NCBI RefSeq assembly: GCF_042453785.1
Contig: NC_091673.1
Coordinates: forward strand, 4,781,501-4,845,500
Length of the DNA stretch: 64,000 nucleotides
DNA from: Malus domestica
Taxonomy: Eukaryota > Streptophyta > Magnoliopsida > Rosales > Rosaceae
Direction: 5' to 3'
The notes beneath the pieces are model-generated. The model did no database searches. It saw only the letters and a program-made list of their open reading frames with translations, and was not told the origin of the DNA. The translations under genes were made by a program, and so were the position numbers. This document shows positions 1 through 64,000 of the stretch, in pieces; position 1 is the stretch's first letter; each line of letters begins with the position of its first letter.

Positions 1-335
1 TACGTCTTCCTTGGAACTTAGTCAACAACCAAACCAAAAAAGAGAACTTACTCAAACAAAAGTAATACACTATACGGTACATACGAAAGCGATCCCACAG
101 TACATTGTTTGTATGTTGTGTGTCTCCACTGGTAGAGCCGAAAGTAGGTTTAATGCCTCTAATACATATTAACTTTTGCCTATTGATCTGGAACAAGCAC
201 CAAAAAGATTAAAGATCCTGATTTTTGGCGACATTTAAGCAAGCCTTGCAGGCCGTCTTCTAACATTGTGCACCCGTTGCAGCAATCCTCTGTGTCGATT
301 ACCATCAACGTAATATATACTCAACTACTATCCTA

Positions 336-3062
336 TCAGGTTGTCTGCAACAGTTCCTTGATATCGTACCCTTGTAGCTGTCACATAAACAAGAAGATTG
401 GTTTTAGCAATGAGAAAGAGTACTTGATGCTTACCCTTCAGCTTCGGAATTCGGACTCATCTATAACCATAACTTACATACTCCGAAATCTTGTTTACCT
501 GAAGGAACGTCAGAAGCAAGATCACTCCTGAGTTCCAGAGAGCATGTATTGTGATGGGAGTTACAAGGTTGCGAGTTTGAGCATACGACAATCCCAGAGC
601 AGTGCCTATACAGACCATAAAGTAAATGAGATAAAAATGTGTTTGATGAAACCTAAAGCACATTAATGTGCGCCTGAGGTGATGCACAAATTTGATTTGA
701 TTACTTTGGTAGACATGCTACCTAGCACAAACAGCTGGGGAAACTCTCCAGGAGTGAGATGTGCAAGTGCAAATACAGCGGCACTTATTACAATAGCCAC
801 TGGTGTAGGTACCCTGCAAAACACATTTTCAACGGCAATAAGATACTCAGGGATGAACACTTGACACCAACAAATGCAACAATACTAAAACAAGTGAAAC
901 TAAAAAGTTTTAAACCCATGCTCAGCCACCTCTCCGAAACCTTATGTAAAAATTTTGTATGATTCTGCCATTCTCCTACATAAGTACCTCAAAAGCAGTT
1001 TCTTCTACCATATATTTCTTATCCTCTACACTATTCCAGCTTTGCTCTTGTTAGTAGAAATATCCGATTCTGGTTGATTAACTCAGAAAATAAGTTTTAG
1101 GAGTGAACCAAATCACACTGTCTGGATGGCAACTTCCTAGTTAAACTAGCCCTCAATTTTCCAAAACTTATAACCAATTCTACGGGTAGTAATTACTGGG
1201 AATATTTATAAACAATTGCAGGCAAGCTTAGAGGAAGAACTGTGCACGTTTATTAGAGAAATTTAGATAGAAATACTCAATCATTTTAGGCATATTATGC
1301 AACTCTATTAAACAGAGAAAAAGGGAAGTATACCATTTAGTCATGGAGACCATAAAAAACCCGCGAAACACAGTTTCTTCGAGAATTGGAGCCAAAACTC
1401 CAGTGATGCCTAGCAAGCAAGCAGTACTGCAACCAACATTAACAAGAGCTTAATCAACTTGCTTAATCCTCAAGTTCTAGTGATGAAAAAGAAAAGACCT
1501 TCTAAAGTACCTAATACCGGACGATCCAATCAGTGGAAGCAAACTTACTAGAGCGTCCTTCTGAAATCATGTCAATATGAATAAAACATATAGTCATGTT
1601 AAAATTATAATTAAAACAAATAATTTGCTTATTAATTCAATCCAGTGTCCATTGCATCCTATAGATAAAGAGATAATAAGATAAATTTGAATAATTCAAA
1701 CCTCTCGTTCTGGGCTCTCCCCCCTCAACATGGACAATGCAGCCCCTGTCACTGCAATAGCAGCTATGGCACCAACAAAACCAATCCCTGCCCACAATAG
1801 CCATCCCTTCTGTAGATTGAAAGGTTCCTTCAAATCTGAAACGGTAAAAGCTCATTATCTCTTTATCAGAAATGGTAATAGCTAATTAATTAACTCAATT
1901 GGCCACAGTCTAGATATAGGCTTTGACAAACCAGAATCTGGCAACGATGAGCTTTCAAATCTAAATTTCGCAACTATATGTTAATGGAAGAAATACAGAT
2001 TACTATTCATTGCAACTCAACAAATCACACATTCTATATATAAGCTACAACAAGAGTTATCTCATTGAGACACTTACCAAAATAATGTTACAACGGGTAC
2101 CCTTTGCCACCGCTTTGCATTGAAGCAATTAACAGTGAGCAGGGTGAACGACAATCCAACAAGAAGAAAATTTACGAGTGTGTTTGTGTTTGTGTTTTCG
2201 TTCTAGGATAAAGAAATAAATTGGAAAAAATCAGTACCGTAGCGATAAACATCTTCAGGCAGTGGTTGGTAAGTGTTGGCAACGGTATATAGAACAGCAA
2301 GTACAGCTGCAGTTGTAATACTAGCGAAACAATAACCAAACCAATCAGACCACGTCGAAATTCGCTAAGCACGGTTATAAACACTGCAAAAGAGCTCCTG
2401 CAAGTAGAATTACAATGTGATTACGCATTACCCTTGATCAAGAAACAGTATCTCTGCCTTCTCATCCAAACTCAAATCCTGAATTCGAATTCCTAAATAC
2501 GGTATAGCTGCCGCCTCTACCAGTCCTGTCAAAACAAAACTGCCTGGGACAAAAATTAATCTTTCTTCTTCTGAATTGTGATAGTAACATTTATAAGCTA
2601 ATTAAACACTAAACCCACCTCAGCCCACAAGCAAGCGATGTTAACGACGCCGTTTGCCATTCCCAGGGGACATCCCACCGCTTCAAAATCAGCCACTGCG
2701 ATTCATTTTCCTGATAATTTCACCCCAGGATGATTACTTTAAAGTTGAAATGATTACTTTAAAGTTGAAACTCTCTCTTCTTAATCTGGGTTCTCTTGGT
2801 TGAAGCTGAAAGCGAGTACCTTTTCTTGGAAATCGCCTTTGGGCTTTCCTCCGCCGCTGAAAAAGCAAATGTACGGCGGATTTCTGACGTTTCTGAGCCT
2901 TGAAAGCTGGGTCGATCGGCGCGGCGAGAAGCCGGCGGTGAAGCTTCTGCGGCCGTCGAGAAAAAGGGAGGGGATTTGGGTTTTGGAGGAAGTTGGCTTG
3001 GGTGAGTCCGAGAAGCAGGAGAAGGAAGATTGAGCTACAGATGTGAACAGCGTGCACACCAT
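336..3062 (-). CDS. CPBP (CAAX/ABI-type) intramembrane metalloprotease, plastid
   Basis: A membrane glutamic/metallo-protease of the CPBP family, relatives of type II CAAX prenyl proteases; the plant substrate is generally unknown. Ten exons join in frame: 3062-2820, 2710-2619, 2539-2432, 2320-2238, 1835-1702, 1560-1511, 1426-1334, 813-722, 605-499 and 377-336 (stop TGA), giving 347 aa. An in-frame ATG at 3098 would add 12 residues. The first ~65 residues are rich in Ser, Arg and Pro and look like a chloroplast transit peptide. Family motifs are visible: the catalytic EETVFRG in exon 7, the second-motif FALAHLTPG in exon 8, and the terminal NLVTPITIHALWNSG with the conserved His and Asn in exon 9. 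Several hydrophobic helices are present. Length and exon phases match the Arabidopsis At1g14270-type protein as I remember it. No breaks seen. Family is certain; plastid location is inferred. Confidence 0.92.
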
Positions 3063-3098
3063 TGCTGGTTTTGATATTGTATTCGAACTTTTAAGCAT

Positions 3099-3876
3099 GC
3101 AGAGAATTGCCGAGCAGCGGGAGAGACGACTGTTTGAGCAGGGGGATAAGGCTGGCCTGAGGTTTGCATAATTTCACTTTTCACCCCGTAATGTTTCTAA
3201 AATTGCATTGAGCTCCCTGTGAAGTGTGAACAAGTTGCTTGGGCCGTTTGGGTTTGGCTAAACTCCTTTGATGGACTCCTCCGTTGTAGGCTGGTATGAC
3301 CAGGCCTAGGTGGGCTTTTTGGTATTTTGGGCCTCAGGCTGATAATCCGCTCGTGAAGGCTTTCACTCAGATGTTTTTGAAATCGAGTCGTTTGATAAAC
3401 ATTTCAATTTAGATTTTTAATTTTCTATTTTTTTTGTTAGATTTGAGGGCAAATATAGAAGAGAAACAAGGGATACATGGCGGGAGAGATTTAGAAGAAA
3501 TCAATAAGAAAATGGATGCAAAATTGACTTCCCTCACATCTTAAACATAATACATGAAAATCAAACCCTAAAAAATGACGTGGTTATAAAACGGGTTATT
3601 GACTTCTCAGTTTTACAACTGCTATTTGATACTTCATAAAATATATATCTTATACTCATCATTTATTTCTTTGTCACTTTGTTTGCAGGTGACTAGTATA
3701 TTAGGTTCGTAAAATCATCCGCAAACCAAATGTACAAGTCAAGACGTAGTTTTATTGCTATAACTTTTATGTCTATACTTGTGATTCTTGTAGCTGGCTC
3801 GAGCTTAACCATTTTTTTTTTTTGGAAAAATAATAATATTGTAAACTATTATAGTTTATGGTGAAAATTCTAATTT
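3099..3876. other. intergenic spacer upstream of the CPBP protease gene
   Basis: Promoter side of the minus-strand protease gene. The first ~230 bases are fairly GC-rich and the rest is AT-rich. I see no ORF with codon-like composition and no RNA gene. Confidence 0.5.
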
Positions 3877-4066
3877 TTTTTTTAACAAATGATATTATCT
3901 ATACTAAGTAGAAGGGGTGAGATTAATCTCACAATGAGTTACCAGTAATGTGGTTAAATTCGCATTTGGTGAGAATCGAACATACAAACTCTTACTTACA
4001 AATGAATAATCTGAATTTAAATGCGATGAGTCGAATACTCTACCTTATCCAAGTGCCCTAACTCAC
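3877..4066. repeat. dispersed repeat, SINE-like, copy 1
   Basis: Begins with a T-run followed by AACAAATGATATTATCTA and contains GGTGAGAATCGAAC near its middle. A second copy with the same order of motifs lies at 29411-29552. One end is a homopolymer and the body resembles a tRNA-derived T-arm (GAATCGAAC), so a SINE read from its reverse strand is a reasonable guess. No target-site duplication was established. Confidence 0.5.
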
Positions 4067-4132
4067 ATTTGTCAGTATAACATAAATTAATAAGATATAA
4101 TAATGCACATATCTTCGTCTGTATATTTATAT

Positions 4133-4330
4133 GGATCAGGATCCTCTCCTGAGCAGATGGAGAGGATCCTCCTGACCAGGCCCATCGGGCCGTTCATTTT
4201 TTATCCAACGGCTACAAACAGGGGGTCCTCTAAAAGTTATAATAATTATAACTGTTGGATAAAAAATGAACGGCATGATGGCCTTGGTCAGGAGGATCCT
4301 CTCCATCTGCTCAGGAGAGGATCCTGATCC
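4133..4330. mobile_element. 198-bp palindromic MITE with 9-bp target duplication
   Basis: The two halves are near-perfect reverse complements: it starts GGATCAGGATCCTCTCC and ends with the inverse. The arms continue about 75 bases each, through CATCTGCTC and then ATTTTTTATCCAACGG. It is flanked by a perfect 9-bp direct repeat TATTTATAT (4124-4132 and 4331-4339). A 9-bp duplication points to a Mutator-like transposase in trans. The 74-aa ORF inside is a by-product of the palindrome. Confidence 0.9.
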
Positions 4331-4339
4331 TATTTATAT

Positions 4340-6514
4340 AACCTCATGTTTTCTTTGTTGTCCGACCTAACATATGACCAAATGGACCACCATTTGTAAT
4401 TAAATGGTTCCAAGCCAACTTCCCCCAAATTTAATTTCTAATTATAAATTATTGGAATTTGGAATGGAAGCTGCTAAGTAGGATCCTCTTATCATACTTT
4501 AATTTAATATTTGATAATTCATGTGGAATTGAAATAATTCAGCAGCTTGATCCGATCTAAATCCGGCAAACTCTCTGACCGATTGGAGAACAAGGGAGCA
4601 AAGTGAGTTGCGTTCATGTTTTTGAGTCAAAATAAAATATGCATAAAGTCGTAGGACAAATAAACTAATGAGATGAAACTTGTAATGGTAGGGGAATGGG
4701 ACATCGTGGTCACCCACACAATCTCTAGTCTATGTACAAAGCCAAAGTCCATTTAATATGCTTTTTTTAACATGTACGATATTATTTACAGTATGTATGG
4801 GAGAGCGAGTCAAGATTCATAGTAAGCTAGCTATAATAATTTGGTATGAATTCTGTTTTGGCAAGAATCAAACTGAAGAAAAATATTAGACCGTAGTATA
4901 AAACGGCAAAAGCAATCTAATATTTATCAATTTTAGTAATTTTGAAAGGAGGTTTGAATTTATTAATCATGGTGTTGCTTGGCTATTGCCGCCCTATCGG
5001 TATTTGATTCCTTTTTGTGTGTTGTATTTGTAATGATCCCATTGCCTCATTGCTAAACCCTACTAATCAATAACATGCCATTTGTACATTGAGTTTTTTT
5101 TTTTCTCACCATCCTTAGGTAGTAAAAGTAGGCTTTTTTTTTTTTATTAATAATCCTTTCAACTCCATTTCATGCTTACTTTACTCTCTAAAATAAAACT
5201 ATCGTCACTTCATACTCTAAAACTCAAGTTTCACTTTGAAAAGATTCCTCCATTTGGTGAAATGTTCGTCAAATATACTGAAGTGCAAGAAATCTTGCTG
5301 ATGTGCACACCCTACGTTTGTTTCTGACAATTAAATCAAATGAAGTCAAAAAAATCAAAACCAAACAAAAAGTGCAAATACTTTTTTGATTTGATCCTAA
5401 ACCACGCCTCATAATTTATCTATGTTCATGAGAATTCTCAAATATTAAGAAAATTTGCTTTTTCACCTTTCATTATACACAGTATGTAATCGGTGACACT
5501 CAATGTGGAGATGGTATATATGATAAGTTGATCGATCGTGGTAGGCTTTAGCTTTAGGGAATTTGTTTGGATCAAACAAAATTCTATACATTGGAGCAAT
5601 TTGAACATCTCTAGATCTAGTTTTTAAATGATGGTAAATTTAACTTTATGAAAGTCATGATTATTGAAATGGACTTTAATTATATAGAATTAAAGCTGAT
5701 AAATGTTATTTAGTCAAACTTTGAAGAATGTAATAATGTATGAGAGTGGTGGTCTATGTTAGGTGATACGCCATATGCCTATAAGTCGTCCTTGCCATCT
5801 CCTATGAGAATCTGAGTGCTGGGTGAGGATTTTGCCTAATCATTTTGATTTTTTACTTTACACATGAAAGTTGATCATTAATCAAAGAGTGCAACTTTGC
5901 TCACAAGGGTGATGGTCACTCTTGTTGATTATTATTAGATTAGTTTGGTTTAATTGATTTAATATATAGATCTCGAAATTTAAACTAATATAACTGAAAT
6001 CCATAAAAGGATGAGCATCACCCTTAATTAGTGTTTAAAATATCGGTATTGATAGAAATATGGATATGTAAATGGGATGAAATATCGATGGATATATCAA
6101 ATATCGACATTGGTGGAAATATCGATATGCATATTTAAAATGAAACTTTAGGAATTGTCAAGCGTTGGTTTGAACGAAATATAAGAGTTTCTCCAATATT
6201 AAACAAATGTGTTAGAAATATCGACGCTATATGTCAATTTTAACCTAAACTTAAGAGTTTATCTGATACGAGGTGAAGTTTAGACTTCACCGATTCATTC
6301 TATTTCCATATATTTTTCTGATTTTTTTTATATTCCTATGGAAATATCAGTCGTTTCGAACAAATTTTAAACTCTACCCTCAATTCAAAATGAAAAAAAA
6401 ATGCGCTTTTAAAAAGTTGTTTTTATATCAAAAACGCTATTTATACCATTATTTATACAGTAGATATAAGACTCATATGTATTAGTGAATTCTATCTATA
6501 TTAAGAAGAGAATA
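4340..6514. other. AT-rich intergenic spacer
   Basis: No plausible gene. 6033-6215 has a cluster of degenerate ATATCGATR-type motifs (for example GAAATATCGATATG) that may be a decayed tandem repeat. The rest shows only homopolymer runs. Confidence 0.45.
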
Positions 6515-6519
6515 CAAAC

Positions 6520-6857
6520 TGTTTATACCATATTTAGAGCCTCGTATTTAGACATCGTATAAATACTCGGGGAACTTAAATGTAATTATGTAATAAAGGA
6601 ATGGGCAAATATGTAATTATGGGAGGAGCCCTTATTCTATAAAATGGCCTCCTCACCCTCACAAACGGAAAGGCCTCTCCTATCTAGAGCAAGGCTCTCA
6701 CACTCTCTCCCTCACTTCTCAGAGAATACAATACAATCAGTGTGGAGGTAGCCCAAACCTTGGGGTGAACCACGATAACTCTTGTGTCATTTACATTACT
6801 TGCAAATTCACGGTCGGATTTACATTGTTCCAAGACCTCCGGTTTTGTGCATCAACA
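6520..6857. mobile_element. solo LTR, 338 bp
   Basis: Starts TGTTTATACC and ends GTGCATCAACA, the canonical TG...CA ends, and is bracketed by a perfect 5-bp duplication CAAAC (6515-6519 and 6858-6862). Inside are a TATA box (CTATAAAATGG near 6636) and a pyrimidine-rich stretch of CTCTC repeats after it, the layout of U3 then R. No internal retrotransposon sequence is attached, so this is the product of LTR-LTR recombination. Its last 11 bases equal the end of the large retrotransposon LTR at 37148-37662, so the two families are probably related. Confidence 0.88.
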
Positions 6858-6930
6858 CAAACGATATAGCACTTACTCTTTTTCATATATAAATTCCCCC
6901 ATCAAACCAGAATTTCTGCTCCATCAAACG

Positions 6931-7100
6931 AGAGATTTTTCAGTGTGACCGTCATATGAGGTAGTACACCACGTGTTCTTAAATAAATGGTGGAATATAT
7001 GTGTTAAATGATTAATAACTTAAAAATTAAAATTTTCCACCATTTACATAAAAACATATAGTGTACCATCCGTATTCCGGTCACAACTAAAAATTTCTCC
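6931..7100. mobile_element. inverted-repeat MITE, ~170 bp
   Basis: The left arm (AGAGATTTTTCAGTGTGACC, then GGTAGTACACCACGTG and ATGGTGGAA) is matched in inverse by the right arm ending in GTCACAACTAAAAATTTCTC. The arms differ at several positions, so it is an old copy. The target duplication was not resolved. Confidence 0.65.
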
Positions 7101-7744
7101 CACCCAAAGACCAAAAATCGTGGAGAACCCCCTAATCCCCAGTCTTGCCATTTGTCTCTTCGTCGTCGGGCATTGGAATCGCACCTTAATTGGCGCGTGG
7201 GTCCCAAGCACTGTCAAGCTCTAAACGCTGTTTTTTGTTTGTTGGACTCCAAGCACTTCATAATCAAATAAAGTTTAATAAAAAGTTTACTCAAAATATA
7301 GACGTTCTGTCATATTTCACTTAGGTTAAGCATGAAAACATGAGTTACTTAGTATTACGATATAATGATATTTTTTTTTATTAATAAATAAAAATTCTTA
7401 AATTCGATTTTCGTAAAAAGATTAATTTGAATTACATTATTGTACATACAAGTACGAATAATATGTTTCACATCCATGATTAAATTATTTATAAACACAA
7501 AAGATATTAAGAAAGAGAAAAATTAAACTCGGTACTTCAAATACAAGATAAATGCTATTTCGCTTTTTTAAATGCAGAGAAATGTTATTTGCAAACTCTT
7601 TCTTGTAATTTAGACTACTCTATCTTAGACTCTCTTGCAAAAAGAATATATATCAATGACGAAAACATATAATTTATTTATATTATTTTGTTGTTAATGT
7701 GTTAAATAATAAATATTCACTAAAACGAATTATAACGTTTCTAG

Positions 7745-7915
7745 TTAGAAAATGAAAGGAAAACTAATGAAAAAAGCTTGAAAACTTTGAGTTTTAACGA
7801 TAAGGACAAAATAAAGGGTAAAGTGAATAGTAGCAGGTTTGACTTTTTAGTGTAAAAATATGGTTTTTCGTTAAAATGAACAGTACCGCGAACTTTTCAT
7901 TAAAACTCCCTAGAA
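7745..7915. repeat. dispersed ~155-170 bp element, copy 1 of 3
   Basis: Core motifs GAGTTTTAACGATAAGGACA, AGTGAATAGTA and TTAAAATGAACAGTA recur in the same order at 32070-32225 and 57141-57279. The ends (ACTAATGAAAAA and TTTTCATTAAAA) are inverted relative to each other, so this is a MITE family. Confidence 0.7.
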
Positions 7916-8458
7916 TGAATTCCGTTACTTTGCAAGAGGTCATTTTTTTTTTTACAAAGTGATATCTAAATTTCTCTAAATATTTAGAAAACAGTATACA
8001 TTGTCCGATTAATTGGCTTAAGGCATATTGCGTACATAGTTAGTAAAATACATAACAAATATAATACATTAAAAATAATTATGTGTATTATTCAACTACT
8101 TTATTAAAAAAACATTTTGAAAACATTAGTCACTTTTAAAATTTAATATTAAATTTATTTAAAATATTTGTTTATCTTAATATTTTCAATATCATATTAA
8201 AATTACGTATAAAAATGTGAATTTTGTATATTTTATTAAAAATGTGTCAAAATAATGTGTATTAAACATAAAAAAATTTGTTCGCATGTGAATAAACATG
8301 TATGGTACTTTTGAGTTATAATTATAAAAGACGTGCAATTTAACGAACCATTAAAACATATTAAAAAATAAAATTATTTTAAAAAAATACATTTGTACGC
8401 GTATTATATACTCAAATTTGTTAATTATGGTTGTGTAGTTAGAAGTTCAATAGATTAA
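7916..8458. other. AT-rich spacer
   Basis: Very A/T-rich sequence (runs such as TTAAAATTTAATATTAAATT) without ORFs or recognisable structure. It could act as a matrix-attachment-like region, but nothing in the sequence proves it. Confidence 0.35.
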
Positions 8459-8633
8459 GGGTTGTAATATTCATACACCTTTTTTACTTCTCAGACACCT
8501 CACATATACCCCTTTAATTTCTCAGACAGCTTTTTAATTTTCAGGTGTCGGATCAAATGAATTGAAAAATATCAAATGATATAAATTACTAAGAAGTGTG
8601 TGTGGAGTAAAAAGGGATGTGATAGTACACCCC
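8459..8633. mobile_element. inverted-repeat MITE
   Basis: Ends GGTTGTAATATTCATACACC and, in inverse, GGGGTGTACTATCACATCCC. The middle contains an inner inverted match (TTTAATTTCTCAGACA and relatives). A weak 7-of-9 flanking duplication (ATAGATTAA / CTATATTAA) fits the same 9-bp class as its neighbours. The ends resemble those of the element at 8813-8960. Confidence 0.6.
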
Positions 8634-8688
8634 TATATTAATTTGTATGAAATATGACCAAAATTGCTCATATTAATTTTGAGTACAA

Positions 8689-9030
8689 ATCCTCCTTGGA
8701 TCTAAAAAAACAGAGCCTAAGCATCAAATAATCTAGACCGTTGAAATTTATCAAATGGCTACAATAATTATAAATTTTTGAGGAGCTTCCTGTTTGTAGC
8801 CATTAAATCAAAGGGATGTGCTATCCACACACCCCAAATTACTTCTCACACACCCTTTGTTAATTTATGTTTGTTGATCTTCTTCAATTCATCCGATCCG
8901 ACGGTCGAAAATTAAAAGGGTGTGTGAGAAGTAAAATGGGATGTGTGGATATCACACCCCTAAATCAAATTTCAACGATCCGAATGATTTGATCCTTAGG
9001 CTCCGTTTTTTGTTTTTTTAGATTTGGAGA
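8689..9030. mobile_element. MITE interrupted by a second MITE
   Basis: The left part (about 8689-8812) carries GATCTAAAAAAACAGAGCC and ACCGTTGAAATTT. The right part (about 8961-9030) carries the inverse of both. The element is split by the unit at 8813-8960, which lies between two exact copies of TAAATCAAA. The boundaries are approximate. Confidence 0.75.
8813..8960. mobile_element. 148-bp MITE nested in another MITE
   Basis: Terminal inverted repeats GGGATGTGCTATCCACACA / inverse of GGGGTGTGATATCCACACA, with a further inner match around CACACCCTTT. It is flanked by an exact 9-bp duplication TAAATCAAA (8804-8812, 8961-8969), which is itself part of the host element. It has the same length as the element at 19034-19181 and very similar internal motifs, so both belong to one family. 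Confidence 0.9.
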
Positions 9031-9127
9031 GGATATGTACTCATTAATTTTGTTCATTCAGCTGTCGTTCCTAATTTTAATTGGTCAATTAATGGTGAGA
9101 GAGCGAGGTAAATTGTTTACCCTCCTG

Positions 9128-9300
9128 TTTGGGTGCATTTCCTATCCTCTCATATTTTATGCGGTTATGGTTAAACAACGTCAATATTTTATATTATTTT
9201 TTTTATAGAGATAATAAGAAAAAAATAATAAAAATATAAAATATTAACGTAGCCTAATCGTGATCGAACAAATAAGAGAGAATGAAAATGGCATCCAAAC
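9128..9300. mobile_element. inverted-repeat element just upstream of the PMT2 leader
   Basis: Left end GTTTGGGTGCATTTCC, inner CAACGTCAATATTTTAT; the right end is the inverse with substitutions (GCATCCAAAC at 9291-9300). It lies about 1 kb upstream of the PMT2 start codon and so close to its promoter. Confidence 0.65.
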
Positions 9301-9714
9301 AATCTGCCTCGGTGAGAGAGACCGTGATCGCATCATGTCGTACAATTTTTTGTTTTGTTTTTTCTTTTCATTTTCTCTCCGCTTTTATATAATAAAAAAA
9401 ATACAAGGAGAAAATCCAGTTCCGCATATAAATGTCACAACAAACTCATAAATCCACAATTCAGAAAAGGATCTCAATCACCCTCGGTCACCAGATTTTA
9501 AAGCTCCTTGAGGTTTTTTCAGAGGCTTTGTGTCGCTTCTCCACCGCCATCAGTGAATCCCCCACCTCCACACGCACACTCTCTCTCTCTCATAATATCA
9601 ATTTCTCACCCTCATCATTCGAACACAGAAAAAAGAGTGAAGATTTTCTCTTTTTTCTTTTGCTTACGTTGGATAGATCTCGACGCTCTGCTCGCTTTTT
9701 CCTTAATGCGATTG

Positions 9715-10315
9715 GTAAGCGATCTAAGCATTCGCACCCCATTTTTCTTATGCAATTTTCAGTAATCCGTGTTTAATCAGCTTCTTAATTAGTGGTTGTT
9801 TTTGGGTTAATTAGAGATTGATCCTTGGTGTTTGATAAATTTAATTTGAACCTCAGCACAGTAAAGCTCTAATCTTTGTTGGATCTCATTTGGGAAACAA
9901 AAAACTCTGGAGTTTTAAAGCTCCAAGCTTCTCTCACTAGCTATTTTTAAACAAGCAGAGCATTACCCAGTATGCTAGTTTTGTGCTTTTTATTGTAATT
10001 AGAGAGTATTTGCTTGCTTTAAACGGATGCTTAATTTGTTATTAATGGATGCATTTGGATAATTAATTACACTTAGTGCTCTGCTATTTTGGTTAATTGG
10101 TTTGTCCTTTTTCTTGTAATTGTAAGTTAAGCAAATCCAATGCAGGTTTTACGGTGTTGTGACGTAACAGACGCACTCAAATCGTAATTAGACACAGATT
10201 TGTGATGGAATGTGTGTGTGTCTGTGTGTCTGTGTGGTGTTGCTAGTTGGTAGTGGATTTGCATTTTTTGGATTTCGTTTTCTGTGGCAATTAGTTAGTG
10301 TGGGAATTATTTCAG
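9715..10315 (+). other. probable 5'-UTR intron of the PMT2 gene
   Basis: A donor ATTG|GTAAGC at 9715 and an acceptor TTATTTCAG ending at 10315, seven bases before the ATG at 10323, fit a leader intron of ~600 bases. The stretch before it (about 9500-9714) is rich in CT and CTCTCT runs, typical of a plant 5' UTR. This is inference; no transcript is available. Confidence 0.55.
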
Positions 10316-10322
10316 GTGTTCA

Positions 10323-13300
10323 ATGGCTCCCAAAGCGAACGCAGATGGTCGGACTAGGAGCTCGGTACAAATTTTTATTGTAGCTGGTTTGTGCTGTTTT
10401 TTCTATATATTGGGTGCTTGGCAGAGAAGTGGTTTTGGGAAGGGAGATAGTATAGCTTTAGAGATCACTAAGAATGGGGCTGACTGCAGTATCATTCCAA
10501 GTTTAACTTTTGATTCCCACCATGCTGGCGAAGCTGGGAATATTGATGAATCAAAGCCCAAAGTTTTCGAACCGTGTCAACATAGTTACACTGATTACAC
10601 CCCATGCCAAGATCAAAAGCGTGCAATGACATTCCCTAGGGAAGATATGAATTATCGAGAGAGGCATTGCCCTCGTGAGGAAGAAAAGTTACATTGCCTT
10701 ATTCCAGCACCAAAGGGGTATGTAACTCCATTCCCCTGGCCAAAGAGCCGTGACTATGTACCATATGCCAATGCACCATATAAGAGCTTGACTGTTGAGA
10801 AGGCTGTTCAGAACTGGATCCAATATGAGGGTAATGTATTTCGATTCCCTGGTGGGGGAACGCAGTTTCCTCAAGGGGCAGATAAATATATTGATCAACT
10901 TGCTGCTGTAATACCAATAAAGAATGGGACAGTGAGAACTGCACTGGACACTGGTTGTGGGGTATGTTGTGTTCCCCCAATTCACTGTTTCTTTAGCCTT
11001 GATTCCATTCTTTTATGTTTTCCCGTTCTCTTATCTGGGAGAAAATTTAACATTTTTTTCTGATTGTTTGATCCATATGACATAACAATGGTATATTTTT
11101 CTTAGGTTGCCAGTTGGGGTGCATACTTGTTGAGTAGACATGTTCTGGCCATGTCGTTTGCGCCAAGAGATTCCCATGAGGCACAAGTCCAATTTGCTCT
11201 TGAGAGGGGTGTACCTGCAGTTATTGGTGTTCTGGGTACAATAAGGCTGCCTTATCCATCCAGAGCCTTTGACATGGCTCATTGTTCTCGTTGCTTAATT
11301 CCATGGGGAATAAATGGTAAGCATTAGATACACCAAACTCAGAGCATTTCTACTTGGTATGAATTGTTGATATCTAATAATCAGCAGTCATTTCTGACAT
11401 TAAATTTACTATTTGTTGTGTACAGATGGAAAATATCTCAAGGAAGTTGACCGAGTTCTTAGGCCTGGGGGTTATTGGGTGCTTTCGGGTCCTCCAATTA
11501 ATTGGAAGAATAATTACATTTCATGGCAGCGTCCCAAGGAGGATCTTGAGGAGGAACAGAGACAGATTGAAGAAGCTGCTAAACTTCTTTGCTGGGAGAA
11601 AAAGTCTGAGAAGGGTGAAACTGCCATTTGGCAAAAGAGGGTGGATTCTGATTCATGTGGAGACAGACAAGATGCTTCCCGTGCTAACTTTTGCAAAGCT
11701 GATGAAGCAGATAGCGTCTGGTATTTTCCTGTGCTTAAATTTTGTTTACCATTCTCATTGTTTTTAATATTGGGAGGCCTTCGTGCAGTTATCAATTGAC
11801 AAGAAGACATTGATTCTTTTTTTGGTCTTCCCTTATAACTTTACATGTATCCAATTTGTGTTCTCAACTTTTAAATGCCAGCATGTATAGGAGGATGATA
11901 GAAAATATGGGGCAACTACTTTAAATGAATGCTAATGGTGTTCAAACGTTGTTACCTTAAAGTTTTTAGCAGACAGGGTTTGTTGTCATCTGTAATGAAA
12001 AGCCTTGCAGAATTATTTTTAGTTAAAAGGGGTCCTGAGGTCTAGATGGGTTATAATTAAATCTCATGTTTGTGCTTTTGCTTATCAGCTTATGCTGTTA
12101 ACATAGATATATCTTTTCTTATTTTTTCTTCATTTTGGTTGTTATCAGGTATAAGAAAATGGAGGGATGCATAACACCATATCCTGAAGTTTCCAGTGGG
12201 GAGTTGAAGCCATTTCCAAAAAGGCTTTATGCTGTTCCCCCCAGGATTTCTAGTGGGTCTGTTCCCGGAGTTTCTGCTGAGGATTATGAGGAGGATAACA
12301 AAAAATGGAAGAAGCATGTAAATGCTTATAGGAGAATCAATAAACTAATTGACACAGGAAGGTATCGCAACATTATGGATATGAATGCTGGTTTGGGTGG
12401 TTTTGCTGCAGCAATTGAATCTCCAAAATTGTGGGTCATGAATGTGGTGCCCACAATAGCTGAGAAAAATACGCTGGGTGTTGTATATGAGCGAGGATTG
12501 ATTGGCATCTACCATGACTGGTACCCTACTCTGAACTTCCCTCCCCTGTCTAATTGTTTTCCTCTAAAGCATCCTTTTTAGCAAATTCTGTTGACATTCC
12601 TATATAACCATTCAAGTATATTACACGCTTCCTAGGGACCTAGACTCTGCTTTCAAGATAAATCTTATATCCTTTCCTGCTAAAAATGTCTTCTGGCAGC
12701 TGAACATTTGTGTTAGAACTTAAACCATGTCAATAGAAGTGCGTGTTGCGTATTTTACAGCGTGCGTATGGCTTTTTCCAAAAAGGTTTTAGAATATATA
12801 CCCATCTTTTTTTCATGAAAAAGAAAAGTTCCTGTGATGTGTTAAATAATTGTGAGGTCCTGGAGCAGATCTCTCCTTCCATTAATTTTGTTTGTTTATC
12901 AATCATTTTATTCTTTTTTGGTGATGCTATATCAGGTGCGAAGGTTTCTCTACTTACCCAAGGACATATGACCTCATTCACGCCCATGGTGTTTTCAGTT
13001 TGTACAATGGAAAGTAAGTATATCTTCATTAGTTTTTGGCTTTCTTTAGTGCTTTTTACTCCAACAAAGAAAGCCTTGGCTTATTTGGTGTAATACCTAA
13101 TTAGATATTCCCTAAGTTACTTGGGCTCAGTACATAGAAAACTGTGTTAAGCTTGATTCTATGGCCGGTTCCAGTAAGGATGGATTGACCTTGATAATGT
13201 TAAGCTCATTTAGGTCAACCCGACATTGTGGACTTGTTTAGCTTCACTCAATCTTGGCTATCCACCCATTATGCTTTTTCTCGGTCGAATATTGTTCTTG

Positions 13301-13980
13301 AAGCTTATTGGATTGGCCTGCCTTATTTTTTCAAGTAGAACGATTAAGATTGGTTAATACGGTAGACTTTTTATGAAGTTCTTTTACGGTCCAACAGTAA
13401 TTTCCCTGAGCACTTCGCTTATAAAAGATGGTACACGAAGCCATTTAGTTGAGGGTGAGGTGATTCTTTTGGTTATGACGGTATATGCACTTGTAACACC
13501 AACTATTTATTAACTTGTCATAATAAGAATCTGACTGTAGTGTTGCGGAATCATCTTAATGAGGGATAGTATATGTAGATCCAATCAGGGGTAATTGTTT
13601 AAGTACTGACGGGGATTCCATGCTTGCAATAGTAGAGGTAGAACTAACCACTTCAATTCCAGATTGTTTCTTATGCCAAGACCAATTCACTGTTTTGCTT
13701 ATGCTTTCCTTCAGCTTTTCTGTGACTGATTAAGCTGTATTGACTATATTGCAGATGCAATTGGGAAGACATTCTTCTTGAGATGGACAGGATTTTGCGG
13801 CCAGAAGGTGCGGTCATATTCCGCGATGAAGTTGATGTATTAATTAAGGTGAAGAAAATAGTTGGAGGAATGAGATGGGATACTAAAATGGTGGACCATG
13901 AGGATGGTCCCCTTGTACCAGAGAAGGTATTGGTTGTTGTCAAGCAGTACTGGGTTGGAAACTCCACCGACACACAATGA
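10323..13980 (+). CDS. PMT2: Golgi PMT2-type methyltransferase (DUF248, putative pectin methyltransferase)
   Basis: A type II Golgi membrane protein of the plant PMT family (QUASIMODO2 relatives), thought to transfer methyl groups from S-adenosylmethionine to homogalacturonan. Six exons join in frame: 10323-10961, 11106-11316, 11426-11720, 12149-12520, 12936-13013 and 13755-13980, giving 606 aa, the usual family length. A short cytoplasmic tail is followed by one membrane anchor at about residues 17-33. Family landmarks are [29 protein letters not shown], the SAM-binding [14 protein letters not shown] (about 207-220), [29 protein letters not shown], and a second fold with [15 protein letters not shown]. 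It ends about six residues after VKQYWVG. All splice sites are GT-AG and no break is present. I assign PMT2 rather than another paralogue because the N-terminus matches Arabidopsis At1g26850 as I recall it. Donor substrate is sure; pectin as acceptor is family inference. Confidence 0.95.
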
Positions 13981-15378
13981 ACGCCTTAAAGGACAGCTTC
14001 TGATATCGTGGATCTAAGCTGGCAATGTTCTCTGTTACAAGTCCTGACAGGGATGTGTATTTTTCCGGTGAGCACTTTTGCTGCCCGAGTACTGAGTACT
14101 TCATACGGAGGAGGGCTTACACAATCTATGTTTGCTAACTATCTTCCACCACGTTCCTTTGTAGCATTTTATAAGTAGACAAAGCTACAGAGGTAATATG
14201 CTTGTATGTTTAGAGTATCATTCATTTTACAGAACCCCTTTTTTGTTAAATCTGTACGCCGCAGAGGCCAAAATTCGATCAAACACTAGCTTCCTTAGTT
14301 GACTGTCGAATTTCAGATGTATGATTTGCACTTGCAGCCTGCAGCTTAATGTGTTTATCCTTTTACTCATTCAATTTCCTCTCGAAACATCGATATTCTC
14401 TGGTTTTTAAGGTTTCCTTTCCATTTTTACCACTTTATTATTTTCGCTTCTATGGCTCGTACAATCGACATGTGAACTGCCTAAATCTGGCCGACTGGTG
14501 TTGAGAAGGCAAAAACCAACAACAATTGGAATTTATTGCGATGGGATGGAATTAGCTTTTTTGGTTTAGAAATGAATTCAAGTCCGCGTGTAATATTCAT
14601 ATCCTCACCGCCCTTAATTTCATAAAGTGAAATTTTTGTCCGGTCAGCTTCATCTCACATTGGATATGAAAGTCTTATGATAAAAGTTTAAAAGCTCTTC
14701 GGCCTCCCCAATCACTGTCATACCGGCACGGTAACACGTTACAAAGAGTCTCTTTTCATTGTGTTTCATCAATTATTGATGATAATTTTTCTACTGATCT
14801 GAAGAAGAAAAAAAAAATATTGACAGATCAATGGTGTTCCGACTTCACAAGACACCGCAACCTGTGGATACTGAGACGACAAATTCTGTGTGTCTTTGTA
14901 TTAACAGAGGAGGATGGGTGCTATTTCTTTCTTTAAATGGCTTTACTTGTATGACAGATCAAATACAAATTATTATTGTTCACATACACTTCATATTCTC
15001 TAGAAATTTAAAGGAACGACTTAGAGGTTTGTAGCTCGAGAAGTCGAGATTATTTGTCTATGTGTCCGAAGTTTTGTGCTCAATTTCAAAAGAAGATAAC
15101 TCAAGAAGACTGAAATCGCATTTTATTCACCAGAGTCGTTCTAAAATGACTTGATTCGCTAACCGTAGAATCTATATTTAGTGATGAGGTGAGGACCGTT
15201 GCCTGTTGAGGACTTCCGACTTGGATTACCATTTTCTCATAGAGTTTCAAACGCTTAGGGATTAATTAGGGAGGCGGTCAGCCGCCTAGTGCCTTGGTAG
15301 AAATTTTTAGAACAGTGGTCATAACTTATTTTAAGAAAATTAATCATGCATCCAAAGTCATGTATATGTTATGTATAG
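13981..15378. other. PMT2 3' UTR and intergenic spacer
   Basis: The first ~300 bases are probably the PMT2 3' UTR. Beyond that I see AT-rich unique-looking sequence. The short ORFs at 14831-15034 and 15461-15754 have no domain I recognise and no codon-like composition. Confidence 0.45.
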
Positions 15379-15492
15379 GTAAAAAGATTCAATAGGATAG
15401 TATGACCACGTGATTGTATAATATCCAGAATCCTACTTCTAAGAATGCCTAACCAATCACGTGATCGGGTTATCCTACCGAAATTTTTTGTA
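15379..15492. mobile_element. inverted repeat carrying two G-boxes, upstream of PKS
   Basis: The left arm has TAGGATA, then CCACGTGATTG with CACGTG at 15407-15412. The right arm is its inverse, CAATCACGTG with CACGTG at 15458-15463, then TATCCTA. The outer parts AGATT/AAATTT also pair. This looks like a small MITE of about 114 bp. It places two inverted G-boxes roughly 1 kb upstream of the PKS start codon. Confidence 0.65.
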
Positions 15493-15748
15493 TGTACATA
15501 CAGAGGGCAGCTCTAGGTCTGTTGTTAGTCATATCTTCTTTAAGAAAGAACCAGAAGTTGAAAATTTTCTTTGGTATTATTGGAACCCAACAAGTTGGTG
15601 TGAGCTTGTTATATTTGTAGGCGTCCAAAATGTTCAAATAAGCACCATGTTATATGACAGCCGCAAATATGGAAAGCGAACCAAACATTTAACGTATACA
15701 TTTGGCAGATTTCTTGGAAATTTATATGTCGAGTTTATATATTATACA

Positions 15749-15925
15749 GAGTAATGCTAGGAAGATCACATATTTATACTACATTTGTGTGCTATATCAC
15801 ATAATAAATGATGCATACAGTTAATATCCGATAAGATAAATTTATTAATTGACGTGACATGTACATATCAGTTATCACATCAAATAATACACATAATATA
15901 AAAATACGATCCCCCAACATTTTCC
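15749..15925. mobile_element. 177-bp MITE upstream of PKS
   Basis: Ends GAGTAATGCTAGGAAGATC and, in inverse, GGAAAATGTTGGGGGATC. The body pairs through ATATTTATA and GTGTGATA-like motifs. It is flanked by TATTATACA and TATTACATA, a 7-of-9 target duplication. Confidence 0.65.
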
Positions 15926-15967
15926 TATTACATATAATGGTAACCTGAAAACCAATGATTTTTTCCT

Positions 15968-15973
15968 CACGTG
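15968..15973 (+). promoter_or_regulatory. proximal G-box of the PKS promoter
   Basis: CACGTG, about 460 bases before the PKS ATG, in TCCTCACGTGAAAA. G-boxes are bound by PIF and HY5 type factors, and PKS genes respond to light, so a regulatory role is plausible but not shown by sequence alone. Confidence 0.45.
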
Positions 15974-16426
15974 AAAAAATGGCAAACTGTCAAATTAGGC
16001 AAACAAGCAAATATGTCCCTACCCTCTGAATGTACAACTTTTCATGTTCCATGATAAGCCTATGCCTCTACATATACAACCATACTTCTCAACTAGCTCT
16101 CTCACCAGCCTAATCTTCTCTAAGCCTCTAAAATATTCAACAAAAACCCTCCTCGTCAATTCAATTCCTCTTTCAATCTGATCCATCTTCTCTTCGGTTT
16201 CAAATTTTCAAACTTCTGATTTTTTTTTCTTTTTTTTTTCTTTTTGTAGTTTTATGTGTTTTCTCCCTAGCCTTTGGAAACCAATTCGTTTTCTCTACTT
16301 TTTGTTACATAGAGTTTGTTCGAGAATTCAACCCTTCACTCGAGTTCCAGGATTCGATTCAACTCCGCTCCACCAACATTACTTGTCTCAAAAAAGTTTC
16401 TTGGAGAATTTTGAGTTCTCTTCTCT

Positions 16427-17896
16427 ATGGCCATTGTTACCTCAAAATCAACTAGTAAGGCGAACCTCTCGCAAACTTTTCCATTCGAGAACGCCGCCGC
16501 CAACCATGATGCTTCATTTTCTTCATACTTCAGCGGCAATGAGGAAGCCGTCGTGCATAAACTCGCCGATCAGGCGAGCAAGGAGCAGCAGCATAACAAT
16601 AACATTCACTTGGGAGCAGAAAAGGAAGCAGCTGACGACGAAGAAATTGGAGTGTTCAGAGCTGAAAAATACTTCAATGGAGTAATAGATGAGGAGACAA
16701 GCGTCACAAGCCCGAAAAGCGGCTGCAGCAGCACAAATAAGTACCATCATAACAAGGATAAACCAGTAAGTATGGATCACATGAAGATAAGGGTTCAGCC
16801 GGGGACTCCGAGTGTGCGTTCTGAATCGAGCTGGAACAGCCAAAGCAACTTGCTTCGAAGCGCGTCGAGAAATCCTTACCGGACAAACACAACTACGGGA
16901 AACAAACAGAGGAAGAACTTCTTTGCCAGCCTTGGCTGCAAATGTTCGTGTTCAGATAAGAATTCGGTTGATGTGGATGAACACGTCGGCGAGATCAGCT
17001 TCAAGAAGAACGACAATGGTGCAAACACAAGCTGCACGACAACACCAATTAATCATAAACCTCCTGGTGTGGCAGAGATTGTTGATGAAGTTGTAGTTGA
17101 TATGAAAAAAAACGAAAAGCTCGAAAAGTTAGGAGTTGAGTTGGGAAGAGAGAACTGTTTTACTTTCCCAACTTTAAAATCCGGGGCGGGGAGTTTGCCG
17201 CCGAAGATGCTTCCCTTTCAACAAGCAGAAGAGGAAGCAGAGAAAGTGAGGAAGTCTCTGGAGGTGTTCGGCTCCCCTGTGTTTGTGAAGCGAAATAAGT
17301 CTTTCGCCCTTGGAAAAAAACTTACAATGCTGCCGCGGGATGAGTTTCCGGCAAATTCTGGTGGTGTAATCTACAACAATGAGTCGGATAGTGATGCAAG
17401 TTCGGATCTTTTCGAGATCGAGAGCCTCACCGGCAAAGCAAACCCTTTTCTTGCGCGGCAAGCATCAGATGCTGGCTCTGCGACGCCAACGAATTGTTAT
17501 GCGCCGAGTGAGGCGAGCATAGAGTGGAGTGTGGTCACCGCCAGCGTTGCTGACATGTCCATGATGTCCGACTTCGAAGATCACCAGAGACCAGCGAAAA
17601 TGGCTCCGAATTCTACAAATGCCAAAGCAAGAATGAGCAAGGAAATTCTGAGGCACCACTCCGGGGCACTGTTGGGTTGTAAGAGCCATAAATCTGTGAA
17701 AGTTGCAGGAGATGCACACAGAAGTACATATCAACACGAGAAGAACAATTTCGAACCACAGATCATGCGTCACCGGGCAGAATCATACATGGCAGGGACA
17801 AGGTTTCAAGCTGAGACAACTAATAAGCTGGCAAGCTTTGATGCCAGAGTACAAGGGCATGCTCTTGCACAGGGACGAAGCCAGAAATTTAACTAA
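16427..17896 (+). CDS. PHYTOCHROME KINASE SUBSTRATE protein
   Basis: A plasma-membrane-associated, intrinsically disordered signalling protein that acts with phototropins and phytochromes in phototropism, leaf positioning and leaf flattening. A single exon of 489 aa, as is usual for this family. Conserved blocks are EIGVFRAEKYFNG (about 73-85), VQPGTPSVRSESSWNSQS (about 123-140), the Cys-rich FFASLGCKCSCSDK (about 165-178) and SIEWSVVTASVADMS around residue 370. The Cys cluster is the kind of motif that could be palmitoylated. A TATA-like CATATACAA lies near 16071 and the leader is long and CT-rich. The start is the first ATG before the conserved N-terminus. By blocks it is closest to the PKS1/PKS2 group; which one cannot be settled here. 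The CPBP protease nearby recalls the At1g14270-At1g14280 (PKS2) pair of Arabidopsis. No damage seen. Confidence 0.93.
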   Translation: MAIVTSKSTSKANLSQTFPFENAAANHDASFSSYFSGNEEAVVHKLADQASKEQQHNNNIHLGAEKEAADDEEIGVFRAEKYFNGVIDEETSVTSPKSGCSSTNKYHHNKDKPVSMDHMKIRVQPGTPSVRSESSWNSQSNLLRSASRNPYRTNTTTGNKQRKNFFASLGCKCSCSDKNSVDVDEHVGEISFKKNDNGANTSCTTTPINHKPPGVAEIVDEVVVDMKKNEKLEKLGVELGRENCFTFPTLKSGAGSLPPKMLPFQQAEEEAEKVRKSLEVFGSPVFVKRNKSFALGKKLTMLPRDEFPANSGGVIYNNESDSDASSDLFEIESLTGKANPFLARQASDAGSATPTNCYAPSEASIEWSVVTASVADMSMMSDFEDHQRPAKMAPNSTNAKARMSKEILRHHSGALLGCKSHKSVKVAGDAHRSTYQHEKNNFEPQIMRHRAESYMAGTRFQAETTNKLASFDARVQGHALAQGRSQKFN

Positions 17897-18464
17897 GAGC
17901 CCACCTTAAAATATTTGAGCTGCTTTTTTGGACAAATAAAACTAGTTCTTTTACAAATGCTGAAAAAATTAATTTCAAAATGCCTAATTTTATTACTCTA
18001 TTGTCTAATTTTGTCTTTAATTATTGACAATCTAATGCTCATTTGTACTAATTAACCAAATACATGCAACTCAACAAGATTTAGACATTAATGCGTGAGA
18101 AAAATATTCAGGAGGGAGGCGCATTTAAAAACTAAAAGAGGATTTTCACTATTTTAATATGATTAATTGAATAATCTGCATACCAAAAAAGATGGAAATG
18201 ATTAATCGAATAATTTGTAATGCAGAAAAAATGGGATGAGAGGGGACATGTGCCCCCATTGGGCCTTACCTCCCTCCGTCCATGCTCTTGCAGCACGGCC
18301 GCTTCCTTGTTCACATTCACCACATGCTTCACATCTTTTTGTTCATGTAGTCAAGTAAATCTATTTATTGATGTAGTATATATAGTATATGGACCATAAT
18401 TTTCTCTAGTAGTAGTGATTAATTCCAAAGGCTGCTTAAGTTTTAGAGTACGGCAATGTATCAC
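17897..18464. other. PKS 3' UTR and spacer
   Basis: AT-rich, with near-repeats of AATGATTAATCGAATAAT between 18160 and 18225. No gene recognised. Confidence 0.4.
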
Positions 18465-19033
18465 ATACCTTACAGAATTTAACGGCTGGATGTGCATTAA
18501 AGAATTTAAAAGGTATATCTAAATCACTTAAAAGTTAGAAGGCAATGCATACCATACATTGTCACACTTGCCATAATAAACTCCACAATACCTAGTGTAC
18601 GACATACAAAACTAAATTTAATGTAAGACATATATTATTGAATTTAATGACTAAATATGCTTGAGTATCCAATTTCAATACGCAATAATTCTTTTTATGT
18701 CTATATCTAACTAGTTTTCTTACTAGTTCCTTCCAACCTTTTCTGCAAGGAAAATGCAAAGATTTTGGTGTATGTTGCTGGCCTATTACACGCAACCACA
18801 GGAAAGCTACTTTTCAAAAGCTTCCTCTTCCATGACATGCTTAGAAGGCTACAGATCTATCTTTCTGTTTTCTTGTATTCTCGTGGATTCAAAACCGAGG
18901 CTCCCAATACTCCAATTTCAGTGCTTCACAAAAAAGCAGCTTAAACGGGAAGCTAACATGACCGAGTTGTCAAATCTTTATTCCCCTTTAACGACCACAC
19001 CTGAAGTGACACACACACATATAAATATATCTA

Positions 19034-19181
19034 GGGAGCTGATTTTCACACATCTTTTATAGCTTTTCTCACACCCCTCTTTGTTCCTGGTCATCGGATT
19101 GAATAAATCAAACGAAAATAACATACATGATTAGCCAGAAGTGTGTAGAAAGCTATAAAAGGTGTGTGTTTATTAGTTCCC
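19034..19181. mobile_element. 148-bp MITE in copy A
   Basis: Ends GGGAGCTGATTTTCACAC and, in inverse, GGGAACTAATAAACACAC. It is flanked by TATATCTA on both sides (19026-19033, 19182-19189). Copy B lacks it and carries only a TA/GA microsatellite there (22681-22741). Same length and similar inner motifs as 8813-8960. Confidence 0.8.
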
Positions 19182-20867
19182 TATATCTAAACAAAGGTAA
19201 ACTGTTAAGCGGTTACAAATCTTTTACACTTTTCCTCCTTCACAATTGCTTTGAACTTCAGTAGAAACAGAAATAGCAGAAACATTGTATCCAGTTCTAT
19301 GAACAGAAAGCTGTCCATCATCAGAGACAATCAAAACTCAATCAGACCCCACACTGGGATGGATTTGCTTCCCACTTGTAATAAGTAATCCGGGTATGAA
19401 GCATGCATCTGGTCTTTATAATGATTGTCAATATGAACAGACTATTTACATTGGTAATAGGAGCAAATATTATATAATTTAGACAACATTTGGTTCAGGC
19501 AAGCCATGCTCTGGGTTATTCCTTCGTTAATGATGATGTGACATTAGTTCATCGAATCATTCCTCATTCAATAATGATGTGATATCATTTCATCTTTAAA
19601 ATATGATAATTACAATCTTTAGTTTCCTTATTATCATCTACATATCATATCTAGAAAATTCATTCACTTTTGAAAACCATTAAACCAGTCATATATGTCG
19701 AAAAATAAAAATTTATGTAACGAGTAAGATCCTTATTAATCGTCAATTTAAATCCCTCAATAATCACACATAAAGTGATTTACATTAGGTCCCTCATGGG
19801 AGAAGGTCTTGGGTGCAACACCCATACGTGGTGGGCAATGGGGGTTGTGGGAGTGGGGTGAGGTCATTATATAGGATAGTGGTGGGTTTCAAGGCAAGCG
19901 GTGGTAGGCCATAAGGGGAGATATTGTATCTTTGTCTGCACATATACGTAATCCGAGTACCGAACTTCAGAATTTCTCTCCTAAATTTTTAGTTGTGACG
20001 TTAGGGCTAGAAAGATTCGTAAGTTAAAAAAATAAGTTCAACCATGAAGAGTGGCCTGAAGCCAGAAAGGTTCCCACGTGTTCCTGAATACAACCTCCAA
20101 ATCAAATAATTCACTCAATTTAGTCTTCTCTTACTATAATTTTCCATTCTCTCCAGCTATATACTTTTTAATGTCGATCTTTCAATTTTAAAGGAAGGAA
20201 TGTCTTCCAAAAATGACATAATCCTCACCATGAAACATTCATACCCTCATTAAAAACTAGAGGCATAATTGGATAAGCATCAAAATCTGCAATAACTTGC
20301 TTATAAATACACTGCCCCATTTCTTGCCCTTCTATTTCAAGTGCCTGGGCCAAATATTTTATGATTTATTTCAGTACTAGATCTCATCCCAAATGAACAA
20401 TAATATGAGGGAGAGGGTCTACTACTGACACTAGGGTTTCTACTTTGTACCAGTAGATCTCAGTGGTGATGTTGTTTGTTCGGAAGCTTTCTTAAACATT
20501 CCAATTGTCTTGACGTGCCACGAGAAGAGGAGAGCTAAGTGAGAGAAACTTGCATGTCAAGGCGTAAATACTGTCTTTGGGGTTGCTTCTTCCGACAAAC
20601 GTTGGTCACATTTCTTTATGTTATTTGTACCACTAACCGGTTTATGAATGAGTGATCTAGAAGTAGTCTCTCTGGCCTTTAACTTAAATGTCTGTAACCT
20701 TGTGAGGTGAGAGGTAGGAACAATAAACCTCGTCATATTGTAAGAAACGTAAAGTACTAAAATTAAACGAGAGATATTTGCACGTCAAAAATGTACACAA
20801 TTTTACGAGAAGAGAGACAGATATGAAAAATGTATAAACTCTATGACATACGAATTGTATTAGAAAG

Positions 20868-21034
20868 GGGTAATGTTATGGAGATTAAATTTGAAGATAA
20901 AATTTGCAAACTAAATAATGTATCACCAATAAGAATGAACACATTTATTAATGTTTAAGTAATAAATCAATCAACTTTCATGTCCTTTAGTTTTCAAAAT
21001 TTGTCTACAAATTTAGTCTTCCTAAACATTATCC
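20868..21034. mobile_element. 167-bp MITE in copy A, empty site in copy B
   Basis: Begins GGGTAATGTTATGGAGATTA and ends with the inverse of GGATAATGTTTAGGAAGACT. It is flanked by the exact 9-bp duplication ATTAGAAAG (20859-20867, 21035-21043). Copy B has the uninterrupted ATCAGAAAG once, near 25301-25309. Confidence 0.9.
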
Positions 21035-21220
21035 ATTAGAAAGACGCACATGTGCAGATGTAAATTCAAGAAGGAGAACATGCTTGAGGGCCTCAGGGCC
21101 ATGAATGTGAGAGAGGACAACATCAATCAAACACAACACACCGCACAAACACTGAGAGGTAATCGGATCAAGTGTTTACTTCTAATTGGAAAACGTAACC
21201 ATCTTCATCTCTTTTATTAA

Positions 21221-21717
21221 AGTAAATTGTAGCAATGATCATTTATCTTTAATCAAATTGGAACAATGGTTCTTCAACTAAAAATTCATTACAATTGGTC
21301 CCTCAGCTCATCAAAATATGTAGTTATGATCATTTTCGTCAACTTCATTAAAATTTTATCAAAATAAGTTATGTTGGAATGACCATTGCTACAATTGGGG
21401 TCCCTCAACTCATCAAAACGTGTAGCTATGGTCATTTTTGTCAACTTCATCAGATTTTTTTCAAAACGAGTTATCTTGGAATGACCATTGCTACAATTGA
21501 GTTAAAGTTGAGGGACCATTGCTTCAATTAGGTTAAAGTTGATGGATCATTGCTTTAATTAGGTTAAAGTTGAGGGATCAATGGTAATGAATTTTTAGTT
21601 GAGGGATCGTAGCTGTAGGTTTTGATGAGTTGAGGGACCAATGATAATGGATTTTTAGTTGAGAGACCATTGCTCTAATTGAGTTAAAGTTAATGAACCA
21701 ATGCTACAATTTACTCA
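21221..21717. mobile_element. 497-bp fold-back element in copy A, empty site in copy B
   Basis: Terminal repeats AGTAAATTGTAGCAATG / inverse of TGAGTAAATTGTAGCATTG. The inside has repeated phrases such as TTGAGGGACCATTGCT and their inverses. It is flanked by an exact 9-bp duplication TTTTATTAA (21212-21220, 21718-21726). Copy B has a single TTTATTAAG-like site near 25469-25477. Confidence 0.88.
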
Positions 21718-21745
21718 TTTTATTAAGTTAGGTATATAATTCAAG

Positions 21746-21914
21746 GAATGAGGATCCGGGGATATTCCAATCACATCCGTTTATCGTACATCATGCGGCC
21801 AGTTTTAATTAGGTAATGTTTATATTTAATTTTAAATAAAAAAATTTATAATAATTTCTGACCGCACGATATACGATGAACGAATATGATTGAAGGATCC
21901 CCGGATCCTCATTC
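21746..21914. mobile_element. 169-bp MITE in copy A, empty site in copy B
   Basis: Perfect ends GAATGAGGATCCGGGG and its inverse. Inner arms ATCGTACATCATGCGG and the inverse of ATCGTATATCGTGCGG also pair. It is flanked by the exact 9-bp duplication TAATTCAAG (21737-21745, 21915-21923). Copy B has TAATTCAAG once, at about 25488-25496. Confidence 0.92.
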
Positions 21915-22680
21915 TAATTCAAGCACAGACGTTGAGGATCATGATTGTGATTGTGAACCAAAAAGCGTGGGAAAGTAAGCACCCCATATCCTATTGAATT
22001 TAACAACTGAATGTGCACTGAAAAAATAAAAAATTACTTCTAAAGCACTTAAAAGTTAGAAGGCATTGCATACTATACATTGATGCATAGTCACACTAGC
22101 CATAAAAACTCCATACCTTAGTGTATAATATACAAAACTAAATTTAATGTATGACATACGTTACTGAATTTAATGATTAAATATGTGCTGAATATTCAAT
22201 TTCAATACGCAATAACTCTTTTTAAGTCTGCATCTAACATTTTGTTACCGTTAAAAGATCATCAGTTCTTGACGAAATGGATGTAGCAGTGGCTTGTCGT
22301 TGAAATGGATGTAGCAGTGGCTTGTCGTTCCTTCCAACCTTCTCTGCAAGGAAAATGGATGTGTCTTGCTGGCCTATTACAAACAAATTGGTCCGCAGAC
22401 TGCAGTGCAAAAGCACATTTCTCCACGCATGCGCAGGAAAAGTGCTTTCCAAATACTTCCTCTTCCTTGACATGTTTATAACTTATAAGGCTACAAATCT
22501 TATTTTTTTTTCTTGTATTCTTGTGGATTCAAAACCTGAGGCTCCCAACACTCCACCTGAGGCTCCCTACACTCCACTTTCAATGCTTCGCAAAAAAGCA
22601 GCTTAAACTGGAAGCTAACATGATCGAGTTGTCAAATCTTTTGTCTATATTCCCCTCTAAGGACCGCACCTGAAGTGAGA

Positions 22681-22699
22681 TATATATATATATATATAT

Positions 22700-22741
<42 letters not shown>
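22681..22741. repeat. (TA)n(GA)n microsatellite
   Basis: About 13 TA units followed by about 17 GA units. The site in copy A is occupied by a shorter CA/TA tract and a MITE, so this locus is likely polymorphic. Confidence 0.95.
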
Positions 22742-22743
<2 letters not shown>

Positions 22744-23335
22744 CTAGACAACGGTGAACTGTTAAACAGTTACAAATTTTTTACACTTCTTTCATCCTTC
22801 CCAATTGCTTTGAATTTCAGTAGAAACAGAAATAGCAGAAACATTAACTGTATCCAGTTTTATGAACAGAAAGCTCCCCATCATCAGAGACAATCAAAAT
22901 TCAATCAAACCCCACACTGGGATGGATCTGCTTCACACTTGTAATAAGTAATCTGGGTATGAAGCATGCATCTGGTCTTTATAATGATTGCCAATGTGAA
23001 CAAACGTCCCGCATAGAGAATCTGGACAATTCTTGGCTCAGGGTAGGTCATGGTCTGAGTCATTCATTCATTAATGACGATATTACATTATTTCATTAGA
23101 CCATTCCTCATTAATAACGATGTGATATCATTTCACCGTAAAAATGTGAAAATCTCAACCTATATTTCTCTTTATTATTATCTAAAAATTAAGTCTACAA
23201 AAATTTATTCAATTTGAAAACCGTTTAATCATTTATATATGTTGACAAATCAAGAATTAATATAACAAGTCACATCCTTATACGTATACATCAATTTGAA
23301 TCCCTCAATAATCACGCATAAAGTGTTTTATATTA

Positions 23336-24130
23336 GGCCATCTCCAACCGAAGGCTGGCCAGAGGGCTCGTTTGAGCCCTCTAGCCCTCCAAGATTCCCC
23401 AAGATATTAATATTTTAATGAACAGTACAGGGCCATATTTGCCTCCGTCTCCAACCGAGGGCCAGAGGGCCAAAGGGCTCGTTTTAGCCCTGTCACAAAA
23501 AACCGTCTCCAACCGAGGGCCAAAGGGTCATAGGGCCAAACATAATTTATTATTTAAAAACTACAATTTAATGTTGTATAAATGGTCTAGGAAGTTATAC
23601 GAAAAAAATAGAATTGAAAAAAAATATGAAACAAATTTTGTGAAATAAAAGTTATAGGAAAAAAAATATGAAACAAAATTTGATTCATATGAAAAGGAAA
23701 AAAAAAAGGGGAAAAAAAGAAGTTTACATTCATTAAAAAAAAAAAAAAAAAAAGAAGTTTAAATTCATTAAAAAAAAAAGAAAAAAAAAGAGGCCTAATA
23801 ATACAACGGCTACTAGCCGTTATATTAAAAAACATTTCAAACTATTAGTGTCGTTATAACCGACACTAATAGTAGAACTATTAAAAAAAAAAGAATATCT
23901 TTAATGCTGTCGGCTATAACCAACAGCAATAGGAAATCATTAAAAAAAAAAATAGCCAGCCCGGGGCTGGCTGGCTGGCCGAAAGCAGCTAGCCCTCCAG
24001 CCTTCCAGCCCTCTCCGATCCCGTGGGGGCCTCCCAGATTTCAGAGCCCTCTGGCCTAGCCCTCGGTTGGAGACGGTTTTAGGGCTATTTTCAGCCCTCT
24101 GGCCCTCTGGACCCTTCGGTTGGAGATGGC
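23336..24130. mobile_element. 795-bp TIR element, PIF/Harbinger-like, in copy B
   Basis: Starts GGCCATCTCCAACCGAAGG and ends with its inverse (CCTTCGGTTGGAGATGGC). Copy A reads ACATTAGGTCCCTC where B is interrupted. The flanks TTA (23333-23335) and ATA (24131-24133) fit a decayed 3-bp TTA duplication. The ends share CATCTCCAAC with the PIF-like element at 29648-31692. The inside is A-rich, with stacked short palindromes (AACGGCTACTAGCCGTT; TATTAGTGTCG...CGACACTAATA) and repeated GGGCCAGAGGGC phrases. It has no transposase ORF, so it is non-autonomous. Confidence 0.8.
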
Positions 24131-25565
24131 ATAAGTCCCTCACAAGAGAAGGTTTTGGTTACGGCGCCCATAGGTGGTGGACTATAAGGATCGTGTAAGG
24201 GGGTGAGGTTATCACATAGGATTGTGGTGGGTTTCAAAGCAGGTGGTGGTACACCATATGGAGAGGTTTTGTGTTTAAAGTCCGCACAGACACGTGAACT
24301 AGTTACGAACCCCAGAATTTCTCCCCTCATAGAAGCTAGAAAGATTCCATAAGTTTCAAAAAAAAAAAAAAAACCAGAGGTTCAACCATGAAGAGGGCCA
24401 GCAGCAAGAAAGATTCCCATGTGTTCCTTAATAAACGTCCAAATCCAATATTACAATCAATTTAGTCCTCTTAATATTATTTTCCATTATCTCCAGCTCT
24501 ATGCTATTTAATGTCGATCTTTCAATTTTAAAGGAAGGAATGTCTTCCAAAAATAACATAATCTCAGCATGAAACATTCGTACCCCCGTTAAAAACTAGA
24601 AAGCATATTTGGATAAAGCATCTAAATCTGCATTAACTTGCTTATAAATACACTGCCCCATTTTTAGCCCTTCCATTTCAAATCCTGGACCAAATATTTT
24701 ATTTTCGATGTACATGTATAACTTTTTCTTTTTTAATAAAATTATTATTATTAAGTGGAAGGGTGAGAGTTTGAAACTATTAACATGCAGAGAGTTTCAA
24801 ACTCAGGATGCGTGGGTGAAGCCGCACCCTACCTACTCAGATAGGTGATGAAAGAATTTCAAACTCGAGACGCATGGATGTACAAGTATAACAAGTAAAC
24901 TGCAGAAAAGGAAAAACAACAATCGTTTTTAGCAGTTTTATGATTTATTTGAGTCCTAGAACTAAACCCAGATGAACAATAATATGAGGGATTACTAGAG
25001 ACGCTAGGGTTTCTACTTTCTACCAGTAAATCTCAGTGGTTATGTTGTTTGTTGGGAAAGCTTTTAGAAACATTCCAATTGTCTTGACATGCCACGAGAA
25101 GAGGAGAGCTAAGTGAGAGAAACTTGCATGTCAAGACGTATATACAATATACTATAACCTTGTGATGAACACTAAACCCTGTAATCTTGTAAGAAAAGTA
25201 AAGTTAAACGATAGAAACTTGCTCTTCACGAATGAACACAACGTTATGAAAAAGAGAGACAGGTACGAAAAATGTATAAACTCCGTGACAAGCGAATTGT
25301 ATCAGAAAGACATGCATGTGAAGATGTAAATCCAAGGAGGAGAAAGTGGTTGAGGGCCATGAATGCGAGAGAGGATAACATCGAACAACATCATACACAC
25401 CACACAACAAACACTAAAGGGTAATCAAATCAAGTGTTTAATTGGAAAACGTAACTATCTTCATCTCGTTTATTAAGATAGGTATATAATTCAAGCACTC
25501 ACGTTGAGGATCATGGTTGTGATTGTGAACCAAATAGGATAGCGTGGCAAGTAAGCACCCCACAC

Positions 25566-26485
25566 AAAACTTAGCTACCAACAAAACCATGAATCTTACA
25601 AAATTTCCTTAGGTGTCGGTTACTAGTCCAGAAAAGAGATGAATAGGATTTGCAAGGGTGAATTTGAATTTTCATTCAACCAGAGTAATTTAGAATATCG
25701 TATATGTCTCAGACCAAAAATAGCAGATGGACTCCCTAGTTGACATTCTAAACGAACCATTTTCAGCACGAAGCAGTTTGGCACAACCGATGGTTCTGGT
25801 TAACTCGTAACCGGAAATCTATTTCCTTAACACATAGGAATTAGGATCCGAAACCCAATTGAACGACAAAATCGAAACAATAGATTGAATGCATAAACCA
25901 GAAACATGCTGCCCATGAATGGAGCTTTAAACAAAACTTAGAAAGTACTAACATCTAACATCTTGTTGTCTTAATTAAACGGAGTTGGAATAATATGCCA
26001 CCACTAGAACGGTCAACAATCATTTGGTTATGCCATTTTGGGTTTTGCTCTAACCAAAGCTATTGCATCGTTTGCCCCAATGATGGCCTTTTTTATCTCA
26101 TCTGTACGCCGATCGAGATTGAACTTTCATTCTTACAACTATCGAGCATGAAGAGAAACTAGAAAACAATCTAGGGAGGAATTAGACTACATAAGCGAGT
26201 AGACCTGCACAATCACATCCTCAATCCAAAAGCAAATGTAGTTCACGATGACATAATCCGGTGGAAGATTGAAACCACCGGAGCTACTGTCGGAATTTAT
26301 CTTAATACATGAATTCTTGATTCCACAACTAAGGTTTAAAACTCATCCAAAAAGGAGAACAAAAGAATAAGGCACAACACAGTATATGTATATACAAAAA
26401 TATTTAGGCAGTGTGGTTCCCTAACAAAGAAAAAGAATAAATACCGGTACAATCGAATATAGACCCGTGTTTCCTCATGTAAGAA
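25566..26485. other. spacer and 3' side of the sphingoid hydroxylase gene
   Basis: No gene recognised on either strand. The last 100-200 bases are probably the 3' UTR of the minus-strand gene that ends at 26486. Confidence 0.4.
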
Positions 26486-28644
26486 TCAGATCTCCTTCTC
26501 TACTTTCTTAGGCCGCACTTCAAAGCCCCCACCTGCTCTCTTCTCTAATGAGTAAGGCATGTACGTACCAAGTATTCTATCCCACATAACAAAGAAAGGC
26601 TGGGAGAAGTTATACTTGTTTCCATAGAGCTGGTGATGGACATCGTGGTAAGCAGTATTATTTCTGAACAATGCATGGAAGAGGTTCCCAGGAAGCCATA
26701 ATCCACAATGATCGTCCACCGTTTTGATGGTCGCAAAGGAGAAGAAGAATATGGAGGCCCGAGGAGACATACCAGAGAAGAGAAAAGACAAAGCCCCGCC
26801 AATTGTATCAAGGAGAAGTCCCTCCACAGGGTGATTGTACAGAGCTCCAAATGCATAGGGCACAACAAGTCGGTGATGTTGGGAATGGATATGTTTGTAT
26901 AAGAACTTGTTGTGGTGCATGTATCTGTGCATAAAGTATTGCCAGGTATCCAAAACCACCATTGCAATAACAAACTGTCTTCCTAGATCAATGAAAGAAG
27001 GCTTTGTAACTGCATCCCCGCCATCATTTCCTGTCACCTGTCAATTAGATTTTTTTTCATAAGTTACGTATGTAAAATCAACAAACAAATATGAGCATAC
27101 CGCAGATGATGCATCAAGTCTGAAGAAGGGGTCAGGAAATGGAAAAGATGATGGCAGGGTGCTATCGATAGTATAAGCACAATCTTTTAGCCAAAAAACA
27201 AAACTACCATATCCCTGCATAAATGAGGCAGAATTATAGTAATGACTGTAATTCATGCATCAATTGGGACTTTAAGAAAATGGAACTCTAACTAAGACTT
27301 GTGAATAACACTACATGCAAAAAGAGATTGCAACAACCACAGCAGAACCAAAAGCAAGTGAAGAAAAGGTAGCACAATGCATAGTAAAGATTCTGTTTTA
27401 ACTCCCTAAAAAAGGTTATCATGAGGAAAGCAACGACAATCTTGGATAGTAACAAGTATCAAATTTGTTTCGTGTAATTTGTGGGTCAATATTAAACAAT
27501 AAGGTGGATGAGGGACCTAATGTTCTCCACCTAATGATACTCAATCATCACCATCCTTTAGTGAAAGTTTGCAGTACTTATGACATACATTCAAGTGGAG
27601 CACCTAACTATTCAAAAGCTAAAACCTTTACAAAGTAAAATTTTCACAATAGTTCTTCAGAAAAAAAGACATACAAACTGACTGAGGGCGGCCACAGCTA
27701 GACTAGTTCTGGCTCAATCGTCCTAAACTGATCAATGAACCCAATTTTCTATAATCATGTTACACTTTCCTCATATGCTAACAACAAAAGGAAAGAAGCT
27801 TGCATAACACACAAGTCCATCCCTTGAAAACTCAAACGTCTTCCACGGTGAAGCTTAGATTCCAAGATATGTCATAAAGCATGATCGCTAAAACAATATA
27901 ATGCGAAGAGGATAAGATCACCAAAACCTAAAGTATTAGGTAAACCAACCAAAAGAAGCAGGACCTGCTGCAACCATCACATTTCCAACTACTTTCCTAA
28001 CCATGTAATAGAAAAAAACACGAAGAATCCAAGGTATTATGTAACTAGGCTGCCGTTTATCAGCCTGTTTGTTACATTTTATTTTCTTTTGACAAACGAT
28101 TGAGTTAGTGGATTAAATTATTAGTTGTTAGGGGGAGGGGGATCTGGGGGATCAACGCGGTGCATAGGCATTAATGCTTTCGGCCACCAGCTGCCAGCCC
28201 GTTTGCTACAATTACCACACCATAAACATAACCCAGAAAGGAAAAAACATGTGCAAAACCAAATTATCAGAATTTATCTCCAAAAGAAAATTAATCAAAA
28301 TTTGAGCCTCCCAAACCAAAACTTTCCCAATTCATAAGCTAATCAAAATTATTTCCTTCTGAGCATGGAAAATTAACCAAATTTTGCCTCAACAAAAAGG
28401 GAAAGGAAATTGAAGTAGTTACCGTGAACAGGATAATAGCGACAATAGCCTGAATCGTCTGCTGCAGAAGAACCCCTTTGACGACGGTTCTCTTGGAGAC
28501 CAAATTCTTCTCGTCCTCGTCCTTCCTGGTGTGCAATCGGTACTCCTCGAACGAATCCAGCAGCACGTAAATCCCCGAATACGCCCAATATATCAAAACC
28601 GGGACGAAAGTTCCCAACAGCTCATCGGAAACCTCGATTCCCAT
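26486..28644 (-). CDS. SBH1: sphingoid base C4-hydroxylase (sphinganine C4-monooxygenase)
   Basis: An ER membrane di-iron enzyme of the fatty acid hydroxylase superfamily that adds the C4 hydroxyl to sphinganine, making phytosphingosine-type bases for ceramides. Two exons, 28644-28423 and 27037-26486, join in frame to 257 aa, close to the ~260 aa of the family. Iron-binding His boxes are intact: HRYMH (111-115), HIHSQHH (123-129) and HDVHH (205-209). The FNLxxR-type N-terminus gives one to two membrane helices, and DTIGGALSFLFSG another. The C-terminus GGFEVRPKKVEKEI is Lys-rich, compatible with ER retention. The intron of ~1.4 kb contains an in-frame exon-like segment at 27214-27101 that would insert 38 residues between the usual exons; the canonical protein skips it. 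Arabidopsis SBH1 is At1g69640 from memory. Very sure of function. Confidence 0.95.
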
Positions 28645-29410
28645 CTTTTGATTTTTCAGGGGGGGGAAAAAGACGATCAAGACGAAGAAGGAAACCCACG
28701 AATCGAAATTCGCATCAAAAGTTATCGATTCGATTCGAATTTTACTCCAAACGGCCCTAAATTAGAGAAAGCGAGCCTAACCCTAAACTAAATTAGGAAT
28801 TCTCTTCCCCCACCATTATTGGCGTACGCTGGAAATGCAATTGAGTTTTTAAAAATTGGAAATTTTTTAGGAAAAACATATTAAAATAATAATTTAAAAG
28901 AAAACGTGGGTCAAGTTTTGATTTTCCTGTGGGTTCCCGTGGGACGGACAAAAACAGAAAAATGACGGCAAGATTTTTCTCCCGTTTAAAAGCCGACAAT
29001 TCAACGCGCAAGGGTGGAGAGTCCAAAGTGCCCCTGGGGACGACGTGTCAGCTTGTGCTCCTTGGAAGGCATTTTGGAGATTTTACAAATTATGATACCA
29101 AAAGTTCATGTTGATCATAGGAATAAAAAAGGATACGAAATATGTCGGTAACATACACTTGTGGTATCATATGACGTTTTGTATTTTGATCCCATGTGAG
29201 TGTGAATCTTTGGTATGGACATTATATGATTTAATTTGTAAGGTGGTTTAATAAAAAGTCGTCTGCCAAATTAACCATACAACAAAGAGAGTTTGAGAAA
29301 GTATATGAAGGAAGATGCTGAGTTGGTTGGACCCTCTACCTTAAGATTCTCTTTTGCTAGGCACAATGTTGGTCTTTATTTTTATTTTATTTTTTATATC
29401 TCTTTTTTAT
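28645..29410. other. promoter side of the hydroxylase gene and spacer
   Basis: The first 150 bases are probably the 5' UTR and promoter of the minus-strand hydroxylase gene. The rest has no gene that I recognise. Confidence 0.4.
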
Positions 29411-29552
29411 ATCTTTTTTTTTTAACAAACGATATTATCTACATTAAGGAATTTGTGGGCTTAGCCTCACAATGTGCTAGCATTAATATGGTTTAAACTT
29501 GTTTTTGGTGAGAATCGAATCTAAGACCTCTCATTTATACAACCTCTAAGTT
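29411..29552. repeat. dispersed repeat, SINE-like, copy 2
   Basis: T-run then AACAAACGATATTATCTACA, CCTCACAATG and GGTGAGAATCGAATC in the same order as 3877-4066. It abuts the duplicated ORC6 fragment that starts near 29545. Confidence 0.5.
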
Positions 29553-29647
29553 ATGAGTTTCAGATACGTGTACATCCTTCAAAAGGTTTACGCTAGTTTG
29601 AATGGTCCTCTTGCAAAGAACTGCAAAGAGCAAATACATCTTCGTTA
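29545..29647 (-). pseudogene. duplicated fragment of the ORC6 3' end (first part)
   Basis: Matches 34074-34175 of the intact ORC6 gene, covering its 3' UTR and the last ~20 codons (for example GTGTACATCCTTCAAAA and CTTGCAAAGAACTG). It is split by the PIF/Harbinger element and continues at 31693-31737. It is a non-functional fragment. Confidence 0.8.
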
Positions 29648-31692
29648 GACCCATTTCAACCATGGGCTAAAACCTATAATTCCCCTTCTCCCCCCCCCCC
29701 CCCAAAAAAAAAAAATCCACTCAAACCCATGATCTAAAATTAACCTAAAATCTAAAACCCAAATGGGGTCAAATACCAGCCCAACTTTAGACCACAAAGC
29801 AAAGTGGACCCTAGCAAATGAGACTGAAACTGGGGCTGTGAAGCCCACTGTCCATTCCCTACTCGCCTACGCGCTGCATGCGCCAGGCAATTTTTGTTGC
29901 CCAACAAACCCACGTGGGGTTGTTCCCCTGAGTGTCAGACCATTAAGTAGCCCAACGGTTAGTTTTCTTCATCCAACGGCTCGATTTAAATGGGTCATTG
30001 GTTAATCCAACGGTCCAAGTTCAAATTAATTTTTTTTTAGTTTTATATTTATATATTTATTGAATCCAACGACTTAGATCGAATATAATCAAATCTAAAG
30101 GTAAAAAAAAGATCTAACGGTCCAAATTCAAATTCAACGGCTAAAATAATTTAAAAAAATTATTTAACTTAAAATTCAACCAAAAACTCTATAAATACCT
30201 ATGTATTTGTTCAAACATCCACACAAAACTCACTTTTCTCCTACAATTCTTCCAATTTTTCTTTCTACCATTTCTTCTCATTTCCAAATTTTTCAAGATG
30301 GCAAAAGAGCATGTTAGAGGTCATAATTAGACCTTTGACGAAGATATTGCTTTATATTTGGCATGGATTTCTATTAGCGAAGATGGTGTCGTCGGCACGA
30401 ATCAAAATAGAAAGATTTTGTGGGGTAAAATCGTTGATAAGTTCCATGAAAACTCCAACGCCGATCGAAGGGAAGTTGGTGGTGTTTATAATCGGTGGAA
30501 GATTATCAACAAAGCGTGCACTTTGTGGAAGGGAAGCTTGCAAAAAGCCATGGTTGACATGCCTAGTGGAAGGGGCACCTCAGAAATTGTGAGTTTCTTT
30601 GTTGATATTTTAGTTGTCATGTATATAATAGTATTTTGCAACTAATTATTTTTATGTATTTGTTGCATAGGGTGACAAAGCAATAACAATTTATAAGACA
30701 AGAACCACACCAAAAAATCAAGTTTTTAAGTTGCATCATGCTTAGAACATCCTCAAGGATTGTCCGAGGTGGGGAACCAATGCGTACCAACAATGTGGAA
30801 TATTATTTCATAGTGAAGCCCCACCCCTAAATGATGTCAATGAAAGTGTGAATTTTGCCGACAATGAATGTGTCAAACAAATGACCTCAACTTCTTCTTT
30901 TGCAAGGCCCCAAGGTAGAGATAAACAAAATGAAGCAAAGAGAAAAGGGAAGTCTCAAGATCCGATACGTGCACAGTTTGCTAGCGAAATTGCAAGAATG
31001 AACGAAAATCATATCTCTGGGCAAGAAGAATCAGCCCAAATGCATTTGGCCATGAAGGAAGAAGGGGATAGGGAGCAAGAAAGGTTCGAAATTAATTTGA
31101 TGATGGAGGACCTCGACAAATACACTTCAGAGAGGAAGAAATACTTACGTGGTAAGCAAAATGACATTTTACGAAGGAATGCCACAAGGAGTATATTTCA
31201 AGATGATGATTCATCTCAAAAACTATCACACAAGTCCATCACCAAGTCAAGATGGTGGATATCATTATTAAGTTTATGTAGTTTATGAGTTTTCAATTGT
31301 ATTAAGTTTACGTGGTTTATTAATTGTCTTTTTTTTTTTAAGTTTATGTGGTTTATTAATTGTCATTTGTATTAAGTTTATGTGGTTTATTAAATGTCGT
31401 TTGTATTAAGCTTATGTGGTTTATCATGATTTTCATGTATTGATTTAGTGATTTTTCAAAATTTATTGGAATTTAAATATTTTTAGGTTAAAATGTTCAT
31501 AAAATTAATTTAGGATAGTCTACATAATTTTTTTTAAATTTAATTTTAAAAAATAGCTTTAATTCATTCTTTGATAATTTCGGTCTAAAATTTTAGGCTA
31601 GAAGGATTAGAATAGAAAAGCTGTTTCTGGGCTAAAACCTAAATTTTCTGGGTTAAATATTTTTAGGTTTTAGGTCAAAGTTGGAGATGTTC
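29648..31692. mobile_element. PIF/Harbinger-like DNA transposon, 2045 bp, with ORF1 remnant
   Basis: Terminal inverted repeats of about 30 bases: left GACCCATTTCAACC...CTAAAACCTA; right, inverse, GAACATCTCCAACTT...CTAAAACCTA. It is flanked by the 3-bp duplication TTA (29645-29647, 31693-31695), the PIF/Harbinger signature. The empty site survives in ORC6 at 34173-34175. The left subterminal region repeats CCAACGGY-type phrases (for example 29950-30140). It carries one gene remnant (30298-31288) and no recognisable DDE transposase. A C13/A11 homopolymer junction lies at 29690-29713. Confidence 0.85.
30298..31288 (+). pseudogene. PIF/Harbinger ORF1-like Myb/SANT DNA-binding protein, broken
   Basis: Two exons: 30298 to about 30587, then about 30672 to 31288. 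The first half has a SANT/trihelix pattern (ALYLAWISISED, IVDKFHENSN, VYNRWKIINKACTLW) typical of ORF1 proteins of PIF elements, often labelled in plant databases as NAM-associated or GST-T3-like. The second half is charged and helical (EKEGDREQERFEINLMMED type). An in-frame TAG sits at codon 11 (30328) and another after LHHA near 30742, so the protein is not made in full. In an active element ORF1 would assist the transposase in binding the ends. Confidence 0.75.
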
Positions 31693-31737
31693 TTAGGATT
31701 TTCCATCTCAATATGCATGATTGGTACAGGGTGAAGA
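31693..31737 (-). pseudogene. duplicated fragment of the ORC6 3' end (second part)
   Basis: Continues the homology interrupted by the transposon: CAATATGCATGATTGGTACAG here against CAATGTGCGTGATTGGTACAG at 34188-34208. Homology stops near 31737, where unrelated exon-like sequence begins. Confidence 0.75.
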
Positions 31738-31891
31738 TAAGGTATTGGTATATGATTCAAGTAGAGAGAATAAAGCTTTATAAAATGGAAAACCGACAAA
31801 GCAAGCCAGTGAAATGCGAAGTATGAACTTGGTTGAGAGGTTGACTGCCTTCATCGACGCTGCTAACAAGGAAGATGACGACGAGGAGTGA
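31738..31891 (+). pseudogene. orphan C-terminal exon-like fragment, gene not recognised
   Basis: After an acceptor-like TTGGTACAG comes a frame reading VLVYDSSRENKAL, a TAA, NGKPTKQASEMRSM, NLVERLTAFIDAAN and an acidic end KEDDDEE with stop TGA at 31889-31891. Composition and the natural-looking terminus suggest the last exon of a real gene, joined here to the ORC6 fragment. One in-frame TAA (a CAA or GAA change) breaks it. I cannot name the source gene. Confidence 0.45.
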
Positions 31892-32069
31892 AAGTTGAAC
31901 AGTTGTAAATAATCACAAACTTGATTAAACAAACAGCCAGAATTTAAGAGATTACATTGATTATCTTATTAGTTAAGTTAAGATGAGTAAATTAACCGAT
32001 TAAGATAAGCAAATAGTTATATTTGATACTTACTGGGACTCTCAAAAAATAAAAAATAAAATAAAATAT

Positions 32070-32225
32070 AGGAAACTAATGAAAAAGGTTTGAAAACTTT
32101 GAGTTTTAATGATAAGGACAAAATAAAGGGTAGAGTGAATAGTACCAGGATTGACTTTTTAGTGTAAAAATATAATTTTTCTTTAAAATGAACAGTAGCA
32201 GTAGTTTTTCATTAAAGTTCTTATA
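32070..32225. repeat. dispersed ~155-170 bp element, copy 2 of 3
   Basis: Same order of motifs as 7745-7915: ACTAATGAAAAAGGTTTG, GAGTTTTAATGATAAGGACA, GAATAGTACCAGGATTGACT, AACAGTAGCAG, TTTTTCATTAAAG. Confidence 0.75.
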
Positions 32226-32806
32226 AAATATTTTACTGGGACTCTAATACCTCACTCACTGGCGCATCAGAGAAACGGAAGGCTAAGAAAAATGCCACGT
32301 CCAACTGAAACTACGTACTACAGACAGAGGAAACTACTTAAATTAGAGATTGAGGATGAAAAACAAAACACTAGCTAGATAGTTTAACCGACCGGAGTAA
32401 AGAAATCAAATAGTGGCCGGAGCCGGTGGCTGGATAACGGCGGATATGGCGGACGACGAGGCATCAATGAGGGAAAATGGGGATCCGTTGGCCCTGTGCC
32501 TAAGCCTGTAATTACCTTAATTTGATTAATCTTGTTGTTGTTGTCGTCAGTATATGTTCAGGGTGGAAAATAAGGGTGAGTGGGTGTGAAAATAAGGTTT
32601 TATTTAAACCCTTCTGAAAACATTATAACTGTTCGCCGTAAAACAAGTATAGTTTCCAAAATATACTTACCACGTATAGTATAAAAATAGTTACCGTAGC
32701 TTGCAAAATCTCAAGAATTTATTACGGCACAATATCTCGTAACTAAAGGTATGACATCCAAAATCACAAAATCTAAACAGTAATGTAAGTAAAAATCAGG
32801 TGCCCA
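32226..32806. other. spacer upstream of the F-box pseudogene
   Basis: No gene recognised. A short GC-rich patch at 32410-32470 (GGCCGGAGCCGGTGGC) stands out from the AT-rich background but has no ORF. Confidence 0.35.
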
Positions 32807-32936
32807 ATCAATCTATACCAGCACACCAGCTGGAGTCGCCTAATGAGACCTGTCGACTGAACTAATTGCTCATCAATCTATACTAGCACACGAGCCGAAG
32901 TCGCCTAATACGACCTGTACGATAGTACCGGGCATG
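32807..32936. repeat. 65-bp tandem repeat, two copies
   Basis: ATCAATCTATACYAGCACAC then AGTCGCCTAATRNGACCTGT occurs at 32807 and again at 32872, with a 65-base period and a few substitutions. Confidence 0.8.
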
Positions 32937-33084
32937 CTTCTTAATTGTTTAAGAAGCACAACCTGGTTACGTTGTTCTGTTAAAACTTAAAAATATCATG
33001 CGTGCATGTTGTATTGATTTCTAATTTTGTTCTTGCGTTGTCATGTGCATGTAGCATCGTCTTAGGGTTAGGAGGAACCTGTCG

Positions 33085-33816
33085 ATGTCGATATCAAAAT
33101 GGGCAAGTCTTCCCGCAGCCCTTACGTTCCTAATTCTGGATAACTTGTTGGAACCCATTGATCATGTTCGCTTTGCTGCCGTTTGCAAGGAATGGTGTTA
33201 TCTTTCGAAAGTCTATAATCTTGCAACGCAACGGATGCTTATGGTGTGCTTCCCATGCTCTTGATCCCTTTCAAATTAGAATCACAATCACGAGTAGAAA
33301 CTACCGGCCTGACAACAAACCGAGCAAGAGCAGTATACAGTATTAATGAAGGGAAAGTTCACGAGAATGTTCGGTTACCTGTGCCTTACGGTCAGATATG
33401 TCGAATGTCGTGGCTCCAGCCACGGTTGGTTGGCCACGATTGATCTAGCGGACCAACCTATAAACATAACTCTTGTGAACCCTTTCAGAAAAGAAGAGAC
33501 CATTCATCTTCCTCCGTTAGAGTTCGAAGCCCAAGATATGAACCCAAGGTTTCACCTCTACGAGAATTACGTCCAAAAGGTTATATTATCCACCAATCCC
33601 AGTTTGAATCGTGACAATTATGTGGTTGTTGCAATGTACCGCGCAGATTGCAGGTTGGCTTTCACTAAAGCGGGAGAGAACTATTGGAGGCCCTTCCCTA
33701 TAAACGTGACTGATGCTGTATTTTATCAAAGCAAAATCTACGCAGTTGGATATCGGTTGGGATGCATCGTCTCAGTTGATGTTGAGAAGTCACAAGCACA
33801 TCTCACAAAAATATGA
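33085..33816 (+). pseudogene. F-box/DUF295 (SKIP23-like) protein, pseudogene
   Basis: In intact relatives, an adaptor of SCF ubiquitin ligases. An N-terminal F-box is readable from the ATG at 33085 (SLPAALTFLILDNLLEPIDHVRFAAVCKEWCYLS), followed by CRGSSHGWLATID, ITLVNPF and LPPLEF, which are DUF295/KIB1-type landmarks. The reading frame changes near 33240 and again near 33400; the second change restores the original frame, so about 50 codons lie in another frame with stops in the first. The protein then stops at 33814-33816, well short of the usual 350-400 residues. Either an old pseudogene or, less likely, two assembly errors plus truncation. Confidence 0.75.
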
Positions 33817-34120
33817 AATTCTCTACATTTTGATTCATTTCGACACAATGTTGGTTTCATCTAACATAAGAGCGGTCCTAGTTTATCTTGTGTGTTAGGC
33901 AACGAGCATTCTTATGGTTTCCAAAAATAATAAAATAAAATAAAAAATTGCAAAGCTCCAATGAGTGAAATAAATCAACCCAAGATACTCAACGAGCAAT
34001 GGCCATCCGCAACCAAAAAAATAGCTGAAAATTCTATTGATACAAGGCAAACATGTATCATCCTATACAGCCTCCAAGTTCTGAGTTTCGGATACGTGTA
34101 CATCCTTCAAAAAGTTTAGG
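33817..34120. other. spacer and ORC6 3' UTR
   Basis: The last ~100 bases match the fragment at 29545 and are probably the ORC6 3' UTR. Nothing else recognised. Confidence 0.4.
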
Positions 34121-36277
34121 CTAGTCTGTCTGGTCCGCTTGCAAAGAACTGAGAAGAGCAAACACATAATAGTTAGGTTTTTCTATGTCAATGTGCGTGA
34201 TTGGTACAGAGTGAAATGATCTGAAAGGAAGTGCATTCAAAACTTTTGCCTTGGTTTCTTTATTAGATGTGAGGACTGAGGTTTTCCAACCCTCATAGGC
34301 ATGCTTTTCCATCTTTTTGTGCCGCTTGTAACTCGAAGGCTGCAAGTTCAAGTGCATCAAAGTCAAACAGTTACATTCCATGGTTTTCATTTCTTGGGTG
34401 GATACTCTAGGGATCGTTAAGATAAGTAGACCGATCAAGAACAGAAAAACAAAAGCTACATCATTTGTTCCCTCATGCTGTACGGGCAGAGTCCACTCTA
34501 AAGAAATGGATGGTAATACCCGTCGCCATAGAATCCAAAATAACATAAACGATATTAAAAGTGAACCATTGCGAACCTATCAGAGTTCTAACATATATCT
34601 CAAGTGTAGAAAATCCAGTTGCTTTGAAAAGGTAGTGGCAGGATTGCCATCAAATGTGGCCAACCGAAAGAACAAAAATAGCATGATAACAGGTTGCAGG
34701 GACGAAGCCTGCAAGTCTGTTTATGTGTGCTTATATAAGGGCAACCATAAACAATGCCTTCAGCTCAGCTAGGAACCGATGTAGCAATTAGAATTAGGTT
34801 ATCAGTACCTCGTTTCCTTCATCGGAAGAATAGCCACCATCCTCAAGTTTCCTTTTCTCTGGCAAAACATCTAGAAGCTCTGCGAAAAATCAATAAGTTA
34901 ATGACGGCAAAACATCAAGTTATGCACCATGGCAATGTTATAACATAAATTCAGAGACTGACACCTACCTCGGTTCCCCTTCACATCCTTGGGATCTTTC
35001 CTTTCCTTTTCAGTCCCACAAACATCAAAGCACAAGTCCTTCATGGAAGTCGAAACCTGCAGAAGAAGCTCACATATATGATAGATGTACATAGTGAAGA
35101 CTAGAAACAAAATGTAGTTGGCAACAAAAGATAATCTTGCATGGTAGAAAGGCTCTATCTTACGGAAGAGAATTCAGTTTCAGATGCACCACAAAGCTCA
35201 ATTAACTTAAGCTTGTCTACCTTTAACTGCAAACATATTAGGTATGACACTGTAATTAGTAAAAGCTCAACGGAGTTAATTACTTTCTTGCCTTGAAACC
35301 AAGTGAGAGAGAAAGAGGTCACGGGGATACCTTGTGTTTTTTCGCACACAAATAGAATGCCACAGCAATGAACACAGGTCGAGTGAAATCGGCACTTGCA
35401 CGCCGAGAAGCTGGCAACGATGCAAGAAACCGAGTCTTGTAACTGAAACATAACAGAATAAAAATTACACTTAGAATCGAGCCATCCTAACAAATTAACA
35501 GAACGTGATGCTCTCAGCAGCATTCTGTCAAACATCTAGCATGTAATATGCAGCCCCATGAAGCAAACACATGAAAGTATGCATCAAAACCCGAAAGAGA
35601 TTGACAATGAATCGCGGAAAGGAAATCAAATCTTACAGAGACAAAGCCTTCTGTACAAAGGGAATGATCCGAACACACCCAAACTGAATTGCCAGTTCTC
35701 TGACATCCAGCTTGTTCCTACACAACCACCACAACACACAATCCAATCCAACAATCAGTATCCACTCACTAAACCGAAAAGTCACATCGAAATCGGTACA
35801 AACAAATGAGAAATCGAAAACCCACTTGACCCCGAGACCATTCTGCATCGAATTGTAGGATCTGGTGTAAGCCTTTTCAGACATCCCACTCAACATTATC
35901 GCCTTTTTCCGATCGAATAGGAGCCCCGATCTGTAAACCAATTCAATCCGAAACAATTACAACCATAAAATTAAAGTACGATACTGAAAGCCAACGCGAT
36001 TGCAAAATCAAAGCTCGATTACCTTGTGGCGGCGATTTCTAAGCAAATCACAGCTTTGCAAACCTCGCCCTGCGAATCATAAGCAAAATCGATAAACAAA
36101 ATACCCAGTTGGGAAAATTGATCAGATAGAGATTTAGGGATTTTGAGAGAAGCTTACGACGCCGATTATGGAAGAGTCGAACTGGATGTCGCAGAGACGG
36201 CGGAGCTCGGCGGCTCGTCGGATGACGTGCTTGGAGTCGGAGAGGTCGAGCTTCCTTGCTATGTCGGAGAGATCCAT
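34121..36277 (-). CDS. ORC6: origin recognition complex subunit 6
   Basis: Smallest subunit of the nuclear complex that marks replication origins and helps load MCM helicase. Nine exons join in frame: 36277-36158, 36069-36023, 35930-35826, 35717-35637, 35442-35331, 35226-35164, 35056-34969, 34879-34809 and 34339-34121 (stop TAG), giving 301 aa, slightly longer than the ~284 aa of Arabidopsis. The N-terminal TFIIB-like helical domain reads MDLSDIARKLDLSD, AAELRRLCDIQFDSSIIG and KAVICLEIAATR. The conserved middle has LSGMSEKAYTRSYNSMQNG, ELAIQFGCVR and LASLPASRRASADFTRPVF. The tail has DVKGNRELLDVLPEKRKLEDGGY and a basic KRHKKMEKHAYEGWK. The last ~60 residues are less conserved. The start at 36277 is preferred over an upstream in-frame ATG at 36388 because it begins the family N-terminus. 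A fragment of its 3' end is duplicated near 29.5-31.7 kb. Confidence 0.94.
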
Positions 36278-36889
36278 TTTTTCTGAGATGTAATCTCTCG
36301 CTGATTGGTGGGTTTTAGGGAGGGAGGGGGAGAGAGAGTGAGAGAGGGTTTGGCGCTGCAATTGCCATTGCCATTGCCATTTGAGCACTCTCGAAAATGG
36401 CGGGAAGTGAATTTTGCTGGTTTCGCGCTTAATCGGTTACTTGGATTTTGCGCGGGTAGTTTTTGGCGCCGCTGCGAATTTTAAAAGGACGTAGGTCTCG
36501 ATCTACGGTTGACTACTTGACTTGATCTCTACAAAATTTCAATAATTTTTTGTAAATTTTCATAAAATCTCAACTGACTCGGCTCCACGTGAAAAACTAA
36601 ACACTGAGTTGGAGAGTTTTTTTTGCCATTTTTTACCGTTGTAAGTCTATGTGACAGTTTTGAAATGAAAAGGAAACACAGCTTTATTTTTTCATTTTCC
36701 GTGAAGAGGGAGATTGTGATCAAGCGCTTGGGATGGCTAAAACAGGCGGTTGGTACCTGATTTTCAGGTGGAGGTCAATGGTTCTATAGTTTCTTAGGTA
36801 CAACTAGGGCGGGGCTGGATTTAATTTTGAAGGGATTGGATTGGACTCGGGTTTAAAAGAAACGGATCGGACCGGAACAGGTACAACAT
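36278..36889. other. ORC6 promoter side and spacer
   Basis: CT/GA-rich sequence and the TGCCATTGCCATTGCCAT triplet run (36363-36381) lie in the probable ORC6 5' UTR. TTTGGCGC and TTGGCGCC near 36350 and 36465 resemble E2F sites (TTTSGCGC), as expected for a replication gene. No other gene seen. Confidence 0.45.
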
Positions 36890-37147
36890 ATTTTAAAGGG
36901 ACGTTTTGAATTAGACACCTCGTTTTTAAATGTCATAGACTAAACATCTATTCCTTTTGCAAATTTGATTAAACATTTTCCCTACAATTTTGGTACTTTA
37001 ATTTTATTTCATTAGAAGTCTATTCACGTTAGCATTCTCTTTTTTCTTCCTATTTTTATGCATCTCTTATAATGGTACATTTAGTTACTTGGTACATTTG
37101 AATTTTTGGTCCATTTGACTTCTTGGTACATTTTAATTTTTGATACG
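36890..37147. mobile_element. left arm of an inverted-repeat element split by the retrotransposon
   Basis: TTTGAATTAGACACCTCGTTTTTA, then GACTAAACAT, reappear inverted in 50650-50790 (GAGGCATCTAATTCTAA and the inverse of GATTAAACAT). Both flanks also carry repeated GGTACATTT / GGTACGTTT phrases (37070-37140; 50460-50560). I infer one older element into which the 13 kb retrotransposon jumped. Confidence 0.55.
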
Positions 37148-37662
37148 TGTTTGTACCATACTTGACCAATCCCGAAACTACTGAGCACCGGTCAACGTTA
37201 TACTGTCAAGGACCCAAAAGAGTTTCCCTCCAACCAGGAGGCAAATCACAGTGTGACACTTGTCGACATCAAAAGCCAATCATAGCGCGACACGTGTCAA
37301 CATCAGAAGCTAATCATAACACGACACGTGTCAATGTTAGAATGAAACTAGAAACTCTCTTCTATAAATAGAGATCATTCTCTCACAATATTGGCTAATG
37401 TCATTTGTACTAAATCATTCACTTGTACTCACTAAAGGAGAGCTTGAACCTATGTACTTATGTAACCCCTTCACAATTAATGAGAACTCATCTACTCCGT
37501 GGACGTAGCCAATCTGGGTGAACCACATACATCTTGTGTTTGCTTCCCTATCTCTATCCATTTACATACTTATCCATACTAGTGACCGGAGCAATCTAGC
37601 GAAGGTCACAAACTTAACACTTTCTGTTGTACCAAAGTCCGCACTGATTTTGTGCATCAACA
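37148..37662 (+). repeat. 5' LTR, 515 bp
   Basis: TGTTTGTACC...GTGCATCAACA. U3 holds three ~37-base tandem units (37247-37340), two of which contain the palindrome GACACGTGTC (a G-box core). A TATA box CTATAAATAG follows at 37362-37371. Confidence 0.93.
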
Positions 37663-37664
37663 TT

Positions 37665-37680
37665 TGGCGCCGTCTGTGGG
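37665..37680 (+). other. primer-binding site
   Basis: TGGCGCCGTCTGTGGG begins two bases after the 5' LTR. It starts TGG, complementary to a tRNA CCA end, as in other plant Ty3 elements. Which tRNA was not determined. Confidence 0.75.
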
Positions 37681-37769
37681 AAACGACACTTATTCCAACT
37701 CTCTTCAGCTGTGTCAAGTTGGTTTCCACCATTCGTACACTCTTTTTTTACCAGGCATCCCTCTTCAAC

Positions 37770-39228
37770 ATGGGGAGCGAGGGAAGCCATAGCACACAGA
37801 ATGACACCCCTCTTGCACCTAGTGCGAAGCAACGAAAGAATGAAGGAAAAAGGGTTGCTCTTCAAGCTAAAGTCGATGAGCTAGAAGCTCAGAACAACAA
37901 GATAGCAATGAAGAATGAAGTCCTCCAGGAACAGTATGAGAAGCTCTTTCAGACGCTCCATGAAACTAGGCGTACTCAAACATGCGAGCTCGTTGCCCCT
38001 GTGGATATCAACCATCATTTGGGTGCCCCCCAACACGGAGGGTCACCTTCCTTCGACATGGGTATCCCTGATGAGGAGCAAGCTAATCATCAAAACATTG
38101 ATCAACGTGAGACTTATCTCAACCTAACTGCTTCGACTCGAAGCAGAAGAAGTGGAGGAAGACACCTCCTTGCAGAAGGGTTGGAAGGATCGAAAACCGT
38201 TTATCGTGACTGCCGAGACTTCCTAAAGCAACATCGAGAGAATCCCCTCCACATATGCTCGAAGATCAATGACCCAAGGGTTTCTGAAAGACTTGGTCCC
38301 CTCTCACGACCCAGGCCGGCTGCCAATCTAGGGAATGAATGACATGTCCTAGAGGAACACGAAGGTACATGGGACTCTAAGGTATTCTGACAGACTCGCC
38401 CTAGAAGTCAGTACGACGAGTCCAAGGAAAAATCACACGCCCTTACTCAAACTTTCCTACTTCCAAGAGGCGATGGAGACTTACGAAAGAAAATCCCAGT
38501 GGCACATGACTCCACTCAAGATCCCCTTGTCCTACAGCTCATTGAGGAAGTAAACAAGTTGAAGGCCGAACGTCAGGCCGAGATACCTGACTAGAACCAA
38601 CCCAGGCCTGGCCCTTTCACAAAGAGGATCATCGACACCTCCTTCAAACGAAGACAAAACAAAAGCTTGGTTTACAACTCTATACTGGAAGGGATGACCC
38701 AATTGAACATCTTAACCTCTTTGAGTCCACCATGGCATATCGGATGCACACCGACGAATAGCGATGTCTTCTCTTCCCTTCCACCCTCTCTGGCGGAGCT
38801 CTAAACTGGTATTGCCATCTTCCACCTGAGACAGTAGACTCATTTGAGGAACTGAGGAAACTGTTTGTCTCTCAACACATATTCCAGACCGATCGCTTGC
38901 ATTTTGCAGATGACTTGTACACTATTCACCAGAAGCTGGACGAGTCACTACGAGAGTATGCGGGTCGTTTCAACCATGAGTATTCTCGCTGCGCTGAGGC
39001 ATATGACAAAACCGCCCTTAAGGCCTACGTGATTGTTTCTTCAAGTACATGATCAATGCCAACACTTAGAAGACTTACTCTGAGGTGATGGCACAAGCTT
39101 ACAACCATGCCTCCGCTGAGGCAAGGACATATTAAGGGAAACCCCCCACAACCACCCCTTATCAGCAAGTAGGGAGTGGAAGCCAGATCCAACCAAATGA
39201 GAATACCTCGACCTTCCAAACGGCAGCG
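37770..39228 (+). pseudogene. retrotransposon gag, broken
   Basis: ATG at 37770 opens a frame with a Lys/Glu-rich coiled coil (about residues 28-65), then stops at 38340-38342. Capsid-like phrases continue in later segments (LSGGALNWYCHLP, SFEELRKLFVSQH, LDESLREYAGRFNHE) interrupted by stops near 38694, 38760 and 39066. A CCHC-like knuckle (FCCYHEHNGHDGDKC) lies in the next open frame at 39568. Confidence 0.8.
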
Positions 39229-42200
39229 GTGCCTCCCCCTGCCTTACTTAATACTTTGCCAAGTCAAAAGACATATCAATCTCAGGGCAAAATGAAAGAT
39301 TTCCATCCTCACCAGTCTCATTTTAATTCAAGGAGTAAGGGACAATACCACGATAATCAAGGGTATCGCCATGATAATCCCCAACCCCAGGCAGTCAACA
39401 CAGTGGGTCAAGCACGTGTCAGGACAGCGCCTACCCCGAGGTATGAGGCATACACACCTTTTAACGCCACATGCGTGGCCATTTACCCCAGCATAGCACA
39501 CCTGATACCGAAGCCAAAGCTAAGACACCCGGATTACAAGCCCACAAAGAACACAGGCACGTTTTGCTGCTACCACGAGCATAACGGTCATGACGGCGAT
39601 AAGTGTATCACCATTTGTGATCATATTGAAGCTTTGGCACGTGAAGGAAAAATTGATCAATTCCTCCGTCACCCTCTAAGGGGTAACCGTAACCAATGGC
39701 AGGTGAATGTGATATATTCCATAAGTGGTGGCATACCCATATCTGAATCTTCCAACATGGCCATGAAAAATAGCGAATGTGCTTTAAGGTCTGGCCACCA
39801 AGTGTTTCACGTGGAAGACATCAGGGGAGGTAAGCATCAAAAGCCTAACTGGGATCTAATATGTTTCTACCCTGAGGAAGAAAGATGGATCATCTACCCT
39901 CACAACGACCCACTCATCGTGGAAGCTCACATAGCCAACTTTGAGGTACGACGAATCCTGGTAGACACGGGGGCTTCGGTCAATATCATGTTTGCTGAAG
40001 CTTTCAGGGCACTTAATGTAGCTGAACACTTGCTCGATCGCTTGATTTCCCCTCTGATAAGCTTCTCCGGTGATATCGTGCAACCTTTGGGGAGCATACA
40101 CTTACCTTTCACCATTGGTACAGGCCCTTACACATCTACCATTACCACTAACTTCCTGGTGGTTGATTGCCCAACGGCATACAATGTCATCTTCGGATGC
40201 ACAGGCATCAATGATCTCAAGGCCATGGTATCCACACATATGTTGTTGATGAAATTTCCAACCCCTTATGGTCATGGTTACATCAGAGGAGATCAACTTA
40301 GTGCATGATCATGTTACAACATTTCGGTCAAGCAACAACACTTTCTTGTGCCCAAGGAAACCATTTCTATACATGACCAAGTCATAAAGACCAGCCCAGA
40401 CGAAACCAACTTAGATCTTCACGGTGGCAACAGTCAACCTGACGATCATCGAGATGACTCTTTCACCCAGTAAGCACAACCCGCTGAAGAGTTGGAGAAG
40501 GTCTCTATCTCAAAAGATTATCCGGATCGCATGGTGAAGATTGGCACCACCTTGTCACCACCTATTCGGTTGGCATTGATCTCTTTTTTGCAAGAGAACA
40601 CTGAGGTCTTCGCCTGGTCATACGAGGACATGCCAGGCATCTCTCCCGATATCATCTGTCATCACTTAAGTATTGACCCCAAAACCAAGCCAGTGAGACA
40701 GAAGCGAAGATCTTATGACGCTGAACGGTACGAGGCAATGAAGGCAGAAGTTGAAAAACTCAAAGGCATAAGCTTCGTCTGCGAAGTCAATTATCCAACG
40801 TGGGTAGCAAATGTTGTCATTGTTAAGAAGAATCCGACCAAGGAAATTCTCCTGCTCCAAAATGTCTTGTGGAGAATGTGTGTCGATTACACCGACCTAA
40901 ACAAAGGATGCCCGAATGATAGTTTTCCTCTTCCTCTCATAGACAGACTTATAGACTCTACGGCAGAGTGTGAACTTCTGAGCTTCATAGATGCTTACTC
41001 AGGATACAACCAAATCCTCATGAACCCTCCGGACCAAGAACACACAGCCTTCACTACTGACAGAGGACTATATTACTATAAAGTCATGCCTTTCGGCCTA
41101 AAGAATGCAGGAGCGACTTATCAGAGACTGGTCAATTCAATGTTCGCTGAACAGATTGGGAAGAGCATGGAAGTTTACGTTGATGATATGCTAGTCAAAA
41201 GCAAACATGCTGACCAACACATCACCAACCTATCTGAAACTTTCACCATTCTGAAGAGGTATCGAATGAGGTTGAACCCCAACAAATGTGCCTTCGGCGT
41301 AGGCTTTGGCAAATTCTTAGGTTTTATGATAAGCCAACGAGGCATTGAGGCTAATCCCGAGAAAATCAAAGCAATCCTCGACATGAAGGAACCGGTAACT
41401 TCAAAAGACATCCAGAGCTTTACTGGCAAGGTGGCAGCCTTAACTAGGTTCATCTCTAAGGCCACAGACAGATGTGCTCATTTCTTCAAAGTACTTAAGG
41501 GAAGTAAGAAGTACATTACATGGACTGATGAATGTGCTAAGGCATTCAAGAACCTCAAAGACTACATGAGTAAAGCCCCTTTGCTCTCCAAACCTGAGGT
41601 TGGTGACACTCTTATTATCTATCTGTCGGTATCAGCTTCAGCAGTAAGTTCCGTTCTTATTCGAAAGGATGGTAATGTTGAACGGCCTATCTACTACGCT
41701 AGCAAGGCCTTAGAAGATGTGGAGACACGATACTCCAACATTGAGAAATTGGCTCTAGCATTTGTCATGTCTGCTCAAAAACTTCGCCCTTACTTCCAAG
41801 CACATTCCATCATCGTGCTTACCAATCATCATCTTCGACAGATACTCCAAAGTCCTGACACTTCCGGACGAATGATCAAATGGGCGATAGCATTGGGTGA
41901 GTTTGACATCTCCTACCAACCAAAGCCAGCTGAGAATGGCCAAGCAGTGGCAGACTTCATCGCCGACTTCACAGCCGACTTCACATATCCTGTTGACATT
42001 GTTTCTACGCCTAAATAAGTGGTTTCATTACCCTCGGAAACTCAGAAAATAGAACCAACAACCCCAGCATGGAGTCTATATGTTGATGGCTCGTCCAACC
42101 ACCAAGGTTGTGGAGCAGGACTAGTCCTTACGACCCCTGACAAAATGGCGATGGAGTATGCTCTTCGTTTCAAATTCAAGGCGTCGAACAATGAGGCCGA

Positions 42201-43777
42201 ATATGAAGCCTTCCTAGCAGGCTTACGTTTGGCCAAACACCTTGGGGTTAAACGAATTGATATCTTCAGTGACTCCCAATTGGTGGTTAACCAGGTCACC
42301 AACAACTTTGACGCTAAAGATAGCTCCATGGCAGCATATCTGGCACAAACACAATTATTGCTCAAGCACTTCCACTACCAGATCACCTAAATTCCTCAAG
42401 CGGCAAACAGTCATGCAGATGCTTTGGCTCGCCTCGCCTCAGCGGTGGAAGACAAGATTAGGAGAAAAATTCAGATCGAATTGTTGGCAGCACCAAGCAC
42501 CATGGCTGCGGAAATGTGCAACTTACAACAAGGAGATAGTTGGATTACCCCGATTTATAGATTCCTTGCTCATGGCACCCTTCCAAATGACAAAGTCCAA
42601 GCTAAGCAGATTCGATACAAGGCTACCCGTTACTTGATCATTAATGACCAACTTTACAAGCGAGGTTTTAACCTACCATACCTAAGATGCCTTACGCCAG
42701 CAGAGGCGGAAACTGTCCTTCGGGAAATACATGAAGGAGTCTGCGGAGATCATGCTGGATCTCGATCCCTAGCACACAAGGCTTTTTGCCAAGGATATTA
42801 CTGGCCAACACTCCACCAAGATGCCATCAGAATATCCCGCTCATGTGACAAGTGTCAACGCTACGCAACTATTCCTCACTCCCCTCCCGAGCCGCTAACT
42901 CCTATGATCAGCCCTTGGCCCTTCACCCAATGGGGACTTGATTTGATCGGCCCAATGCTTGCAGGGAAGGGCAAGGTTCGCCATGCAATCGTTGCAGTTG
43001 ACTACTTCACAAAGTGGGCCGAAGTAGAACCCTTGGCAACCATTACTGAGGCAAAAAATAGAAGATTTTGTATGAAATAACATCCTTTGCAGATTCGGCA
43101 TTCCCAATGCGATAGTCACTGACAATGGGCGACAGTTCGACAACAATAAGTTCAGGATGTTCTGTTCTAAGTTCAACATCAACTTATGATTTGCCTCCCA
43201 AGCTCATCCCTAGTCTAATGGACAAGTTGAAGCCATCAACAAAATAATCAAGCGAACTTTGAAAACCAGCTTGGACAAGGCTAAAGGTTGTTGGCCAGAA
43301 TTTGTACCCCAAATTCTTTGGTCATACCGCACTTCGTATCGGACATCAACAGAAGAAACCCCATTCTCACTTGTCTTTGGTACAAATGCAGTTGTCCCAG
43401 TTGAGCTTGAGCAAGCAACGTTCCGAGTCTAGAACTACGTGCAAAGCGAAAATGACAAACAACTTACCCTCAACTTAGATCTAGTTGAGGAACACAGAAA
43501 CCAGGCTCACTTGAGGAATGTCGCCTACAAGCAGCGCATTTCCAACTACTATGACTTAAGGGTCAAACCTCGTTCTTTCAAAGTAGGGGACTGGGTATTG
43601 AAGAAAAGATTACTCTGCGACAGAGTCCTGAGTGAAGAAACACTTAGTCCAAACTGGGATGGACCGTTTGAAGTTGTTGACATCAGTCGCCCTGGCTCCT
43701 ACAAGCTTAGAAACTCTGATGGCAAGACACTTGGCCATCCATGGAACGCTGATCACTTGAAGTACTATTACAAGTAA
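39229..43777 (+). pseudogene. retrotransposon pol: protease, RT, RNase H, second RNase H, integrase; broken
   Basis: One frame runs from 39229 to about 43055, interrupted only by stops at 40306 (TGA), 40471 (TAA), 42016 (TAA) and 42388 (TAA). Protease: LVDTGASVNIMF (39959-39994). Reverse transcriptase: CVDYTDLNKGCPND, MPFGLKNAGATYQR, catalytic YVDDML (41176-41193). RNase H of the usual type follows (KALEDVETRYSNIEK). The second, plant/archaeal-type RNase H has YVDGSS and SNNEAEYEAFLAGL. Integrase: zinc-binding H-H-C-C (42730-42860), WGLDLIGPM, VTDNG and SNGQVEAINKIIKRTL, so the DDE residues persist. A frameshift at an A6 run near 43053 and further stops at about 43187, 43213 and 43430 follow. 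The last open frame (43439-43777) is the C-terminal GPFEVV...HPWNADHLKYYYK segment. Confidence 0.9.
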
Positions 43778-44109
43778 ACTGACATTGTATAAGTGTTAAG
43801 CTTCAGCCGTTCGGCATCTTATGTAACGAAGACTATTTGGCATGAATTCAATAAAGAGGTGATTTAGACAACTTGATCCTAATCCTCTTACATTCCTAGC
43901 AATGAAACACTCGAGGTTCAAAGCTTCAACATGAATGCTTCCAACATGAAACAAAGCCTAAGTATATGTCAACAAGACTATACAAATAAACGAACAGCTT
44001 CACAGTATATCCGTTCAATCATACATTCCAACACATTCATACATAAGCCAACTGTGTTTTGAAAGGGTTCAACATATTTTGTGTCATTTGACACTTGCTA
44101 CAATGTGCC

Positions 44110-44700
44110 TAGACACCTTGCCCTTATTCTCACCAACCAGATGATGAAATGTGAAGAAATAACTCATCTTCATGCCACCAACTAGGTGATGAAATGTACA
44201 ACCCGTACTCTAATATCATTTGGCAACTTGCCACTCATGCCACCAACCAGGTGATGAAATGTACAACCCGTACTCTCCTTCATACCACCAACCAAGTGAT
44301 GAAATGTACAACCCGTACTCTAATATCATTTGGCAATTTGTCATTCATGCCACCAACCAGGTGATGAAATGTACAACCCGTACTCTCCTTCATGCACCCA
44401 ACCAGGTGATAAAATTTACAACACGTACTCTAATATCATTTGGCAACTTGCCACTCATGCCACCAACTAGGTGAAGAATGAACTCATCTTCATGCCACCA
44501 ACCAGGTGATGAAATGTACAACATGTACTCTCCTTCATGCCACCAACCAGGTGATGAAATGTACAACCCGTACTCTAATATCATTTGGAAATTTACCATT
44601 CATGCCACCAACCAGGGGAAGAAGGAACTCACATTCGTACCACCAACCAAGTGATGAAAGCAACTCACCATTCACTCCATCTACTATAAGACGAGTGGTA
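44110..44700 (+). repeat. tandem repeat array 1 in the retrotransposon
   Basis: About ten imperfect copies of a unit CATGCCACCAACCAGGTGATG followed by AAATGTACAACCCGTACTC. Short (~47 b) and long (~63 b, with TAATATCATTTGGCAACTTG) forms alternate. Confidence 0.9.
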
Positions 44701-44929
44701 CAACTTGTACATGTGAACTCCTAACATTCACAAATAATAAAAAACCCCCAAGCTTGACAACTCAACTAGGGGAGCACTTATGCCCAACAAGAGTTATAGT
44801 CACCAACAAAGTCTTATTGCAAGCCAACAGCAACTTCAATGCATGGCATACGAAGATCAAGCTATTTAGCTCTTTTGCATCTGCTTCAAACATTTCCTCT
44901 CTGTAACAATGCAAACACTACAACTCGTA

Positions 44930-45600
44930 GAAAGCTTCACACACTCTTGATCAAGACAGTGTGAAGCAAAACCAATTTATGGTGCCAACAAGAGCTTCAT
45001 CAATGGAGGGCAACCACAATTCTCAAAAGCTTCACACACTCTTGATCAAGACAGTGTGAAGCAAAACCAATTTCTGGTACCAACAAGAGCTTCATCAAAT
45101 GAGTTCAACCACAATTCTCAAAAGTTTCACACACTCTTGATCAAGACAGTGTGAAGCAAAACCAATTTATGGTGCCAACAAGAGCTTCATCAATGGAGGG
45201 CAACCACAATTCTCAAAAGTTTCACACACTCTTGATCAAGACAGTGTGAAGCAAAACCAATTTATAGTGCCAACAAGAGCTTTATCAATGGAGGGTAACC
45301 ACAATTCTCAAAAGCTTCACACACTCTTGATCAAGACAGTGTGAAGCAAAACCAATCTATGGTGCCAACAAAAACTTCATCAAAAGAGTTCAACCACAAT
45401 TCTCAAAAGCTTCACACACTCTTGATCAAGACAGTATGAAGCAAAACCAATTTATGGTGCCAACAAAAGCTTCATCAAAGGAGTTCAACCTTAATTCTCA
45501 AAAACTTCACATACTCTTGATCAAGACAGTGTGAAGCAAAACCAATTTATGGTGCCAACAAAAGCTTTATCAATGGAGGGCAACTACAATTCTCAGACCT
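44930..45600 (+). repeat. tandem repeat array 2, ~95-bp unit, seven copies
   Basis: Units start near 44932, 45029, 45124, 45219, 45314, 45410 and 45505. Each holds CTTCACACACTCTTGA directly followed by TCAAGACAGTGTGAAG, an almost perfect dyad, then CCAATTTATGGTGCCAAC and CTTCATCAATGGAGG. Confidence 0.93.
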
Positions 45601-45769
45601 TCGAAGCAAATTCAATTTATATGGTTCATCCAAACCTTCGACTACTACAAGGTGTGGCTTGCATCATAATCTATTGCTCAACAGTGTGGAAGCAAAATTT
45701 GTATATGTTGTCTCTCCCACATTTTCAAATTTCTAGTTTTCCACAAAAAAAAAGGGAAATTCAACAAAG

Positions 45770-46180
45770 CTTCATCAATGGAGGACAACTACAAATTCTC
45801 AAAAGCTTCACACTATCTTGATCAAGATAGTGTGAAGCAAAATCAATTCATGGTACCCAACAAAAGCTTCAACTCCAAAGTTTCACCTACAAAGCTTCAA
45901 CTCCAAAGCTTCACTAACAAAAGCTTCATCAATGGAGGACAACTACAAATTCTCAAAATCTTCACACTATCTTGATCAAGATAGTGTGAAGCAAAATCAA
46001 TTCATGGTACCCAACAAAAGCTTCAACTCCAAAGTTTCACCTACAAAGCTTCAACTCCAAAGCTTCACTAACAAAAGCTTCATCAATGGAGGACAACTAC
46101 AAATTCTCAAAATCTTCACACTATCTTGATCAAGATAGTGTGAAGCAAAATCAATTCATGGTACCCAACAAAAGCTTGAC
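45770..46180 (+). repeat. tandem repeat array 3, 154-bp unit
   Basis: Two full and one partial copy at a 154-base period (45778, 45932, 46086). Each includes a perfect 32-bp palindrome whose left half is CTTCACACTATCTTGA. Neighbouring units are almost identical, so this array is the youngest. Confidence 0.93.
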
Positions 46181-46660
46181 CCATAAAAGCTTGACCTACA
46201 AAAGCTTGACCCACAAAAGCTTGACCCATAAAAGCTTGACCGACAAAAGCTTCACCTACAAAAGCTTCACACTATCTTGATCAAGATAGTGTGAAGCAAA
46301 ATCAATTCATAGTGCCTAACAAAGATTGACCTACAAAAGCTTGACCCATAAAAGCTTCACCAACAAAAGCTTGACCCATAAAAGCTTGACCCACAAAAGC
46401 TTGACCCATAAAAACTTGACCTACAAAAGCTTGACCCACAAAAGCTTCACCTACAAAAGCTTCACCCACAAAAGCTTCACCTACAAAACTTCAACACAAA
46501 AGCTTCACCTACAAAAGCTTCACATTATCTTAATCAAGATAGTGTGAAACAAAATCAATTCATGGTGCCCAACAAAGCTTCAACCTCAAAGCTTCACCTA
46601 CAAAGCTTCAACACCAAAGCTTCACCTACAAAGCTTCAACACCAAAGTTTCACCTACAAA
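46160..46660 (+). repeat. tandem repeat array 4, 15-16 bp unit
   Basis: More than 20 copies of AAAGCTTGACCCATA, AAAGCTTCACCTACA and similar. Two further copies of the palindrome sit inside (46267 perfect, 46520 with changes). Confidence 0.92.
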
Positions 46661-47120
46661 ACTTTAAAATATATATATATCTATTTTTTCGGAAATTCGA
46701 AAATTCAAAAAAAAAAAAATCGAAAAAAAAATTTTAAAAAAAAAATTGCCTAGGCCTCTTTTTCTTTGGTTCTAACAACTTTCATAACAAATATATATAA
46801 AGAAGGAGTTTTGGGCTACCACTTAGAAAGGAAATGCCTTATTCATCAACTCCCTTGACCGGAGACTTAGGGGACTCCTACGATATGCTATTGCACCTTG
46901 ATACTCGGAAGTCTCACAACCACTCAGTGACTTGAATTTTTCAAGTCTTCAAACGAGAAGTTTTCCTCACTCGGGAAATTAAGGGAGCACTACCTCAACC
47001 TACATGCTTCACTCACAAAGCTTCAACATACAAGTTTCAACAAAAGGAAAAATTCAAAGAACTTAGTGAAGAAGGCCTTGGTGTATTTAACACAATACGT
47101 TGAAATGAAGCAAAGCTTGT

Positions 47121-47126
47121 TTATTG
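47121..47126 (-). terminator. poly(A) signal of the antisense gene
   Basis: AATAAA on the minus strand, about 70 bases after the antisense ORF stop (ORF end 47193). Position and sequence fit a plant near-upstream element; functional use is inferred. Confidence 0.5.
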
Positions 47127-47192
47127 ATATCTCTAATAAGTTACAAATATGTACATATACATAAATCAAAATAAATAAACAAGAGGAAGCTT

Positions 47193-47867
47193 TCACAAAG
47201 GTTGCTCAGGAGAAGTCTCAGCAGTCGGCAGAGCCCCAGATTGAGGAGGCACCATAAGGTGATTATTCGGAGCCTCAGTACTAGGCAGAACCCCAGAAGG
47301 AAGAGGCACCGAAGGTTGATTATTTGGAGCTTCATTACGCAGTACAGCCCTAGAAGACGAAGGCAATAAATGCCTTTGGAACAAACCCACAAACCTCTGA
47401 TGATCAAGTAAAATCTGACCATCAGATTTCTGCAGCTGGTCGAGCTTCCTCTTCATGTTTGTAGCATAGTCATGTGCGAGCCTGTGCAACTGTTTATTCT
47501 CATGTTTGAGCCATCTGATCTCCTGCTTGAGACTTATCACTTCAGCCACCAATGATTTAACTTGGCGGGTTCGAGCAAATAAGCGTTGGGCCATATTAGA
47601 CACAGAACCTGCACACTGAACACTGAGAGCCAGAGAATCCTTAACAGCCAACTCATCAGACCGTTTGGAAAGTAGTCTGTTATCTTTGGGAGTGATAAGG
47701 TTCCTGGCCACCATCGCAGCGGTCATATCATTCTTCATCACAGAGTCCACAACAGTAAGATGACCAGTAGGGGATAAGAATGATGGGTGCCATATGTTGT
47801 CTTGAGAATGCATGGCTGCCTCTTCACCAAAGTTCAAGTCAAAACGACGGTCGGATGGGCCAGACAT
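47193..47867 (-). CDS. antisense accessory ORF of the Tat retrotransposon, coiled-coil protein
   Basis: An intact 224-aa frame, antisense to gag-pol, between integrase and the 3' LTR. I start it at MSGPSDRRFDLN; an in-frame ATG at 47900 would add 11 residues. Residues ~98-148 form a strong heptad coiled coil (VKSLVAEVISLKQEIRWL then KHENKQLHRLAHD). The C-terminus carries two copies of a ~21-residue Pro-rich unit (EAPNN...PSGVLP / EAPNN...SGALP). No enzymatic motif or membrane segment. Tat-lineage elements are known to carry additional antisense ORFs of unknown function, and I recall near-identical hypothetical proteins in plant databases. It is uninterrupted although gag and pol are broken. 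A TATA box upstream and AATAAA downstream make a complete transcription unit. Function unknown. Confidence 0.75.
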   Translation of the reverse strand: MSGPSDRRFDLNFGEEAAMHSQDNIWHPSFLSPTGHLTVVDSVMKNDMTAAMVARNLITPKDNRLLSKRSDELAVKDSLALSVQCAGSVSNMAQRLFARTRQVKSLVAEVISLKQEIRWLKHENKQLHRLAHDYATNMKRKLDQLQKSDGQILLDHQRFVGLFQRHLLPSSSRAVLRNEAPNNQPSVPLPSGVLPSTEAPNNHLMVPPQSGALPTAETSPEQPL

Positions 47868-47975
47868 TCTCAGAAATGATGAAGGAGAAATGAGGTGCAA
47901 TAAATATCTGAATTAAGGGGAAAATTCCTACAAGCAATAACTGTCTGAATGTACTCATTGCACATAATTGGTGCC

Positions 47976-47981
47976 TTTATA
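47976..47981 (-). promoter_or_regulatory. TATA box of the antisense gene
   Basis: TATAAA in CTTTTATAAAGGCACC on the minus strand, 109 bases before the chosen ATG (47867) and 76 before the alternative one (47900). This spacing would give a leader of ordinary length. Confidence 0.55.
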
Positions 47982-48039
47982 AAAGAAAGGGCAACATGGC
48001 CGTTGATTTAAAAATCGAAGTGGCACCACTCTTTGGATT

Positions 48040-48985
48040 CCGAAGAGGCACCACTTTCCACACGCAACATCAGCTCCTCGGGTACCACAGATAATTTTGC
48101 CAAAGATCTCTGACAAAGTTTAGACACATAAATTTTGAAGGTCCAGTTACCCTACTATTACCCACAAGGGTAAATGAACACCACCATTGCTTGATAACTA
48201 AAAAGTCTCAATGTGTGTCAACCTCCGTGTTCCGTGGCAAGGCAGATTGGTAAAAATGCCCAACCTTTACTCACATTCGAGAAAACACTCCCAACAAGAT
48301 TGCTTTCTCAAAAATCTAAGATGCACCGTTCTCTGAATCTCGAGAGCCAGATCCCTGACAAGATTACTTGTTCGAAAACCGAAGAGGCACCGCTCTCCGA
48401 ACTTCGAGAGCCAGATTTCCTTAGATAAAGCTTGTCTGCAATCTTCACATACAACATCAGCTTTCCAGATACCACAAACCATTTTTTCAAAGCGCTCTGA
48501 CAAAGTTAAAATATGTGAAGCTTGCAGCTCCCACTACATTGCTATGACCAAGAAGGGTAAAGGAATAACATTATTACTTGCTCAAAAATCGAAGAGGCAC
48601 CGCCCTCCGAATCTCGAGAGCCAGACTCCCAACATGATTACTTTCTCAAAAATTGAAGAGGCACCGCTCTCCGAATCTCAAGAGCCAGACTCCCAACAGG
48701 ATTACTTTCTCAACAATCGAAGAGGCACCGTTCTCCGAATCTCGAGAGCCAGATCCCCGACAGGATTGCTTGTTCGAAAACCGAAGAGGCATCGTTCTCC
48801 GAACTTCGAGAGCCAAATTTCCTTGGATAAAGCTTGTCTGCAATCTTCACACGCAACATCAGCTTTCTATATACCACATACCACTTTTTCAAAGTGCTCT
48901 GACAAAGTTAAAACACGTGAAGCTTGCAGCTTCCACTACATTGCTATGACCAAGAAGGGTAAATGAATAGCATTACTACTTGTTG
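48040..48985 (+). repeat. tandem repeat array 5, ~400-bp and ~64-bp units
   Basis: 48436-48580 is repeated at 48845-48985 (AACATCAGCTTTC, GCTCTGACAAAGTTAAAA, CACTACATTGCTATGACCAA), with a more divergent third copy at 48066-48180. Between them is a 62-66 base unit with GAAGAGGCACCG and CGAGAGCCAGA in at least five copies. Confidence 0.9.
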
Positions 48986-49603
48986 TTAGGGAGACTTCTA
49001 TATATGTTGACCTTCATCCTTCACGGACAAGCAGACTTGCAAAAATGCTTAACCCTTCCAAATATCTGAGAGGAAACCAGAAAACCCTCCAGCCCAGTTC
49101 AAGAATAAACCTGTGGAAAGTTACTTCTTTAAAAGCAAAAGTATCTCATATCATCTCTTCTCCATTTGCTTCTCCTTATCCTTGTTGCTGTTTACGACAC
49201 AAGGAGAATGAGAACTATCAACCGGAAGCCAAAGTCGAACCTCTAATCCAGGTTGCTTGCTTGGAAGTCTGATTGCTTACCTTGTCTGTTACCTCTTTCG
49301 GAAAATCTCCTAACTCGGCAACTTGGGGGACTCATACTATAGGGTTTTGTATCGCACTTGACCAAGCTCGAAACTACAAGTAAGCTTCAAGTGAAATTGA
49401 TACATTACCTTGTGCATCTTCATCGATTAAAGATACCACCCCTGGATGAAGGAAAAGTACTTATAGAGAAGATACCACATCTACATATGAGACAGATAAG
49501 GCAAGTGAAAATGATATCACACTTCGGTACTTAGAAGTTTCGTGATTACTCAATGGCTTAGATCTTGCAAGTCCCCAACCGAGGAGCTTCCCTCACTCGG
49601 GAA

Positions 49604-49616
49604 CTTAGGGGAGCAC
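49604..49616 (+). other. polypurine tract before the 3' LTR
   Basis: TTAGGGGAGCAC immediately precedes the TG of the 3' LTR, where plus-strand synthesis would be primed. Similar TTAGGGGACT / TTAAGGGAGCAC / TTGGGGGACT copies lie at about 46867, 46980 and 49322. Confidence 0.7.
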
Positions 49617-50131
49617 TGTTTGTACCATACTTGACCAATCCCGAAACTACTGAGCACCGGTCAACGTTATACTGTCAAGGACCCAAAAGAGTTTCCTTCC
49701 AACCAGGAGGCCAATTACAGTGCGACACGTGTCGACATCATAAGCCAATCATAGCGCCACACGCGTCAACATCAGAAGCCAATCACAACACGACACGTGT
49801 CAATGTTAGAATGAAACTAGAAACTCTCCTCTATAAATAGAGATCATTCTCTCACAATATTGACTAATGTCATTTGTACTAAATCATTCACTTGTACTCA
49901 CTAAAGGAGAGCTTTAACCTATGTACTTGTGTAAACCATTCACAATTAATGAGAACTCATCTACTCCGTGGACGTAGCCAATCTAGGTGAACCACGTATA
50001 TCTTGTGTTTGCTTCCCTATCTCTATCCATTTACATACTTATCCATACTAGTGACCGGAGCAATCTAGCGAAGGTCACAAACTTAACACTTTCTATTGTA
50101 CCAAAGTCCTCACTGATTTTGTGCATCAACA
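49617..50131 (+). repeat. 3' LTR, 515 bp
   Basis: Same length as the 5' LTR and ~96% identical by eye. It retains the GACACGTGTC units (49720-49805) and a TATA box at 49832-49839, and ends GTGCATCAACA. Confidence 0.93.
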
Positions 50132-50790
50132 ATACATTTGTTTTCAAAACATAAGTTTTATTACTTTTTGTTCTAATAATGAGGAATTACTTTAATTAAT
50201 TTTTTTATATAAAGAGTCGTTCACAATGTAAAAGTTTAAATTACTTGAATTAATTTTTTTTTTCTTATAAAGAGTCATCAATCAACGGATAATAACCTTT
50301 TTGTTAATTCAAAAGTATATGATTTATCATTATTATTTAGATTCTGGAGACTTATCTACAAAAAAACAAGACTATCTAGAGCATTGTGTATGAATCAAAC
50401 ATGTTTTTAAACATTCCAAAAAGATGAATATTCATTTTAATATAGTTTATAATTGGGTACGTTTTAATTCAGGGTTGGTATGTTTTCATTTGATGTTGGT
50501 ACGTTTTCATTTAATGTTGGTACGTTTCCATTTGGCGTGGGTGTATATTTAGATTTGAAAAGTTTAAATTTTTAGACTTAAATATAGTTGAAATTATTTA
50601 AAATATATAGTAGATAGTTAAATGTAAATTAATTTCAATTAATTTGAAGTAATTCAAATCTCAGTATCTTAATTAAATGTTTCAAAAGCTTAATAAAAAA
50701 CTCAAAAAGCATAAATGTTTAATCTACAAAAGTCTAAAATGAGGCATCTAATTCTAATTTCTCTATTTTAAAACGGAAACCGAACTTAAC
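50132..50790. mobile_element. right part of the inverted-repeat element split by the retrotransposon
   Basis: Carries the inverse of the motifs at 36890-37147, ending with AATGAGGCATCTAATTCTAA near 50740. It is AT-rich with no ORF. Confidence 0.5.
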
Positions 50791-51447
50791 CCAACCCGCT
50801 TGAAATGGGCCGATTCGGGCTAGGGTCCACGGGTCCTTTTTTTATTTATTTTTATTTATACAATCAAGGCCGTCTCCACCCGAACCACCACTCAATAGCA
50901 CCGCCCGAACTCAGATCTGCCTCTTATCCCGCTGCAAATCCACCAAGAGCTGATGCAACTGCAAATTCATCCGAGACACAGAAACCAACCTAGAAGATTA
51001 CTGCTTGCTTCTGCAGTTGCTTCCTTTTCTGCATATCCAAATAATCCAAGCAGCAACAGAGTAATGGAAGATCCCAAGAAATATGTGGAGACTAGCTTAA
51101 GGAAGGCTCCACCCAACAAATCGAATCCGACCACAATCGGTAACCCGATCGATATTGGTGTAAGGATCCCAAAATAGAAAGAGAAGGAAATTCCACTTAT
51201 CGACTTTAATAAAAAAAAAAAAAAACACAGATTAAAAATTTGGAAGAAAGAAAAGCCAAGTTCAGATCTTTATCTTACCTCTGAAACGCTCCAACCAATA
51301 TCTCCAAATATGCACGTGCTGATCGACATCGATTTTGTTGTTGCACCTGACCATGTAGCGCAGACACAGCGAAATATTTGATCTAGAAATTTTAGCTTGC
51401 CTCAAATGTTAAAAACGACGAGTATTGTTATATTCATCCACTTGTTT
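50791..51447. other. spacer with an unrecognised short ORF
   Basis: A frame at 50953-51177 reads through MEDPKKYVETSLRK and NKSNPTTIGNPIDIG before a TAG. The sequence is less AT-rich than its surroundings and could be an exon fragment, but I recognise no family, and no partner exon is evident. Confidence 0.25.
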
Positions 51448-51456
51448 TATTTTTTT

Positions 51457-52681
51457 GGGTAAAAGACTGTTTACTACCCTCATGTTTTGTGGTTTTCAAC
51501 ATTTAGTACATTAAGTTTTTTTCGTCTCAGATTCATACCTAAAGTGTAAATTTTGGGACAGTTTCATACATCCGTTAGTCAAACTGTTAAATCTGCCGTT
51601 AATTATGACGTGGCGCCATGACTGGGCGCCACGTGTCATCCACGTTTTTTTTTTCTTTTCTTCTTTCTTCTTCTTCCTTCTTCTGCAACTTTTTTTTTCT
51701 TCCTTCTCCTTCTTCCTTCCTCCTTCTTCATTCCCCTTCTTCTCCTTCTTCCTTTTTCTTCCTTCTTCTTCCTCTGAATCTGGGGAAGTTTTTTTTTTTT
51801 TTCTTCCTCCTTCTTCCTTCTTCTTCTTCCTCCGAATCTGGGGAAGATGAAGGTTTTTTTTTTTTCTTCCTCATTCTTCTCCTTCTTCTCCTTCTTCCTT
51901 CTTCCTTCCTCCTTCCTCCTTCCCCTTCTTCTTTTTCTTCCTTCTTCTTCCTCTGAATCTGGGGAAGATGGAGGTTTTTTTTTTTCTTTCTTCTTCTTCC
52001 TCCTCCTTCCTCCTTCCTTCTTCTTCTTTTTCCTCCTCCGACTGCAACTTTTTTTTTTCTTCCTTCTTCTTCCTCCATCTTCTTCTCCTTCTTCCTTCTT
52101 CCTTCCCCTTCTTCTCCTTCTTCCTTCTTCTTCATCTTCCTCAAAAAAAAACAAAAAAAAAACCTTCATCTTCCCCAGATTCGAGGAAGAAGAAGAAGAA
52201 GAAGAAGGAAGAAGAAGAAAAAGAAGGAAAAAGAAGGAAGAAGGAAGAAGAAGAAGAAGAAGGGGAAGGAAGAAGGAGGAAGAAAAAAAGAAGTTGCAGT
52301 CGGAGGAAAAAGAAGAAGAAAGAAGAAAAAAAAAGAAAAAAAAAAACTTCCCCAGATTCGGAGGAAGAAGAAGAAGAAGGAGAAGGAGAAGGAAGAAGAA
52401 GGAGAAGAAGGAGAAGAAGGAGAAGGAAGAAAAAAAAAAGTTGCAGAAGAAGGAAGAAGAAGAAAGAAGAAAAGAAAAAAAAAAGAAAAAAAATGTGGAT
52501 GACACATGGCGTCCAGTCATGGCGCCACGTCACAATTAACGACAGATTTAACAGTTTGACTAACAGATGTATGAGACTGTCCCAAAATTTACACTTTAGG
52601 TATGAATCTGAGACGAAAAAAACTTGATGTATTAAATGTTAAAAACCACAAAATATGAAGATAATAAACAGTATTTTACCG
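51457..52681. mobile_element. 1.2-kb fold-back element with TTC/GAA arms
   Basis: Terminal inverted repeats of about 190 bases: left GGGTAAAAGACTGTTTACTA..., right its inverse ending TTTTACCG. Both arms include GTACATTAAG/CTTGATGTA, GGGACAGTTTCATACAT and CGTGGCGCCATGACTGG. It is flanked by TATTTTTTT on both sides (51448-51456, 52682-52690), a 9-bp though low-complexity duplication. The middle is ~500 bases of TTC/CTT-rich pyrimidine strand then ~350 bases of GAA/AAG-rich purine strand, so it can fold into one long hairpin. Four copies of an interspersed CTGAATCTGGGGAAG-type spacer show it grew by tandem duplication. The long Arg/Lys/Glu or Ser/Phe/Leu frames here are artefacts. Confidence 0.85.
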
Positions 52682-52690
52682 TATTTTTTT

Positions 52691-53002
52691 TCTCATCCAA
52701 TTGAAATGGATGAGCGAATGTGCCTGGTAGCACCTTTACCTATTAATGATGTATGCCCCGAAGCTCGAAATGATGATTGACTTTATTTATATTTTTATTA
52801 TCGAATTTAATAAATCAAACAAAAACGATGATTATAATTCCACAGTGATAAATAGGAAACCGCGAACATAGTTGAACATAATGCTTGTGTAGGACTTTGT
52901 TTATTACTAAAAGGTTCTTGGTAAGACCGTTGGTTTTCTACAAAAGTTAGTTAGGGAAAAATAAAACGAAATAACTATAATCTTTTACCTAACGACGCTG
53001 CC
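52691..53002 (+). promoter_or_regulatory. upstream region of the HAD gene
   Basis: About 310 bases between the fold-back element and the HAD start codon. AT-rich; no clear TATA box was fixed. The element therefore borders the promoter directly. Confidence 0.4.
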
Positions 53003-54497
53003 ATGGAAGGTTGCTTGATGAGATGCTCTCACGGCGGCGCACTATTCAAAAACCTCAAACCCCTCCCTTTAAACCTCCCCAGAAACTCCATTCGCGGCTC
53101 TTCCATGTCCGTCTACTCCGGCGGAGGAGGAGGATCGGCTCTTAGTCTCAAGGTCTACGACGCATTGCTGTTAGACGCCGGAGGCACTCTGTTGCAGTTG
53201 GCGAAGCCAGTCGAAGATGTCTACGCTTCCATTGGAACCAAATACGGTGTCGTATCGAAATCCCACTCCTCAATTTCCCATCAAAATTTTAAAATTGGAG
53301 CCAAATTCAAAGAACCCTTTTTTTTTTTTTTTTTTTTCTGCAGGTGTGACTGCAACTCCAGCTGAAATCAAGCAGGGATTCAGAAGAGCACTTTCTGCTC
53401 CTTGGCCTCAGAAGCTGCGTTACCAGGTTCTTAAATTGGTTTAATTTAAATTTCTGCGAATAATTCAAAACTAGTGTGACTAATTAGTTGTTTTGGGTAC
53501 TAATAAGGCTGTAATTAATCGATAATTATAGGGAGATGGGAGGCCATTTTGGAAACTTGTTGTGTCCGAAGCCACTGGTTGTTCTAATCTCGATTATTTC
53601 GAACAAGTTTATGAGGTAATTTCAGTGATTATATATAAAGATTGAAGCTTTGAAGCGAATTGCTTTGTAGGAAGCAAAGGAAAACGTTGAAATTTTTGTT
53701 AGTTCATTGTTAGAAGTGCTTTTGGTTGTCAGAAAGTACTTTTAGCTCTTCCAGAAGTAGTCTAAACCGACCATGGTTATGATATTGTTGATGGTTTTGG
53801 TTGTTTTTATCAGTACTATGCTAAAGGCGACGCATGGCGTCTTCCAGATGGAGCTTATGAAACAATGCTTCTTCTCAAAGAGGCTGGAGTTAAGCTGGCT
53901 GTTGTATCCAATTTCGACTCCCGCTTACGGAAGCTACTTGAGGACCTTAATGTTTTGCATCTGTGAGCATCTGGGCTAGCCTGTTGGATTCGAGGTGCAC
54001 GGGTGTAGGGTTTCTTCGTTTCTTTTACGTGAAGAGATAAAGCATTTCTCATGCTTTTGTTTGCAGGTTTGATTCCGTTATCATATCTTCAGAAGTTGGG
54101 CATGAGAAACCAGATGCAGGCATATTCGAAGCCGCTTTAGGTATGCATAGCAATGTCGTCGTAGAGATCAAGATTTGTTCTTACAATTTAAAAGTACACT
54201 TTGAAGCTACTCTCTAAGTCCGTCTGTTGTTGCAGATCAAGTACGTGTGGATGCTGGCAAAGCAGTACATGTTGGCGACGACAAAATTGCAGATAAGGAT
54301 GGGGCCAATGCCATTGGAATTGATTGCTGGTAAGAGTTCTTCACAGTACAATGTCGCACTATACAAAACAAAGCTGTAAATTTAGTTGATTCCAGAGTCG
54401 ATACTACTTACCCTTGATTTGAATAAGCAGGTTATGGGGCCTAGATGTGAAGGCATTCTCTGACATTCAAAATCGCATTCTCATTTCAGAGTCTTAG
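53003..54497 (+). CDS. HAD-superfamily protein, HDHD3-like
   Basis: A haloacid-dehalogenase-fold protein; substrate unknown. Seven exons join in frame: 53003-53246, 53344-53426, 53532-53615, 53814-53962, 54067-54140, 54236-54329 and 54431-54497 (stop TAG), 264 aa. Residues 1-40 are basic and Ser/Gly-rich, a possible organelle transit peptide. Motif I is [10 protein letters not shown] (Asp58). Motif II is VVSNFDSR, with the Ser position kept. Motif III Lys is in [10 protein letters not shown]. Motif IV is [13 protein letters not shown]. The usual second Asp of motif I (DxD) is Gly here, as in several HDHD3-like proteins, so phosphatase activity is doubtful. The cap is the small helical type ([13 protein letters not shown]...DYFEQVY). 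Its stop lies 358 bases from the stop of convergent CUL3. Confidence 0.88.
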
Positions 54498-54854
54498 CTT
54501 CCGAAGAACTAGGTACCACGCTGCATTTTTGTCGATTGTAAATTCAAGCTTGCTCGATCCTCATTTGTTCTTTGTTTTTCAGGTACCGCACTGTGAATCC
54601 CAAGCAGTGATTGAACCACAAGCAGTGTCTTCGGCTCCAACTGATCGATTGACAGATTCATTAATTTAACCAGTGATATTACTGGAAAGGAAAATATCAT
54701 CCGATCAACTCAAACAGTGAATGTTTCAAGTGGAAATAAATGGATATTCATTGAACATCAATGGAGCTTACAGAGATCAGGACAACGTTACATTTGCCCT
54801 AGCCGAGGTACACTTTTCAGTTGTAAATGCTAAGACAACAATTAAACGATTTCG

Positions 54855-57800
54855 TTAAGCAAGATACCGATACAATTTTCTGTCCACATTGTCCCGTTCC
54901 AAAAATTCCCGCTCGATAAGAGACTCAATCCGCTTCTTAACCTCCGTTGGGTTGGCCAGGAATCGAGATTGCAACTGCTTTGTGACCTCGGATATTACGT
55001 TGTTATGATCCAGAGTCCTCCTTGATTTCATGATCCTCACAATCGCAGCTTCGATCTGGGGCTTCCTGTCCTCCTCCACTCTCTGCCGAGTCTCTTGCTT
55101 TTCAGGTTCTGATTCCTTCTGTGCAACCACAGTTCCTATCTTCACCTTATGTAACTTACTCGTGAACTTGTCATTAACGAAAAAAGCATCGTCCTCACCA
55201 ATGTCTTTACTCATAGGCTCTTTCCGAAGAACATTCTTGCCCTTCACACAAGCCATGGATTGCAGACATCTCTTCAAATCTAAAGCAGGAATCTCCGTCG
55301 CCTGCTCAATCTCCTTATAGTTCAGCCGATCGGCATTATTGAACAGCATTAGGACACACATTTGGTAAGTGGAGACATTCAACTCATGCCTCTGGCCTTT
55401 CCCGAAGGTAGCCTTTATATCCGCCGTGCCCATGTTAGTCTGCCAGGACAATCTCCGACCTGTATGCGTCCCGAGGTAATACGAACGGAACTTCTCACAG
55501 AGTTCTGACATCTCTAACGGAAGGTTGCATGTCACACTAGGTTGAGTTGGCCAGGACCCTGTCGTCAGAACCTGGACAGTCAATGTAGGGCCATCCCCTA
55601 GCTCGGGATGACTTGCATAAAACCCTTGCATTGTATCCTGGGCAGTTTTCAAGTCTGTAAACATGCCCTCTAATTTTGAAGTAAATTGGTATCCGCATTC
55701 GGTCTTGAGCTTAACTATCAAACTTCTCTCTGCCTCGTCGGAGACAGTTTTACCGGACAAAAGCCGCTTTGCCAAATGCTGTTTATAGTACTTCTCGAAT
55801 ACGTCTTTCTCCTGCAGGTAACGGAACAACATCATCACCTTGTCGAGAATAATTTCTACATCCTCCTCGCTGACCCCCTCCAAACCTTTGCGGAGTTTGT
55901 CATCAACGAACAGTGAGATGAACTCAGGCGAGCGGTTGTTGAGATTAATGAAGTACTCGAAAGAGGAATTCAAGGCATTTAGGAATGTCTTGTCATTGTT
56001 AAAAGACAATCTAATGATGCTATCGTACTTATCCTTCTCATCCAAGAGCCTTTGGACAAATTCCACCGGATCTTTCAACGTTTCCGGATCACTAACCAGC
56101 TGTTTACCGGTTTCCCTGATGTGGGAAGTCATCACTTCTCGTATTGTTGAGAGACCGTTGGCAACCCGACGGAACAAGTTGTACATTCTTCCAAGGTCTT
56201 CGTACTTGTCATCAAGAAGCATGTTCACCAAACCTGAATTCTCCATGTGGACTAATCTCAGCATGTGGTTTGCAATCATCTCCTTCTCCACCACATTCGT
56301 TATCTTGGCTTCACTCTTGGCATCCAAGTAATGTGTCACCCTCTCCAGTTCCTCATTCAGGCGCCTCTCAGCCTGCTGCAGATAATCTCCACAATCGCAG
56401 CACTCGATAAAATTTTGAGACTCGCCCTTGTAAAATTCAGCTGAAACCTCAAGAAAATGATTCTCAAAGTCGTCCTGGTAAACTGAAGGACCTAAATCCA
56501 TAAGCATCTTGATTATATTCCTCATCAAACCGCGGTTGATAACATCACCTGTTCGTTCTCTCAGCACTAGTTCAAGAAGTGTGTTTAGAAGCCTCGTCTG
56601 AATCTTGCTAGAGCGGACAATGTTGTCTCTCCAAAGGTTCAGCCCAAGCTCGTGAACTGGGGTTTTCTGGGTGCTCGGAATGTAAGTCCTGTCCATGTAC
56701 ATCAGAATGTCTCGAATCATCTGCAACGCCTTGTTGTGTTCGGTCCATTTCTTATTCATTTCTTCAAGAAACATTCCACCCTGAGCAGATTCAATCGATT
56801 TAGATATCTCTTTGAGATGGGAAGTCATGGTTGTAACCAGTCCCGAGTAAAGCTTCTCGCCGAATTTGTGAAGCACCATATTGTAGGCATTTCTACGTCC
56901 ATAAAACAACCAGAGCATAGTTCAGTAACAATATAATCAATTCTCATTTTCTAAATAAAATGCAAAATCACATAAAATCCTAAAAGCACTTCTTCTCAAT
57001 TATAGTCACTTTAAATGCATATCAATTCACAATTAGGCATGTTTGGACTGCTTCCGCATGGACCAAAAGCACTTTCTGATGCATTTGGCACGACAAATTA
57101 GAAGTGCTTCTGGTTTGTGAATGTGCTTTGAGGAGGAGAGGCAACGAAAAGTCCTCAAAAACTCTAGTTTTAATAAAAAATGACAAATAAATGTGTAAGT
57201 GAATAGTACCAAGAAAGGTAAAAATATGGTTTTTTGTTAAAAGTAAACAGTACCGGGAGTGTTTCATTAAAACTCGCTTAAAATTTAGGGCAATTAGCTG
57301 AAATTATCAGTTTATGACATTTGGTTACAAAAATAATCAGTTTTACATGTCGTCATTATATCATCGTTGTGTGGTCGCTATATCATCATTGTGTTATCGA
57401 TATATGATTAATATGTCGTCGTTGCTAAAAACTGATAATTTCTGCAATCAAATCTCAAAAACTGATCATTTCTGCAAATAACGTCAAAAACTAATCATTC
57501 CAACTAATTGTCGGAAGATTTAATATGTTTTTGACGTTACATATGCAAACAAGTGTTTTCTGCAGCAAGGTTGTTTTCATTTCATTCAAACATATTTGGC
57601 ATCAAAACACTCGGAACCTAATTTAGCTCTCCCTTTACAAATAATCAATCCATTCCTGGTTCGAAAGCATCGAAACCAAAACGATGAAAGTGAATTTAAC
57701 AAATAATAATAATAATAATAATCAATAAATAAACAGCAATCAACAAAATCTAAAATCTCCAAATAAAAGCAAAGCAATTTAAAAAACAAATACATGAAAT

Positions 57801-57989
57801 TAAGAGGAGGGTGAGGGAGCGAGCGAACCTGTAAAGCTCTTCGAAGCTGAGGCCACTGGCATTGTGATTGTAAATCTCGCGGATTGCGTGCTCCAGAACA
57901 TTCCACGTCTTGTCAGCGTATTTCGGATCCACCACCACTCTGTGCTTGAAGGCCTCTATCTGAAAATTCCGCTTCTTCTGGTTACTCAT
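54855..57989 (-). CDS. CUL3: cullin 3, scaffold of BTB-type E3 ubiquitin ligases
   Basis: Scaffold that joins BTB substrate adaptors (N-terminus) with RBX1 and E2 (C-terminus). Two exons, 57989-57829 and 56892-54855, join in frame to 732 aa, the size of Arabidopsis CUL3A/B. The N-terminus begins MSNQKKRNFQIEAFKHRVVVDP; cullin repeats follow. The cullin homology domain includes VMMLFRYLQEKDVFEKYYKQHLAKRLL and GMFTDLKTAQD. The C-terminal winged helix ends IEREFLERDNVDRKLYRYLA. The neddylation lysine is K676 in IVRIMKSRRTLDHNN. The long second exon and a single ~0.9 kb intron are typical of plant CUL3. That intron holds two MITE-type repeats (57141-57279, 57288-57513). No damage. The gene is head to head with MOG1 (832 bases between start codons) and converges on the HAD gene. 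Confidence 0.97.
57141..57279. repeat. dispersed element, copy 3 of 3, in the CUL3 intron
   Basis: AGTTTTAATAAAAAATGACA, GTGAATAGTACCA, AACAGTACCGGGAGTG and TTCATTAAAAC follow the order of 7745-7915 and 32070-32225. It is the most diverged of the three. Confidence 0.6.
57288..57513. mobile_element. inverted-repeat MITE in the CUL3 intron
   Basis: GGGCAATTAGCTGAAATTATCAG at the left is matched in inverse by the right end (GACAATTAGTTGGAATGATTAG read on the minus strand). The middle repeats TATATCATCRTTGTGT three times. Confidence 0.7.
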
Positions 57990-58821
57990 CGGATTCTTCT
58001 ATTTCCGATTTCGGTATCGCCGCGTGACTGTGTCGTTGAAAATTCCTCTGCTTTTGATTTGACGGAGGCGAGCGGAGGGAGGGAGGGAGGAGACCGGCGG
58101 TGATTGGAGCTTTTGATTTGATTTGCCGCGTGACAGCGACGTTGAAAATGATTGAAACGAAATTGATTGGATGGTGGAGGGGAGGGGATTTAAAGCTTTG
58201 TATTATTAATCATTGAGGGATTATTGATTAATTAAATTAATTAATAAAAAATATAAAAGGTTGAAGGGTGTGGGAGGAGGAGAAGCAAGGCAGGGGGTGG
58301 CTTGGGTTTGCGACGATGCCATTTGATTTCGTTTTTGGTTTTGCTGTTGGAGAAAGATGGAGTTTTGGTATTTTCTCTCGTTTCGTTCACTACTTTTCTC
58401 GTTAAGTTACGAAACGTTTCGCCGTTGCGTCCGTTGGTAGGTTTTAACCGCACGTTTCGTTTCGCTTCTGTGAAGGGTGAAAACCAAGCCTCTCTCTCCT
58501 CTCGGGCCTCCTACCTTTGACTTGGGCCTAAGCCAGTGGAAGCCCAATAAGTTAATGAGAAATGGGCTTTTAAGCCAGTTGCGCCTCTCTCCTTCCGGGC
58601 GTGGCGTTATATGTAAGCGGTCGTAAATCTCAAGCAACTGCATGCTATAAATATACACAGAAATCTGCAGAAGGCAGAGCCTTCGAACTTTCAGAAGCTT
58701 CTACAGAAGAAGAAACCAGAAGCTTCTGCTTCTCAGCGGTACGAGGTTCCACGATTCCTGTGCTCTGACTCTTTAGGAACAAAACGACGCCGCTCGCCTC
58801 CACTTCCCATCACCGAACAAA
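57990..58821. promoter_or_regulatory. shared head-to-head promoter region of CUL3 and MOG1
   Basis: 832 bases between the two start codons. On the MOG1 side a TATA box TATAAATA lies at 58646-58653. It is followed, in the probable leader, by two GAAGCTTC palindromes (58694-58701, 58719-58726) with GAAGAAGAAAC between and GCTTCTC after, resembling heat-shock-element arrays (alternating GAA/TTC). On the CUL3 side the leader is GA/CT-rich. Whether the two genes share control is not known. Confidence 0.55.
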
Positions 58822-58905
58822 ATGTCCCAGGATATCTACTCCGAGCGCCCCTTGTTCGGCGGCGCCATTACTAGCACCTTCCCTCTCAGATTCCAGGTCA
58901 GTTTT

Positions 58906-58946
<41 letters not shown>

Positions 58947-60581
58947 ATTATTTTGGTCTTTGTTTTCGTAATTTTATTCCAAATTCTGCATCTTTTTCTT
59001 ATTTTTCTGTCAAATTTGTAGGATGTGAGCAACATTCGGCAAGTTCCCGATCACCAGGTTCGTTAATTTTGTTAACTGGTTTTACTACTTCTTCAAATTT
59101 TGCTTCTTTTACTTAATTTCATGTTGTGGATTTTATTTATATGGTGGGTTTTTAAAGGAGGCGTTTGTGGACCCTGCCCGGGACGAAAGCTTGATCTTTG
59201 AGCTCTTGGAATTCAAGCATGAAGTCGGCGACAATGGAAGCGCCAACTGGTTTCTTCAGGACCTTGCCACTGAGCAAGATGCTGAGGGAAGCATGGTAAA
59301 CCCTGAACCCTAAACCTTTGCAGCCTAATGTATCGGTTTTGCAATTGTATTTCAACGTTTTATTTTCGCAATTACTTCGTCAGGTGATCGAGCAGTCTGG
59401 CATAATTGAGGCCCCCGGATTGTGTTATAGAGACACGCCTGCTGTTGTTACAACTGCTGTTGGTCAAATGGTATGTGCGGTTTGGCTTTTGATTCATGCC
59501 ATTCGTTTTAGGGAGCTATATCTGTGTTTTTCATTTTCGAATGTAGGCAATTTCCAAGGGGCGGCAAGGAAGAGATGCACAAAATATTGTGAGGGTATGT
59601 TTGTTTGTTGTGTTCTCTGGTGTTCTAAATTGTTTCAGAGTGCTACTCCAAGTTCACTTGGGCAAGTATGCTAACCAAGGTTTTATCGTTTGGAGTTGGC
59701 CAGGTCTATGTGGCGAATCTGCGCCTTAAGGGAGTTAATACGGATGTGCTGATTACTGCATATGAGCCCGTTCATATAAAGTAAGTTTCCGTACAAATTT
59801 GACGTTTGTTCTTGACTGAAACTTATTTTGGCTCTTTCATCTAGATACAACAGAAACTTGTCTCTTGGAAACATGATAATCGTGGATGTCCGTTTATTTT
59901 GATTGAGATTTTGACGAGTATGTATGAAAGATGTGATGTGAATTACACCACCTCCTGACTGCACCATACCCTTTAGATGTCGTGTATGCCTTCTTACATG
60001 AAGTTTGCAATATACTTTATTCTGCTGCTTATTTCCGTTAAGCAACTAAAAAGGGGAAATTACATCCTACATTGTTAATCCATTGGACGCTTTAAGAAAT
60101 ACAGGTCCCTCCCGATGAGCCTTCCCTGGTTTTCATTTAGTACTGCATATAATCTTCGTGTCATCTCGTCTGTAAGCAGTTTGGTTGAGTCAATCGATTT
60201 GAAAATCTGCCAAATGCAAACAATTAGTGCATAGCTTCCTCCTTTTATGTTATCATTATCGTGTATGATGGTAGAAAAGAATACGGTTGATATGAAAGGA
60301 TTTGAGTCTGCTGCGGTTGAATTCATTCAGGTCAAAAATTGAAAATATGTGCATTTTAATAAGTCTTATGTGTCGATAATTTGTGACGTGTGCATTCTAT
60401 GACATTGATGTGGTTATGTTATTTTGGTTGCAGTCCTTTGAGCGAAAGTGCAAACACCGTGGGGGCTGGTTTTGCGGTACCTGCAGTACAATCTGGGCAT
60501 ATGCCGGTAGCAGAGGTCTTTAAACTCGCCGTCTCTAGCTTCAGAGTCAATGACTGGAATCTTTTTGGTTCTGTTGCCTGA
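58822..60581 (+). CDS. MOG1: MOG1, Ran guanine nucleotide release factor
   Basis: A small PsbP-like-fold protein that binds the nuclear GTPase Ran and promotes nucleotide release, supporting nuclear transport. Seven exons join in frame: 58822-58896, 59022-59057, 59158-59295, 59384-59470, 59547-59594, 59704-59780 and 60434-60581, giving 202 aa, the normal size. Recognisable segments are RPLFGGAITSTFP at the N-terminus, RQVPDHQEAFVDP, LIFELLEFK, the long conserved strand IITAYEPV-like LITAYEPVHIN, and FGSVA at the end. Exons are small and phases consistent with the Arabidopsis gene At1g69680 from memory. Intron 1 holds a (TA)n run at 58917-58943. No damage. Confidence 0.93.
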
Positions 60582-60859
60582 GATGTATTGTGTGTTCATA
60601 TCTGCAGACTGCAGCAGTATTTTTAAGAGAAGGTGAAACTCTAAATTAGGATAAGATGGGTTTTTGGAAGAGGCATGGGTTGTGACATTTTGTAGTTTGT
60701 TTTCTTTTTCCCTTTTGGGCTTCTATGAATTCAAGTTTTCTTCCGATCACAAAAGTTCAAATTACAAGAGTACAGACCATCTATAAAATTGATGTTGGGC
60801 TGGGCTTGGCATCTGATTGACAACCAAGCAATAACGTTTATCGTGAATTATGTATGAAA
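60582..60859. other. MOG1 3' UTR and spacer
   Basis: Probable 3' UTR. No further gene. Confidence 0.4.
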
Positions 60860-61395
60860 GTAGCTAAAACTACGTCATCTAGAACTTAATTTTAGTCTCA
60901 CTATGACTCATAAAACTTAAAAGTTGCTACTTTATATTTGAAATTAAAAAATCGCTTCAATTTGCCTCCTGAAACTTTATTTTGATCCCATTTTGCCCTC
61001 TCAAGTTTGAAAGTCATCTCTATAAATTTCAAAATCCGCACCACATTGCTTTAGATCTGTTAATTTCTATGTGGTTTTGATTTGGTGTGCCATTCTAATC
61101 AATTTCTTTTTTTATTTTTGGCATCTCTTCGGTTTCTTTTAAACTAAATATTCTATGATTGTTGTATGTTAACGCATAATGAAGATTTTTAATCAAGTTT
61201 ATTACATGTGTGGCATATCTTATTGGGTATTAGATTCCACATATGTTTTAGGATGCGACTTATAAGTTTAAGCAAAAAGAGAGAGTCTACAAGTCAAATG
61301 AACGAATTTTAAGTTTCAAGAAGTAAATTGGTGACTTTTGACAGAGACAAAGTGAGATCAAAATGAAGTTCTAAAGGGCGTAACTAGAAATAATT
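60860..61395. repeat. diverged inverted-repeat element
   Basis: GTCATCTAGAACTTAATTTTA and TCTCACTATG at the left have inverse matches at the right (GAAGTTCTAAAGGGCGTAACT and CAAAGTGAGATC). Both halves carry TGAAACTT / AAGTTTCA motifs. Old; ends not defined. Confidence 0.45.
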
Positions 61396-61554
61396 CATGA
61401 AACTACTATCGTTTAACTTTTTATTTCTTTGTTCCTTGAAATAAAATTTTAAACAGTTTTACACCTTGACCCCTTGAGGTAAGATTTTGGATCAGTCACT
61501 GCACCACAAGGACCACGAAAATATTTTGGCTTATTATGGATATTATTAATAGTT

Positions 61555-62760
61555 GGCCAAATTTTTTTTCATGATCCTTGTGATGATACACTACTTTCGA
61601 TGTGACCCTCGTAGTGAAAAAGTTTTTAATTAAACCCTCGAGGTGGGTCTTGTTAGCAATTGAGGTCCAAATCCAAATTTCCGTTAGTCTACCGTTAAAT
61701 AAATTCACGTGACTATCACATGAAGGGTCAAATTCATCATTTCAATCCAAATTACATCTCATTCAATGGACATCTAGTATAATTTATAGTATAACTGAAA
61801 TTAGATTTTACAAAAAAAAAAAAAAAGCTTGAACGCGAAGACTGGAACTAAACTTGTAAAACCATGTCAATGGCTAGGAGAAAAGGTGAAGGTGAAATCG
61901 TGTCTAATTTCTTAGGTATGATTTAATTTCGTTTGAAAATTCTAATACTTCTAATATATATACCATTGTTTTTTTTTTTCAATGCCAACACGTCTTTGAT
62001 CATGAGTTAGTCTTAGTCTTACTTGAATTTTCATTCTTGTATCAATTTGTACCAGTTTGAATGCATAAATACCTTTCAGTTTGTTTTTTAATTGGTAATG
62101 TGGTTTTATACAGACCCTAGTCGGCCAGTACACAACTTTTCAAATTTTTTTCTTAATCTTCTTTGAATTTTAATTCTTTAACGTTCTTACGCTCTTGAAA
62201 TTCATATGCGGAGAGTAGACCTGAAGATTGAATTTTCCGCAATGCCTTTCACCCGTAGTCTTTAATTCTACAATGCATTTCACCCGTCTGAATGCATATA
62301 TACTGCATTTCACCCATTTTCTTTAGCTCTTTAAGTTATTTTTGTGCATATGTGATTTTTCTGCATTATATAGGTTGAGATACATGTACTATCAAATTGA
62401 GGTGATGGTTAGTGACGGTGGAGGAGTCCACTAGTGGCTATGGCGGTGGCTAGGAGCTTGAGATGAGATACAGGAACTGTTGGTTTTTTTTATCTTTACA
62501 AGTTTCTTTTGTTTGTAATTTTTTTTTTTAATTCAATCATGTTTATGTGTTTTTATTTTTCAAAATAAATAAACTTAATTTTGACCGATCCACATGTGAT
62601 AGTCACATGATTTTATTTAACGGAAGACTAACGGAACTTTGGATTTGAACCTCAATTGCTAACAGGGCTCACTACGAAGGTTTAATTAATAGTTTTTTCA
62701 CCACAAGAGTCACATTGAAAGTGGCGTATCACCACAGGGACCACAAAAAAAATTTGGCCC
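61555..62760. mobile_element. ~1.2-kb TIR element
   Basis: Left end GGCCAAATTTTTTTTCATGATCC, right end its inverse (GGACCACAAAAAAAATTTGGCC). The arms continue over ~200 bases (AATTGAGGTCCAAATCCAAATT against its inverse; TCACGTGACTATCACATG against CATGTGATAGTCACATG). An imperfect 7-of-9 flank TTAATAGTT / GTAATATTT follows. No transposase ORF. A related copy in reverse orientation begins at 63689. Confidence 0.75.
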
Positions 62761-63688
62761 GTAATATTTCTAACTTAGTGACATGCTAGCCTAGGAGGTG
62801 GGGAATTTCTTTTGGTTGAGTAGGTGTGAAGTTTTATAAAAAAAAATCGATGTGATTCTTTATTTTGTCACATCTCAGTTGTAAAGTTTTACATTCCTCC
62901 TTAAGTTTTTCTCCAAAATTACACCTATTTTAGATGTACTTTGATTGAATAAAGAAAAACTATACCTCACCAAGCTAAAGCCACCGTCCTAAATTTTAAA
63001 TTGGACCGGCGTCCCCTTTCTTTCATCTTGAGTGAGAAAGGAGTTTGGTTTCTTGATTTATTCAGACAATGTATGGCAAAGCTTAAGATAATAAATCCTG
63101 ATATTTTATGTCATTGTCACACTTATCGTATCTAGATTATAAGATTTTGCAATGATATGATGTGAATTGGGCAAATTTGACAACCAATAATTTCAACAAA
63201 TTAGTCATCATCTCTAAAGTATGAAAACAAAATACAGAGGGAGGGAGGGCAGCCATATTGTATGCTTTTGGCCCCACTAAGTTCATAATTCAAACTAGCT
63301 GCCTGCCACGTGATTGACTTGGTATATATTTTGCCAAAGTGAAAGTTACACTTACACACTACACATATGTGATCTCCTTAACATTTTCCCCTAAGTTTTT
63401 CTCTTATTTTGTCTCTCCAGGAAAATTTGGGTCACGTAGTCTGGTACCGTGCAATCATATGTAGATTATTGCTAACAACGCATCAATAATTATATAAAGT
63501 TTCGATATTATCAATATGAAAAGTATGTCAATAATCGATGATGTATCAATGTTAAATTGTCGGAGCAACGAGCTATGTATTCATTATTAATTTTGTTGAC
63601 AAGTTTACTGATTTTCACGTAATATGGGTCTGAAATTCGTTTCTAACCTCTTGACCACCCCGTGGTGGTTACATGATCAAACTATTAA
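62761..63688. other. spacer
   Basis: No gene. Three ATCAATAAT/ATCGATGAT-like repeats near 63480-63550 (AACGCATCAATAATTAT, GTCAATAATCGATGATG) look like a decayed short repeat. Confidence 0.35.
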
Positions 63689-64000
63689 GGCCAACTTTTT
63701 TTTTTTTTTGTGGTCCCTGTGGTGACACGCCACTTTCAATGTGAATCTTGTGGTGAAAGGCATTGTAGAATTAAAGACAATGGGTGAAAGGCATTGCAGA
63801 AAATTCAATCTTTAGGTCTGCCCTCCGCATACGAACTTCAAGAGCGTAAGAAAGTTAAAGAATTAAAATTCAAAGAAGATTAAGAAAAAAATTTGAAAAG
63901 TTGTGTACTAGCCGACTAGGGCCTGCATAAAACCACATTACCGATTAAAAAAAAAACTGAAAGGTATTTATGCATTCAAACTGGTACAAATTGATACAAG
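63689..64000. mobile_element. second copy of the TIR element, inverted, cut by the window end
   Basis: Begins GGCCAACTTTT then TGTGGTCCCTGTGGTGACACG. After ~70 bases it jumps to the inverse of 62275-62030 (AATTCAATCTTTAGGTCTGCC, CTAGCCGACTAGGGCC, ATGCATTCAAACTGGTACAA). It is an internally deleted copy of 61555-62760 in opposite orientation. Confidence 0.8.

Follow-up and report, generated by a model that had tools for sequence, protein, structure and literature searches.

The window (the whole 64,000-nucleotide stretch of Malus domestica DNA that was analysed) carries a high-copy LTR retrotransposon with an open reading frame of 224 residues on the strand opposite to gag-pol. It has long been known that Tat elements carry antisense ORFs, to which no role has been assigned (PMC7264820, PMC11963269), and the initial annotation read the present one, together with a TATA box and a poly(A) signal, as a complete transcription unit. 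The question was whether this frame is a gene that was kept by selection, and what its product may do. The relevant features are collected in Table 1.

Table 1. Features of the element and its antisense unit, in window coordinates
Feature	Position	Strand	Details
5' LTR	37148..37662	+	515 bp, TG...CA; ATACG immediately before
Broken gag-pol	37771..43777	+	Retrotrans_gag, RVT_1, RT_RNaseH, RVT_3, Integrase_H2C2; in pieces
Second RNase H (RVT_3)	42019..42390	+	E 1e-15; between RNase H and integrase
Tandem arrays with 12 copies of a 34-bp palindrome	44934..46550	.	0 expected (100 shuffles)
AATAAA of antisense unit	47125-47120	-	50/50 copies
Antisense ORF, 224 aa, ATG start	47867-47193	-	ORF reading, shuffles, selection tests
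Pro-rich tail, residues 168-224, with 19-codon duplication	47196..47366	-	Low model confidence
Predicted long helix, residues 60-167	47367..47690	-	AlphaFold2, single sequence
Leucine zipper L106-L113-L120-L127	47487..47552	-	Conserved in A and in B + L090
TATA box (TATAAA) of antisense unit	47981-47976	-	TATAA in 47/50 copies
64-bp-unit repeats and 294-bp duplication, upstream of antisense promoter	48287..48982	.	Repeat listing
3' LTR	49617..50131	+	515 bp; ATACA immediately after

Judged by its domain order, the host is a Retand-type Tat element (Ty3/gypsy) with both LTRs. The LTRs differ at 21 positions, 13 of them transitions, and a gag-like frame begins about 110 bp after the LTR. Profile matches in the sense pieces run gag, RT, RNase H, second RNase H and integrase zinc domain, with RVT_3 standing between RT_RNaseH and Integrase_H2C2. 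A second RNase H (aRH) in this place marks the angiosperm Tat lineages Ogre and Retand (PMC6317226), and the Tat-group placement of the initial annotation was thus borne out. The region from pol to the 3' LTR measures 5839 bp (survey range 2933-6566, PMC11963269), and an antisense ORF in such a 5.84-kb region fits Retand as described there; its 675 bp reach the 600-bp cut of that survey and miss the 250-codon cut of Neumann 2019 (PMC6317226). About 13 stops, or 13 stops and 3 frameshifts, were counted by eye from the frames of gag-pol. Taken over the entire polyprotein, the statement that every sense ORF is broken is true, but an open stretch remains in RT-RNase H (40474-42018). A sense-strand AATAAA lies at 43850-43855, about 75 bp past the end of pol and long before the 3' LTR, and an early end of the gag-pol RNA at this site is possible. 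Just outside the element, a large inverted repeat (51458-52680) has 205-nt arms that are 91% complementary, with purine/pyrimidine-rich repeats inside.

A minus-strand frame of 224 residues was reached in 0 of 1000 dinucleotide shuffles of 43778-49616; on the plus strand of the same shuffles, the largest frame was 224. The ORF, TATAAA and AATAAA stand in the order first described, with the AATAAA one base off its first placement, at 47120-47125, and another minus-strand AATAAA hexamer lies inside the ORF at 47498. At the homologous sites, TATAA was present in 47 of 50 near copies, and the ATG and the AATAAA in all 50. The exact TATAAA is private to the window copy (0 of 39 relatives, which mostly have TATAAG), and two diverged loci described below, L090 and L092, have TATAGAGG at the TATA position. 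The first of the window's two upstream ATGs recurs in 1 of 16 other copies and the second in 0 of 16; one more copy has a different ATG there. Raw diversity of the TATA block was 0.015 versus 0.04-0.06 at the codon positions of the ORF, but as support this conservation is marginal with base composition allowed for (permutation p = 0.044), and 66 of 814 contiguous 28-bp windows were at least as conserved. The initial annotation had pointed to the intact frame beside broken sense ORFs. It was rejected as evidence and the contrast carries little weight, since intactness is near chance: at the sense lesion rate (lesions read by eye), a stretch of 675 bp stays free of lesions with a probability of 0.17-0.23, or about 0.2, and 22 of the 50 near copies are intact. 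The probability of escaping nonsense changes alone, from the LTR divergence, is 0.64. No relatives were found in viral_contigs and genome_contigs.

Near copies were chosen by similarity to the query. A DNA search gave 39 others at 94-95% identity in the best 40 places of 4161 first-look candidates, and a protein search gave others at 85-91% in the best 150 of 10176 candidates; 66 of these 150 places, the window included, were without an internal stop (hand count). The 69 fetched loci (39 + 30) came to 50 distinct copies including the window after repeats of one place were dropped, and these are called subfamily A. Their singleton variants were distributed over changing, silent and nonsense classes as 40/19/3 versus a neutral 40.4/18.6/3.0 for C-to-T, and as 85/20/5 versus 85.6/20.9/3.5 for transversions. 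Small classes of shared changes other than C-to-T leaned silent (20 N, 14 S in total). Changed cells made up 7.3% at CG, 6.2% at CHG and 0.7% at A/T sites, and the high CG and CHG values probably mark methylated, silent copies. The recent A copies decay like neutral sequence. Pairwise comparison of 40 near copies gave a pN/pS of 0.74 over 780 pairs, with 0.49-0.85 in the five control frames, and was set aside. The initial annotation had held that a dN/dS near 1 across copies, or a frame broken in most relatives, would refute the idea; among the recent copies the ratio is neutral, which by that yardstick would have refuted it, and 28 of 50 frames are broken. The near copies form a star-like burst of dead copies and therefore cannot test selection on a live lineage.

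Older lineages were reached by two degenerate patterns requiring conserved residues and silent changes, which found L090, L091 and L092. L091 is a decayed copy close to A. The best 40 places of 5407 candidates in a DNA search with L092 were a second subfamily, B; 14 were fetched and, with L092, 15 of the 40 scored places were used. A tree of 67 sequences set the 50 A copies and L091 (support 0.95) against B and L090 (0.998), and within the latter B (0.994) against L090. For the A/B comparison 184 of the 224 codons were used, and L090 and L091 were excluded from the counts of fixed differences.

Near-fixed differences between A and B were N14:S21 versus an expected 24.9:10.1 (ratio 0.27, p = 5e-5). 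A slightly different count gave p 1.5e-4, near-fixed thresholds of 0.6 and 0.9 gave p 1e-4 and 0.0026, and without the 18 search-pattern codons the count was N13:S19 versus 22.9:9.1 (p = 1.6e-4). Helix codons 60-167 alone gave N6:S14 (p 3e-4), and N-terminal codons 1-59 alone gave N7:S6, which is not significant (p 0.07). Over 200 random halves, the middle 90% of N/S ran from about 14:22 to 16:20, and N reached twice S in 0. Shared variants were N9:S26 in B versus N220:S94 in A (p 6e-7), and B singletons were N44:S31 (p 0.07). Pairwise pN/pS was 0.22 within B, 0.23 from L090 to B and 0.61 within A (0.23, 0.27 and 0.62 without the pattern codons). Four of the five other frames used as controls lay at 1.85-3.05; sense frame 1 was low (0.36, p 0.0027), which is taken as a mirror of the wobble positions because that frame has 10 stops in the window. 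The aligned codons were stop-free in 15 of 15 B copies and in 23 of 50 A copies, and the raw frame had a stop within the first 600 bp in 3 of 16 B or L090 sequences. With a replacement/silent ratio far below 1 between lineages, these counts show that the antisense gene is protein-coding, as first proposed, and that it was under purifying selection while the elements replicated. The decay of dead copies and the selection on live lineages separate cleanly, so the protein mattered during element replication.

The protein was modelled with AlphaFold2 from the single sequence (mean pLDDT 66); 10-residue blocks average 85-97 over residues 81-160, and the ends are of low confidence. The model predicts a single long helix, which holds a leucine zipper, and a Pro-rich tail that is loose. 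The helix is longer than the coiled coil of about 50 residues described earlier. Residues 100-127 have L,L,L,L at the d-positions and V,V,I,N at the a-positions, and all eight are identical in 16 of 16 B and L090 sequences and in 48-50 of the 50 A copies. An Asn at an a-position is typical of parallel dimers. The heptad periodicity was matched by 5 (42 residues), 2 (56) and 50 (28) of 2000 helix shuffles; the motif L-x6-L-x6-L-x6-L is present and is by itself common. Upstream of the zipper, N91-x7-R99 recalls a bZIP basic region but lies three residues out of the usual bZIP register. The bZIP family model had no match at E <=10 (window protein) or at E <=1 (two B proteins), and profile searches of the same three proteins gave no match to known silencing-suppressor families. 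Weak Pfam matches of the protein were to coiled coils of mixed function, and among solved structures searched with it the best E was only 0.48. The Pro-rich tail is duplicated as first noticed (57 bp, 19 codons); between its two repeats, 8 codons show replacement and 3 show silent differences, so that the tail looks loosely constrained.

A related ORF was found behind a different pol. The antisense ORF of L090 stands tail to tail with an open integrase frame (L090:1-1377), and the two stops are about 250 bp apart. This integrase matches rve and Integrase_H2C2 and is 30-37% identical to the integrase pieces of the window; upstream of it, the roughly 105 residues that come after RT_RNaseH contain no RVT_3. 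The lack of a second RNase H before the integrase places this carrier outside Tat, and by its motifs it looks Athila-like. A 451-bp junction query was scored in the best 40 of 3269 candidates, L090 included (82-100% identity). The passage from the integrase end into the antisense ORF was spanned in 40 of 40 scored places, with at least about 100 bp of integrase in 36, and the junction is therefore an established multi-copy arrangement, not a single nested insertion. From the ORF end through the promoter and further, L090 and L092 resemble each other; the likeness of both to the window element returns at about 49.1-49.2 kb, and that of L090 near 49.5 kb as well. The simplest account would be a recombination of an Athila-like 5' part with a Retand-like 3' part. 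In global alignment, the 5' flanks of A copies did not match L092 better than shuffled sequence did, and this comparison was set aside. Since a related ORF occurs behind a very different pol, the gene may well be of use independently of the replication machinery that accompanies it. The minus-strand translation of L092:2818-3024 resembles the end of a RALF peptide, and a piece of a host gene may lie near or inside the L092 copy.

Several known systems resemble this arrangement in part. Retand antisense ORFs (PMC11963269; eORF-3'R of Neumann 2019, PMC6317226) share with the window ORF the antisense strand, the place between pol and the 3' LTR, the tandem arrays beside it and the second RNase H, and others among them match coiled-coil models such as Smc (PMC11963269). 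The difference lies in TRP28 (PF04195), which 97% of the clusters in that survey carry and two clusters lack (Vicient 2025, PMC11963269). TRP28 (Transposase_28) had no match in the window protein at E <=10, and none was seen when the minus strand of 43777-49616 was translated in three frames, with stops written as X, a search in which most matches above about 0.1 are removed by the HMMER filters. The same genome has at least 24 TRP28 matches at E <=1e-3 among the best 150 of 420 candidates scored, and 14 control genomes have 0. As for a relation to TRP28 proteins, none was found, and 12 fetched TRP28 loci held no relative of the window ORF.

As told in PMC7264820, the maize element Grande carries gene23, an accessory gene that is read antisense from an internal promoter of its own and codes for a nuclear protein; the window gene is likewise antisense and accessory, with an internal promoter predicted from sequence. 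HBZ of HTLV-1, which lowers proviral sense expression, is also an antisense gene toward the 3' end of the provirus with a leucine-zipper product, but it starts in the 3' LTR, and its product contains both bZIP and activation domains (PMC10186651). Its likeness to the window gene would be convergence, and no descent is claimed. Accessory ORFs are common to different retroelement types in bdelloid rotifers, where ORF3 likewise represents one accessory gene type with unrelated pols; ORF3 codes for enzymes and env-like proteins (PMC5408684), whereas here an antisense zipper protein goes with Retand-type and Athila-like pol. Antisense ORFs in Retand are already known; searches of open-licence PMC papers turned up no antisense zipper protein that is both under lineage-level selection and common to an Athila-like family.

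Our reading, held tentatively and at a little under an even chance, is that a Retand-type Tat element carries an antisense accessory gene, equipped with a TATA box and a poly(A) signal, for a coiled-coil zipper protein that acts in trans. The gene would be transcribed from the internal promoter, and the protein would dimerise via the leucine zipper, enter the nucleus and, in the manner of HBZ, regulate the transcription or chromatin of the element and its relatives. By trans action from its own promoter, a few expressed copies could serve many, which would explain a gene with two kinds of pol. A regulator is favoured by this promoter, by the occurrence with more than one pol and by a layout like that of HTLV-1 HBZ and Grande gene23; against it stand the lack of a bZIP match, palindromes unseen in the L090 and L092 flanks, and the fact that coiled coils are also structural. 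Alternatively, the protein could serve the replication cycle itself, not transcription, as a coiled-coil adaptor of the particle or of the pre-integration complex, for assembly, entry into the nucleus or chromatin tethering. The selection on the protein, the long modelled helix and the weak Pfam matches would agree with this, and a Vpr-like role is discussed in PMC7264820. A structural part should, however, track one gag-pol lineage, and the related ORF goes with two very different pols; a separate antisense promoter would also be an odd supply route for particle parts, and we consider an adaptor unlikely.

Trans action would be useful to any lineage also if the protein countered host silencing (Argonaute, methylation or dsRNA factors) for related copies, and the strong CG/CHG decay indicates that copies were silenced, but no known suppressor family was matched and this explanation seems quite unlikely. 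The initial annotation had also suggested that an antisense transcript alone could limit sense RNA. Such an RNA, limiting sense RNA or yielding dsRNA with the ORF incidental, would agree with the promoter and poly(A) signal in order and with antisense RNA roles discussed in PMC7264820; it does not predict the excess of silent over replacement changes between and within older lineages. Since the protein was under selection, an RNA-only role is insufficient and is judged improbable, although an RNA role may exist in addition to the protein. A functionless frame that is open by chance is highly improbable: neutral N:S:X among the 50 near copies, their broken majority and the near-chance intactness in the window would suit it, but ratios of 0.2-0.3 for A against B (p 5e-5 to 1.6e-4), within B and for L090 against B, and a length that beats shuffles, argue against it. 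The zipper offers a concrete activity for testing. The regulator reading can be extended, doubtfully, to a plant Ty3/gypsy system that is HBZ-like by convergence, in which an antisense cassette (promoter, zipper protein and a 3' region toward the LTR) became common to Retand-type and Athila-like lineages via recombination and its dimeric product controls the transcription or silencing of the carriers in trans. If true, the cassette, not pol, would link unrelated families within one genome.

Candidate targets for a dimeric regulator lie beside the gene. Just beyond its 3' end, a 34-bp palindrome (GCTTCACAC...TTGATCAA...GTGTGAAGC) recurs in units of several lengths, 95 and 154 bp among them, with perfect copies at 45805 and 46264, and the 12 palindromes would suit a dimer. 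At least one was present within the retrieved flank in 44 of 50 A copies. The proposal that the protein binds DNA or chromatin and acts on repeats of its own element is kept alive by the zipper and the palindromes, but no palindrome was seen in the retrieved flanks of the diverged L090 and L092, and the palindromes were rejected as a conserved target. In sense RNA, the palindrome would form a hairpin. About 300-550 bp past the ORF end of L092, another small inverted repeat, distinct from the palindrome (GTTAAAGCT...AGCTTTAAC), is present a few times over, and subfamily B may have an inverted-repeat array of its own. On the other side of the gene, the word GGTGCCTCTTC, read by eye, is common to the 64-bp repeats, the promoter region and the duplication in the ORF tail.
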